DNA of 64,000 bases from Spiroplasma turonicum (lineage in GTDB: Bacteria > Bacillota_I > Bacilli_A > Mycoplasmatales > Mycoplasmataceae). The translations under genes and the position numbers were made by a program. Below the pieces are notes generated by a model. The model ran no database searches. It was not told where the DNA came from and worked only from the letters and a program-made list of their open reading frames with translations. This document shows positions 1 through 64,000 of this stretch, one piece after another. The stretch covers positions 930,001 to 994,000 of the forward strand of contig NZ_CP012328.1 in the NCBI RefSeq assembly GCF_001262715.1, in the 5' to 3' direction. Each line of letters opens with the position of its first letter. The stretch's first letter is position 1.

Positions 1-257
1 CCAAACGCTACATCGCCCATAGTGTTCATAGTTTTACCAATATATCAACCCGCAGTATACTCAGAAGTATTTGCAGCAATTGTAGCTCCAACACCTAAAA
101 AAACACCTGCGATCGGCAGTAATGCGATCGGCAATAAAAATGCTTTGCTTAATTTAGATAAATTAGAGCCAGTTACAGCTCTAATATTAGACCAAGTTCA
201 AACTTCTTTTAAACTTCTGCCTTTTTTAGAACTTTTTTTTATTTCTTGCTCTGACAT
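1..257 (-). CDS. PTS sugar transporter EIIC subunit, N-terminal part
   Basis: This is the first 85 or so residues of a phosphotransferase-system permease, which imports and phosphorylates a sugar at the membrane; the rest lies beyond base 1. Start: ATG at 257 preceded by AAAGGA at good spacing. After a charged N-terminal segment comes a hydrophobic stretch with SKAFLLPIALLPIAG, the hallmark of the first membrane helix of glucose / N-acetylglucosamine type EIIC domains. Two UGA codons are read as Trp. The exact sugar cannot be told from this fragment, nor whether EIIB or EIIA domains are fused downstream. Confidence 0.85.
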
Positions 258-399
258 AATAATATCCTTTCTATCGAACTAATGTTCATAGAAATAATAC
301 CATTTAATAAAATAAATTTCAATAAATTTTCCAACTTTATATCTCATTATCCAATATTAAAATTATTTGAAAAAATCAATATATATTAATAAAAGTGTT

Positions 400-1191
400 T
401 TATACTAAAATAACTTTTCTTTTTTTCAAGCTTATAATTTTGATTATAAAACAAGGTATTCAAAAAAAGTAATGACATATGGGGATAAACATTGTTATTT
501 TACATAAATTATATAATTTAATATCAAAATTAGTAGTATGTTCAACTTTAAAAATATAAATCATTTTAGTTCTAATATAAAATGAACTAAATTCTAACAA
601 AACTAAAACTATAGCATAAATTATAAATGAATATTTTCCTAAGCTGAATACATTTTGATTAATTATTATAGAATATACAAGTCATATTTCCAAAAGTAAA
701 AAAGCTAAATAATTAAAGTAAAAAATATTACGAGCTTTTTTAAACTCCCCATTTAGTAAATTTTTTCTTAATGATGTTTTTTCTTCCTGATTGTTTTCAA
801 TTACATTTTCATTAATATTTGAACCTTTAACTATTTTTTCTTTAAATAAAAATAAAATAGCCAATATAAAAAAGAATGGTAGAAAAACTATAATGACACC
901 ATCTTTTGTTGTTAAAATTGATAGTACAAACATTATAAAACTAATAATTGAGATCAATTCTACTATTTCTGGGATAATTTTAATTTTCATTAATGTTAAC
1001 ACAAACAAAGTAATAGTTAAAATTAATGTATAACTGATTGTGAATGAATATAAAACTATCGTTTCAGTATAACTTTGAGTAATATTTGGGGCACGATCAT
1101 TAATAATGTTATAAATTATAGAACCTACACCAGTTACTATATAAAGTAAATAAATTGATTGTAAAAGTAACTGATAATTTTTTTCTTTCAT
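400..1191 (-). CDS. multi-pass membrane protein, unknown function
   Basis: 263-aa protein with about seven hydrophobic segments. The first four or five (roughly residues 10-130) are followed by an acidic loop near residue 135 (EKTSLRKNLL) and then two or three more. Two internal UGA codons are read as Trp; read as stops they would cut the protein near residue 169. The ATG at 1191 has an AGAAAGAAG purine stretch upstream. I see no family motif. The next gene upstream (1833-2270) is also a small polytopic membrane protein with a charged tail, so the two may be distant relatives, but I could not align them convincingly. Real gene likely, function unknown. Confidence 0.7.
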
Positions 1192-1832
1192 TTAATTTCA
1201 ACTTCTTTCTAAATTTAACTAATAGTTAAATATACTAATAATTACTTTAAACTCCTTTTGGTAAAATCACAAATATTTTAAGTTATTATAGTTGTTAATA
1301 ATTTGTCTTTAAAATCATTTAATATATTCTATTTAAATATCTTGATATATCTTTATTTTATTATTTATTTATCAAGAGTATTATTATTTAAAAATTGAAC
1401 ATAACTAAAAATAATAACTGTAATAATTAACTTTCCTATTAGACTTACTATTATTCATCTCTTATGATTCCTTTCAATCTTTTAACTACTATTATTATAT
1501 TACAATTTATTTATATAAAAATATTTTATATAAACAAAAAAGTGTTTTATTTTTGTAGATAGTGTTAATAAATCATTATGTTAAAAGTAATTAAATAAAA
1601 TCTAAAGAATTAGTAATTAAATAACCCGGATATAATCATAAACTTTGATTTATTAAATGTTGATTTACTTTTTACTTTCGTTAGCTTATTCCTATGATTA
1701 GCATAAAAATTAAAGCTCTTTCTAGTTTAAATTTATTCTTAAATAATTTAAAGATAGAATTTATTTTTTATTAAAGCACTTAAAACTAAAAATAGCTCAA
1801 ACATTTTAAATTTATTTGTAATGTTTTAAAAT
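1192..1832. other. AT-rich intergenic region
   Basis: About 640 bases without a convincing gene. On the minus strand around 1365-1465 a short frame ending in TAA at 1365-1367 would encode a hydrophobic peptide containing WIIVSLIGKLIITVIIF. An AAAGGAATC motif lies just upstream but no normal start codon is in the right frame, so I treat it as a possible remnant or tiny membrane peptide and do not call it a gene. The remainder is AT-rich with no repeats or strong hairpins that I could find. Confidence 0.4.
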
Positions 1833-2270
1833 TTATTTAGCAACTTTATCCTTAAATTCATCGTATTTACCAATAGATATAAGATTATATGTTTCATCAT
1901 TATTCAAATTTATACTTTTTAACTTAAATTGTTTTTGGTTAAATATAATAAAAATTATATAAGATAAAAAACTTACTACTGGAACAAATAACATAAATAA
2001 ATTTGTTATAAAAATTTTCTTATTTGTTTCAATGTTATATTTAAACACTTGAATAAATTTAACTCTTATTTGAAAAATTAATACTTCGAAGAAAAATAAA
2101 ATTATATAAATAGTTAAATCATTGTAACTAAAAATTATTGGTTCCTTATTATTTTTAATTGAATATGTTATATCTATAATACCAAAAACCAAAATAATTA
2201 TTTGAGTTATAGAAAGTAATAAATACCCAATTATATTTATTTTTCAAATTGATAAAAAAACTTTTTTCAT
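1833..2270 (-). CDS. small polytopic membrane protein, unknown
   Basis: 145-aa protein starting at ATG 2270, with AGGGAGATC about 11 nt upstream as ribosome binding site. It has four hydrophobic segments (about residues 10-35, 50-70, 85-110) with a polar loop after the second and a charged cytoplasmic-type C-terminus ending DEFKDKVAK. A UGA at codon 9 is Trp. No motif that I recognise. It is isolated between two AT-rich spacers and probably has its own promoter. Confidence 0.6.
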
Positions 2271-3004
2271 GATTGTTCTGATCTCCCTAATACGGCTATA
2301 ACAAGCTTAAATTTTAAACTAACCACCATTATTGAAACTGCAACTTTTAAAGAATTAAAATATAAGTGCTACTATTCTTAAATTTATAAAATTAATAATT
2401 AAAAGTATTTATAGTCTTTGCATAATTGATGATTAAAATTAATAAAAAAGTTTAATTTAACTGATGATAATGATGATTGAAAACCATTTTCTACAAAATT
2501 TGTAAAATAATTAATTTATTATTTATTATGTAAATTAATTTAATTTAATTAAAATATAATTTCCAATAGAATCACAATTATAATCTTTGTCTAATTAACT
2601 TCTTATATGATTTTTATAAGAGTATCAATTTTCTAAACTAATAAAACTTATTTTAGATTTTTTTAGATAAACTATTTCTTGTTGATAAGTATAAATAATC
2701 ATTGTTATGATACTCTATTTTATTGTTTTGTATATAAAAGATTAGAATTTAAAAATATTTTTGTATATGTTTTTTTATATATCCATTCTTTATATTTATA
2801 TTTAAGATAATAAATCATTTATATAAACATTATTATTATATAAAATTACTTTTAAGTTTACAATAAGAGTAAATAAGAAACATTTTATTGAAAATAGTTA
2901 ATTATTTTAAATCATAATTAATTAGTTTTAAATATTATTTTCTTTAATTTATTAATACTTATAAATATATTTATTTTTTAAGTCAAAATTGATTAAAATA
3001 CTTA
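2271..3004. other. AT-rich intergenic region, nothing recognised
   Basis: About 730 bases of very AT-rich DNA with stops in all frames under either code. I see no RNA gene, repeat or coding remnant in it. Confidence 0.5.
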
Positions 3005-3259
3005 TTATTTAGAAACGACTATTATTAATATACATGACCCAGCAAATACAAAACATATTAAAATACTGAAGGTTAAAAAATGTTCTTTTGTAAAACTTCA
3101 TATACCAGCTAACCCGCCCCTATAAGATTTATCTAATTTAATAGTGCTAGTATTTTTATTTTGTTTACTCTTTAAAACTAGTTTCAATATTATTAAAATT
3201 ATTGCTATTATTAAAAAACCAATTGCAGAACCTAAAAATATTCATTTCTCTGTAGTCAT
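3005..3259 (-). CDS. small two-helix membrane protein, unknown
   Basis: 84-aa protein starting at ATG 3257-3259 (MTTEKWIFLG) with GATTGGA upstream and ending in TAA at 3005. Two hydrophobic segments (about residues 6-27 and 62-81) flank a basic, polar loop with SYRGGLAGIW. Two UGA codons are read as Trp, so it is invisible under the standard code. It sits just downstream of the terminator of the next gene and is probably transcribed on its own. No family recognised; the ordered frame and plausible start make it a likely but not certain gene. Confidence 0.55.
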
Positions 3260-3304
3260 TATATTAATCCAATCTATTTATATTTTTATTGTAATTAATT
3301 AATA

Positions 3305-3333
3305 ATAAAAAATCTAGTTAATTAAACTAGATT
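3305..3333 (-). terminator. rho-independent terminator
   Basis: On the minus strand the arms AATCTAGTT and AACTAGATT are separated by a short loop and followed by a run of T. It lies right after the stop codon of the 3339-3962 gene. Confidence 0.85.
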
Positions 3334-3338
3334 ATATA

Positions 3339-3962
3339 TTATTTATTTCTTCTTGGAATAAACTTAACGGTAGTGTCTTTAATTGCTTTATCAATCTGAT
3401 GTTTTGATTCTAAGTCATTTTTTTGTTTAGAATTTACTTCCTTTAAAGTTTTCAATTCTTCTTTCATTTGTGTTTTTTGTTCCACTAATCTTAATTTTTC
3501 TTCTTCTTTTAAAACTTTTTTCTCTTCTTTTGTTAACTTAACTTTTTTCTCAGCTATAGCAATTCTTTTTCTGGTATCTTCAAGTTCAAGTTCTTTATTT
3601 ACTTGTCAAGTTGTTGTATAATTTTTCTTTCCTTCTTTTGTAGTAATTCCTTCAACTTCAAAAGATCTAGTTGCCATTAATTTATTTGTTTTTGCTTCAA
3701 AAATGTTAACAACTACATCAAAAACATCTCTATACTTGTATTCAGGTCCTTTTCTTGCATAAACTTTTTCATATTCCAGTTTTACATTTTTTAAATTATT
3801 ACTTTTAGATAAGTAACTTTTTATTTCTTCTCTAACTATTTTTTTTCGTTTTTGTTGCTCAACTTTTTGTGCTTTTTTACTTGTGATAGATGAAACAACA
3901 ATAAATATTAAAACTATAACTATAACTACCCCAATAATAGCGGGTGTCATTAATTCACTCAT
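3339..3962 (-). CDS. membrane-anchored coiled-coil protein, unknown
   Basis: 207-aa protein. One N-terminal hydrophobic helix (about residues 7-25, IIGVVIVIVLIFIVV) is followed by a basic segment, a compact middle region (residues 40-120, with conserved-looking aromatic and charged positions) and a long, highly charged Lys/Glu heptad region to the end (about 125-200), which should form a coiled coil. A single UGA (Trp) around residue 119 joins the halves. Start ATG 3962 with AGGAGA just upstream. Topology suggests a membrane anchor with a cytoplasmic rod. It is followed by a perfect terminator and preceded by mnmA. Function unknown. Confidence 0.75.
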
Positions 3963-4002
3963 AGATAATCTCCTTAATACAATTTAATTTTACAATAAAA
4001 TT

Positions 4003-6823
<2,821 letters not shown>

Positions 6824-6838
6824 TTTAATCACCTACTT

Positions 6839-7720
6839 TTATTTTTTATTATTTCATTTGAATGTTAGTGAAGATATTATAAACAATAAAACTATTATTA
6901 ATATAGCCCCTAATAATGGCTGTCAAGTGCTAGTAAAGTTTTCATATTTTACATCGCCATTATCTACTCAACTACCAATATTAAAACCAGCCTTGTTTCA
7001 ATCAATAGAATTATATTGTGAATACAACAATAAAGCAACTGGGTATTTTAAAGGTATTAAATATGAAAATATTCTTACCCCTTCAACAGATTCATACAAT
7101 CTTGGATCAAGCATAACTCCTGAAAAAAATATACAAGTGAAGTATATTATCATTGCTATACCTTCAGAAGCTCCACTGTCTTTAACATTACCACCAATTA
7201 ATGTAGCAATTCCGATTGCCATTAAAGCAATTAAACTTATTGCCAATATAAAGATACCTCAATTCATATCCTTATAAAGTTCGATTACATCTTTACCTCC
7301 AATAATCATACCTGCTAATATTTCTATAATAACTCCTGATCAACCTACTAAAAAGTAAAATAATCATAAACTGAAAACAAAGTTTTTTTTGCTTATACCA
7401 GTTGTATCAACTCTCTTTAAGAATATAGAATTTTTTCATTCTACAATTGAAGAAGATAATGAGGTGATAGTAGTTAGACAAGGTAGTGCTAAGTAACCTA
7501 AAATTGTGCTACCTTTATTTGTTGAATTCTCTTTTGAAAAAAGGAAATAAAATAAAGTTGTAAAAAACAATGGAACAACATATGTAAATAAAGGCCCTCT
7601 TACATTTTTATAAAATGATTTACCAATTAACTTGAATAATTGTGTTGAAATTAAAAAACTTTGTTTAAAACTAAAATCTTTTTGAAAACTAATTCTTTCA
7701 GTGTTTTTATTATTTTTCAC
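6839..7720 (-). CDS. ABC-2 type transporter permease
   Basis: 293-aa membrane protein with about six transmembrane segments. The segment following FFSGVMLDPRLYESV, leading to SYLIPLKYPVALL, resembles the conserved end of ABC-2 type (drug or lipid export) permeases. The start is GTG at 7720, inside the end of the ATPase gene (11-nt overlap), so subunits are made together. Several UGA codons are Trp. Substrate unknown. The gene ends in TAA at 6839, in the leader of the next gene. Confidence 0.8.
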
Positions 7721-8414
7721 TTAATTCACCTCTATAAAACATTTCCATTAAATTTCTAACATTTTTAAATTGTTCTTTAACTTCCTCAATAGATTTATCC
7801 ATTAGTACTTTTTTATTATCTATAATAATTATTCTATTACATAATTTTTCTACTTCTTCAGGATGATGAGAAACAATTATAAGAGTTTGTTTTTTAGAAA
7901 CAACTTCTTTAAAAAAGTTTAATATTTTAAATTGCAATTCCATATCTAAACCAGTTGTTAATTCGTCTAATACAATCAACTTGGGATTATTTATAATCGA
8001 TAATAATGCATTAAACCTTTGTTTTTGACCACCACTCAACCTATTTAAAGGAGTTTTATAAAATGTTTTTATTTCAAATGTTTTATCCAATTCCTCAAAT
8101 TTTTTAATTGAAAAATTAGGAAATACTGATGTATAAAATTCTATTATATCTTTGGCGCATAATCCAGAAGGTCAATTACCCTCTTGAAATTGTATTCCAA
8201 TTTCTTGTTTCAAATTTTTACCAATGTTAATTATAATTTCACCTTTTGTTGGTTTAGTAATTTTAGCAATCATTTCAACTAAGGTTGTTTTTCCTGCTCC
8301 ATTTTTTCCTAGAATTGCCACAGATTCACCTTGATTAATAGTTAATGAAATGTTTTGCAAAATAGTTTTGTTTTTAAAGCTTTTAGTTAAGTTTTTTATT
8401 TCCACTAATTTCAT
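7710..8414 (-). CDS. ABC transporter ATP-binding protein
   Basis: 234-aa ATPase partner of the downstream permease. Walker A GKNGAGKT (about residue 38), signature LSGGQKQR, Walker B LIVLDELTTGLD, and the switch His in IVSHHPEE are all present. A UGA near residue 82 is Trp. Start ATG 8414 with AGGAGA upstream. The motif set is typical of exporters of the ABC-2 class. Substrate is not predictable. Apparent promoter lies in the 8415-8470 gap opposite the dnaJ terminator. Confidence 0.92.
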
Positions 8415-8470
8415 ATATTCTCCTATTTAATTCTAACATTTTTAAGACTTTATTGCTAATTTAAGTAATT

Positions 8471-8507
8471 ATGAACAAAACCAAAAGAATACTTTTGGTT
8501 TTGTTCA
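8471..8507 (-). terminator. hairpin terminator after dnaJ
   Basis: A perfect 17-bp inverted repeat (ATGAACAAAACCAAAAG and its complement around a 3-nt loop) starts 2 nt after the dnaJ stop. The 3' arm carries TTTTG rather than a long T run, so it may act partly as an RNA-stabilising end. Confidence 0.7.
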
Positions 8508-8509
8508 TA

Positions 8510-9658
8510 TTAATCTAATAAATTATTACTTACTTTAAATTCAGTTTCTTTTTCAAGTAACTCAAACGCTGCTTTTTCGGATTTAGATAATGTATCTGGA
8601 ATAACAATGTTAATCTCTAATAATAAGTTACCCCTGTTCGAGCTTTTAACACCTTTATATAAACCATGATTTTTTACAGTTATAACATCACCATTTTTTA
8701 TTCCTTTTGGGATTTTAATTGTTTTATTACCATCAAGTGTAGTTATTGTGATTTCATTAGATAACAAAGCATCTATATAACTTAAATCAAATTTGAATTT
8801 AATATCATAATCATCTACAATATTTAGCCTATTTGATGAACGTAAATCTATATTTATATATATATTGCCTTTTGATTTTGAAACAGTTGAATAATTACCT
8901 ATATTTCTCATAACAATTTGTTGACCTGGTGTTAAACCTTTTGGAATTGGTATTTTAATTGTTTTATTTTTTACAAAACAACCATCACCTTTACACTCTT
9001 TACAAGGATTTTTAATAATCTTTCCTTCTCCATTACATTTTGGACAAGCTTGTTGAGTTTGAAATTTTGCTATCCCCATGTCTTGAACTACTGTAACAAC
9101 ACCTTGACCTTTACAAGTGTCACAAGTTGTAATGTCACTTTTTGACATAGCTCCAATTCCATTACAAGTTTCACATTCTGATACTAAATCTAATTTAACT
9201 TCTTTATCAACACCAAACATTAATTCCTTTAGATTTAAATCTACATCAATTACTATATCCTTAGCTCTTGAACTTCTTGAGTTTGATGCTCTTGAGCCTG
9301 AAGAAAATCCTGAACTACTTCCTCCACCAAAAAAACTTGAAAAAATATCTGAGAAGAAATCGTTTCCACCACCCATGTTTGAGAAAAAGTCACTGAAACC
9401 AGATCCAAAACCACTAAATGAAGATCCAAAACCACTTAAACCATCGTGTCCAAATTGATCATATGCTTTTCTTTTTTTATCATCTAACAGTACCTCTGCA
9501 GCTTCGGTTGCTTCTTTAAACTTATCTTCTGCATCAGGCTCTTTAGAAATATCTGGGTGATATTTTTTAGCTAACTTTCTATATGCTTTTTTTATTTCAT
9601 CTTCACTAGCATTTTTAGAAACACCTAATACTTCATAATAGTCACGTTTTTTCGCCAT
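8510..9658 (-). CDS. dnaJ: molecular chaperone DnaJ
   Basis: 382-aa Hsp40 cochaperone that delivers unfolded proteins to DnaK and stimulates its ATPase. J domain at residues 1-70 with the HPD motif, a Gly/Phe/Ser-rich linker (about 75-130), four CxxCxGxG zinc-binding repeats ([32 protein letters not shown] at about 160-230) and the C-terminal substrate-binding domain. Start ATG 9658 with AGGAG. Type I DnaJ, full length. It follows dnaK but a terminator sits between them, so its level should be lower than that of dnaK. Confidence 0.98.
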
Positions 9659-9683
9659 TATAAACTCCTATATATCTATTGAT

Positions 9684-9704
9684 AAAAAACAACCAAATGG
9701 TTGT
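9684..9704 (-). terminator. terminator between dnaK and dnaJ
   Basis: Minus strand: ACAACC, loop ATTT, GGTTGT followed by TTTTTT. It lies 10 nt after the dnaK stop and should attenuate read-through into dnaJ. Confidence 0.85.
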
Positions 9705-9713
9705 CTTTAGTTG

Positions 9714-12169
<2,456 letters not shown>

Positions 12170-12171
12170 CT

Positions 12172-13191
12172 TTACTCCTCTCCTAAAAACTTACTTTCTA
12201 TTTTTTTTCGAATTCAATCAAGTAAATCAGACACCTTATCATATTCAATTCTTTTCGGTCCTACAAGCGCAAGTGCAGCTTTATTACCAAGTTCAGTTGT
12301 GAAATCAGTCTTTACAACAGCGAAATCATCATTTTCTATACCTGTTTCAAACCCAATTGCAACAGATGTTTTTGAACTTTTTTTGCTTTGTGAATTAAAC
12401 CATGCAAACGGTGAAGCAGTTTCAATAAATTCAATGATACTTTTAATTTTTTTTGGATCATTAAACTCTGGATTTTCAAGCAAATACTTAACTCCACTAG
12501 TTTTTGACTTATTAGATTCTGTATGAATTAATGCACCAACCAATGTTTGCAATATAAATTCACATTTTTTTACTTGTTTTTTTAATATTGGAATGATTAC
12601 TTGAGACTTTGTTTCAATTTCAGAAATTTTTGAGTTAATTAATCTTTCATTGAAAAGGTCTATTGAAATAGTAAGATCATTTAATGCAACTTGGTCTAAA
12701 CTTATAGTTTTATTTTGAATATGACCATTAGATAGTACAAATAAAACTGCCGCTTTAGTATTGGTTAGTTGTATTAATTCAACTTTAGAAAGTTTAACTT
12801 CATCAATTTCATTTGAAGTAACAACTATTGTTGCCAACTTTGTCATTTCGCTTATTAAGTTAGAGGTCTTGTCTAAAATTTCGTCAATAGACAAATCTCT
12901 TTTTGAAAATATTTTTTCAATTTTAGTTTTAATGTTGTCGTAATTGTTAACTTCCATAAGATTATCAACATAATATCTATATCCCTTTGTTGATGGAACT
13001 CTTCCTGATGAAGTATGGGCCTTTTCTATAAAACCTTGTTCCTCAAGAAATGCAGATTCATTTCTTATGGTTGCTGGTGAGACTTCTATTTCAATAATTT
13101 CTTGTATTCTTTTAGAACCAATTGGAGATGCTGTTTTAATATATTCATCAATAATTGCTTTTAAAATTTGTTCTTGACGTTTTGATAGCAT
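12172..13191 (-). CDS. hrcA: heat-inducible transcription repressor HrcA
   Basis: 339-aa repressor that binds CIRCE operators and is kept active by chaperones. The N-terminal winged helix is typical (RQEQILKAIIDEYI, SPATIRNE, HTSSGRVPSTKGYRYYV), followed by the GAF-like core. The last nine residues follow a UGA (Trp) near the C-terminus. Start ATG 13191 with GGAGG. First gene of its run; a CIRCE lies 40 nt upstream, so hrcA represses itself together with grpE, dnaK and possibly dnaJ. Confidence 0.98.
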
Positions 13192-13230
13192 CTATTTCCT
13201 CCATTAAAAACACACAATCATAGTTTACCA

Positions 13231-13257
13231 ATAGCACTCTAATTATTCAAGTGCTAA
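13231..13257 (-). promoter_or_regulatory. CIRCE operator upstream of hrcA
   Basis: ATAGCACTC, 9-nt spacer, AAGTGCTAA: 16 of 18 arm positions fit the CIRCE consensus TTAGCACTC-N9-GAGTGCTAA. It overlaps the TAG stop codon of clpB (13254-13256), so the operator of the hrcA run is embedded in the end of the upstream gene. Confidence 0.93.
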
Positions 13258-15401
13258 TTTAATTTATTTGATGAAGTTATAACAAAATTATTATTTTGTA
13301 CATCAACAACATAATTTCTCTTAGGCTCTATTTCTTCAGATACAATGGCTCTAGCAATTAATGTTTCTAAATTTTTTTCAATATAACGTTTTATAGGCCT
13401 AGCACCATATTCTTTATTAAAGCCTTCATCTAGTATTTTATCAATTACGATTTCAGTAAAGTTTACTAAATAATCATTGTTAATTAGTACTCTTTCTTTT
13501 AGCTCATTTAATGTTTTTATAATTATTTCTTTAATTATTTCTTTAGATAATGAATTAAAAGTAATTACATTATCAATTCTATTAACAAATTCAGGTCTAA
13601 AGAATTTTTTTAGTTCTTTGTCAATCACTTCTTGATCAATTAACTCGCTAGGCGTACTCATCAAATATTCTGAAGCTATATTAGAAGTCATTATTATAAT
13701 TGTATTTTTAAAATCAACTGTTTTACCAAGTGAATCAGTTATTCTACCATCATCTAATATTTGTAAGAAAATATTAAATACATCAGGATGTGCTTTTTCA
13801 ACTTCATCAAAAAGTACAATTGAATAAGGAGTTCTTCTTATTGCTTCAGTTAATCTTCCACCTTCTTCATAACCAACATACCCTGGTGGAGAACCTATTA
13901 ATTTTGATACTGATTGTTTCTCCATATACTCTGACATATCAAATCTAACCATTTTTTTATCACTACCAAATAAAGTTTTTGCCAATGATCTAGCTACTTC
14001 TGTTTTACCAACACCTGTTGGTCCAAGAAATAAGAAACTACCAATTGGTTTGTTTGGGTCTTTTATACCACTTCTACTTCTTAAAATTGCATCCGAAACA
14101 AGGTCTAATGCTTGATTTTGTCCTTTAACCATTCTCCTTAGATTTGTTGATAAATGTAGTAATTTTTGTTTTTCAGACTCCATTAGATTTTCAACTTTTA
14201 TTCCAGTTCACTTTGAAATAATTTTAGCAATTTCATCGTCTGTTACTTCCTCTGACATTAATTTTTCTTTATTATTATCTAAAGAACTTAATAATTGTTT
14301 TTGTAATGCAGGTAATAAAGAGTATTGAATTTCACCAGCTCTTTCGTATTTTCCTTCTGATTGAGCGCTTTCTAATTCCAACTTCAATGAATCAATTGTT
14401 GATCTATATTTGTTAATATTTGCAAGTGATTTTTTTTCATTTTCTCATTTTGAATTTAACTCTTCTTGACTTTTCTTTAAAGTTTCAAGTTCTTTTTCAC
14501 ATTGTTGTAATCTTTCAGTTGATTTTTCATCAACTTCTTTTGATAATGCTGCTTTTTCAATTTCTAACTGCATAATTTTTCTATTTAATTGATAAAGTTC
14601 AGTTGGAACTGAAGCAATTTCTGTTTTAATTGTCGCACTTGCTTCATCAACTAAATCAATAGCCTTATCAGGTAAAAATCTATCTGAAATATATCTATCA
14701 CTTAAAACAGCAGCTGCAATAAGAGCGTTATCATGAATTCTTACTCCATGATAAGTTTCAAATCTTTCTTTTAAGCCCCTTAGAATAGATATTGTTTCAT
14801 CTATAGTTGGTTCACTTACATATACCTTTTGAAATCTTCTTTCTAATGCAGCATCTTTTTCAATATATTCTCTATATTCTTTTAAAGTGGTTGCACCAAT
14901 TACTTTTATTCCACCTCTGGCTAATGATGGTTTAAGTAAATTTGAAACATCCATTCCTCCACCATTACCTGTTTTACCAGCACCCACTATTAAATGTAGC
15001 TCGTCAATAAATAAAATTACTTCTCCATTCTCTTTTTGAATTGCATTTACAATACCTTTAATTCTAGCTTCATAATCACCTAAAAAACTTGCTCCAGCCA
15101 TTACACTACCCATATCTAATTCCAATATTTTTTTGTTTCTTAGATTACTTGGTACATCACCTTTGTTGATTCTTTGAGCTAAACCTTCAGCAATTGCAGT
15201 TTTACCAACTCCTGGTTCACCAATTAGGACTGGATTATTTTTTGTTTTTCTACTTAAAATACGGATAACTCTCATTATCTCGTCATCTCTTCCAATTATT
15301 GGGTCAATTTTTCCTTCTTTTGCATCCAATGTTAAATTCCTAGTATATTTATTTAAAATATCTGGGTCATTCATTGGGTCCGGTCTTTGATTAAAGTCCA
15401 T
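13254..15401 (-). CDS. clpB: ATP-dependent disaggregase ClpB, short form without N domain
   Basis: 715-aa AAA+ disaggregase that works with DnaK/DnaJ/GrpE on protein aggregates. Two ATPase modules are present: Walker A GEPGVGKT (about residue 60) and GPTGVGKT (about residue 460), with the coiled-coil middle domain between them. The protein begins at [19 protein letters not shown], so the roughly 140-residue Clp N domain of ordinary ClpB is absent; short ClpB forms are known in Mollicutes. UGA codons near residues 319 and 396 are Trp. Start ATG 15401 behind AGGGAGG. Controlled by two tandem CIRCE operators. Confidence 0.97.
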
Positions 15402-15419
15402 ATTATACCTCCCTCTTGA

Positions 15420-15446
15420 TTAGCACTCTCTACACTTGTTTGCTAA
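15420..15446 (-). promoter_or_regulatory. CIRCE operator 1 of clpB
   Basis: TTAGCACTC, 9-nt spacer, GTTTGCTAA. The left arm is a perfect consensus half; the right arm has two mismatches. It lies downstream of the promoter, in the clpB leader. Confidence 0.9.
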
Positions 15447-15454
15447 ACAATATA

Positions 15455-15482
15455 ATAATACTAATATTTTTAGCAATGTCAA
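15455..15482 (-). promoter_or_regulatory. clpB promoter
   Basis: On the minus strand TTGACA (15477-15482), a 16-nt spacer and TATTAT (15455-15460). The -35 box lies inside CIRCE 2 and the start point falls just before CIRCE 1, so both operators can block it. Confidence 0.75.
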
Positions 15483-15496
15483 TATATAAGTGCTAA
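15470..15496 (-). promoter_or_regulatory. CIRCE operator 2 of clpB
   Basis: TTAGCAATG, 9-nt spacer, AAGTGCTAA. The right arm is nearly perfect, the left arm has degenerated at two or three positions. It covers the -35 box of the clpB promoter. Confidence 0.82.
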
Positions 15497-15509
15497 TTTT
15501 TTTAAATTT

Positions 15510-15538
15510 TTTACACTTTTAAAGTTAGATGTTAATAT
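15510..15538 (+). promoter_or_regulatory. promoter of the 15626 transporter gene
   Basis: TTTACA (15510-15515), 17-nt spacer, TAATAT (15533-15538), predicting a leader of about 80 nt before the ATG at 15626. Confidence 0.5.
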
Positions 15539-15595
15539 CTTTATGAGGTAAAAATGAGACATTTGATAAAAAGCATGAATAATTTGCAAAAATAT

Positions 15596-15618
15596 CCTCT
15601 AAATTAATTATTTAGAGG
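15596..15618 (+). promoter_or_regulatory. hairpin overlapping the ribosome binding site
   Basis: CCTCTAAA and TTTAGAGG form an 8-bp stem around a 7-nt loop, and the right arm contains part of the AGAGGAGGG ribosome binding site of the next gene. A GAGG at about 15544 could compete for the CCTC arm, which would free the site. This is the layout of a translational switch; no ligand or known riboswitch class is recognised. Confidence 0.45.
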
Positions 15619-15625
15619 AGGGCCA

Positions 15626-17467
15626 ATGAAAAAGTTCAATAGAAGTGATCTTATTTTTAAAATAACTTTTTGTGCTTTGTTTTCTGCTTTTTTAACTGTT
15701 ATAAATTTAATATTTTACTTATTACCAGGAATAGAATTTTCATTTCTTATTATAGGTGTACTTTGTTTAATAATGAAAGCTGATATTGTATTTATGATAA
15801 CAATATGTACTAGTTTTATTTCATTTTTATATAAAACACCTTTATTTGATGGTATTAGTTACTTATTAACAAATTTAATAGTTTTTAGTTTATTTACTTT
15901 AACTAGAAAGCATTTATTAAAACAAAGATGGTTAATTTTTGTTTTTTTTATTTTAATTAGTATGGTATATCACAGTTTAATTTTCTTACTTTGATATTCA
16001 GTGACTGATTATAAACAAGCACTAGCAATTTACTTATCAAAAACAATTGATATTCACATTATATTTGTTTTATATCTTATATTACCAATACTAATTTTTA
16101 ATAAAATTGAAAAGGTTATATACAAATTATCGTCTAGACATTTAAAAATTATAAATAATGATTATGTAAAATATGTAGAAATAGAGGTAAGCAAAATGAA
16201 TCATTATAGTGATAAGAAAATTAATTATAATTTTCAAATGATTTCTCTAGTATTATCAATGAATTTATTATTAAGTTTCTTTTCTTTTGTACCATTTGCA
16301 TTAAATAAAACTTTTAACCATTATTATATTGCTTTAATATTAATTATTCCAATACTAATGTTATTTTTTACACCATTATGAATGAAGTTAAAGAAAAAAA
16401 CAAGTAATAGAATTGTATTAATTCACAATTCAATTGGTTTGCTTTTAGCAATTGGTTTAACTATGACATCATTTGTATTAAAAAATAATACTATTGCAAT
16501 AATATTATTAATTTTTGGATTAATAACATTTGGTATATTTATTGCCGGTTATATTCCTATCAATATTGAAATAATTAAAAGTTATTGTATTAGAACTAAC
16601 AAAAAAATCACTGTTAATAAATTATTAACAATGATAGGTTTTTTATTAATACCAATTCCATTTATATTAGATAACTTTGTTAATCCAATATATAATTTAA
16701 CTTACTTTATGTTGTTATCATTATTAATAGTTTCAATAATGATATTAAACAAAAACATTATGAATGAAGGTAATGTTTTAAATGTTAATAAAGAAGATTT
16801 TAAAATTGCATTTAATAATAAAAGATTTATGATAAGTATTTTTACTCAAAATTTTTATATGGGTATAGAGAAGTTTTTTGAATATGGTCTAATATTTTTA
16901 TTCCTTATTTGGTTCGATAATAATAATGTAAGTTACAATTTAATACAAGATAAATTGTACATTTATATAATTCTGGGATATTTAGTTAATTACATTGGTA
17001 GATCATTTGGTTATTTAATTAAAGTAAATGAGAATAACACTAAATCATGAAATTACTTTTCTAATAGTCTATATTTGATTGCATTTATTATATTACTAAC
17101 TTTTATTATTTCAAATGTATTTATTAATTTAAATAATGTAAATCTATATTATAAATCTGTTTTAATTTTCTCACAGTTACTTATAGGGTTTGCATACATA
17201 ATATTAAAAAGAACAAGAAATAATTTCTATAAAAAAATCCTCAATAATGAAAATTTAAATGGAGCATTTATATTAGATCATGTAATTGGTAATGTTATGT
17301 TTTCATTGATAATTGCTATTCTATTTATATTATTCTTTATGTTAGTAACAATTAATATTTATACAATTATAACCTTAATCTCTATACTTTTATTAACTTC
17401 ACTAGTTATGTTGTTAATTAATATTTATATAATAAATCAAAAAAATCAAAATTTAGTTCAAATATAA
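15626..17467 (+). CDS. polytopic membrane protein, ECF-S-like N-terminus plus transporter-like C-terminus
   Basis: 613-aa, almost entirely hydrophobic protein. Residues 1-180 read like an ECF transporter substrate-binding (S) subunit: basic start, then about five or six helices with short loops (FKITFCALFSAFLTVINLIF near the start). After a charged linker (about 185-205, KYVEIEVSKMNHYSDKK) roughly 11 further helices follow in a pattern like an MFS permease. Three UGA codons are Trp, so under the standard code it looks like four pieces. Very strong AGGAGGG ribosome binding site, partly hidden in a hairpin. Probably a vitamin or small-molecule importer; the assignment is from topology only. Confidence 0.7.
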
Positions 17468-17480
17468 ATTTTGATTTTTT
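17440..17480. terminator. bidirectional terminator
   Basis: A 16-bp perfect stem (arms 17440-17455 and 17465-17480, A-rich left arm, T-rich right arm, 9-nt loop) serves both converging genes and contains both stop codons, which overlap by 15 nt. Confidence 0.9.
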
Positions 17481-18172
17481 TCTTTCATAAATGTTACAAA
17501 TAATTGAAAATAAACATTTATCATTAATTTTAAAATACTTTTTTCAGAGTTATTATAATTTTTAAGTAGACTAACTTGAATTAAGAAATATTTTAACTGC
17601 AAGTATTTGTAATCTTTAAAATGTTCAAAGTTAAAACTTAATAGTTTGTCAAAGTTAAATATTAGTTTTCTTAATTCATCTAAAATATAAATTTGTTCAT
17701 TATCAAAATGAATTCCTTTTGCATTAAGAGCTTCTCTATCCATTATAAAAAGTATAATTTTGTTATTTGAAATATAACTGTCTAAGGGTTGCTTAAGTGT
17801 TTTGTATTTTTCAGTTATTGAAAATCAAATATTTTGATCATATCTAAAAGTTAAAATAACTAAAATTTTTAATAAATTAATAATGTCAATACTATAGTTG
17901 TAATTTGTGTTTTCTAAGTTTTGCTTTAAATTTTTTATTAATTTATTTATAAATAAATCATTAATACCAATTTTTTTAGTATAAGTTTCTAATTGTTTAA
18001 AATTTTTCTTTTTTATTGATATATTAATAATTTGTTCTAACTCGTATTCAACTTTTGAAATGCTTAAATTCATAAAAGTTGTAAATAGTTTTTTTGGCAA
18101 TATTAAATGACTATAACCATCAAATTTATTTTTTATATTGATATTATTTAAATAAGCAATTTTTTGATTCAT
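17453..18172 (-). CDS. hypothetical protein
   Basis: 239-aa soluble-looking protein starting MNQKIAYLNNINIKNKFDGYS, rich in Lys, Asn, Ile and Leu, mostly helical by residue pattern. One UGA is Trp (near residue 116). Start ATG 18172, with AGGGGAAG just upstream. It follows hemW with about 30 nt between, in the same run as the Gln/Asn-rich protein. No motif recognised and no membrane helix or signal peptide. Confidence 0.65.
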
Positions 18173-18203
18173 ATGCTTCCCCTATTAAATAATCGATTTA
18201 AAA

Positions 18204-19313
18204 TTATAAAAATGATACTAAAATTTCATTTAATATATTTATTCCTCTAGCAGTACACATTAATTTATTATTCATTATAGTTAATAAACCTTCTTTAATA
18301 TTATCATTGATAGGCTTTTGAAAATATAAATATGCTTTATTGTTAAGTCCTTCTTTAATATCAATACCATCAATTAATCTTAGACCCATCATCATTATTT
18401 GAAAGTATAAATCACTAGTACTTACTAACTCATATTCTTTATTGTATTTAAGATAATTTCCTTTGTTATTTGTTAAATAAAAATTATTATTAATAAATTC
18501 AAATCCACTTGCTCCAACACCAACTCCTGCAAATAAATCACAGTTCCAATATGATAAGTTGTGAATAGATTTTTTATTAGATGTTAAAGAATAATTAGAT
18601 ATTTCATACCTTGAATAATCCAAGTCCTTAAGACCATTGTTTACTATATTATCAAAATCTTCATCATTTGATGGTTTTTTTAATTTCATTTTACCTCAAA
18701 CTGAATTTTCCTTCATTATTAGTGAATATCATGAAATATGGTCTGGTTTTAAATTGCTTATATAATCTAAATCTGTGTAGATATTGTTGGGTTTTTGATC
18801 AAACAAATTATACATTAAATCAATGCTTATATTATTAAAACCAACTTTACGAGCAGTTTTATATGCTTCAATTGCTTTAGAATTATCATGTACTCTACCA
18901 ATTTTTTTTAATAGTTCATTATCAAAACTTTGCACACCAATGCTTAATCTATTTATATTATGTTTTTTATAAATTTTTAATTTGTCATATGTAACTGATT
19001 CAGGATTTAATTCAATACTGTATTCTGAAACATACTTAGTATACTTATCAAGTATTTTGCACATTCTAATAGTTTGTTCATTATCTAAACAACTGGGTGT
19101 TCCACCACCAATATAAATTGTCTGAATGTAATCTAATTTATCATTATAAGAATTTAATTCTAGTTCTAATTTATCTAAATATTCATAAATTAACTCTTCT
19201 TTTTTTGTAGGTTTTTTGACCTTTACAAAGTCACAATAAAAGCAAATATGTTCACAAAATGGAATGTGAACATATAAACTTTTAATATCTTTTTTTATTG
19301 ACCAAATTTTCAT
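18204..19313 (-). CDS. hemW: radical SAM protein HemW (coproporphyrinogen oxidase-like)
   Basis: 369-aa radical SAM enzyme. The iron-sulfur motif CxxxCxxC is in HIPFCEHICFYCDF (Cys 20, 24, 27), with YIGGGTPSCL and SIELNPESV marking the SAM-binding core. HemW proteins are heme chaperones related to HemN; the Phe at the position after CD argues for HemW rather than true HemN. Mollicutes make no heme, so the role here is open. Two UGA codons are Trp. Its start overlaps the upstream gene by 19 nt, indicating coupled translation. Confidence 0.92.
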
Positions 19314-20926
19314 GGTTTTAATGACTGTCCTTTTTTTCTTCTAATAATTAATCAAGGAATTAGAATTACAAATAAAAGCAATAGTATAACTATACAAAAT
19401 ATAATAATACATATTTTATTAGCTCTTTTTTTAATATTTTTAATTTCTTGTTCTGGTATTATTTCATATCCATAATATGAGATAATATTATTTTTTCTAT
19501 TTCTTGTTGATATTATATTAACTACATGAACCAATAAAGCTACTAATAAAACTATTATATTTACAGTAATTTCTGATTCTAATGTTTTTAAAGTTCCAAT
19601 TGTTCAAAATAATACATATGCAGTTTTGCCAGCTTGAGTTTGCAATGTGTATAAAATTCCAAGCACTATTGAACCGAATATATAAGTTGAAAAACATATT
19701 CAATTTATATAAATGGATCTAGAAATTAATGCTTTATAATTTCTAGTTATAAAATATGGTATTGACTCATTTCCCATTAATAAATCTCTCTCATATTTCT
19801 TTACATTTGAAAATAACAGAGTGAAATCAGTTAAACTAATTCCGAAAAATCCTACAGAAATAATTAAAAGAAGTATTGAAAAGAAAGGATACATTACTTG
19901 TTCTTTTTTTAATCCAATAAATTTAGAAATTGAATCATCAGTTTTATAATATACAGCCAACATAAGTGATGTAGTTAAAATTCCTACTAAACCAACTACA
20001 AATAATAAAAATACTCTCAACTTTTCGCTTTTAATTTCACGCCCAATTTCTTTAGGTATAATTGATGCTTCTTTTAATCTTTTTTTGTATGTGTTATCAA
20101 TTCTATAAGGATTATAATTGTTTGAGCTTGATGGTGCATAATTTACATTATTAAAGTTCATATTTTGATAATTATTATGAAATTGATTAATATTTGAGAA
20201 CTCTTCATAACCATATTGCATTTGATCATTGTAATTGTTGTAATTATCTAAATAAATAGGTCTATTATATTGCTGTTGATAATCCATATTATTATTTTGT
20301 AAATATGAATTATTATATGGATCAAAATACTTGCTAGGTAAATTTAAATCATTTTGATAATAATTTTGATAGTTATTATCATTTATATAGTTGTTATTTT
20401 CAAAATCTAAACGGTCTTGTCTATAATTATTCAAAAATTGGTTTTGAGATCTGTAATTATTATCATATTTATTAGGAATGTAATTTTGATTAACTGTGGG
20501 GTTATAATATTGATTATTTTGCATTTGATATTGATTGTAGTTTTGTTCTAGATTTAATTTATTATAATTTTCATTATATTTTGTCCTATTTTTTAATAAG
20601 TTTTCTTGATAAGATTGAATATTTTCAGAATTATTTTGAGGTTGTATATTACTTTGGGGTTGTATATTATTTTGAGGTTGTATATAAGGATTGTACTGAT
20701 TAAATTGTTGTTGATTATTATAATTTTGTTGATTTTGATTATATTGTGAAATTTGATTTGGGTTATTGTTTAAAGAATATTGTTGTGATTGATTATCAAT
20801 TTGTTGAAAATTCTGACCATAATAATTTTGAGGTGAATGATTAGGAAATGAAAAATTACCAACATTTTGTGGTTGTTGATTATTTGTTTGACTTTTTGGT
20901 TTTATAAAATCCATTCATTTGCCCAT
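19295..20926 (-). CDS. membrane protein with Gln/Asn/Tyr-rich prion-like N-terminus
   Basis: 543-aa protein. Residues about 15-270 are extremely rich in Asn, Gln and Tyr with hardly any Lys or hydrophobic stretch, and include three tandem IQPQ(N/S)N units. A short basic helix (about 280-300) leads into a membrane domain with pairs of helices (about 305-330, 350-375, 410-435, 450-475, 505-525), containing KYERDLLMGNESIPYF. The C-terminal domain resembles the MSC_0882 type of Mollicutes membrane proteins, a tentative match from memory. Start ATG 20926 with AAGGGG; four or more UGA codons are Trp. It ends inside hemW. Confidence 0.75.
20634..20687 (-). repeat. three tandem 18-bp repeats inside the Gln/Asn-rich gene
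   Basis: Copies at 20634-20651, 20652-20669 and 20670-20687, nearly identical, encoding repeated NIQPQN-like hexapeptides. Such in-frame repeats can expand or shrink by slippage. Confidence 0.85.
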
Positions 20927-20953
20927 AAAAATGCCCCTTTTTTATTGACTATT

Positions 20954-21226
20954 CTATTTTCTTTTTAAATTTGATTTATATGTTTTTCTAACCTTAGCGA
21001 TTTCAATTTCAAAATCATTACGTAAGTTTTCAAACTTTTCTAATCTTTTAAATTCATCAGCACTAACTTCTTCTTTTTCATAAATAAATTTGCGATTTTT
21101 TTTAAATAGTATATATAAATATGATACTAAACAAATAATTCCTATAAAAGAAAAAATTAATAATACAACTCACAGTGATAATGAAAAGTCTAAAACTTTA
21201 AAAGAAAAATCTAATAAGTTAATCAT
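20954..21226 (-). CDS. small membrane protein, unknown
   Basis: 90-aa protein starting MINLLDFSFKVLDF, with one strong transmembrane helix (about residues 19-41) and a charged, helical C-terminal half (KEEVSADEFKRLEKF) that should lie in the cytoplasm. A UGA at residue 19 is Trp. Good AGGTGATT ribosome binding site before ATG 21226. First gene of the run that leads to hemW. The single-helix plus coiled-tail layout recalls small accessory membrane proteins, but no family is recognised. Confidence 0.6.
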
Positions 21227-21351
21227 ATAATCACCTTTTTTTAGCCCTTAATTGCAATGTTAGTTTACAATTGTTATTATATTACCATAAAATTTAAATA
21301 ATTTTATAAATAAATATATAAGTTAAACCTAAACTTTAAAAAGGAGTAATT

Positions 21352-21789
21352 ATGAAAGAAAAATGAGAAAAATTAACACCTAATGAATTAACAGAAATTG
21401 AATATGATGTAGCACTAAACAATTCAACTGAACCACCTTTTCAAAATAAATATTGAGATGAACATAGAGAAGGAATATATGTCGATATATTAAGTGGTGA
21501 ACCATTATTTGCATCAACAAACAAATATAATTCAGGTTGTGGATGACCCAGTTTCACAAAACCAATAGAAAAAGTTGTTGTTAAAGAAAAGTTAGATTTA
21601 TCACATAATATGCATAGAACTGAGGTTAGAACAAAAAATAGTAATATACACTTAGGGCATGTATTCACAGATGGTCCTATTGAAGAAGGTGGTTTGAGAT
21701 ATTGTATAAATTCAGCATCTTTAAGATTTATACCTTTAGAAGAAATGGAAGATAAAGGTTATCAAGATTATATAAAATATGTGAAATAA
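21352..21789 (+). CDS. msrB: peptide-methionine (R)-S-oxide reductase MsrB
   Basis: 145-aa enzyme that repairs the R form of methionine sulfoxide in proteins. The motifs [18 protein letters not shown] and the catalytic Cys in [11 protein letters not shown] are intact. The two CxxC zinc pairs of the metal-binding MsrB class are missing, so this is the zinc-free form. Start ATG 21352 behind AAAAAGGAG. UGA codons at residues 5, 41 and elsewhere are Trp, including the Trp of GCGWPSF. Single plus-strand gene between minus-strand runs, with its own terminator. Confidence 0.95.
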
Positions 21790-21806
21790 ATTAATAATTA
21801 ACTATA

Positions 21807-21847
21807 TTAAAAAAACATATTCTTAATTTAAAAATATGTTTTTTTAA
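21807..21847 (+). terminator. msrB terminator
   Basis: A 15-bp stem with arms TTAAAAAAACATATT and AATATGTTTTTTTAA; T-rich arm on the plus strand. It can also serve pyrD from the other side. Confidence 0.85.
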
Positions 21848-21887
21848 TCTTTATAAAATAAATTTTTATATGCATTATACTTAAATC

Positions 21888-22811
21888 TTATTTTTTTCTT
21901 GATTCCTTAACTTTATTAATAAGCTCCTGAACAGAGCTAAATCCTAGTTTATTTAATTCTTCTTCTAATTTTGTTGCAATTTTGTAGCAAACTAATGGAT
22001 CTCACATATTTGCACTTGCAATACCAACAGCAGTTGCACCTGCCATCAACATTTCAATAGCATCTTCAACATTTGCGATTCCTCCAACCCCAATTATAGG
22101 AATGTCAACTTCGCTTGAAACTTGATAAACTAATTTAATTGCTAAAGGTTTTAGAAATGATCCACTTACTCCTCCAAACTTATTTGATAAAACAGGTTTC
22201 ATAGTTTTAATATCTATTTTCATACCACTAAGTCCATTTATCATTGTTAATGCATCTGCTCCAGCTTCTTTACAAACTCTTGCTGTTTGAACGATATCAG
22301 GTTCTGTTGGTGATAATTTTACATAAATTGGTTTATGCGATGCTTTTTTAACATTTGTGATTAACTCATTTAAATAATCATAATTTGAAGTCATAATTAT
22401 ACTATCTTTTTTTACATTAGGACAAGATACATTTAGTTCAATTGCATTAATTACTTTTGCGTCATTAAGCATTTCAACCATCTCAACATATTCTTCAATA
22501 GAATTACCTGCAATACTTGTTATGACAGGTACATTCATCATTTCAAGCAACTCAATTTTAGTTTCAACAAACTTTTTTATGCCAATATTTTTTAGACCAA
22601 CTGCATTAATGTATCCACCTTCAATGGATGCAAATCTAGGTGTTTTATTTCCTTCCTTTGGAAGATAAGTAACTGTTTTAGTTGTAATTGCACCTAATTC
22701 TGATAAATCATAAACACTATTAAAATACTCACCATGAATCAGTGGTCCTGATGCAATTATTATTGGATTTTTTAATTCTATCCCTGGTAAGTTAACTGAT
22801 AATTTATTCAT
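21888..22811 (-). CDS. pyrD: dihydroorotate dehydrogenase-like flavoprotein PyrD
   Basis: 307-aa TIM-barrel flavoprotein of the class 1 dihydroorotate dehydrogenase family. The active-site Cys lies in ELNVSCPNVK (about residue 130), as in class 1B enzymes; YVKLSP, GADALTMINGLSGM and the FMN-binding IPIIGVGGI are typical. A UGA near residue 271 is Trp. No PyrK, pyrimidine operon or other biosynthetic gene is nearby; most Mollicutes cannot make pyrimidines de novo, so the substrate may not be dihydroorotate. Start ATG 22811 with AAGGAGAG. Preceded by a PyrR-type attenuator, which ties it to pyrimidine supply. Confidence 0.85.
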
Positions 22812-22843
22812 TTTCTCTCCTTATTCTAAAAGTGTACTCAAAT

Positions 22844-22926
22844 AAAAAGCCTATCTAAATGATAGGCAAAATAATGTCTCTAATAAAGAAAAAATGACAT
22901 TACTTATTTGCCTCACTGGACAAATT
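22844..22926 (-). promoter_or_regulatory. PyrR-type transcription attenuator in the pyrD leader
   Basis: In the minus-strand RNA a hairpin AUUUG / CAAAU holds the loop UCCAGUGAGG (22905-22925), matching the PyrR binding-loop consensus UCCAGAGAGG. Downstream GCCUATC / GATAGGC followed by TTTTT (22844-22867) forms a terminator. Between them AAUGUC...GACAUU can form an antiterminator that extends to pair AGGCAAA with the UUUUGCCU at the base of the terminator. This is the three-way antiterminator / binding loop / terminator arrangement of B. subtilis pyr attenuators. Confidence 0.85.
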
Positions 22927-22987
22927 TAAAGTATACTTTTCATTAATATTATATACATAAAAGTTGAAATATAAACCTTAATATAAA

Positions 22988-23017
22988 AAAACTATTTTAT
23001 TTATATAAAATAGTTTT
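22988..23017 (-). terminator. terminator of the 23016-23507 gene
   Basis: Stem AAAACTATTTTA / TAAAATAGTTTT around a 6-nt loop, followed on the minus strand by a T run; it includes two bases of the stop codon. Confidence 0.8.
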
Positions 23018-23507
23018 AATTTCAGCTTGCAACTAATGCATCAATGATATCGCTTTTTCATTCATCAATATCAATATCATTTAAAAAGAAGTCTATAAAT
23101 TGATCTCTGAAATTAATTATTAAATTTGCAGAGAAATCACTTTCTTCTATCTCTAACTCTTTAAGTTTATTAACAATTACTTCTGGGTATTCTGGATTAA
23201 AAGATATTGATTGCACACAATCTTCAGCAAAAAATTCTGCATCCCCTTCTTCTTGAAGTGAACCAACTAAATTTGAGTATATTTCTTCACCTTCTAATGT
23301 TATTTTTTTAACTTCACTAGAAATTTCTTCTAAAGTTTTTCCTTCATTAATCATTGGATCATAAAGTTTATCTATTTCTTCTCCGAATATTAGAATAGCA
23401 AAATATGAACTCATACCTGCAACTAATTCTTCAAACATTTTGTCCGCAGTTTCATCTGGTAATTCATCAATGTAGTTACTTATTGCTTGTGCTTGTGATT
23501 CTGTCAT
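23016..23507 (-). CDS. acidic soluble protein, unknown
   Basis: 163-aa, strongly acidic, helical protein (MTESQAQAISNYIDEL start) with no membrane segment or signal. Glu/Asp make up about a quarter of the sequence. Two UGA codons near the C-terminus are Trp, so the end lies 14 residues beyond the apparent standard-code stop. Start ATG 23507 with AAGGAGAT. It stands alone between nadE and the pyrD leader and has its own terminator. No family recognised. Confidence 0.75.
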
Positions 23508-23574
23508 TTTTTTATCTCCTTAACTTATATAATTATCTATTAAATTATTTATTTTTATCAATTTATTTATAAAA

Positions 23575-24324
23575 TTATTTTAGTTCTTTATAATGTAAAG
23601 GTTTTTTAGCAAGATTTCTTTTATGATGTGAAATTTTATGTAAATAATCAACTCTATTTTTAACTTCATTTGCAACGTTTTTATTTGATAAGTAATCATC
23701 AATTAAATCATAACTAAATCCAATTTCGCTTTCATCGGTTTGATTTTCTCACAAACTTGCAGTTGGTGCTCTATTAATAATACTTTCAGGAACTCCTAAT
23801 ATTTTAGCTGCATTTCTAACATCTCTTTTTAACATATGAATTAAAGGTACTAAATCTACTCCACCATCTCCAAACTTAGTAAAGTAACCAATATGTCATT
23901 CACATAAATTATCTGTTCCTAATACAAGATAGTTGTTTGATTGTGCAATTGCATAAAGTGTTGTCATTCTTAATCTTGCTTTAGAGTTTGCAAGTGCTAG
24001 TTTTGATAGTTCAACACCAGAATTAATAAGTTCATTTTTAAATGTTAGAAAAGATTTATAAAGATCAACTTCAACAAGATTATTAAATTTTAACTCTTTT
24101 ATCAAGTCATTTTTACAACTTTCATCCAAATCACTAGACTCACATGGCATCCAAACTACTGTTGTATTATTTGGGAATGCTCTTTGAGCAATTGCAGCAA
24201 CAACAGCAGAATCAATACCTCCACTTATTCCAACAACAACTCCTTTTTGATTTGCATTAATTACTTCTTCTTTTATTCAATTAACAAGATAATCTAAATA
24301 ATTGTTTAGTTCTTTATCATTCAT
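23575..24324 (-). CDS. nadE: NH3-dependent NAD+ synthetase
   Basis: 249-aa enzyme making NAD+ from deamido-NAD+, ATP and ammonia, the last step of the pathway. The PP-loop VGISGGIDSAV is near residue 30, with LGTDNLCEWHIGYFTKFGDGGVD in the middle and the conserved KRDVR and ILGVPESIINR further on. No glutaminase domain, so ammonia is used. The ATG at 24324 lies 3 nt after the obg stop (TAGCTAATG). Several UGA codons are Trp. Part of the run DUF3196-like gene, zinc-finger protein, obg, nadE. Confidence 0.95.
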
Positions 24325-24327
24325 TAG

Positions 24328-25623
24328 CTAATCCATCCATTCTAATTCAATATCAAAAATCTTAACAAGGTCGCCTTTTTTGGCACCTTTTTCTCTTAGC
24401 ATATCATAAACTCCTAATTTTTTTAATTTTTCATTAAACAAGAGAATATTATCATACGTTGATATCGGTGTTTTTAAATAGATTTTATGAACATCTTCTC
24501 CAAGAATATTTCATTTGTTTTCTGATATTTTTTCAATTTTTAAATCGTTTAGTTGACCTTCAAATTTATATAACTTAAAGTCGTTTGTTTTTTTAATTCC
24601 AACAAATTTATCCTTACCTAGAAGGTTGTTTTTTTCAAGTGTATCACCAATTAATATTAATAAATTATCTATATTTTCTTTTTTCAAACCTGAGGTCTCA
24701 ATTATTAATTTATCTTTATATTTTTCTTTAAAATAAATTAGATTAATTTGTGCTTCTTCTAAGTCCATTTTATTTGCTATTATTATTTCCAATCTATTTT
24801 CAAGTTCTAAATTATAAGTTTTTAATTCGTTTCTAATTAGCTCATAATTATTAATAACATCTTCCATGCCATAATTACCTGACATATCAATTATATGACA
24901 TATAATTTTACATCTTTCTATGTGCCTTAGAAAGTCAAAACCTAAACCTTTACCTTGACTTGCTCCTTCTATTAAACCAGGTAAATCTGCAACTACAAAG
25001 GTTCTGTTTTTTTTATCAATACACAAACCTAATTGGGGATTCAAAGTAGTAAAGGGATAATCTGCAATTGTTGGTCGAGAATTAGATATTGCTCTTAACA
25101 TTGTAGATTTACCTGCATTAGGTAATCCAACAAATCCAACATCTGCTAGAACTTTTAATTCTGCTTTAATATTAAAAACTTGGCCTAGATCTCCTGCCTC
25201 AAAATTTGTTGGTGCTCTGTTACGTGAGTTTGCAAACCTTGCATTTCCTCTTCCACCTTTACCACCTTTAGCAATAACTTCTTTTTGATTATGTTGTAAA
25301 AAATCTGCTAATAATTCATTATTTTCTGAATTATAAAGAACTGTACCTACAGGAACTTTAATTATTATGTCCTTGCCGTTTTTACCATGCATATTTTTTA
25401 TATCACCTTTGTGACCATCTTCTGCATAGTAAAATTTTTGTAACTTTAAATCAAGTAATGAAGTCTTACCTTCATCTGAAATAAAAATGACGTCTCCACC
25501 GTCTCCACCGTCTCCACCGTTAGGCCCACCATTTGGAACGTATAGTTCTTTTCTAAAAGATACGGCTCCGTCACCGCCTTTACCAGCTTTAATATTAAAA
25601 AACGCTAAATCTACAAATTTCAT
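24328..25623 (-). CDS. obg: GTPase Obg / CgtA
   Basis: 431-aa ribosome-associated GTPase involved in 50S assembly and stress response. The Gly-rich Obg fold opens the protein (KAGKGGDGAVSF, PNGGPNGGDGGDGGDV), followed by the G domain with GLPNAGKST, DYPFTTLNPQ, DLPGLIEGAS and NKMD, and a C-terminal OCT domain after a UGA (Trp) near residue 371. Full length. Start ATG 25623. Neighbours 22 nt upstream and 3 nt downstream indicate one transcript with nadE. Confidence 0.98.
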
Positions 25624-25644
25624 ATACTACCACTATTTCTACCT

Positions 25645-25989
25645 TTATTCTGTTTTAGAAACAGATATCTCGTTTTTTAACAATTGAAAATAACATTCTG
25701 AACATAAAAAAGTTGGTATACCTTCAGATGCATTTTTATCATCATAGTTTTGTCAATCATCAATTAAATCTTTTAATAACTCTTCAATTTCAACATCACT
25801 AACATTAGGATTATTGTCATGTATTTCTTTAACCTTATTGCCAATTGGTTGAGGTATATCTTTATATGCATATTCAATTGTTTCAATACCACATAAAGAA
25901 CATCCAATATTAAATGCTTGAATCATAATATTATCATAGTCATTAAATATGATGAAATCATCTTCAAAAAATTTATCCTTTTTAATCAT
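25645..25989 (-). CDS. small zinc-ribbon-like protein, unknown
   Basis: 114-aa protein with two CxxC pairs: Cys30 and Cys33 (IGCSLCG) and Cys96 and Cys99 (LCSECY). The spacing suits a single four-Cys zinc site joining both ends of the protein; the middle 60 residues are acidic. A UGA near residue 79 is Trp. It begins 2 nt after the upstream gene and precedes obg by 22 nt, so it belongs to the obg-nadE transcript. The role is unknown; a nucleic-acid or ribosome link is inferred only from the company of obg. Confidence 0.7.
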
Positions 25990-25991
25990 AA

Positions 25992-26735
25992 TTAAATCAT
26001 ATCATCTAATTCTCTTAAAATTAGCATTACATTGGTATGATCAAATGAAATTGAATTTATAATTATTGGATCAGGTGATATTCCCATAGCATTAAAAGTC
26101 TTTAAAATAATTGCAATTGTTAAATCATTTAAACTTAAGTGCATCGATGAAAAACTTGGAAATTTAAAATAATAGTATGAATTTAAAATATTTAAAGAAA
26201 TATTAAATAAAGAAGGATCATAATGATATAGTAAGTTTTCTATGTTTTTTTCAATATTTTTTAAAAATAATTGAGATTCTTTGACGTTAAACTTAATTGG
26301 ATTTATTGCAAATTTATAATTATTTTTTACTATAACAAATTCTTTATCAATTTTTTGTTCAATCAATATCATTAATAAAAATGTTTTATTTTCATCTGAG
26401 TTTATTGGATTTATCAAATATTCTGAAATATCATCTATTATTTTTCTTGCATTTAGCTCACGTAAAAAATCAAAAGCAACAAGATGTGAATGTTGGTCAT
26501 TTTCATTTTTCATTACATAAACAACTTTTTCTAAGCTTCATGAAAATAATTTTCTTTGACTTAATTCCATATGTTCATTAATGTAATCATTTCAAGTTTG
26601 TAAGTACTTTTCAAACTTTTCGGGGATGTATGGAGCTAACAATTCTTCATTAATAATTTTAAGAGCAGCTTCAAAATTATTATTATCGATTAATGTGCTC
26701 AATTTTTTAGAAACATCTTCATAATAATTTGCCAT
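25992..26735 (-). CDS. DUF3196-like helical protein
   Basis: 247-aa soluble, largely helical protein starting MANYYEDVSKKLSTLI. The pattern NNNFEAALKIINEELLAPYIPEKFE recalls the DUF3196 / TPR-like proteins found across Mollicutes; I make that match from memory and with moderate confidence. Two UGA codons in the first 75 residues are Trp. Start ATG 26735 with AGGAGAAT. First gene of the obg-nadE run. No catalytic motif is visible; a scaffolding role is a guess. Confidence 0.7.
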
Positions 26736-26814
26736 AATTCTCCTATAATAAACTTAATATTATTTATAATTTTATCATTTAAGAAATTATTTTAAAAAAT
26801 AATGTTAATAAATT

Positions 26815-26837
26815 AAAAAAACTCCTTTAAAGAGTTT
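26815..26837 (-). terminator. terminator of the rpsP-rplS operon
   Basis: Minus strand: AAACTC, loop, GAGTTT, then TTTT. It ends 6 nt after the rplS stop. Confidence 0.85.
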
Positions 26838-26842
26838 GTTTA

Positions 26843-27301
26843 TTAATCATTTGTTTCAGGTTTATTTTCAACTTTTGGTTCAACTGGTTTAACTACTTTT
26901 TTACTAGTTTTTGATTGTGACACAGCAGCATTTTTTTTATCTTTAGAAACAATAATTTCCTTAATTCTAGCAGCTTTACCTGATAATTTACGAATATAGT
27001 ATATTCTTGCTCTACGAACACGACCTCTTTTTAAAACATCAATAGAATCAATTATTGGTGAGTGAACTGGGAATGTTCTTTCAACAAAAACACCATTAGA
27101 GTTTTTTCTTACACAAACTGAGAAAGTTATTCCACTACCTTGTGTTTTAATAACTACTCCCTCGAATGCTTGAATACGGAATTTTTCTCCCTCTTTTATT
27201 TTAACATTAACTCTAATTGTGTCCCCTGAAGTAAACCTAGGTAAGTTACTATTTAATTGTTCATCAACTATTGATTTTGTAGTTTTTGTTAACATATTCA
27301 T
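26843..27301 (-). CDS. rplS: ribosomal protein bL19
   Basis: 152-aa large-subunit protein at the 30S-50S interface. The core is typical ([59 protein letters not shown]). About 35 extra residues ([14 protein letters not shown]..., Lys/Val/Pro/Glu rich) extend the C-terminus beyond the usual 115 or so. The ATG at 27301 is preceded by GGAG; a second ATG two codons on is possible. Last gene of the operon with rpsP, rimM and trmD, 1 nt from trmD. Confidence 0.98.
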
Positions 27302-27302
27302 A

Positions 27303-28034
27303 TTAGTTTTCTCCTTTCGAATCTTTTAGTTCTTTTAAATATTTTATATCATCTATAGATAAAGTATCATAATTAATTAGGTCCGGTCTTTTATTATAAG
27401 TATTTTTTAACCTTTGTTTATTTCTGTAGTCTTTAACTTTTGCATGATGACCACTTATTAATACATCTGGTACTTTTTTACCTCTAAAATCTAAAGGTTT
27501 AGTGTAAACAGGGTGATCTAACAAATTGTTTTCAAAACTATCATTTATATGAGAATCTTCTTTTATTACACCATTTATTAGTCTTGTAATTGAATCGACT
27601 AATATTAAAGCAGGAAGTTCCCCACCAGTTAATATGTAATCTCCAATTGATATTTCAAAGTCTACATAATCCAATACTCTTTCATCAAAACCTTCATAAT
27701 GACCACAAATTATTATTATATGTTTGAAGTTTTTGCTATACTCTTTGGCAATGCATTGGTTAAGGGTAATTCCTTGAGGTGAAGTTAGAAGAACTAAACT
27801 ATCTTTAGTTTTACAACTTTCAATTGCTTTAACTACAGGCTCAACCATAATAACCATACCTGCACCACCACCATATTGATAATCATCGATTTGTTGGTTG
27901 TTTAGAGTAGAAAAATCTCTTAAGTTTAAAATTTCAACATCTATTAATTTTTTTTCAACTGCTCTTTTTACAATTGATTCATTTATATTTGTCTGAATTA
28001 GATTAGGAAATAATGTTATAATAGTAAATTTCAT
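27303..28034 (-). CDS. trmD: tRNA (guanine-37-N1)-methyltransferase TrmD
   Basis: 243-aa SPOUT methyltransferase that methylates G37 next to the anticodon and prevents frameshifting. The N-terminal ITLFPNLI, the [11 protein letters not shown] loop, [11 protein letters not shown], and the knot motif [17 protein letters not shown] are all there. No UGA needed. The start ATG overlaps the rimM stop by one base (TAATG), so translation is coupled. Standard operon order rpsP - KH-like - rimM - trmD - rplS. Confidence 0.99.
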
Positions 28035-28525
28035 TATACATCTAACCTTTCAATATTTTTAACATAAATGACTTTATCTTTATCATTTATATCAATAATG
28101 TACTCGTCAACTAATGGTATTCATATATTGTTTTTATTAAAGTTAATTTTAACAATTCAATAAAATCCATTGTTAATACAATCCACTATTTCATAAGCAA
28201 CATTTAAGTAACTAACATTGTAATTTAAATAATTTAATTTTTCAATAAAAACTAATGATTCTTTTTTTATAAAAACTTCTTTATTTATCATTTTAGATGC
28301 AATATCAATATTATTAATATTTTCAAAACTTATAATAAAGTTATTATTTTTTATTCTATAATCCATTACTTTAAATGGTTCAAAGAATTCTCCATTTTTT
28401 AAAAAAAATACTTCATCAACTATATCAAGAGATAATTCTAAATCCTTAACTATATTGAACTTTAACCAACCCTTTATACCAAATGTTGAAGTTATGTTGC
28501 CAATTTTTTTAAGTTTATTTTCCAT
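28034..28525 (-). CDS. rimM: 16S rRNA processing protein RimM
   Basis: 163-aa ribosome maturation factor that binds uS19 during 30S assembly. The N-terminal motif KIGNITSTFGIKGWLKF is characteristic, with a PRC-barrel domain in the second half (LVDEYIIDIND). I place the start at ATG 28525 (MENKLKK) rather than the TTG six codons upstream, because the shorter form fits the family. It overlaps the upstream gene by 11 nt. UGA codons near the C-terminus are Trp. Confidence 0.95.
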
Positions 28526-28787
28526 AATTTTCACATACTTCAATGTCGATTTGAATTTTCTTATTTAGAAGAGATATACTAGAGTTTAATATCGGCACTA
28601 AATAGTTTATAATACCTCTTTTATCTTTGTTTTTAAAAAGAGTTGCAAAGTTATCATAAGTAACAATTAAAAAATTTATACTATTATCATCTTCATATTG
28701 AAATTTAAATACATACTTTAAATCCTTTGGCAATAATTCATTAAAAATTTTACTTAGCTTTATTGTCAATTGATCAATACTCAACAT
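28515..28787 (-). CDS. KhpA-like small protein in the rpsP operon
   Basis: 90-aa protein at the place where Firmicutes carry khpA (ylqC), an RNA-binding KH protein, between rpsP and rimM. The pattern with NFLIVTYDNFATLFKNKDKR followed by IINYLV fits the beta-alpha-alpha-beta core of KhpA, but the GxxG RNA-binding loop is replaced by NKDKR. So it is either a degenerate KH protein that has lost typical RNA contact or an unrelated replacement. Start ATG 28787 overlaps the rpsP stop by one base. Confidence 0.6.
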   Translation of the reverse strand: MLSIDQLTIKLSKIFNELLPKDLKYVFKFQYEDDNSINFLIVTYDNFATLFKNKDKRGIINYLVPILNSSISLLNKKIQIDIEVCENYGK

Positions 28788-29209
28788 TATTTATCTTCTT
28801 TAGTTGTAGTTGTTTTTTTAGCTACTGTTTTTTTAGGTTTTACTTCTTTTTCAGCAGAACTTTCAGTAGATTTAGTTGTTTTTTTAGCTACTGTTTTTTT
28901 TGGAGCAGCAGCTTTTGCTTTTTTAGGTTTTGATTCTTTGCTTGATTTAGTACTCAATTTAAACTCATGAAGTTGTTTTAAAATACCATTTTTAGAAAGA
29001 ATGTTTCTAACTGTATCTGTTGGTTGTGCACCATCTTTTAATCATTTTAAAGCTAATTCATTTTGTAAATTTACTTCACCATTTATAGGGTTGTATGTAC
29101 CAACTAGCTCGATGTATTCACCATCACGTTTTACTCGTGAATCTGAAGCCACAATTCTATAAAAAGCAGCTCTTTTTTTACCAGCTCTTTTTAATCTTAA
29201 TTTAACCAT
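28787..29209 (-). CDS. rpsP: ribosomal protein bS16 with long basic tail
   Basis: 140-aa protein of the 30S subunit. Residues 1-85 are the normal bS16 ([43 protein letters not shown]). The remaining 55 residues form a Lys/Ala/Thr-rich tail with a duplicated KKTVAKKTT unit, absent from ordinary bS16. Start ATG 29209 with AGGAGG. First gene of the operon. One UGA is Trp. The tail resembles basic C-terminal extensions seen on several Mollicutes ribosomal proteins. Confidence 0.98.
28807..28900 (-). repeat. direct repeat in the rpsP tail
   Basis: Two copies of about 28 bp (28807-28834 and 28873-28900), both containing TTTTTTTAGCTACTGTTTTT on the plus strand, encode the repeated KKTVAKKTT unit. 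Likely slippage-prone. Confidence 0.75.
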
Positions 29210-29238
29210 AAATTCCTCCTTTAAATTAAACCTTTATT

Positions 29239-29267
29239 ATAATATATGTTTAAATAAAAAGAGTCAA
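29239..29267 (-). promoter_or_regulatory. promoter of the rpsP operon
   Basis: Minus strand TTGACT (29262-29267), 17-nt spacer, TATTAT (29239-29244). The -35 box is shared with the right arm of the upstream terminator hairpin. Confidence 0.5.
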
Positions 29268-29287
29268 GTACTTTTACTTGACTCTTT
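29258..29287 (-). terminator. hairpin terminator between tRNA-Arg and rpsP
   Basis: A 13-bp stem AAAGAGTCAAGTA / TACTTGACTCTTT around CTTT, followed by TT on the minus strand. It is the second terminator after the tRNA. Confidence 0.75.
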
Positions 29288-29302
29288 ATATTATTTTTTT
29301 AT

Positions 29303-29323
29303 AAAAAAACGCAATATGCGTTT
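29303..29323 (-). terminator. tRNA-Arg terminator
   Basis: Minus strand AAACGCA, TAT, TGCGTTT followed by a run of T; about 20 nt after the tRNA. Confidence 0.85.
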
Positions 29324-29341
29324 ATTATTTTATTTCTATAA

Positions 29342-29418
29342 TGGCGCCCACGAGAAGATTCGAACTTCTGACCCTACGCTTAGAAGGCGCATGCTCTATC
29401 CTACTGAGCTACGTGGGC
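29342..29418 (-). tRNA. tRNA-Arg (anticodon UCU)
   Basis: 77-nt tRNA reading AGA, the main Arg codon in this AT-rich genome. Acceptor stem GCCCACG / CGTGGGC, D arm with GCTCAGTAGGATAGAGC, anticodon stem TGCGC / GCGTA around the loop CTTCTAA (anticodon TCT), T arm AGAAG / CTTCT with TTCGAAT, and the discriminator G followed by an encoded CCA. Confidence 0.98.
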
Positions 29419-29802
29419 ATACAAGTAAATAATAGCAAAAAATATTTATATTTTCTATATTATTTATTTTTTTTTAAATTTAATTCAATTTATAGTAAAA
29501 AGGAATCTATGTATAACATTAATATACATTATATTTATATAATAGATTTTAAACTTAATGAACTTAAAAAAAGATGAATAATTTTATTTTTTTTTAAATC
29601 TTTTATATTTAGATTCAATAATATAAAATTCACATAAAAATTCTAAGAAACTTATTAATCGATTGAATAAACTAAAAACTATTAAAATATAATACATTTA
29701 ATAAAAAAACCAACTATTTATAAATATTTGGTTTTTTAAAGTTCAATTTTTTTTTGCTTATTATTTTTACTTTAGTTATATTTTTTTGTTTTTATTTAAG
29801 TC
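29419..29802. other. intergenic region with a possible 42-aa plus-strand peptide
   Basis: Mostly AT-rich. On the plus strand 29509-29637 could encode a 42-aa peptide (MYNINIHYIYIIDF start, one UGA as Trp) behind AAAAAGGAATCT. It is low-complexity, Ile/Phe/Lys rich, and may be chance. A terminator occupies 29703-29738. Confidence 0.3.
29703..29738. terminator. bidirectional hairpin terminator
   Basis: Stem AAAAAACCAA / TTGGTTTTTT with a 14-nt loop; it follows the 29803-30522 gene on the minus strand. Confidence 0.75.
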
Positions 29803-30522
29803 TTACTGTACATTGTTTTTTTTAAAAACGTTATAAGCAATAATCCAAAAATTTTCAAAAATAATTTCTGGTGTATTTTTAAGTATTGTTTTAATTTCAA
29901 TATTTAACTCAACAAATTGCTTTGATAAAGCTTGGTTTAAAACTCACGAACAAGCTCTAATATATTTTAAAAATAACTTGTATAATTTTTCATAACTTAA
30001 TGAAGAACTAATTTTATTTATATATCTTTTTTTAGCCAAATCTAAATAATTTATATATTTATCAAAATATAATAAATCTAAATCATATGATCTAACTTCA
30101 AAATTTTTAGGATTTATAAATTGATTATTTATAAATTCTTTTACTTCAGTATAATTTGAAAAATTGATTAATTTTAATGATTTAGAGCTTATATAAATAA
30201 AATATAATATAGATAAAATTGAAAGTATATAAATAATAGAATTAGTTAGCATATATTGTAAATAACCATCATCAGTTTGTGAAAGTATAAAACAAAACCC
30301 AATGAAAATTAATGTACTAAAAATAATAAAGCATATATAAGAAGTATATATTTTTCATTTTTCATTTTTTAAGTAAATTGGAAAAGTTGTTGTCAGTGAT
30401 TCTTGATTAAAAATTTTTTTAACAGAAGTAATATTTCTTCAAAAAATGTATCTAAAAATTATATATCCAAAATAACCTAAAGATATAATAGGAATAATAC
30501 CTAAAGAAATATAATATCACAT
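29803..30522 (-). CDS. membrane protein, downstream part of a split MSC_0882-like gene
   Basis: 239-aa protein starting MWYYISLGIIPIISLGYFGY, with about four transmembrane helices (residues 5-25, 70-95, 100-125) and a charged cytoplasmic tail of about 110 residues. Order and spacing of helices and the polar segment between helix 1 and 2 match the membrane domain of the Gln/Asn-rich protein at 19.3-20.9 kb. Its ATG comes one base after the stop of the 30524-30784 gene (TAAAATG), and removing one A from the A5 run just before would join both into one 325-aa protein. Either a coupled pair or one gene broken by a frameshift. Confidence 0.6.
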
Positions 30523-30523
30523 T

Positions 30524-30784
30524 TTAGAATTTTTCCATTTCTAATCACACAACTATTGATCCAAATATTGCATATAAAACAGTTAAAGTTAGAATATATG
30601 AATAAAGAGATATTATAAATTTCCTTGTATTTAGCAATATATTTCCAGATTGTAATGACGTTTCATAAATTGATGCCATTATATAAGTTTTTGATGAACA
30701 AACTTTTTCTGATTTACTCATTTCATTATCATATTTTACTGAATCGATGCTGAAATTTCCTAGTTCATTTATTAAATTTCTCAT
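30524..30784 (-). CDS. upstream part of the split membrane gene
   Basis: 86-aa protein (MRNLINELGNFSIDSVKY start) with one hydrophobic helix at about residues 55-80, ending in TAA right before the next gene. Good AAAGGT ribosome binding site before ATG 30784. One UGA is Trp. By itself it is an N-terminal soluble segment plus the first membrane helix of a larger protein. See the downstream part for the frameshift argument. Confidence 0.55.
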
Positions 30785-30926
30785 AATAAATACCTTTCAC
30801 AAATTCTTTATTATATTAACACTTAAATGTTTAAGTCAAAAACAGATAAGTTTTTTCGGTTTTAAAAAAAGTTAAAGCAGAATTTAAGTATTAATATGAT
30901 TGAAATAACGAATTTGTATTAAATAA

Positions 30927-32525
30927 CTATTCGTATTTAACAACTCAATTTTTTAGTTTAGAAGGAAGTTCTAAAAACTGAACAAAATATTCTTTGATGT
31001 GTCCTTCTAATTCATTTTCATAATACTCTAATAAACTAACAAATTTTTCATATAAATTATCGATAGTTTCTTTATTCTGAACTGTATGGTCTAAAGGGTG
31101 CGGTCCAAAAATAATAATTACTATTTTAAATAACTCATATAAATCATAATTTACAATTTTTGGTGTCTTTGGTTCAATACCTAACATTATATTAATTACC
31201 CTACCTATTCTTAGTAAAGTAGTATTATCAGTAAAGTCATTAAGACTTTTAAACTCTCTTTTAGTTATATCAACAATTTCTTCTTCTGTTAACATAAAAT
31301 CATTTTCAGTAATATTTTCCACATTAACTTTTTGTTTAAATTTATTTTCTTTAACTTCCTCAAACAAGTTCAATACATTTACAAAAAGCTTTTTTTTGAT
31401 AGCAATTTTGTTGTCAATTACTTGCGGTAAATACTCATGAGATAATAGTAAAGATCTTAGTTTAGAAAAAGTATATTTTGTAATTTCTATACAATCCTTT
31501 AGCATTTCTTCATTATAATCAATAAATCTATCACCTTTTGATTTTATATAAGGTTCAAGTAAGTCAGGATTTATATGTTGAAAATTAAATGGGGATAAGA
31601 TTTTTTTTGTAGACTTTCTTAATTCAAGTTTTAATTTATTATTTTTATCAATGAATTTATCAGAACTTAAAAATAAAGGTAAATAATCTTCTAATAAACT
31701 ATAAAGTTCTTCACCATCATCTAACATTGTTACTGCTGTAATTTCGTCTTTCATTAATATTGTTGTTAATTTTGTTAACTGTAATAATGCTTTATATCTT
31801 TCACGCGTTGTAAATAAATCTCACTTAGAAGATGAAAAGTTAGATAAAAATATTGCTCACTCTTCTTCGTTTTGAATTAATTCATATGTTTCAGTTAAGT
31901 ATTCTAATTCTTTTGGTTTTCATTCTCTACCTGTTCTGTATTTTCTTAATAATAACTCTTTTTGATAACACTTATATACTCTTTGATAAAGTCCTTTTGT
32001 ATCATAGCTTTTTATTAAATTTAATGTAAGTATAAAAGGATAAGGAAGGCTAGTTTTAAGAGAGTTATCATCAGATTTATGATTTATATCGTACTCAAAA
32101 ATAGACAATGATTCTCTTATATAAGATTTATATGTAGATTTTCATTGTTCATAAGTTTTAAAACAATATTCATTTATATAAGGTATTAATAAATTTGAAA
32201 TCAATAATTTTGCTTGGTCAACTTCTTCTTCATTTTTAAAAAATAGTTTTTTAGGTTTATCATTTACATATCTATATTTAATTTTGTATAATTCATCATA
32301 GTTTTCAATTATATAATTAGTAACTATATTGTGATGAGAAGATTCTAATTCATTACTTATAATATTTTTAAATAAAAAATATTGTACAATCCCAACAAAA
32401 GTTATTGGATATAAATATCTAAGTAACTCTTTTTGTGTAGTTATATAGTATTTTAGTTCAGCATTTTCATCAGCAACTTTATGTAGCCCATATCAAAAAA
32501 TACTTTGCTTATAAAATTCTTTCAT
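30927..32525 (-). CDS. large soluble protein, unknown
   Basis: 532-aa protein starting MKEFYKQSIFWYGLHKVADENAELKYY. It is mostly helical with evenly spread Lys, Glu, Tyr and Leu, and has neither a signal peptide nor membrane helices. Several UGA codons are Trp; under the standard code it would be broken into pieces. AGAGGTAAT precedes the ATG, 8 nt after the trmFO stop, so it is the second gene of the trmFO transcript. No domain recognised. Confidence 0.7.
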
Positions 32526-32533
32526 ATTACCTC

Positions 32534-33859
32534 TTAAATAAGATCATATTTATCTATAAATTCTTTCAAATCTTTTATTGCTCTATTATAGTATAGTTCT
32601 TTTTTTTGTTCTTTTTTCAGTTTTTGTTCGATTTTTAAATCTTCTACAATACCCCAATTAGCCTTCATTGGTTGAAAATTATCACTGTCTGTACTTATAA
32701 TATAATTTTGTAAAGAACCCATAACAGTAGTCTTAGGAAAGCTAATTAAATCAAGATTATTAATATATCTATAAACATTTATAGCTGCAATTAAACCCGA
32801 TGAAGCAGACTCAACATAACCTTCAACTCCAGTAATTTGTCCAGCAAAAAATAAGTTATTATTCGATTTTAACTGGTTATAACTATTAAGAAGAATTGGT
32901 GAATTTATAAAATTATTTTTGTGCATTACACCATATCTAATGAATTCTGCATTTTCTAAACCAGGAATCATTCTGAATACTCTTTTTTGTTCTGCAAATT
33001 TAAGATTTGTTTGAAAACCAACTATATTGTATAAGGAATCTTTTGCATTATCTTGTCTTAACTGAACAACTGCAAAATTATTGGTTCCGTCATCATTTCT
33101 TAAACCAGCTGGTTTTAAAGGTCCGTAAGTCAACGTTTTATAACCTCTTTTAGCCATTGCTTCAACTGGCATACAACCTTCAAAAAACTTAAGATTTGTT
33201 TCATCTGAAAGATGTAAATCAATAGTTTCAGCCTTTATGAGTTCATCATAAAAATTTTTATACTCAATTTCATTCATAGGACAATTTATATAATCTTTGC
33301 TTTCTCCTTTATCATATCGATTTTTTTTAAAACAAATATCCATATTTATAGATTCAAATTTAACAATTGGAGCAACTGCATCAAAAAAATAAAAATAATC
33401 CTTACCAACTAGTTTAGATATTTTATTTTGAAGTCCAATACTTGTTAATGGACCTGACGCAATTATAGTAACTTCATTGTCATTAAAGTCTAAAAACTCT
33501 TTTTCATAATAATTAATTAATGGGTTTTTAATTAATGTTTCAGTTACACATTTAGAGAATTGTTCTCTATCAACTGTTAAACTTTGCCCTCCAGGTATAG
33601 ATGTTTTAATAGCACTTTGGATTATCAAAGAATCAAAAAACATCATTTCTTCTTTTAATGTTCCTATAGCATTTTTATTATCATTTGATCTCAATGAATT
33701 TGAACAAACTAATTCAGCAAATGTATTAAGTTTTTGAACTGGATTTTTTTTGATTCCCTTCATTTCAAATAATTTAACACTTATGCCCTTTTTGGCTAAC
33801 TGTCAGGCAGCTTCACAACCTGCCAATCCTGCCCCAATTATATTTACTTGCTTTTTCAT
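32534..33859 (-). CDS. trmFO: methylenetetrahydrofolate-tRNA-(uracil-5-)-methyltransferase TrmFO
   Basis: 441-aa flavoenzyme that makes ribothymidine 54 in tRNA using methylene-THF and FAD. N-terminal FAD motif [19 protein letters not shown], then [12 protein letters not shown] (catalytic Cys region), [12 protein letters not shown]-like [22 protein letters not shown] and the C-terminal [13 protein letters not shown]. Length normal. The ATG at 33859 has no Shine-Dalgarno sequence, and a TATAAT ends only 6 nt before it, so the mRNA is probably leaderless. Confidence 0.97.
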
Positions 33860-33865
33860 TAATTT

Positions 33866-33871
33866 ATTATA
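33866..33871 (-). promoter_or_regulatory. -10 box of trmFO
   Basis: TATAAT on the minus strand, 6 nt before the ATG; transcription should start at or next to the first codon. The -35 region is T-rich and overlaps the preceding terminator. Confidence 0.5.
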
Positions 33872-33904
33872 ACAAAAATAAAAAAATAAAAGCACTATGC
33901 TTTT
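33872..33904 (-). terminator. terminator of the ABC exporter gene
   Basis: AAAAGCA, TAG, TGCTTTT followed by ATTTTTTTATTTTT on the minus strand, 1 nt after the stop codon of the exporter. Confidence 0.9.
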
Positions 33905-33905
33905 A

Positions 33906-35849
33906 TTAATCCATTAGACCAGCTTCATAAAGATTTTTGAAATGACCTGGTATTTTTTTAAGTTCATCAAATGTACCAACTTGGACAATTCCTTGATCAC
34001 GTCCAAGAACAATTATTTTATCTGCATTTTTTATTGTACTTAATCTGTGAGCAATTGTAACAGTTGTTCTTCCATCCATCAATGCTTCTAATTTTGTTTG
34101 AATTTCCTTTTCAATAATATTATCCAAAGCACTTGTAGCTTCATCCAATACAAGTAATTTTGGATCTTTTAAAAACATTCTTGCTATTACTAATCTTTGT
34201 TTTTGACCACCGCTTAATATAAACCCTCTTTCTCCTAAAATAGTGTCATATCCATCTGGTCAAGATTTTACAATATTATCTAATTCTGCTTTTTTAGCAG
34301 CATCAATAATTTCATCATCTGTTGCATCAAATTTACCATATCTTATATTATCAGCAACTGTACCAAATAAAATTTGTGGTTCTTGTTCAACATAACCAAC
34401 GTGTTTTAAATAACTAGCCAATTGAACATCTTTTAAATTTATTCCATTATTAATTAATATTTCACCTTTATATGGGTCATAGAATCTTAATAATAATTTT
34501 GCAATTGTTGACTTACCTGCTCCGGTTTCACCAACAAAAGCATAACTTTTACCTTTTTCAAAGACAAAATTAAATACTGGTAGCACAACTTTATTAGGTT
34601 TTTCTGGGTATCTAAATTCAATATCTTTAAAAATTATATCTCCATCAATAGAAGTTATGATTTTACCTTCACCTTCATTGTAATGAGGGTTTAATCTTGG
34701 TTGAGCTTTTATTATTGCATCAATTCTCGCAGAAGAAGTAGAGGCTTGAACCATACCTGCGTTAACTCTCGCAAGTTGCATTAATGGTCCAACCATGGTA
34801 CCAACACCACTTATGAAAGAAGACAATACTATTGATAATTGAGCACCATTACCGTTATAAAGTAAAGCTGCAGCAATTACAATTACCATTTGTATTGAAC
34901 TTATACCTGCAACCATAACAGTAATAATTATTGATTGAAGTTTTATAAGGCTTTTTGATTTTTTAAAATAATCCTTATGTAAAAACTTAAATCTTTCAGT
35001 TTCATAAACTTCTGTCCCAGATGCTTTAATTAAATTTATTGTGCCTATTCTATCTGTTACATCTCCATTTATATTTGTAATAGAGTCTCTTGTTTTAAAC
35101 ATAAGTTTTTTTACTATACCAAAAGTAGAAAACATAACAGTCATAATAGTTGCCATAGTGACAATAACAACTAGTGTTAGATTTAAATCAATTGTAACCA
35201 TCATAATTAATGAACCAAAGAATGTGAATATTGCAGATAATAAAGTAACTGGAATAATTTGTCCTTGTTCACCAACTATTTGAGTGTCTGAAACAATTTT
35301 TGTTAAAATTTCACCAATTTTTTTATCTGAATAATAACTCATATCTTGCTTGACTAAATTTTCTAAGGCTTTATTTCTTAAAGATATTTCAATATTTTTA
35401 CCCAATAAACCTGTTAAATAATTAGATAAAAAAGTAAATATTGCTAATAATATAAAAAATACTATCTGTAAGTATATTCAGTCTTTCCAACCAAAATTAA
35501 GACCAAAAAAATTTGAATAACAAGTATATACACCATCTGATAGTGTTGCATGTATAGGAACACCATTAGCTGATAACTTTTCTAACATTTGATTTACTGC
35601 ATCAGAAGTTGGATTATCACCTAATGAATCAATAGAACTTTGAGCCATTAAAATTGACATTATATTTTGAATTATTTTGGGCCCCACAATTGTAGTTATT
35701 GATGATAATAACGTTAACAAAACTATAAAAAATGCAAAAATAGGTCTCTTTTTTAAATATTTAAAAATAATACCAAAAAAAGTTTTTGCTTTTTTACGTT
35801 GTTTTTTTATTGTCTTTGGTTTTCCTATAGAAATTTCTTTATCCTTCAT
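33906..35849 (-). CDS. ABC transporter, fused permease and ATPase (exporter type)
   Basis: 647-aa half-transporter of the multidrug / lipid exporter type, working as a dimer. A basic N-terminus (KPKTIKKQRKKAKTF) leads into six membrane helices, with an external loop after helix 1 (residues 70-120). The ATPase domain has Walker A GETGAGKST, the Q-loop YVEQEPQ, signature LSGGQKQR, Walker B LLVLDEATSALD and the H-loop TIAHRL. UGA codons near residues 124 and 530 are Trp. Start ATG 35849 with GGTGAT. It follows a structured leader or small RNA ending at 35887. Confidence 0.95.
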
Positions 35850-35886
35850 ATAATCACCAAATTAATTATATTACATAAAATCAAAA

Positions 35887-36010
35887 TAAAAAAAGAGAGA
35901 TAATAATTTATCTCTCCATTAAAATTTTATATATCATTTGTGTGTCGGGAATAAAATGATTAATTTAATTTTATTAGGTATTAACCTTACAAGCGTCATA
36001 TTTCTATGAC
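35887..36010 (-). ncRNA. candidate structured RNA with its own terminator
   Basis: A roughly 120-nt minus-strand unit upstream of the ABC exporter. It opens with GUCAUA-GAAA-UAUGAC (a 6-bp stem capped by a GNRA tetraloop), followed by AGGU-UAAU-ACCU, then AUAAAAU/AUUUUAU, a single-stranded CCCGACACACAAAUG and finally a 9-bp GC-containing terminator stem GAGAGATAA / TTATCTCTC with seven T. A TATAAT ends about 6 nt before the first stem, so the transcript would begin with that hairpin. It has no ORF. I recognise neither a riboswitch class nor SRP, tmRNA or 6S RNA features. Confidence 0.55.
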
Positions 36011-36047
36011 AAAAATATTATATAACAAATTTAATTAAAATCTACAC

Positions 36048-36788
36048 TTATTTAAAATATTTTAATATTTTAGTACCTAAATCTAGAAAATTATTATTTA
36101 TAGCAGAGGATAATTCAATCTCTGGAATAGATAATACCTCCTTACCTTCATTAATATAATAATTAAATAAATTTATGTACTCTTTTGTATTAACACAATT
36201 TAGAAATAAAGCAAATTTAGATAAATTTACTTGTAAATTGTTAAAAAATGAGTCATTTTCAACAATTACACTATTTTCATTATAAATTGTGCTTATAAAT
36301 AAAGTATTTTTGAACTTATCATTATAATCAAGACTATTATCTATAAAAAAATTACTAATACTTCCTTTTATAGAATAAATAAACCTATTATTAGATTCTA
36401 AATTGTTAAAAAACATGTTTTTAATATTTACACTTTCACTAGAAACAATTATTGTATAGTCATTATTTATCGCATAATCTAATATGTAATTAATACTTTG
36501 ATCATACTTTTCATTAGTTTCATTATCAGCATAAATTGATAATGTTTTATTGTAATTTGATAATAATTCAAGATTTCCTACAAAATATAAAACAAATGGT
36601 GGTTTATAGCTATTTTTTAATTCTGATGGGTATAATGGATTTAATAATGTAATGAAATTGCATCTTATTTGCTTTTTAACATCTTGTAAAATTGAAAACT
36701 CGATTTTTTCTTTGCTCTCTAATGCTTGAAAAATTTTGTCTCAATCACCATTATACTTTAATGAAAAATATAATAAAACATTATCCAT
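36048..36788 (-). CDS. dprA: DprA/Smf-like DNA-processing protein, divergent
   Basis: 246-aa protein resembling DprA, which loads RecA on incoming single strands in transformation. The best match is the segment NPLYPSELKNSYKPPFVLYFVGNLELL (about residues 50-75) to the YP..L..I.DPP.VLFYKGN motif at the start of the DprA Rossmann fold; GKEVLSIPE near residue 215 corresponds to the GREVFAVPG motif. The GSR nucleotide-binding motif is not clearly kept, so function may have changed. Its ATG overlaps the ssb stop by one base. Confidence 0.7.
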
Positions 36789-37093
36789 TAATTAAACTGA
36801 AATACTTTATGAGCTATAAAATCATTACCATAGTTTTTATTATCAGGATTTGTAAAAGATACGAGTTTCCCTTCAACTCCAATTGTTAATTTATCATAAT
36901 AATCAAATTCATCACCCAATACATTATTTCAAATTTTAACACATATAAAATCTTCTTTAACTTTTGAAGTGCTCAAGGCATTATTTCTTGGAACCCTTAT
37001 TATTAATTTATAAAGCTTTTTGTCTCCATCTTTGGAATTATACACTAATTCTGGGTTTCCTTCCAATTGCCCTAAAATTGTAACATTATTCAT
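36788..37093 (-). CDS. ssb: single-stranded DNA-binding protein, short paralog
   Basis: 101-aa OB-fold protein. MNNVTILGQLEGNPELVYN and ICVKIWNNVLGDEF with LTIGVEGKL are typical for SSB. The acidic C-terminal tail that binds partner proteins is absent, and it lies next to a dprA-like gene rather than with rpsF/rpsR, so this is probably a second SSB used in recombination or uptake and not the replication SSB. Strong GGGAGG ribosome binding site; ATG 37093. One UGA is Trp. Confidence 0.88.
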
Positions 37094-37152
37094 TATTTTA
37101 ACCTCCCATTTAATATATCGATAAGAATATTAAAATAATTCAAAAATATTAA

Positions 37153-37176
37153 AAAAACTTGGAATACCAAGTTTTT
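37153..37176 (-). terminator. terminator of the phosphosugar mutase gene
   Basis: 10-bp stem AAAAACTTGG / CCAAGTTTTT around a 4-nt loop with further T on the minus strand. Confidence 0.9.
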
Positions 37177-37190
37177 CAGTACAACTAAAT

Positions 37191-38873
37191 TTAAATAGAA
37201 AGAATTGTTTTTAAGTTTTGTATTAAGTTTTCACATTTATTTTTAGCATTGTCTAATGAAGAATCTACACATACAAAATATAGTTTAATTTTTGGTTCAG
37301 TACCACTTGGTCTTACAGCAAATCAACTTTTATCTGTAAAGTAAAATTTCAATAAGTTTTGTCCTGGCATATTATAAAGACCATTTAAATAATCTTCAAC
37401 AAACATAACATCAAGATCCCCTATTTTTTCAATATTGTCATATCTCAGTTTTTTCATCAGAGGTTCTACTTTTGATTTAATTTCTGTAATACTAAAATTT
37501 AGGTTTATTGTATGTGTGTAATAATAACCATATTTTTCATATAGATCATTTAATACGTCAATTAAAGTTTTATTATATTTGTTTTTGTAATATCATGCTG
37601 CCTCAGTTAACATCATCGCAGCTTGAATACCATCCTTATCTCTTGTTGAAGAATCAATTACATAACCATAGCTTTCTTCATAAGCAAAAACAAAGTTTAA
37701 ATCTCTTTCTTTTTCTTTTAAAATTTCAGAACCCATTCATTTAAATCCTGTTAATGTTTTAACGATTTTAACATCATAACCTTCACTGGCAATTCTATCT
37801 CCTAAATCACTTGTTACAAAACTAGAATATAATGCAGGGTTTTTAGGCATTGTATTACTTAATTTCATTTGACTTAATTTTCATTCAATTAAAATGGGAC
37901 CTGTTTGATTTCCATCTATTCTAACTCAATTACCATTATGATTTACAGCTATACCAATTCTATCAGCATCAGGATCTTGAATAATTATTAAACTTGCATC
38001 TTTATTTTTTTCTGCATACTTATAAGGATATTTTCATGCTGGTTCAAATTCAGGATTTGGGTTTCCAACATTTTTAAAAGTAGAGTCTTCAAATGAGTGT
38101 TCTTCTACTTCGATAACCTCATAACCATTTTCTCTTAATAATTTTGGACTAAATTCAGAACCAGTTCCGTTTACAGCAGAGTAAATTATTTTAAAATTAT
38201 TTCTATCTTGTTCTTTATAAAATTGTAAATTGTTAATCATTAGACAGTATTCATTTAAAATAGATTTATCAACTGTATATATAAGTTCTAAATCAACTTT
38301 ATAATTTCAATCTAAAATATTTTCAATGTCACTAATGTATTTTGAAATAATCAAAGTATCAGAATCAATTAACTGACATCCGTTTTCATCATATATTTTA
38401 TATCCATTATACTCAGCTGGATTATGGCTAGCAGTAATTACAATACCACCTATTGCATTTAATTTTCTTGTTGCAAAAGATACAACAGGAGTTGGTTTCA
38501 TTTCATTATTTTCAAATAAGTATGCTTTAATTGAAAAACTAGTTAAAATTTCAGCAACTAATTTTGCGAACTCTTTTGAAAACTTTCTATTATCATGACC
38601 AATTACTACTCCTCTTGATAAATCCTGAGGATATTTTTTTAATAAATATCTTGCATAACCGATTGTAACTTCTTTTATTGTGTATTCATTAAAATGTCCT
38701 GGTCCTGCACCTAATATACCTCTAACTCCAGCAGTTCCAAATTCTAATTTATTTTCAAAAGCTACTTTTAATTGTTCATTATTATAATTAATTAATTGAT
38801 TTTTTAATTCTTCAGAAATTGTTTTTGAGTTCATTCATTCTTTATATAGTTCATTTTGTTTATTAAAATTCAT
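37191..38873 (-). CDS. pgcA: phosphoglucomutase / phosphomannomutase
   Basis: 560-aa alpha-D-phosphohexomutase interconverting sugar 1- and 6-phosphates. Catalytic serine in IVITASHNPAEYNGYK, metal-binding loop QDPDADRIGIAV, sugar-binding FAYEESYGY and phosphate-binding RPSGTEPKIKLYF are all in place. ATG 38873 follows an AAGGAG at ideal spacing and gives the normal N-terminus (NELYKEW, LEFGTAGVRG). Seven or more UGA codons are Trp. No stop separates it from the RNase HII frame upstream (see 37191-39494). Confidence 0.96.
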
Positions 38874-39494
38874 TAGTTTCTCCTTAACAAGATACACAGG
38901 TTTATAAGATAATCTATGAATATCTAAAATCCCATAACTTTGTAATGCTTCAATATGTTTTTTTGTACAATAACCTTTATTTTTTATAAAATTATAATTT
39001 GGAAATGAAGTATGATACATATTCATAATTCTATCTCTATAAACTTTTGCAATTATACTTGCACATGCAATAGATAAACTTAAATTATCTCCTTTAATTA
39101 TTTTTAAAAATTTATAATTTTCAATATAAATATCTTCACCATCAATTAGACATAATTCAGGTTTAACTCTAAGTTTTTTAATTGAATCAACCATTCCTAA
39201 TTGACTAGTTTTTTTAGGATTTAATTCATCTACAACCTTTTCATTATACTCACATATTGCAAAAGTTATACAATTATTTATAATTTCTTCATATAAAGAT
39301 TCTCTTTGTTTTTCATTTAATAATTTTGAATCTTTTATTAATGGATTAAAATAATTAGGTTTTAATATGACTGATGCCACAACAATTGGACCAGCCATTG
39401 CGCCACGCCCTACCTCATCACTTCCAGATATTAATTCTACATTATTTATTTCTTTTATATTTTTATCAAATAAAAATCTAGAGTTATTTATCAT
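37191..39494 (-). CDS. rnhB: ribonuclease HII in one continuous frame with phosphosugar mutase
   Basis: RNase HII removes ribonucleotides and RNA primers from DNA. Its domain is the first 207 or so residues: SGSDEVGRGAMAGPIVVASVIL (the DEVGRG active-site motif), KDSKLL, CLIDGED and the late ACASIIAKVYRD. After HRLSYKPVYLVKEKL there is no stop: the frame goes straight into the ATG of the phosphosugar mutase and the only TGA nearby (38835-38837) is that enzyme's Trp. So the annotated frame is 767 aa. A separate mutase from the internal ribosome binding site is likely; whether RNase HII alone is ever released is unclear. Confidence 0.8.
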
Positions 39495-40447
39495 TCAACA
39501 GTTAAGTCACTTTCAGTAGTTTTATCAATATCTATGTCATCCAGTGTTAAAGAATTTATTTCAACGACTTCTATTGGTTTTTCAAAAGATAGTTCTCCTA
39601 GTTTACAACCAATTACATCATTAATAAATCAAATAATTGCTCTGTCAATGTCATATATATCGTCTACAATAAGGTAATTATTTTTTATAGCTATTTGTTC
39701 AAAGATTTTATATGTATCATCATAATTTATTGGTCTTAAAGCAATATTTTTAATGTTATATTTATTTTCAATTAATGAAGGATAACTATTATAAATATAC
39801 CTCATAATTTTAGTTGCAAATCTTTCCTTAGGAACAAGATCTAATTTAACAGAGTTTATTGCAACACAATTACAAGCCACAGTTTCATTTTCAAACTTTG
39901 AAGGCAATAAACCTGGGGTATCAATAATGTTAATGTTATTAGTTAGATTGAATCTTTGAAGCCCTCTAGTTAAACCTGGTTTATTTCCGACTTTTGCAGT
40001 TTTGCCTTTAGCTAATTTGGTTATAAAAGTTGATTTTCCAACATTTGGAATTCCAACTACCATAACATTTAATTGAGGGTTTTCAATTCCTTTATTTTTT
40101 TGTTTTAATTGAGTTTCAATTGTTATTTCATTAATTTTTTTTATTATATCTTTGACTATGTCAGAGTTTTTATTCTTAATAAAATAAGTAGGAGTATTTG
40201 TTTGTTTATAATAATCATTTCATAAATTTGTGACTCCCTTGTCGGCTATATCACATTTTGTAAAAACTAATAATTTAGTTTTTTTAGCTAATAATTTTTT
40301 TAACAGTGGATTTTGTGAAGAATACGGTGCCCTTACATCTACAATTTCGATAACTAGATCAATTATTGGTAAAGTAGCTTCAATGTCTTTAATTGTTTTA
40401 TTCATATGACCAGGGAATCAATTAAAACTTGCTTTTTCTTTATTCAT
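39488..40447 (-). CDS. rbgA: ribosome biogenesis GTPase RbgA (YlqF)
   Basis: 319-aa circularly permuted GTPase for late 50S assembly. N-terminal NWFPGHMNKT, then the permuted G motifs FTKCDIAD (G4) before VVGIPNVGKST (G1) and DTPGLL (G3), with a C-terminal helical ANTAR-like region. Three UGA codons are Trp, including that of NWFPGHM. Start ATG 40447 behind AGAGG. It overlaps rnhB by 7 nt, the usual Firmicutes pairing rbgA-rnhB. Confidence 0.96.
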
Positions 40448-40455
40448 ACATACCT

Positions 40456-40920
40456 CTATTTATGATATTTTTGATTATTAATTATTTTAAATGCTCTATA
40501 AATTTGTTCTAATAAAACAACTCTAATCAATTGATGAGCAAGTGTAATTTTACCAAAACTAATCTTATTTTTGTAGTTTTTCTTAAAATTATCACTAAAA
40601 CCATCACTTGGTCCGATTATGAAACATAATTTCCCACTTTTTAATGAAAAATTATTTCTTATAATTTCAGCAAAGTTTAGTGAATCAACTTGTTTTGATG
40701 ATATATCTAGCAAATATATATCGTAGTCTTTTAATTTAGATATACGTTCACTAATATTATATTCATTTTTATTCATATTATCTTTTATATTTCCAAAATC
40801 TAATTCTTTAATTTCAATTAAATCAATTTGGTCAAATAATTTTATTTTTTTTAAATAAAAATCATTAATTATTTCATATTCTTTACTAGTTTTGTTAAAA
40901 TATATCAATTTTATTGGCAT
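40456..40920 (-). CDS. rlmH: 23S rRNA pseudouridine methyltransferase RlmH
   Basis: 154-aa SPOUT methyltransferase acting on pseudouridine 1915 of 23S rRNA. Conserved FIIGPSDGFSD (SAM-binding knot) and the C-terminal ISFGKITLAHQLIRVVLLEQIYRAF are present. Full length without any UGA. Start ATG 40920 with AGGAGAA. It lies 8 nt from rbgA, so the two ribosome maturation enzymes share a transcript. Confidence 0.97.
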   Translation of the reverse strand: MPIKLIYFNKTSKEYEIINDFYLKKIKLFDQIDLIEIKELDFGNIKDNMNKNEYNISERISKLKDYDIYLLDISSKQVDSLNFAEIIRNNFSLKSGKLCFIIGPSDGFSDNFKKNYKNKISFGKITLAHQLIRVVLLEQIYRAFKIINNQKYHK

Positions 40921-41006
40921 GTTTCTCCTTATTTATTATCTAAAACTATATAAAAACAAATGAATAATATGGTAAAATATTTAAAAGATTTTGGGAGACA
41001 GAAGAG

Positions 41007-41912
41007 ATGGCAGCAGAGAAAAAACACTTTCAATCAATTCTTGACTATAGACCACAATTTGAAAATATTATTGACGCTTTAGTTCCAGATATTCAATTTT
41101 CTTATTCAGCTATTATGAATAATACCACAATTCAAACATATTTTAATATGTTGTCAATGGAATACTATGGTTATGAATATTTTCAAATAATGAGGTTAAA
41201 TAAGTTAGAATTTAAATTAAATGATAGAACATTAAATCTTACAGTTTTAGAAATGGTTTATAACATTTTACTTCAAATTATTGATAGAAAATGAAGATAT
41301 TCAGAATATATTGCATATGATATGTATATCTTACCTTTAAGAATTAGAAAATACATAAATGCTATGAATTATAGATTTATTGAAACTGAAACAGCAAATC
41401 AAAAACCAATTTTTAAATTAGTAAGTCAAGAAACAAGGGTTTTAATTGAAGATTTAGTAGATCAATTTCAAGATGATAGACTTAATAATATCATAGGTCA
41501 GTTTAGAGCTTGTGCACCTCATGAATTAGAACAAAAATTGATTCTATTTAAAAACTTATTAGCATTTGTTTATGAAGGTAAAACAATTGTAAACCAAAGA
41601 TTTGGTCAAACATTTTCAGAAATTTATTATAAAGACGTTTATGCATTAGAAACTATCAAGTCTGATTCAATGACTACAAAAGATAAAAAATTTGTATCTA
41701 AAGTTATAGATGAAGTTTTCAATATTTCAATAATTGTAATTTTATTAATGTCTGATTCAATGAAAACAGGAATATGAAAAAAAGTAATTGAAAAAGAAAA
41801 AAGAAGAGTTGAAATGGAAATGACAAGAAAAGCCATAGAAGATGCCAACAGAAGATTAGAAGCTATTGCTCAAAAAGAAAAAGAAGTGCAAAAATTAGAA
41901 ACAAAAAAATAA
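41007..41912 (+). CDS. hypothetical protein with coiled-coil tail
   Basis: 301-aa soluble protein on the plus strand starting MAAEKKHFQSILDYRPQFE. Mixed helical core (about residues 1-250) followed by a highly charged Lys/Glu/Arg coiled coil (residues 255-301, MTRKAIEDANRRLEAIAQKEK). Two UGA codons are Trp. GGGAG and AGAAGAG upstream of the ATG. It has its own terminator, shared with the SDR gene coming from the other side. No family recognised. Confidence 0.75.
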
Positions 41913-41935
41913 TCATTTAATGATTATTTTTTTTA
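41903..41935. terminator. bidirectional terminator
   Basis: 13-bp stem AAAAAAATAATCA / TGATTATTTTTTT around 5 nt, overlapping the stop codons of both converging genes. Confidence 0.9.
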
Positions 41936-42655
41936 TATTGGTTGACTAGTTGAACTTAATACGATTTCTTTTAAAGAAACCTCTTGTGGTAATTCATATG
42001 CATAAATTATAATTTTTGCTACATGTTCTGATGTTAAACCATTATTATATTTCTTTTTAATTTCAATATAATTTTCAAGAACTTCTTTGTTTTTAGTTGT
42101 AGATAATAAATTAGTATCTACAATAGCTGGTGCAATTGTAAGTACTCTTACATTAAATTGAGCTAATTCACGGCGTGACTGTTCACTAATTGCATGAACT
42201 GCAAATTTTGTTCCATTGTAGATTGCTCTATTTTCACTTGTCCATCTACCTGCGACTGAACTAATATTTATTATAGTACCAGTTTTTCTATTTTTCATGT
42301 CATTAATAACACAATTCATGCCATTTAAAACACCTTTAATATTTATATCAATCATTTCGTGTTGGGTTTCAATATCAAGGTTGTATATTTTATCAAGTGG
42401 CATTATACCAGCATTATTAACTAATAAATCAACTTTTAAATTGAAAAATGATTCTGCTTCTATTATTGCATTTTTAAAATCTTTAAGGTTTTTTACATCA
42501 ACACTTTTACACATACAATTATCTAAACCTAGGTCTTCAATTAAGTTTACTCTCCTAGCCAAAAGTAAAAGCTTATATCCTTTTTTATTTAACTGAATTG
42601 CTAGTTCTTTTCCTATACCACTTGATGCGCCTGTTATAACAATTAATTTATCCAT
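41933..42655 (-). CDS. short-chain dehydrogenase/reductase (SDR)
   Basis: 240-aa classical SDR using NAD(P)H. Cofactor motif TGASSGIGKELA, NNAG in LLVNNAGIMPL, and the catalytic Ser and Tyr-x3-Lys in INISSVAGRW and YNGTKF. The start is ATG 42655, correctly spaced behind GGAGG, not the ATG four codons upstream. Substrate unknown; similar Mollicutes genes are annotated only as oxidoreductases. Its terminator is shared with the 41007 gene. Confidence 0.92.
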   Translation of the reverse strand: MDKLIVITGASSGIGKELAIQLNKKGYKLLLLARRVNLIEDLGLDNCMCKSVDVKNLKDFKNAIIEAESFFNLKVDLLVNNAGIMPLDKIYNLDIETQHEMIDINIKGVLNGMNCVINDMKNRKTGTIINISSVAGRWTSENRAIYNGTKFAVHAISEQSRRELAQFNVRVLTIAPAIVDTNLLSTTKNKEVLENYIEIKKKYNNGLTSEHVAKIIIYAYELPQEVSLKEIVLSSTSQPI

Positions 42656-42689
42656 AATAACCTCCATTAAATATATTTTAATTTTTTTT

Positions 42690-42719
42690 TTAAAAAAATA
42701 AAGACTTGATTGTCTTTAT
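42690..42719 (-). terminator. ffh terminator
   Basis: 8-bp stem ATAAAGAC / GTCTTTAT with a 6-nt loop and a run of T on the minus strand; overlaps the ffh stop. Confidence 0.85.
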
Positions 42720-44068
42720 CTAAATTTATTAAATCCACCACCAAAATTAGGCATTTTTCCTGATTTTAATTGTTTAGCCATTTCTAATACTTGTTTTTTA
42801 CCTTTATCAAACTGATTAAGTAAATCATTATATTCCTTTTCACTACGACCAGAACCTTTTAAAATTCTTTGCTTTCTGGTTATAGCTTTTAATACTCTTG
42901 GTTCACGTCTTTCTTTTAAGGTCATTGAATTCATAAGTATTTTTGCAACAATTAATCTCTCTTGTGCTTGATTAACTTGTTGTTCTGATACTTTGCCATT
43001 CATACCAGGCATCATTTTCATTATTCCGCCAATATTACCCATTTTTGCAACTTGCTCTAATTGGTTTCTTAAATCTTCTAAATCAAATTGACCAGCAAAC
43101 ATTCTTTTCATGGTTTTTTCCATGGTTCTTTGATCAACAACATCAGCTGCTTTTTCGAATAATGTTTCTACATCACCCATACCAAGGATTCTGTCTGCCA
43201 TCCTTTTAGGGTGAAATTCTGCCAATGCAGAAATACCTTCACCTTCACCTATAAATTTAATAGGTAACTTTGTTATGTGACTAATTGAAAGAGTAGCACC
43301 ACCTCTAGCATCACCATCTAATTTAGTAACTATAACACCAGATAATTTTAATAGTTTATCAAACTCTTGGGTAACATTAATTATATCTTGTCCTGTCATA
43401 CCATCAACAGTTAATATAATTTCAGTAGGTGAAACCTCTTTTCTTATATTATTTAATTCTTTCATTAATTGTTTATCAATTTGTAGTCTACCAGCAGTAT
43501 CTAATATAATAACATCAAAATCATTTTTATCAGCATAATCTAATGCTTGTTTTGCAGTTTTAACAGGGTCTTGTTTACCTTTTTCAAAAACTTCAAGACC
43601 ATTTTTTTCTCCTAACTCAACAAGTTGATCAATAGCACCTGGTCTATATATATCTAAAGCAACTAATAATGTTCTTTTTTTATGTTTTTTTGATATTAAG
43701 TTAGACAACTTCCCAGCTGTTGTTGTTTTACCAGCACCTTGTAATCCAACCATCATAATTACTGAAGGTTTTTTATTGATTTCAATTGGTTTATTTACTT
43801 TTCCAAGTATTTCAACAAGTTCATCATGAACAAGTTTAACCATTTGTTGGTCAGCTCTAACACCTTGTTCTATATATTGACCTACTGCTTTTTCTTCAAT
43901 GTTTTTAATTAAAGTTTTAACTACATCAACATTTACGTCAGCTTCAAGAAATGCTAATCTTATTTCACGAAGTACATCTTTAATATTTTCTTCATTAAGA
44001 GTCGATTTTTTTAAATTTTTTTCAATCGACTTTTTCATTCTATTGGCTAAAAAATCTCCAAATCCCAT
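42716..44068 (-). CDS. ffh: signal recognition particle protein Ffh
   Basis: 450-aa GTPase that targets membrane proteins to the translocon together with SRP RNA. N domain, then the G domain with MVGLQGAGKTTTAGKL, LDIYRPGAIDQL, DTAGR and TKLDGDARGGA, and the Met-rich M domain (MKMMPGMNGK, TRKQRILKGSGRS). No UGA codon needed. Start ATG 44068 with AGGAGAA. Preceded 39 nt upstream by rny. Confidence 0.98.
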   Translation of the reverse strand: MGFGDFLANRMKKSIEKNLKKSTLNEENIKDVLREIRLAFLEADVNVDVVKTLIKNIEEKAVGQYIEQGVRADQQMVKLVHDELVEILGKVNKPIEINKKPSVIMMVGLQGAGKTTTAGKLSNLISKKHKKRTLLVALDIYRPGAIDQLVELGEKNGLEVFEKGKQDPVKTAKQALDYADKNDFDVIILDTAGRLQIDKQLMKELNNIRKEVSPTEIILTVDGMTGQDIINVTQEFDKLLKLSGVIVTKLDGDARGGATLSISHITKLPIKFIGEGEGISALAEFHPKRMADRILGMGDVETLFEKAADVVDQRTMEKTMKRMFAGQFDLEDLRNQLEQVAKMGNIGGIMKMMPGMNGKVSEQQVNQAQERLIVAKILMNSMTLKERREPRVLKAITRKQRILKGSGRSEKEYNDLLNQFDKGKKQVLEMAKQLKSGKMPNFGGGFNKFR

Positions 44069-44107
44069 ATTATTCTCCTACTTTAAAATTATAACATACA
44101 TATTTTA

Positions 44108-45649
44108 CTAGATTTTTAATGACTCTCTTTTCTCTCTTATAATAGTTAAGGTTATTTCACCAGGAGTTTTATTAATTTTATTAATCTTATCTTTTAAATT
44201 AATAATTAATTTTTTTAAATGATAATCATCAACTAAATTAGGATTAACTATTACCCTTATTTGTCTACCTGATTGAAGAACATATGCTTTTGAAACACCT
44301 TGTTCAGATAAGCATACTTTTTCTAATTCATCCATTCTGATAAAATAATCTTTTGCATCATTATTTCTTGCCCCTGGTCTCGCTGCGCTTATACCATCAG
44401 CAATTGCTACAATTTCTGCATATACTGATTCTTTTTCAACATCATCATGATGAGAGTGAAGTGCATTAATTATAATATTATTCATATTATATTTTTTTAA
44501 AATTTCTACACCTAAACTAACATGGCTTCCTTCTTCTTCAAAATCCACAGCTTTACCAATATCATGAAGTAATCCAGCTATAAGTGCAGTCTCCTTATTT
44601 AAGTCTAATTTGCTTGCTATCTCTTTTGAAATTCTAGCAACTTCAATTGAATGTTGCAATACATTTTGACCATAACTTTGTCTATACTTTAATTTACCAA
44701 GTAATTTTATTATTTCATTTGGAAATTTATTAATAAGATTTAAATCCTCTACAACTTTAAAACCAGTTTCATCAAAGTTCTTTTCAAGTTTTTCTGATTG
44801 AATAATTATTTGTTCTTCAATTGATGCTGGCTGTATTCTACCAATTTTTATAAGTTGTTTTAGTGACATATAGGCGATTTCTCTTCTAATAGGGTTAAAA
44901 GATGAAATTACAATTCTATTAGGTGTTTCATCAACTATAATATCTACACCACAATACAATTGAAATGTTTTTATATTTCTTCCTTCTTTACCAATTATTT
45001 TACCTTTTCAACTATCATCTTCTAATTCAAAGATTGTTGTATTTTTGTCTGATGTAACTTCTATATTACATTTTTGCATTGCATCAACAAGTATTTTAGT
45101 TGCAACTTCTTTAGATTTGAATCTAATCATTTCTTGTTTTTCTTTTATTTTTTCTGACAATTCTAAAAAATAATTTTCTTCAACAAAATTTAATAGTTCA
45201 TTTTTAGCATCTTCTTTTGTAAAACCACTTACTTTTTCAAGTAATGAAACTAGTTTTTTTTCTTTTAATAGTAATTCATTTCTAATATTATTAATATTAA
45301 TTTTCTCTTCTAAAATAAACTGTTTATTACTATTTAAGTCTTCTAGTTTTAATAAAATTTCATTATGTTGGGTTTCAATTTGTTGCTCTTTAAACAGCAA
45401 TTCATTTTCTCTTAAATGAAGTTTGTTTTTTGCTTCAAACTTTAGTTGTGATGCTTCATGTTTTGCTTCTGCTATAATTTTTAATTTTATATCTTTAGCT
45501 TCGTCTTTTGCTTTTTGTATTACATATTTACGGCGACGAGAATTTAATAGTACTGTTATACTAATTACTAATGCAATTAGAATTAACATCAATATTATAA
45601 TTACCATAATATATGTTTCTTCTCTACTAATTATGTTTGCTTCAGGCAT
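44108..45649 (-). CDS. rny: ribonuclease Y
   Basis: 513-aa membrane-anchored endoribonuclease that starts mRNA decay. One N-terminal helix (about residues 15-36), a long coiled coil (40-195), a KH domain with GKEG (about 218) and an HD domain with LLHDIGKA and HSHHDD. One UGA (Trp) just before the KH GxxG joins the halves. Start ATG 45649 with GGAGAT. A perfect palindrome sits in its promoter region. Confidence 0.97.
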
Positions 45650-45678
45650 TGTATCTCCAATCCTATAAAGCGTGGATA

Positions 45679-45697
45679 TTGTAATTAATAATTACAA
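45679..45697. promoter_or_regulatory. palindrome in the rny promoter region
   Basis: TTGTAATT-AAT-AATTACAA, a perfect 8-bp inverted repeat directly after a TATAAT on the minus strand. The position suits an operator; no repressor is identified. Confidence 0.35.
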
Positions 45698-45709
45698 CAT
45701 TATAATTTT

Positions 45710-47160
45710 ACATTATTTTACTAATATATGAAATATATGTTTATAAGAAATAATAAGGGGAACGCTATTTATAATAAATTGAAAACTTACTCAAAATTTC
45801 TAGAAAATAAATTAGTTAATTATGTTATGAATAGTAATTTATTATTTCACAAGATTATAATAATCTTGTAGATAAGTATGAAAAAAGCTATTTAAAAAAT
45901 TATAATTAAAAATTTATTAAATATGATAAGAAATTGGTTACAAAAAAAAGTTAGGAAATATCAAAAAATTTAGTATGTTCTGAGACATACACTTATAGAA
46001 AATTAAAAATATAAAGCGATTGAACTAAAAACTTTTATTCATAAAAATACTGGTTAAATATCATTAACTCCATTAAGTCTACAAAAAAGTAAGTTTTTTT
46101 CAAAGGTAATAGAAATTATTATGGTTTTTGAAACGCAAATGTAAAACTAAATAAGTTAGTCAACGAAAAAACTAAAAAATTAAAATAAATCTTTGTTTAA
46201 GTGTTTAAAAAAGTTATCAATTAGAAAAGAGAAATTTAGTTCTAAGACAAGCGACAACACCAAAAAGAGAAAAGAATTTATTTATGATAAAACTTTGAAA
46301 CGAGAATTAATTAAGTGCTGTAATGCCATTATTACATTTTATTACACTTTCATGTCGACCAAATATTCAGATGAGATTTTAGCAAGAATATACCACAAAT
46401 ATTTATCACAAATATATTAAGGTAATCTTGTTAATTATGAGTAACTTTAAAAAATTTTACTAAAAATAGAAATGTTTTTATCTTTAAACTAAAAAGAATT
46501 TTAAGATAATATGGGTTCTAATACTCAACTGAAATTTATTTAACATTATTTAAAAAATACAACAAAAACATTTTTAATATATCGGGAAAATGTTTTAATG
46601 GAATGAAATTCAGTCACAATTCAAATAATATAACAACAAAGAATTACATTGGTAAATTTAAAATATTAAAGAGTTGAATGCTTATTTATCATATCTAATC
46701 CGAATATTTAATATAAAAATAATACTAAATGTATATGATTTAACAGAAAGTCATAATTTAATTTTTATATAAGCTAAAATATATTAAACAATGGTTTAAG
46801 AATAAGTTATGGTATTTAAAATTAATAGTAATTAATGGTTTAGATCCAAAATATTTAAAATCAAAAACAAATTTAATTGCCACAAAACCAAAAAAGAGCA
46901 AGCTATATAAATGATTATGACATGATTTATTTAGTTAGATGAAACTTAATCACGATAGGTTAAATTATAATATTTTAAGATATTAAAACTCATATTACAC
47001 AAAAAAACTAAAGTACCCAATGTAAGCAACCAAGAAAATATTGTAATAAGTATTTTAATAACAAAAAAAAGGAATATTATACTATCAATTACATTATTGA
47101 CATAGTTTTAAAATTTATCATTAAAAAAGTGGACTCTAACAAATCAGTTATGTAAAATAT
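45710..47160. other. decayed, probably formerly coding DNA
   Basis: About 1.45 kb on the left of the peptide cluster without any intact gene. Short plus-strand stretches keep protein-like composition but are broken by TAA/TAG every 20-60 codons, for example 46193-46420 (containing KKRKEFIYDKTLKRELIKCC) and around 46560-46700 and 46830-46930 (containing KSKTNLIATKPKKSKLYKW). I cannot assign a parent family; a lost mobile element or older cluster genes are both possible. A TTGACA at 47097-47102 may be the -35 box for the cluster. Confidence 0.45.
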
Positions 47161-47175
47161 ATTTAGGTGATATCA

Positions 47176-48078
47176 ATGAAATATATAATAAATAATAATA
47201 TTCAAATCTACAGAGGTAAAGGGAAAATAATTATAGATGATTTTGAATTTTTTAAAGAGACAAAATTAAAATTTGACAAAAAAATGATAGAAGTATTATT
47301 ATTTTTTAAATCAGAAAAATCAATGTTAGATTTTATAAATAGTTTTAAAATAAAATCAGTTAATGAAGCAGAAAAAATAATATATCGTTTACTGGAATTA
47401 AATATTTTAAAAATATATAATAATAAGAAATGTATAAAAAATAAAACTATTTTAATAATAGGTTGTGGTGCAATGGGTAGTCTGTTGTATTTATCTATAA
47501 GTAAATCAAATTACATAAAAAAAATAATATTAATTGACGATGATATAATTGAGAAAAAAAATTTACAAATGCAAATTTTTACAATAAAAAATATTGGCAA
47601 ATTTAAAGTAGATATTCTTGAAGAATTATGTTCAAATGACTCTAAAATCATAAAAATAAAAACTAAAATTAATTCTGTAAATGAATTATGCAAAATTTTT
47701 AAAAATCATGCACCAGATATATCTATACTTTGTGCAGATGAACCTGATTGAAAAACGAATGCAAATATTATTAAGCAAGTATCTGAAATTTTTTCTAAAC
47801 CTTATATTTTATCTAAAGGTTATATAGGAAACATTACTGCTTTACCTGAGTTTTATTATCCTAATGATAAATCTGAATGAAATATTGATTCCGGAAAAGA
47901 AGAATTATTAATAAAAATTGAAAATAAAATTGAATTTCATGAATTATTACCTTCCATATTTATAATTACTAAACAATTAGAAAATTTTTTTGATAATAAA
48001 AAACCTATTTATTATAAAGAAAAAGGTTTCATAGACAAAAAAACAATAATAATTAAAAAATATGAAAAAAACTTATAA
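47176..48078 (+). CDS. ThiF/E1-like adenylating enzyme of a putative modified-peptide cluster
   Basis: 300-aa protein. Residues 1-80 form a small alpha/beta-plus-helix domain like the peptide-clamp (RRE) domain at the front of MccB and PaaA. Residues 90-300 are an E1-type Rossmann domain: GCGAMG at 96-101, DDD at 121-123 with NLQMQ following, and GKFK at 141-144. The usual NRQ Arg is replaced and the zinc CxxC pairs are absent. Such enzymes adenylate carboxyl or amide groups of a precursor peptide. Start ATG 47176 with AGGTGAT. Its end overlaps the next gene by 17 nt. Confidence 0.75.
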
Positions 48079-49195
48079 ATTATTTATAAAAACAGGAAAA
48101 ATTCTTGAATGTTTTAGAGGTTTCAAACAATTAAAGAAAAAAAAATATGCAAGATATATATTGGATAAAAAATGATCTAAAAATCCTTTCATAAACATTC
48201 CAAATAAAAATTTATCTTCAGCTACTAACTCAATAATTTTTAGATATATGACCTCTATAATTTTGTTTTTTTGTCAGTTATAAGAAAAATATAAAGAAAT
48301 AAACATTATTATTATCTTATACAATGAAAACAATATTGATAAATTTTCTAAAAAAATTTTGAAAGTATTAAGCGAACTTTTAGGAATAAATATTCAAGTT
48401 ATAAAAAAAGATAAAATATATCAAAAAAGAAATGCCAATTGATATAACATTAAAGTTTCTTGCTGTAGAGGATTTTATAACGAATTTAAAGTTGATTGAA
48501 ATAATGTATATTATATAATTCATATTATACATTCGTTAAAGTTTTATAAAATTAAATATAAAATAAATCTTTGAGAAAAAGCATTTAAATTGGTTAAAAA
48601 CTCATACGAAAAAAGGCTATTAAATTTAAACGCTTTTAGTTATTTTGTTAGAAATGATCATTCAATTGCTTTAAAATACTTGAAAAAAATTATTATTGAT
48701 TCAAAAAGTAAGTTTGAAAAGGTTAACTTGATTGCATTCTACAAGTTAAAAAAACATAACAAAAAAGAGGCTTTAAAATATATAGAATCAAAATACACAA
48801 AAAAAGAAATACTTAAACTAAATTACAATAATGTTTATTGCAATTTGCTAGCTAAAAACTATTCTTCAATTAGCCAAGATTATTTTTTTATAAAAAAAGT
48901 TTTACTAAAATGTTATAAATACTCTAAAAATAATGTAGATCTTATATTTGAATTATTAAAATATATAAATTTTAATAAAAAATGAAAAAAACTTTTAGTT
49001 AAAATGAATGATTATGGATATTATGACAATAGAGTTTTAGAATGGATGGGAATCGATACTTTTAGCGACTATACAAAATTATCTTACGTTATATTTAATT
49101 ATCTAACTAATAGTGATTTAAATCTTAATTGTAAATTTAGTAATAATAATATATTAATGCTATCACAAAAGTTTTTAAAAAAGGAGGTGAAATAA
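48062..49195 (+). pseudogene. unknown cluster protein interrupted by an in-frame TAA
   Basis: One frame of 378 codons runs from ATG 48062 to TAA 49193-49195, broken only by a TAA at 48281-48283 after 73 residues. Downstream of the break there is no ATG for about 240 codons, while the protein-like sequence and code-4 Trp codons go on, so a nonsense change is more likely than two genes. The product would be basic, helical in its second half (CYKYSKNNVDLIFELLKYINF), and has no motif I recognise, in particular no YcaO, radical SAM or oxygenase signature. Coupled to the enzyme upstream and to the peptide gene downstream. Confidence 0.6.
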
Positions 49196-49284
49196 TGAAT
49201 GATATTTTAGAAATTTTGGAAGATGCAGAAATTATCCCAGAAGCTTTAGAACAAATGGGTAATTGTTGAAACTTAAATCATTAG
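49195..49284 (+). CDS. 29-aa putative precursor peptide
   Basis: The ATG at 49195 overlaps the preceding TAA by one base and follows AAGGAGGTG, one of the strongest ribosome binding sites in the window. The peptide starts MNDILEILEDAE, has seven acidic residues in its first 19 and should be an amphipathic helix, then ends MGNCWNLNH. The Trp is a UGA codon, so the peptide is hidden under the standard code. Short acidic leader plus a short tail with Cys, Trp, Asn and His, next to an E1-like enzyme and an exporter, is the pattern of a RiPP precursor. Leader cleavage after Gly22 or Asn23 is a guess. Confidence 0.7.
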
Positions 49285-49299
49285 TTTTAGCTGCTCTAT

Positions 49300-49342
49300 A
49301 ACACTTTAAATGTTTTATAATAAAAAATTTAAAGTGTTTTTT
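49300..49342 (+). terminator. terminator hairpin behind the peptide gene
   Basis: 12-bp stem AACACTTTAAAT / ATTTAAAGTGTT followed by TTTTT, between the peptide gene and the exporter. Partial termination here would make more peptide mRNA than exporter mRNA. Confidence 0.85.
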
Positions 49343-49372
49343 ATTATAAAACAAAAGAAATAGGAGTTTATA

Positions 49373-50974
49373 ATGAAATATTTTAATAAATTAAATTGAT
49401 TACAATACTTGTCATACACATTTTTAACTTTATTAGGTAATGTATGTTATTTGGCAATGTCATATTCTTTTTCATTCATTATTGATAAAGCAATTGAAAA
49501 TGATTTTAATAGTTTTTTATTTTGATCAGGACTTTCATGTTTCTTTATTATAATGCATTTATTACTTGAATATATTGGAGAATTAGTTCTTAATTCAGCT
49601 TTAACTTCTTTAAATACATACCTTAGAGAGATTATTGCGAAAAATACGTTTAGTGACGTCTATCAGCTAAATTTAGATTCAGGTGAATTTATAAATTTGA
49701 ATTCAAATAAAATTAGTCAGATAGAAAATAATTATTTCCAAAGCATTTTTGAAATTACAAAATGTTTACTAGCAATTATTGTGAGTTTTATTTTAATAAT
49801 ATATATTAGTTGAATTGCTTTAATGCCAATTTTAATTCTGTCTATAATTGTTACAATAATTCCTTTTTCAATGTCAAAAATGAGTCAAAAAGCGGTTAAT
49901 AAAACTAATGAAGAAAATGATAAATTTTTACAATCTTCAAAAGATATATTTAATTCATATTGAACTTATTGAACTATGAATTTATCAAATAAGCTAATAA
50001 AAGATATAAAAAGTAACTCTATAAAACTTGAGAAAAAAAATAAAAGAATGAAAAATATTATGTCTTTAAGCTCTTTTTTAAATCAATTAATTCTTTTTTT
50101 GGGACAAGTTATTTTAATAATAGTATTTAGTTATTTTTATTTGAAAGGATTCATTAATAGTATTGGAATTATTACAACTTTAACTACAATTAGTGCAACA
50201 TATGTATTTTTTGGAAATAATAGTATTAGAGCATTTATGAAAATCTTATCTTTTAAAAAAGTACTAAAAAATGACTATAAATTAATAAATGAAACAATTG
50301 TTGATGACTTAATAAATAATAAAATTGATTTAAATGATGACTTAAAAAAAATAAAATATGAAAATTTAAATTTTAAGTTTATAAATAATAATAAATTTAC
50401 AGTTAGTAATTTTAATTTAGAAATAAATAAGGGTGATAAAATATTGATTCGTGGAAAAAGTGGAATTGGTAAAACAACCTTATTAAAATTATTATTTAAT
50501 CCAGTTACAAAAAACTCAGGAGAAGTTTATATTAATAATAAAAAAATGGTAGAAAAAGAAATTAGAAACTTTGCATCATATGTGAATCAAGATAGTATTT
50601 TGAATAAAGGTACACTTTATAGCAATTTAGTTATTGATGATAATTATGAAAATAGACAAGAAGTTTTAAATTATTTTAACCTATTAAATATGAAAGATTT
50701 AATTGCAAAATTACCAAATGGTCTTGATTCTATGGTTGAAGATAATTTTTCTAATTTTTCTGGTGGTGAAAGACAAAGAATATCGATTATAAGATCATTA
50801 TTATCAAATAAAAGTTGATTTTATTTAGATGAAATAACTTCATCACTAGATGAAAAAACTGCTAATATTATTTTCGATCTCTTTCTTAATGATCAAAATA
50901 AAACAATAATAATGATTTCTCATAAAGTTAATAATGATATTTTAAAAAAATTTAATAAGATAATAGATTTATAA
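49373..50974 (+). CDS. ABC exporter of the peptide cluster
   Basis: 533-aa half-transporter: about six membrane helices (residues 10-320) and an ATPase domain with Walker A GKSGIGKTT, Q-loop YVNQDS, signature FSGGERQR, Walker B WFYLDEITSSLD and an H-loop His in MISHKV. There is no N-terminal C39 peptidase, so leader removal needs another protease. Seven UGA codons are Trp. ATG 49373 behind AGGAG. Its place right behind the peptide gene suggests peptide export and self-protection. Confidence 0.9.
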
Positions 50975-51794
50975 ATTACAAAATTAAAACAAGTAAACTA
51001 AGTAGACTATTTTCTAAACTTGCTGTAAATTAGTTATAATTATAATTAATTTATTATGTAATAATACTCTTATAATTTATGCTCATTGTACTTTATTATT
51101 AAATTAATGTTTAGAATTATTTATTATAATGTTTTTAAACTTTCATTTTCTGACTATTTTAATTAGTTTACTTTCCATAAAACTATAATAATTTTTTGAC
51201 TCCTAATTTATTTAAAAATTAAGTCAATATTTTTATTCAATGTTGCATTATAAATTATTATTTCTTAAGAATTGTATTTAATTCATTTTTATATATTATT
51301 TAATATAGTCTAGATTATTATTTAATTTTATATTTCATTGATGTTTTCATTTTTTTATCTTTAATAATTATCTAAAGTAGTTTTATCAAATCCACTCCTA
51401 TACATATTATCTAATATTAATATGTATATAATGAATTTTAAAATATTTAGTTAATAATATTTCATACTTATACTTGATAAGAATTTTAATTTAGATTTTA
51501 TTTAAAAAATTATTATTCTAAAATAGACTTAGTTTTTTTTAAAGAGTAACATAAAAAATTTATAGTCTAACTAATTTAATTTTTTTAATTTTTAAATTTT
51601 AAAACATTTATTATTTATATAAAACACAAATATATAAGTTAAAAAACTTATAAATCTTTGATTACAAATTTTTAGATACTTAATCAATCTGTATTCTTAA
51701 TCAAATAAATAAAAACTGCTTTTATAGCAGTTTTATAGTATTTAGTAGGATGTCTTAATCCATTTTAATATTTCTTTTAGCCAAGAATATTATT
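50975..51794. other. AT-rich intergenic region
   Basis: About 740 bases of very AT-rich DNA without coding potential that I can see, ending in the recA terminator (51712-51734). It forms the right edge of the accessory island. Confidence 0.5.
51712..51734 (-). terminator. recA terminator
   Basis: Stem AAAACTGC / GCAGTTTT around 7 nt with TTTTT on the minus strand, about 60 nt after the recA stop. Confidence 0.8.
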
Positions 51795-52829
51795 TTACAT
51801 TGCTTCATTTAGTTTTTTTGAGATTTCTTCATACTTATCTGGGTTTTTAATAAATCACTCACGTACAGATTCTTTTCCTTGGCCGATTTTTTCATCATTA
51901 TAAGAATATCAAACTCCTGACTTAGTTAAAATATTATATAATGTTGACATTTCAATTATTTCTAGCTCTCTGTCAATTCCTTTGTTATAATTTATAACTA
52001 TTTGACAAGTTTTAAATGGTGGAGCAACTTTATTTTTAACAACCTTTACTTTTATTTTGTTAGCACTTGCCTCTCCATTTGTAGAAATTGTTTCACCTTT
52101 TCTTACTTCAATTCTTACAGAAGAATAAAATCTTAATGCACGTCCTCCAGTAGTTATTTCTGGATTACCAAATATTACACCGACTTTTTCACGTAATTGA
52201 TTTATAAATATTACTATTGTATTAGTTTTTGAAATAATTCCATTTAACTTTCTTAATGCTTTGGACATAAGTCTTGCTTGCAACCCTATTTGTTGATCAG
52301 ACATTTCGCCTTCCAATTCAGCTTTTGGAACTAAAGCAGCAACAGAATCAACAACTACTACATCTATTGTATTTGATCTTACCAACATTTCAAGTATGTC
52401 TAATGCTTGTTCACCAGTATCGGGTTGAGCTACAATTAAATTATTTATGTCAACTCCAATATTTTTAGCATACTTTGGATCAAGAGCATGTTCTGCGTCA
52501 ATAAATGCAGCTCTTCCATTTAATTTTTGTGATTCAGCTATAACATGAAGTGATAATGTAGTTTTACCACTTGATTCAGGTCCAAATATTTCTATAATTC
52601 TACCTTTTGGTAACCCACCTATTCCAACTGCTTTATCTAATAAAAAACTACCTGTTGGTATTGATTCATGTTCAAGACTTATGCTGTCACCAAGTTTCAT
52701 AATTGAACCTTTACCAAATGTTTTTTCAATTTCCTTTAAAACATTTTTAAAAGCTGGATCATCATATACATTTTTTGACATATTTAGAACTACCTCTTCT
52801 TCGTTCTTTTCTAGTATTTCTTTTATCAT
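51795..52829 (-). CDS. recA: recombinase RecA
   Basis: 344-aa recombinase. Walker [41 protein letters not shown] and the L2 loop [16 protein letters not shown] are intact, and the C-terminal domain continues after a UGA (Trp) near residue 307. Start ATG 52829 behind GGAGGTT. This gene is whole, which is worth noting because recA is truncated in some plant-pathogenic spiroplasmas. It follows cinA by 40 nt, a normal Firmicutes pairing. Confidence 0.98.
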
Positions 52830-52869
52830 ATAACCTCCAGTTATATAATCGACTAGAAAATAAAAATAA

Positions 52870-53337
52870 TTAATTATTTTTTAAATTGTTTAAAAATTCA
52901 TTAATTATTTTATTTATTGCTAATATTTTATATTTTTTTCTACTTATTTTGCTTTTATTTACAAATTTTAGAATAAAATTTTTATCTTTATACCTATAAC
53001 CGATATAAGATAAACCTTTTAAATCATTATCTACATTTGATGGTGGCGCATAACCAGTAAATGCAAAAACAATATCAGTATTTAATAGTTTTTGGGTATT
53101 TTTTAACATATCCTCAATTGTTTCAACTGAAACAGCACTATATTTTTTAATTATATTTTTATCAATATTTAGTACATCTACTTTGAAATCATCACTATAG
53201 CAGCAAAATGCTCCTTTAAACAAAACACTAGAATTCTTATAGTTTGTAAAAAGGTTTGCAAACAGACCACCAGTAAATGATTCACAAGAAGAAACTGTTA
53301 AATTATTTTCTCTTAAAAACTTTATTAGTTTTTTCAT
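52870..53337 (-). CDS. cinA: CinA-family nicotinamide-nucleotide amidase (C-terminal domain only)
   Basis: 155-aa stand-alone PncC-type domain, which turns nicotinamide mononucleotide into nicotinate mononucleotide. The motif [16 protein letters not shown] and [18 protein letters not shown] are characteristic. The N-terminal CinA domain is missing, as is common in Mollicutes. Start ATG 53337 with AAGGATG. Neighbour of recA, as in many Firmicutes. Confidence 0.88.
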
Positions 53338-53361
53338 AAAAACATCCTTAAAAAATATAGT

Positions 53362-53725
53362 GAGAATAATTTATAATAACCCACGTTCTGTAACAATAAA
53401 TGCATCAACTATCTATCTATCACTAATGTGATTTAAAAACTAATTCATTTCTCAGTTTTTAATTCCTCTACCAAAATTTGAGTTTCTTGCTTGTGGAGTT
53501 TACCCGTTCCATTTCACTATTTCTAGCTAATCGTCCCTGTGGCACTTTATAAAACTAATCATAGGATAGTTCATCCCTTAGACTTGTTTATGTCATTACC
53601 ATAAATATGGTATCTAGAGTTATTTTTTTCTCTAGCACAATCACTACACCCATCTCAGAGTGTGCAAGCGTGGAGTTTCCTCTATATTATCTTTCAAATA
53701 CAGCAGTTGATTCAAAATTATTCTC
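53362..53725 (-). ncRNA. rnpB: RNase P RNA (type B)
   Basis: About 364 nt with GAGAATAATTT / AAATTATTCTC as terminal P1 stem. Conserved core blocks are all present in order: GAGGAAACTCCACGC with GCACACTCTGAGATG, GCCACAGGGACGATTAGC, GGAACGGGTAAACTCC and the 3' AGAACGTGGGTTAT. The P10.1 and lack of P6-type features fit Bacillus type B. It lies between gpsB and cinA, as gpsB-rnpB often are adjacent. Confidence 0.96.
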
Positions 53726-53898
53726 ATTTATTATAATAACATTAATTATTATAACTACAAATATTTGTACTATTATTTATAAAGTTTTAAAAAAACATTA
53801 TATTAAAAATTATTATCAGCAAAAAGGAAACTAAATAGACCAGTATAAAAGCTAAAATATTTTAAAATAAATAAATTATGTTTAATATATGAATATTG

Positions 53899-54435
53899 TT
53901 ATGTAGAAATACTAAATTTATCTTTTAATGTTTTTGTACCTTCAAGTGTTTTTTCTGTTTTTGCAAAAATAATACCCAAAATTGATCCTAAGGCTAAAAA
54001 TGTACCTCCAATTCCACAAAAAGTAAATAAAAACCCTGTAATTAAAATCCAAATCCCATCTTCTGTATTTGATTTAGAATAAATAAAAGGTATAGAGGAA
54101 GTAAATATCATTATTCCCCCGATAACAATACCTATAAAATAACCAATTCTTTGTTTAATAGAACCTTTAAAATTAATTAAAGTTATAATAGTTACTAAAA
54201 CACAAACAATTATAATTAAAACCAAAAATAGACCAATACCAAAATTCTTTATTGCAGTTAATGTTTCTTCGACAAGAGAAGATAATCACTCTCCAATAAA
54301 TTTAATTTGCATTAAACTACTTATAACAATTGATTTAATACTCATCATTATAACTGATAAACAAAATAATGGTATAGTTGATGCAAGTGTAAAATAAGAA
54401 CCAGCATTTGTAAAAGACTTTGCTAACCTATCCAT
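53899..54435 (-). CDS. membrane protein, unknown
   Basis: 178-aa protein with four or five transmembrane helices (about 20-40, 65-85, 95-115, 125-150) and short charged tails. One UGA (Trp) lies near residue 50. ATG 54435 follows AAGGTTTT, 11 nt after the gpsB stop, so it is coupled to gpsB. It separates gpsB from rnpB. No motif seen. Confidence 0.65.
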
Positions 54436-54446
54436 AAAACCTTAAA

Positions 54447-54785
54447 TTACTTATTATAATTTTCTTTTTCTAGTTTTGAGATTCTTTTAATAATTGCAGA
54501 ATTATTCACACCAGCACGAGTTAAGTTTTCTAAATCCGAGTTTGATTTTTCTAATAAAGATATTTTATCTTCTAGATCTCTTTTTAAACTTTTTATTTTA
54601 TTTTCAAGATCTTGTATTGTTTTAATATATTCTTGTTCACAACTTTCAATATATTTATAATCTTCATAAATTATATCTAAAAAAGAATCAACTTCTTCAA
54701 CTTTATAACCTTTATATTCAACTTCAAAATCTTTTTCATAAATATCTTTTTTTGAAAGTTTTAAATACCCTTTAGTTTTTTTCAT
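54447..54785 (-). CDS. gpsB: DivIVA/GpsB-family protein
   Basis: 112-aa coiled-coil protein with the DivIVA N-terminal lipid-binding motif LSKKDIYEKDFEVEYKGYKVEEVDSFLD and a heptad region after residue 45. In walled relatives GpsB coordinates cell-wall synthesis and division; in a wall-less cell it more likely marks curved membrane or the division site. No start problems (ATG 54785, AAGGGC upstream). Confidence 0.9.
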   Translation of the reverse strand: MKKTKGYLKLSKKDIYEKDFEVEYKGYKVEEVDSFLDIIYEDYKYIESCEQEYIKTIQDLENKIKSLKRDLEDKISLLEKSNSDLENLTRAGVNNSAIIKRISKLEKENYNK

Positions 54786-55006
54786 ATATTTGCCCTTTAT
54801 TTTTTTATATTATATCAACTTTAAGTATAATAAATGAATATTTTTTTAAAAAATATTTTGAAAATTTAATCGCAGTTTAAATGAAAATTCAACCTAAAAT
54901 ATTACTATCTTTAATCATTAAAAGGTAATTAAGTTAATATAAAAATTAATATTTTAATGTAAATAATTATAAATAAAAAAATTAACTCTTAAAAAAATGT
55001 TATTGA

Positions 55007-55927
55007 TTAAATATATATATTTTTTGAGTTAAATTTTCTTATTGAAAGTATATTTGTTATTACTCCAATAATTAATAATATAGTTGGAAAAATAATAGAG
55101 TTTCATCAATGAGTATTATAATTAGATGATTGTTTCACAACTACTCGCTCATTATTTATAATTGAATCACTAAATAACTTATCTTGATATATGTCAAATT
55201 CTAAAATATAAAATATAAAATACTGAGGTAAAAAATATTTAGCATAATTTAAAACTTTTATTTGATGGTCCATGAATATATCAATTATATATAAAACTCA
55301 AACACTTACTATATATATAGAAACTATCCCAAATATAATATTATATAAAAAAACTTTATCTGTAACATAAATTGAAGTAACTAACATAATTGAAGATATT
55401 AAAAATATTAAAATCATAAATTGTAATGATTGATATAAAAATGAAGCAAAGTAATTTTTAGCATCTGCACTAATCGCTGAAAACAATAATAATATTAAAA
55501 ATGAAGGCATAAATATAAACAAGTTATATAAATAAATAGAAATAATTTTTGATAGGAACAAATCTTTTCTAGTGCTTTTAATTGTTAACCAAAATGATAT
55601 ATAACCTTCGTTTATATCCTTAATTATATTTTTGTTAATTACAACCATATTTGCAATGATAAACAATATTATTGATGGTGTACTATAGGTAATGTAATTT
55701 AAAACATCATAAACACTAAAAGGAGTGTCACTAGTGTTACCAACTGTTGTTGTAGTAGGAGCAATATATGGGAATTTACTATAACTTATATGAGTAATTA
55801 AAGTTAATAATAATGTTGGAAAGGTAAACAAGAATAAGATAATTGAAAAAAATATTATAAAGCTTTTATTTAAAAATAAAAAAGAGTTAATAAACTTGTT
55901 TTTAATATTAAAATTAAACTTCTTCAT
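55007..55927 (-). CDS. ABC-2 type transporter permease
   Basis: 306-aa permease with six hydrophobic segments and a Thr/Pro-rich external loop after the first (around residues 53-70). Partner of the ATPase that overlaps it by 14 nt. UGA codons at residue 210 and near 285 are Trp. The last 70 residues contain a charged segment before the final helix. Probable ABC-2 exporter of unknown substrate; not the same family as the permeases at 59-64 kb. Confidence 0.8.
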
Positions 55928-56636
55928 TGAAAATTACCTCTTCCTCATTTATTGTATCTCCAAATAATAAGTTAAATTCTTTTTCTATTGATAACCTATT
56001 ATCCATATTTGACTCTTTTATTAATTCACCATTTTTAATAAAAATAACCCTATCACATAATTTATCAATTTCTGCATATATATGTGAACACAATATAACA
56101 GTTTTATGTTTTTCTTTAAATTTTTTTAAAAGAATAACAAACTTTTCTTGCATAATTGGATCTAAACCCGAAGTTGGTTCGTCAAGAATAAGAACATCTG
56201 GTTTACTCATTAAAGATAAAATTATAGCTACTTTTTGTTTATTACCTTTTGATAATTTTTTTATTTTTTTGTTTAAATCTAACTCAAAATAAGTTATAAG
56301 AGATTTTAAATATGTTTCATCTAGTTCGTTAATAAATTTTTTCTTTATATTTAAAAGTTGTTTAACTTTGATATTTTCATATAATTTTATTTCTCCAGCT
56401 ATAAAACCAACTTTTTCAATTACTGAATCATGATTTAATCACGTATCATATTTATTAATAGATATTGAACCCGAATCAGGTTTTAAAAATCCCATTACTT
56501 GATTTATTAATGTTGTTTTACCCGCTCCATTTGGACCTAATATACCTACAAATTCTCCATTATTAACTTTCAAACTTATATTTTTATTTGCTTGAAAATC
56601 TCCATTTGATTTGTTTATATTTTTAATTTCAATCAT
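55914..56636 (-). CDS. ABC transporter ATP-binding protein
   Basis: 240-aa ATPase. Walker A GPNGAGKT, signature LSKGNKQK (with Lys replacing the second Gly), Walker [14 protein letters not shown]-loop [10 protein letters not shown]. One UGA near residue 66 is Trp. Start ATG 56636 with AAAGGAATA. It pairs with the permease at 55007. The slightly altered signature is common in ABC-2 ATPases of Mollicutes. Confidence 0.92.
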
Positions 56637-57208
56637 AATATTCCTTTCACAAACTTTTGTATAAAAAACTAATTTAACTTTTCTTATATTAATAAATTGT
56701 TATATTAATAAATTTAAATTATAATAACTTAAAATAAATTACACTTTTATTAAAATACTTATAAATTAAATAAAGTATAATTAATAATTTAAAAACTTTA
56801 TATCTAATAGACTTATTTTAAAAATAGTATTTTAAAATAGTAAATCTCTTTTTTAAAATAAAAATAATTCAAAACTTATACTTAATGTTTGCTTAAAGTA
56901 TTTAAAACCGTATACATGTATTTAAGTTAATTATTAAATTCATGTTTCATTAGTTAATATTTTTGAAAAATAAGTTTATTTCAAACTAAATATAGATTAA
57001 TATTTTTGTGCTTTATTTTTTAAATAGTTGATATTTTTAATAATTTTGTAATACTATAATACTTTTATTTACTATTATAGTTAACACTTTTTTATCAGCT
57101 CATACGTATAATTATCTATACTTGTTTATTGTATAATACTAAATAATTAAATAAATACATATGAAACTTATTTTCTAATATAAAACTTATTTATAAAAGG
57201 ATCTAAGC

Positions 57209-57298
57209 TTGAGAGCAAGAAAAAAATTTCCTTGGGATATTTTTATCATCTTTATCTTAATAACTATTCTTTTGAGTTTTAAATTATTTTTTGTTTAA
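57209..57298 (+). CDS. possible 29-aa membrane peptide or gene remnant
   Basis: TTG start behind AAAAGGATC, reading MRARKKFPWDIFIIFILI and on to SFKLFFV, one basic N-terminus plus a single hydrophobic helix. It looks like the first helix of an ABC sugar permease whose remainder is broken by stops, so a remnant is as likely as a real peptide. Confidence 0.25.
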   Translation: MRARKKFPWDIFIIFILITILLSFKLFFV

Positions 57299-57829
57299 AT
57301 TAAGATTATAAAACTAGAATAAATATTTCACATAATCATATTGTTTATAATATTACTAACACTTATTTTATTTATAATTTTTTAATATAAAGATACAACT
57401 TACGTTTGCTTATAATTTTTACAATTATTTTTATTTATTTCATAATAATTTTTGACATTAAGATGTATGAGTTATTAAAATATAAAAATAAATAGATAAT
57501 ATATTTATTTAAATTATGCAAATTATATATTGCTTAAAATCAGAAGTATATATTTTTAATTATTTAAAAAATATTCTTAAAAGAATAAAATATACTTAAT
57601 AAGTTTTTTGCAGCTACTAATTTTGATATTATCTAACATTTTAATAAACTTTATTTATAGTTTGTTTCTTTCCATAGGTTCAAATTTTTAAAAAAATCTG
57701 CTTATAATTTTAATTATATAATTTTATATTTTTGTAATTTATCTAAAAATTTATAATATTTTTGATTACTCTAGCTTTTAATTTTTTATAATAATAAAAT
57801 TAAAACTTTGTTTGATTACTTTTTATATA

Positions 57830-57895
57830 AAAAAACCTTGAAGTAAAGTACAGAACTACTAAATTAGTAGTGTAGCTTTTGCTTCAAGGTTTTTT
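57830..57895. repeat. long interrupted palindrome / two-tier hairpin
   Basis: Outer stem of 14 bp (AAAAAACCTTGAAG / CTTCAAGGTTTTTT), inner AAAG / CTTT and top stem ACTAC / GTAGT around TAAATTA. T runs on both strands fit a bidirectional terminator, but no gene ends close by. Confidence 0.7.
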
Positions 57896-58028
57896 ATTTA
57901 TATGAGAAAAATATATTGCATATATTTTTTTATAAATTGATTAAACATATATTTTTAATTTAATTATTCTTTATTAATATTTTGAATTTTAAATTTTAAA
58001 CATAATTTAATTATTTATTTAATATCAG

Positions 58029-58487
58029 TTATGTATTTGTATTACTTTTAGTAATAAAGTCAATAGTATAATTTTTTGTATTATTAAATTTTGATAAAGG
58101 AAATCATTCACCATTTAATTCAAACATAATATCAATTTCACAAGATAATAAATCATCATATAATTGTTCTTCAGAAATCACATATATTAATATAAAGACA
58201 TTTTTTGTTGGTTTTAAAGTTTTATCAACTGTAAATTTATTTCCACCAAAATTATTAGACTCAACTACTTTTTTAAATCAAGAATCTACAAGTTGTTGAT
58301 ACTCATTTTTATTTTTATCAATAAAACCAGTTTCTATTATCGACTCATTTTTAATTATTTCATATGCTTTATTAAATAAAGTGTTCATATTTGAAGTAAT
58401 AGTACCAGTGTTTGAACAAGAAGTAACTGACAAAATTGGAGTTGTAAATATAATGGATGTTGATAAAATAGATAAAAACTTTTTCAT
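58029..58487 (-). CDS. lipoprotein, accessory to the ABC locus
   Basis: 152-aa secreted lipoprotein: basic start MKKFLSIL, hydrophobic segment, and lipobox VTSC with the lipidated Cys at residue 24 followed by a Ser/Asn/Thr linker. The mature part is acidic to neutral and has no known domain. UGA codons at 70 and near 134 are Trp. Its ATG overlaps the ATPase stop by one base (TAATG). Last gene of the 58-64 kb run. Confidence 0.75.
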
Positions 58488-59281
58488 TATTTATTTTTAA
58501 CTCCTTTTATTATATCTGCTAAACTTCTGACTCCACCATTATCATTTTTAGAATTATTTATTATATCAGATATTCCTGTTACTTGATTTTTCTTTGTTAC
58601 TTGTAGATATATTTTTTCAAGTGACTCTTTGTTTTTATCAAAATAGTTGCTGTAAACAGTTTTACCATCTTCTATAATAACAATTCGAGTAATTAATTCT
58701 TCTAATTCATCAATTAAATGACTTGTAATTAATATGCCTATGCCAGATTGTGCTAATGCTCTAATTATATTTAAAAATTCTAATCTATTTTTTACATCTA
58801 AATTTGCAGTTGGTTCATCAAGTATTATGTAATCAGGTGAACTAATTAAGCAATTCATTAATAATGCTTTTTTTTGCATACCTGCACTTAAATCTTTAAA
58901 AGTTTTTTTCTTATAATCATTTAAATCCAAAGAATCACATAAGCTATCAAAGAGTTTAGTTGCTTCATCTCTATTTACATTTGATAACTCAGCTTCTAAT
59001 AAACAATAATCCTTTAAAGTAATATTTTTTGGATAAACACTCTGATCTGGAAAAAAGCTTATTTTGTTAATATATCCACTTGTATATATCGATACATCTC
59101 CATTTAAAACATCTCCACTATCTTTTTTATATTCATTAAAAATAGATTTTATAAGTGTTGTTTTTCCAGCACCGTTATCACCAACTAACCCAATGATATC
59201 TCCAGGTGAAATTACTAAATTGAAATCACTTATTCCTTTACCATTTTTAAATAGTTTTGAAACATTTATAATATTTATCAT
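58487..59281 (-). CDS. ABC transporter ATP-binding protein of the lipoprotein/permease locus
   Basis: 264-aa ATPase. Walker A GDNGAGKTT, a recognisable Q-loop region (FFPDQS), signature LSAGMQKKA, Walker B YIILDEPTANLD and H-loop ITSHLIDELEE. A C-terminal extension of about 50 residues (after VIIEDGKTVYSN) is polar. Only one ATPase gene serves two permeases here, so the complex is probably permease A + permease B + two ATPases. Starts one base into the permease stop. Confidence 0.92.
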   Translation of the reverse strand: MINIINVSKLFKNGKGISDFNLVISPGDIIGLVGDNGAGKTTLIKSIFNEYKKDSGDVLNGDVSIYTSGYINKISFFPDQSVYPKNITLKDYCLLEAELSNVNRDEATKLFDSLCDSLDLNDYKKKTFKDLSAGMQKKALLMNCLISSPDYIILDEPTANLDVKNRLEFLNIIRALAQSGIGILITSHLIDELEELITRIVIIEDGKTVYSNYFDKNKESLEKIYLQVTKKNQVTGISDIINNSKNDNGGVRSLADIIKGVKNK

Positions 59282-61050
59282 TATTTGTCACCACTTTTCT
59301 TATAAATTCTGTTAATAAATAATACATACGATAAGGCAATTAGCAATATAGAAGTACTTAATCAAAATGCATATATTCCTTCTATATAAAATTTTGTTGA
59401 GTATATATCATATGTTGGTTTAATATTAGGATTTAAAAATGTATCCATATAATTGTTTTGATAAACAACATTAGCAATAGGTCCTCTTAAAAATAAACTT
59501 GTTTGAATAAAAGAATTATAATAATTATTTGTAGAATTAAATGTATTAGACATTATAAAGAAATGATTAAATGGATTTAATATGTAGTTTAATTCTATAG
59601 TCCTATAATTTAATAATGAATTCATAAAATATTCTGAGTAACCTGGTTTATCAAATGAAGAATCATCTAATACATTATTTAAAATGTCAAATAAACCTAA
59701 ATAGTTATATGGTATTGTTAAATTTTTATTTAAATAATTAAAGTTATTTTCAAATTTAACTTGGTTATGAATTTTTTCATCACTAATATTTTGATAAATT
59801 TGTGGTGTTGAGTAATCTTCAATTGTATAACTATATTTAAAAACATTATATATTATTTTATACAAAGAATTGATTTCACTATCATTGGCATTAGGTTCTA
59901 TAATACCTAAATGATCTTTTTTAAACAAACTTTTAATTCCATTATCATACTCAAGAGAAGACAAATGATTATTTTTAAATAATGAGTTATCAAAATAATC
60001 TTTAGTATTTGCTTCTGGGCTAATTGTTGGTGATATCATATACAAACTTTTTGCAAATAAATCTTTATCTTGAATAGATTTAATTTGTTTATTGAAATCA
60101 TCAGGTATTACAAGAGAGATTTTAAAAATACCATTACTACTTTCAAAGTAGTTTTTAATGAAACTTGATAAATCATTTGAGTTATCTTTACTATTATTTA
60201 TTCTATAAAGTTCTGGTATTAAAAAACTACTTGTAAACATTTTTATTATGAATTTTTTTACATATTCTTGATTGGTAGTTGAATTTTCTTGATTTATTAT
60301 TGAAACATCAATTAAATTAATAACTTTTGAGTATTCATTTATTAATTTTTGACTATTAAAATAATCATCATAAATTTTATTTACTAATGAATTATTTTTA
60401 TTTCTCTCTTTATATATATCATATGTTGATAAATTTTTTATTGCATTATTATCGCTAATGTCAATTACACCAAACATAATAAATGTTCCAGGTCCTAATA
60501 TTGGTGATAATATAAAAAGAATTGAAAACATTCAAGAAAATGGTAATGTTTTTTTATAACTTTTTGTTGTTACTGAAAATAATAATACTAGTCAAGTTAT
60601 AAAAAAGTCATAAGCTATTAATACAAAAATACCAATAGAATAATTATTTGAAGCAATTGGCCTGAATGATTTTTTTGAGATAAATGATAAAACAAAATAT
60701 AATAAGTAAACAAATAATATAAAAATAGTTGAAACTAATTTATTAACTAATATTTTAGAAAAAAATATTGTAGTAGGTTTTCTACCTTTTCTCAACATTA
60801 AAGATTCGATATTTGAAACATGATCTTGAATAAAGGACTCCGTTAAATTTGTTATATTAAAATAACTTATATATATCATATTTATTAAAATAATAAATAT
60901 CATAGCACTTGTTATAACCATAAAACTTTCAGCCATTGAAAAAATAATTATATTTATTAATATATTTATTAAAATAACTGATATTAAAGGGACTAAGAAC
61001 GTTTTTTTCTTTACTGTTCTTAAAAAAGAAAACTTAAATATAACTTTCAT
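59281..61050 (-). CDS. ABC permease with large extracellular domain (copy A)
   Basis: 589-aa membrane protein. Five helices lie in the first 190 residues, with the cytoplasmic segment IESLMLRKGRKPTTIFFSKI between helix 2 and 3 and SYKKTLPFSW before helix 5. Residues about 200-555 form a large extracellular domain, followed by one C-terminal helix and a basic tail. The sequence and layout match the gene at 61908-63653 throughout (SNIESLM, RKGRKP/RKGKKP, FFSKI, FNLNPF-like). Two UGA codons are Trp. Coupled to the ATPase by a one-base overlap. Confidence 0.85.
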
Positions 61051-61053
61051 AAA

Positions 61054-61431
61054 TTAAAATTCCTTTTCAATAATAGAGAAAGTGTATTCCCCTAATAATT
61101 TATATGAAGTAATAATTGAAGCTATTTTAATTACAGCATTTTTTACAATATTATTTTTCTCATCCAGAGAACCTTCTTTATAAATAAATTCATAATCTAT
61201 TTGTAAATATGGAGTTTCATAATTAAAATATTTAAAATATGTTATTAAAAAACTATTTACTTTCTCTTCAAAACTTGATTTTAATGTTCCAGTTTTAACA
61301 TCATTAAAAGGTATCATTTCTAAATAAATTGGGGTTTGGTTCAATTTTGGTTTTGGGTCACACGAAATTGAACTAAATGAGCTAATACCTATTAATGTAA
61401 ATAAAAACATTGAGCTTAACATCCTTTTCAT
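61054..61431 (-). CDS. small lipoprotein
   Basis: 125-aa protein with a lipoprotein signal: MKRMLSSMFLFTLIG, then SSISC with Cys at residue 24. The mature domain of about 100 residues has no motif that I know. ATG 61431 with GGAGAGG. It sits between the two permease copies with a 3-nt gap to permease A. Similar in size and style to the lipoproteins at 61437 and 58029, suggesting a family. Confidence 0.75.
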   Translation of the reverse strand: MKRMLSSMFLFTLIGISSFSSISCDPKPKLNQTPIYLEMIPFNDVKTGTLKSSFEEKVNSFLITYFKYFNYETPYLQIDYEFIYKEGSLDEKNNIVKNAVIKIASIITSYKLLGEYTFSIIEKEF

Positions 61432-61436
61432 AAGTT

Positions 61437-61901
61437 TTATTCCTCTCCATTATAAATAAATTTAATAGTTATATCTGATTTATTATTTATAGAATAGTTC
61501 GCTAAAGATTTTCAACTATTTTCAAAATATATAAAAGTTTTTACTACATAAATTATTTCTTTTCCATCTCCAAAATAATTTGGTTTAATGGAGTCATATT
61601 TATAATCTATTAATATTTTGTTTTTATCATTTATGTCATTACTATCAAAAACTATTTGATAATCTGACAATTTAATTGTATTTAATAACTTAAATATTCA
61701 TTCTTCCAAAGAGCTTTTCTCATCTTTTGTATACACATGTTTATTTTTTTCAGCCTTATTTTCTAAATACTTTTTAATAATAGTAAAATTATTACTATAT
61801 CTTGTATATTCAAAATCAAGTGTACTACATGAAGTTGACAAGATTGTTGTTGATGAAATTAAAGCACTGGAAAATATACTAATAAATATTTTTTTCAACA
61901 T
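61437..61901 (-). CDS. small lipoprotein
   Basis: 154-aa lipoprotein starting MLKKIFISIFSSALISS, lipobox STSC with Cys near residue 25. Start placed at ATG 61901, which fits the AGGTGG ribosome binding site better than the GTG two codons upstream. UGA codons at about residues 68 and 137 are Trp. The mature part has a mixed beta-like pattern (FYDGKEIIYVVKTFIYF). It begins 6 nt from the end of permease B. Confidence 0.75.
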
Positions 61902-61907
61902 TACCAC

Positions 61908-63653
61908 CTAACCTTCCTTACTCTTAACATATATTTTTTTGTAATAAATAAGAAAAGAGAGACTAAAAATTGAAATTGGTATTAAAATTCATGCTAAATA
62001 AATGTATTCTAACTTAAAAAACGAGTTAGTTAATTTATATTCTCCATCAATGCTAGGGTCTTTAAAACTTTCATATTCATTAGTTTGTAAGACATGAGCA
62101 TAATAAGGAATTGGAAATATTAAGTTTTTATATATAAATTGGTCATAATAATTATCTTTGGAACCCATATTATTAGACATTACAAATATTTGAAGAAATG
62201 GATTTAAATTATAAAAATTTTTACTTATGCTGTAAAAGTTATAAAACTCATATAAAGATTTCCCTTGATCAACACCTGGTTCTTGTAATAATTCTGTTAA
62301 AAAATATATAAATGTATGATAATTATATGGAATTCTAAAATACTTATTAAATGTATCAATATGTTCATAGAAATCAAATATATTAAAACCAAATGAATTA
62401 TAATAAAACTTTGTATTTGAGTAATAATACAATACTTGGTTTTTAATAATTTTATTTATTTTACTTAAATCATTTTTGTTGTAGTTGTCTAGTATTTTAT
62501 CAAAATTTGTAAAACTTTCAGGAGAACTTAATCCACTTTTTTTAAATAATGATTTATAAACATTAGTGGAAAAATAAGAGTTATCTCAATAAATGTTTTT
62601 ATTGAATATTGGGTCAACTTCTTCGGGTGCAGCAGTAACTAAATCCATTAAGAAATCATCTTTTTTTTGTAAATCTAATAACTTAGTTGTAAAGTTTTTA
62701 CTAAACTCAATTTTAAAAGAAGAATTCTGATCATTCAAATTAAAAAAGTCTTTTCAAAAGTTTATATATTGATTATTATTATTTAAAATATACATTTCTA
62801 AAGACATAAAATTATTCATAGTATAATCTATAATTAAACTTCTAGCACTATCAATAACATTTGATTTCGATTCAGTACCAGAATAATCAATTTTTAAATT
62901 CTCATCTGAAAATAAATTCTCATATTGACTTTTTAAACTTGCTTTACTTTTGTAATCATTAAATAATTTTATTAATATTGAGTTATCATTTTTTCTTTCT
63001 AAATAAGAATCATATTTACCATAATTATATGCATTTGTTGTCTCTGAAAAACTTGGTTGACCCATTGTTATTAAGTAAATAATCATTGGTCCTAAAACTG
63101 GATATAGTCCAATAAAAGTTGTAAAAATTCAAGGTAAAGGTAATGTTTTTTTATAACTTTTTGTAAATACAGCTAAAAACAATGTAATAGCAGTTATAAA
63201 TAAATCAAAAGCAAATAGTACAAATAAACCTAATGAGTACTTATAAGTTACTATTTCCTGATATTGATTTTGAACTAAAAATGATAATAAAAAATATATT
63301 AATATTATTAGAAATATATAAGAGAAAGAAACTAATTTGTTAATAAATATTTTTGAAAAAAATATGTTCTTAGGTTTTTTTCCTTTTCTTATCATTAGTG
63401 ACTCAAGGTTTGATATATTATCTTGTATGAAAAAATCAGCTATATTTGAAATATTAAAAAAAGCTAAAAATAGAAAATTTATAATAAATACTGGAATTGT
63501 ACTGATTGTAATTGTTGAAAAACTTTTAGCAATTAAAAAAATACATAACATTAATATGATATTTATTCATATTAGTATACTAAAACCAATAATATACATT
63601 TTATTTTTAATAACTCTCAATAATGAAAATTTAAAAACTGTAAATCTATTCAT
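61908..63653 (-). CDS. ABC permease with large extracellular domain (copy B)
   Basis: 581-aa paralog of the 59281-61050 protein. Same five N-terminal helices, the matching NLESLMIRKGKKPKNIFFSKIF segment, KSYKKTLPLPW, a large extracellular domain (about residues 200-550) with NPFLQIFVMSNNMGSKDNYY like copy A, and a single final helix. Several UGA codons are Trp. ATG 63653 behind AAGGAG. It is preceded by a lipoprotein gene that enters the window from the right. Confidence 0.85.
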
Positions 63654-63719
63654 ATTTACTCCTTGATATAAATTTAACACAAATAATTCCAATTATAATT
63701 AGTTTCATAGAAATTATTT

Positions 63720-64000
63720 TTATCCATCTTTTGAGTAAATGTAACTTATTTCTAAACTATCAACATACTTATCACTTGATTCATTTGCAGAAATTGTCGC
63801 TTGTACAATATTAAAAGGATAATTTTTGTTAATATAAACATCCTTGACGGTTAAATTTGTATTATTATTCTTATTTATAATTAATAATAATTCCTCTAAA
63901 GTAGGTAAATCATCATTTCCACTAATTACATCTAAATCAGTTTTTGTAATAATATCTTTTAAACTAGTTATTTTTATGTATTCATAAGTAAATGTAATTG
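63720..64000 (-). CDS. spiralin-like lipoprotein, C-terminal part
   Basis: The last 93 codons of a gene that starts right of the window. The pattern TSLKDIITKTDLDVISGND, then PTLEELLLIINKNNNTNL, TVKDVYI and a final beta-rich ISANESSDKYVDSLEISYIY fits the repeat unit of spiralin-like surface lipoproteins in Spiroplasma, as far as I recall that family. The signal part is outside the window. 66 nt separate it from the permease B gene. Confidence 0.6.
   Translation of the reverse strand, partial: ITFTYEYIKITSLKDIITKTDLDVISGNDDLPTLEELLLIINKNNNTNLTVKDVYINKNYPFNIVQATISANESSDKYVDSLEISYIYSKDG

What the first reader, a model, noticed from the sequence alone, without database searches (positions are those of the whole stretch)
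47176..50974. Candidate RiPP locus: E1-like enzyme, unknown protein, 29-aa peptide, terminator, ABC exporter
Seen: four consecutive co-directional genes with overlaps, one encoding a 29-aa peptide with a very strong ribosome binding site, acidic leader and Cys/Trp/His tail. Known: MccB (microcin C) and PaaA (pantocin A) are ThiF-like enzymes with an N-terminal peptide-binding domain acting on short precursors, and exporters flank such genes. Inference: this is a modified-peptide pathway, new for this bacterial group. The tail does not end in Asn as MccA does, and no YcaO partner is present, so chemistry would differ from microcin C and from azole peptides.
Basis: partly seen in the sequence, partly recalled or inferred. 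Interest (0 to 1): 0.9.

Follow-up and report, generated by a model that had tools for sequence, protein, structure and literature searches.

The report
Broken mobile peptide-modifying cassette in Spiroplasma
A horse-fly bacterium carries a small gene set for making a chemically modified peptide; the same set turns up in a honeybee Spiroplasma and intact on honeybee-gut Lactobacillus plasmids, so it appears to be a new peptide family that moves between insect bacteria, although the copy read here is probably broken.

Summary
The locus is real. A 300-aa ThiF-like enzyme, an unknown protein, a 29-aa peptide, a terminator-like hairpin and an ABC exporter lie in a row. Its best-matching relative, by size S. 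apis (honeybee), holds the cassette at another, IS-flanked place. The cassette's synonymous divergence is 0.14-0.19 against 1.3-1.5 for core genes, so it was acquired recently by horizontal transfer.

The same set (precursor, ThiF, unknown, ABC) lies intact on three plasmids of the honeybee symbiont Lactobacillus helsingborgensis, and in decayed form in an unnamed Lactobacillaceae genome. All precursors end in (C/S)-W-x-L-x-(N/H), with four residues after the Trp. The two intact-length enzymes form one clade, outside cofactor MoeB/ThiF, with MccB/PaaA as nearest folds. This is therefore a RiPP cassette of the ThiF-like adenylyltransferase kind, a new subfamily and not microcin C.

Most likely chemistry: adenylation of the peptide C-terminus and ring closure onto Cys or Trp (inferred). 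In S. turonicum the nonsense codon and loss of the conserved catalytic Arg (NLQMQ) make a working pathway unlikely.

The parts
47176..48078 (+). E1-like (ThiF-family) enzyme, 300 aa; N-terminal ~80 aa RRE-like, then nucleotide-binding domain; catalytic Arg position is Met (NLQMQ), Lys and Asp kept
   Evidence: Pfam ThiF E 9e-14; MccB/PaaA best in PDB by sequence and fold; alignment of motifs
48062..49195 (+). ORF2, unknown all-helical (TPR-like?) protein, 377 codons plus stop if read through; here split by a nonsense codon
48281..48283 (+). in-frame TAA that interrupts ORF2 (AAA in the Spiroplasma relative G028)
49182..49187 (+). Shine-Dalgarno AGGAGG of the precursor gene
49195..49284 (+). 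precursor peptide MNDILEILEDAEIIPEALEQMGNCWNLNH; core motif (C/S)WxLx(N/H) at the C-terminus
49300..49345 (+). hairpin with U-run after the precursor (terminator or attenuator); a hairpin also follows the Lactobacillaceae precursors
   Evidence: fold z -3.0 here, -4.3 in L. helsingborgensis, -3.5 in G729
49373..50974 (+). ABC exporter, 533 aa, fused membrane and ATPase domains, no N-terminal peptidase
   Evidence: 92-93% identical in G028

Best explanation
A horizontally acquired RiPP biosynthesis cassette of the ThiF-like-adenylyltransferase kind, forming its own subfamily. Shown: an enzyme with RRE-like N-domain plus E1 fold, a helical partner protein, a short precursor with trailing hairpin, and an exporter occur together in Spiroplasma and in Lactobacillaceae. 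Shown: the precursors share a fixed C-terminal motif (C/S)-W-x-L-x-(N/H), with exactly four residues after the Trp. Inferred: in an intact cassette the RRE binds the leader, the E1 domain adenylates the C-terminal carboxylate with ATP, and the side chain of the Cys (thiolactone, ring of 6 residues) or of the invariant Trp (indolylamide, ring of 5) attacks it, closing a ring with loss of water. The helical protein assists (peptide binding, maturation or immunity) and the ABC protein exports the product. In S. turonicum itself the cassette is most likely a recent casualty: ORF2 is cut by a stop codon and the enzyme has lost the conserved Arg, so little or no finished product is expected, while peptide, hairpin and exporter remain intact.
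For: Same gene set on three L. helsingborgensis plasmids, with the 3.8-kb cassette identical in all three: precursor MEAIDLSSLEVSSAIGQAGTCWTLWN, hairpin, E1, 393-aa unknown, ABC. Full-length E1 homology (blastp 7.8e-34, clade support 100/99, shared LPEFYYPN). ORF2 homology on both sides of the TAA (4e-9 and 1e-6). Precursor similarity: 3 of 20,000 shuffles reach it, and Cys lies exactly 5 residues from the end in both. Third precursor in G729...NSWQLWN, in a decayed cassette with the same order. E1 folds best onto PaaA and MccB over ~320 columns including the RRE. ThiF-like RiPP enzymes are known to activate carboxylates and close thiolactone or Trp-indolylamide rings (PMC12150305, PMC12250964). 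Recent transfer: cassette dS 0.14-0.19 against 1.26-1.48 for recA, ffh, rny, sdr; other locus in G028, IS-flanked. Decay.
Against: No chemistry was tested; the ring is inferred from family precedent and residue spacing. G729 has Ser for Cys (in a broken cassette), so Cys may not be the reacting residue. The ABC gene is not specifically orthologous between the genera and belongs to a family found in several other Spiroplasma without E1 or CW peptide nearby, so its role as the exporter of this peptide is by position only. The E1 and ORF2 models have low confidence (pLDDT 54 and 47). Both E1 and ORF2 keep dN/dS near 0.3, and the E1 frame is intact in S. turonicum, so some function there is not excluded.
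Confidence: 0.72

Rival explanations
1. A microcin C-like pathway: the enzyme attaches a nucleotide to the peptide's C-terminal residue through an N-P bond, giving a Trojan-horse antibiotic.
For: Nearest solved enzyme by sequence is MccB; both Lactobacillaceae precursors end in Asn; McC-type clusters with Asn-ending peptides exist in other Mycoplasmatales.
Against: Both Spiroplasma precursors end in His, while MccB acts on C-terminal Asn (PMC12250964). No MccF, MccE or MFS exporter in the cassette. The enzymes lack the Cys pairs of MccB and form a separate clade. A fixed (C/S)W spacing would have no reason in McC.
Confidence: 0.12
2. The E1-like protein is a scaffold without catalysis (as ThiF domains are in YcaO systems) that presents the peptide to ORF2, which is the real enzyme.
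For: Arg to Met in S. turonicum; ThiF domains in YcaO pathways act only as docking modules (PMC12150305); ORF2 is the only other enzyme candidate.
Against: The intact L. helsingborgensis enzyme and the remaining part of the G729 enzyme keep Arg, Lys and Asp. ORF2 looks like a helical repeat without any recognisable catalytic family.
Confidence: 0.1
3. The S. turonicum cassette still works: the two ORF2 fragments are translated separately and associate, and the enzyme tolerates Met.
For: E1 and ABC open; peptide conserved with 2 nonsynonymous and 3 synonymous changes; dN/dS 0.17 before and 0.35 after the stop.
Against: In G028 E1 carries several frameshifts and ORF2 one, in G729 E1 has an internal deletion and ORF2 is almost gone: the cassette is repeatedly lost. 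The Arg is essential in EnfB (PMC12250964). The divergence is too small for dN/dS to show relaxed selection after a recent break.
Confidence: 0.15
4. An ordinary MoeB/ThiF of cofactor metabolism beside unrelated small ORFs.
For: ThiF Pfam domain.
Against: Scores of 28-56 bits against cut-offs of 152-376 for the ThiF and MoeB models, an N-terminal extra domain, no ThiS/MoaD partner in the cassette, and the cassette is conserved with its peptide across genera.
Confidence: 0.02

Closest known systems
ind cluster (IndA/IndF, Streptococcus pneumoniae; Trp-Ile indolylamide, PMC12150305)
   Same: RRE+ThiF enzyme, short precursor with a Trp a few residues from the C-terminus, transporter, no YcaO
   Different: No peptidase gene here; helical ORF2 instead; Trp to C-terminus is 5 residues (4 in IndA, WYFI); Cys or Ser precedes Trp; enzyme sequence not directly compared (not held)
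Enterofaecin cluster (EnfA/EnfB, Enterococcus; PMC12250964)
   Same: Short precursor with Trp residues near the C-terminus, RRE+ThiF enzyme, ABC export, association with transposons
   Different: Motif WWIVI against (C/S)WxLx(N/H); leader motif (V/I)RKA absent; ORF2 family absent from the description
GRC RiPPs (GrcA/GrcB, thiolactone; PMC12250964)
   Same: ThiF-like enzyme with RRE that closes a thiolactone with a Cys
   Different: GRC joins Glu to the C-terminal Cys and has radical SAM enzymes; neither feature here
Microcin C (MccA/MccB)
   Same: Best PDB sequence relative and fold
   Different: C-terminal His in Spiroplasma, no immunity genes, ABC in place of MFS exporter, no zinc Cys pairs
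Pantocin A (PaaP/PaaA)
   Same: Top fold match with MccB
   Different: No Glu-Glu-Asn core in the precursor

Membership tests
ThiF-like adenylyltransferase (TLAT) RiPPs | E1 (ThiF) domain fused to N-terminal RRE | tested here: met
   Pfam ThiF 9e-14; model strands 2-32 then helices 35-74 before the Rossmann part (low confidence); Foldseek aligns ~320 columns of PaaA/MccB
ThiF-like adenylyltransferase (TLAT) RiPPs | Short precursor peptide gene in the cluster, conserved with it | tested here: met
ThiF-like adenylyltransferase (TLAT) RiPPs | Catalytic residues Arg, Lys, Asp (R167/K180/D225 of EnfB) | tested here: inconclusive
   All three in L. helsingborgensis and in the remaining part of G729; in S. 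turonicum Lys and Asp present, Arg replaced by Met
ThiF-like adenylyltransferase (TLAT) RiPPs | Exporter in the cluster, no YcaO cyclodehydratase | tested here: met
   ABC gene follows in all four instances (frameshifted in G729); no YcaO recognised in the cassettes by reading and annotation; genome-wide YcaO not searched
ThiF-like adenylyltransferase (TLAT) RiPPs | ATP-dependent modification of the precursor | not testable with these tools
   needs biochemistry
Microcin C | Precursor ends in Asn | tested here: not met
   His in S. turonicum and in G028; Asn only in the Lactobacillaceae members
Microcin C | Immunity gene (MccF, MccE or HIT) and MFS exporter | tested here: not met
   cassette gene content
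Pantocin A | Glu-Glu-Asn core in the precursor | tested here: not met
   precursor sequences
GRC thiolactone RiPPs | C-terminal Cys and radical SAM partners | tested here: not met
Indolylamide (Ind) RiPPs | Trp-to-C-terminus amide | not testable with these tools
   Trp invariant at fixed distance from the end; chemistry untested

The most novel reading that the evidence does not exclude
A new RiPP class with a (C/S)WxLx(N/H) core, closed by an E1 enzyme that needs a helical-repeat partner unknown elsewhere, carried on IS-linked and plasmid DNA between Mollicutes and lactic acid bacteria of insects, and repeatedly inactivated after arrival as if its product were costly or its benefit short-lived.
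Probability: 0.45. Interest if true: 0.75.

Novelty: new variant of a known kind. Interest (0 to 1): 0.6.

Why it matters
Wall-less bacteria with small genomes are not known as makers of modified peptides, and no held paper joins Spiroplasma with RiPPs and bacteriocins. Here a peptide-modifying cassette is shared, by recent transfer, between Spiroplasma of horse flies and apparently of honeybees, and a homologous intact cassette sits on plasmids of a honeybee-gut Lactobacillus. That gives a testable molecule (26-aa precursor, two proteins) for chemistry between gut bacteria of bees, a new ThiF-like subfamily with an uncharacterised partner protein, and a natural series of intact and broken copies that shows which parts are lost first.

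Tried and rejected
Ordinary MoeB/ThiF: rejected. Microcin C membership: rejected on the C-terminal His and gene content. Reading ORF2 as two natural genes: rejected because homology to the 393-aa Lactobacillus protein covers both halves and G028 has no stop there. Weak ORF2-profile hits in G579 and G416: the G579 one lies in an ORF that looks like RimO and was set aside as chance; G416 not followed. ABC as a co-inherited part: rejected, no reciprocal best hit. CW-type peptides near related ABC genes in G030, G037, G045, G036: none; none convincing beside 14 other Lactobacillaceae E1 loci. Phage and viral collections: nothing. First genome-contig scan with P0001 alone: nothing. A possible IS end AAAAGTGGACTYTAA before E1 is shared by window and G028 with one exact match each, but no inverted partner was found.

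Full report
What is there. On the + strand of the window lie an E1-like gene (47176-48078, 300 aa), a second ORF from 48062 to 49195, a 29-codon gene at 49195-49284 with a perfect AGGAGG seven bases before its ATG, a hairpin followed by U residues (49300-49345, z = -3.0) and an ABC exporter gene (49373-50974). Only four ATGs in the window have AGGAGG at the right place, and the other three start real genes of 140-613 codons, so the peptide gene is not a chance ORF. The second ORF is not intact: codon 74 is TAA (48281-48283). The E1 gene is the only ThiF-family gene found in the 1.26-Mb genome.

Where it is. The genome is 1,261,374 bp, the exact length of the PacBio chromosome of Spiroplasma turonicum Tab4c from a horse fly (PMC4653801). 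A second group resequenced the strain with Illumina at 288-fold and found only 13 differences (PMC5034139), so the stop codon is probably real, though that site was not checked directly. The best-matching relative G028 is 1,160,554 bp, the length of Spiroplasma apis B31 from honeybees (PMC3886961). Naming both genomes by length is an inference.

The relative. G028 has the same gene order: ABC intact (92-93% identical), peptide 27 of 29 residues identical, ORF2 continuous at the window's TAA (AAA) but frameshifted further on, and E1 broken by several indels. The peptide was found in no other of the 20 genus genomes searched, and ORF2 in no other of 320 genomes of the order. Synonymous divergence is 0.14-0.19 in the larger cassette genes (0.25 in the 29-codon peptide gene) but 1.26-1.48 in recA, ffh, rny and an sdr gene. 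The cassette sits between rny and recA in the window. In G028 that interval holds an IS3-type transposase and other ORFs instead, and the cassette lies near 726 kb among transposases. The two copies therefore come from a recent transfer and not from the common ancestor of the species.

The key find. A tblastn search of plasmids gave one full-length relative of the enzyme, on plasmids of Lactobacillus helsingborgensis from honeybees. There the order is precursor, hairpin, E1, a 393-aa unknown protein, ABC, with the 3.8-kb stretch identical in three plasmids. The E1 enzymes align end to end (blastp 7.8e-34) and form a clade with support 100/99, separate from the MccB group and from MoeB/ThiF; the deeper forks are weak and both branches are long, which the tree program flags as a possible artefact, but the shared LPEFYYPN motif, the ORF2 homology and the precursor do not depend on the tree. 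The 393-aa protein is homologous to ORF2 on both sides of the TAA, which shows that ORF2 in the window is an interrupted gene. The precursor MEAIDLSSLEVSSAIGQAGTCWTLWN matches MNDILEILEDAEIIPEALEQMGNCWNLNH better than all but 3 of 20,000 shuffles, with the Cys-Trp pair at the same distance from the C-terminus. A scan of 84,980 species genomes that used the enzyme's LPEFYYP motif and one other conserved stretch found only L. helsingborgensis. A profile search of 398 Lactobacillaceae genomes then found a decayed cassette in G729: precursor MKEVSTEEVIDLTTLDVTLSYTQKRNSWQLWN, hairpin (z = -3.5), E1 with an internal deletion over the nucleotide-binding part, ORF2 reduced to a remnant, ABC frameshifted, and a transposase next door. 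Across the genera the precursors share (C/S)-W-x-L-x-(N/H) at the very end; the leaders differ.

What the enzyme is. By sequence its nearest solved relatives are MccB and then PaaA, and the model, though of low confidence, aligns over about 320 columns with PaaA and MccB, RRE included. The NCBIfam ThiF and MoeB models match far below their cut-offs. Published ThiF-like RiPP enzymes adenylate a peptide carboxylate and pass it to a nucleophile: Cys (thiolactone, GrcB), Trp indole (IndF), a backbone amide (EnfB), or, in MccB, nucleotide transfer to C-terminal Asn (PMC12150305, PMC12250964). A fixed Cys/Ser-Trp pair with five and four residues after it fits ring closure from the C-terminus. Trp is the one nucleophile kept in all precursors; Cys is Ser in G729. 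I cannot decide between thiolactone and indolylamide. ORF2 is predicted all-helical with a TPR-like centre and only weak matches (Tom70, and the peptide-binding regulators NprR and Rap); a peptide-binding helper or immunity role is a guess.

State of the window copy. The enzyme has Met where L. helsingborgensis, G729, MccB, MoeB and ThiF have the catalytic Arg (NLQMQ against N(I/L)YRQ, NLTRQ, NLQRQ), while Lys and Asp remain. The review of EnfB lists this Arg as essential for ATP binding. Together with the nonsense codon this makes an active pathway unlikely. dN/dS of about 0.3 for E1 and ORF2 suggests that selection acted until recently. The exporter belongs to an ABC family that several other Spiroplasma carry without E1 or a CW peptide nearby and is not the specific counterpart of the Lactobacillus exporter, so its link to this peptide rests on position.

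Verdict. It is a new variant of a known kind: a new ThiF-like RiPP subfamily that moves among insect-associated Mollicutes and lactobacilli, with the L. helsingborgensis plasmid copy as the one to test.

Noticed in passing
L013:1113-3129 (G208) and L014:301-2235 with upstream peptide (G202): Microcin C-like loci in other Mycoplasmatales: one protein that joins an MccB-like RRE+ThiF part to what looks like an MccF-like S66 peptidase (recognised by eye, not tested against Pfam), preceded by Asn-ending peptides MIPSTWAVNVFN and MPIEWSVINFN (read by eye from the sequence).
   Followed up: partly
L012:6414-10014 (G030, same genus): A second, different E1-type gene, broken by a frameshift, followed by two unknown ORFs and an MFS-like transporter: probably the remains of another RiPP locus.
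   Followed up: no
L015 (G307): An MccB-like gene interrupted by a transposase ORF, with a second copy of the same transposase nearby.
   Followed up: no
L049:2456-4342 (Borreliella garinii plasmid lp25): ThiF-family adenylyltransferase directly followed by an MFS transporter, the layout of a microcin C-like locus on a Borreliella plasmid.
   Followed up: no
L050:1463-6067 (Moraxella osloensis plasmid pNP7-2): A 63-aa Cys-rich small protein, two ThiF-like enzymes in tandem and an ABC protein: another candidate ThiF-like RiPP cluster.
   Followed up: no
L024:16992-18879: A lantibiotic dehydratase gene about 4 kb beyond the cassette on the same L. helsingborgensis plasmid.
   Followed up: no
window 58029-63692: Repeated sets of a large multi-spanning membrane protein and small probable lipoproteins, with one ABC ATPase (58487-59281) between them, on the - strand.
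   Followed up: no
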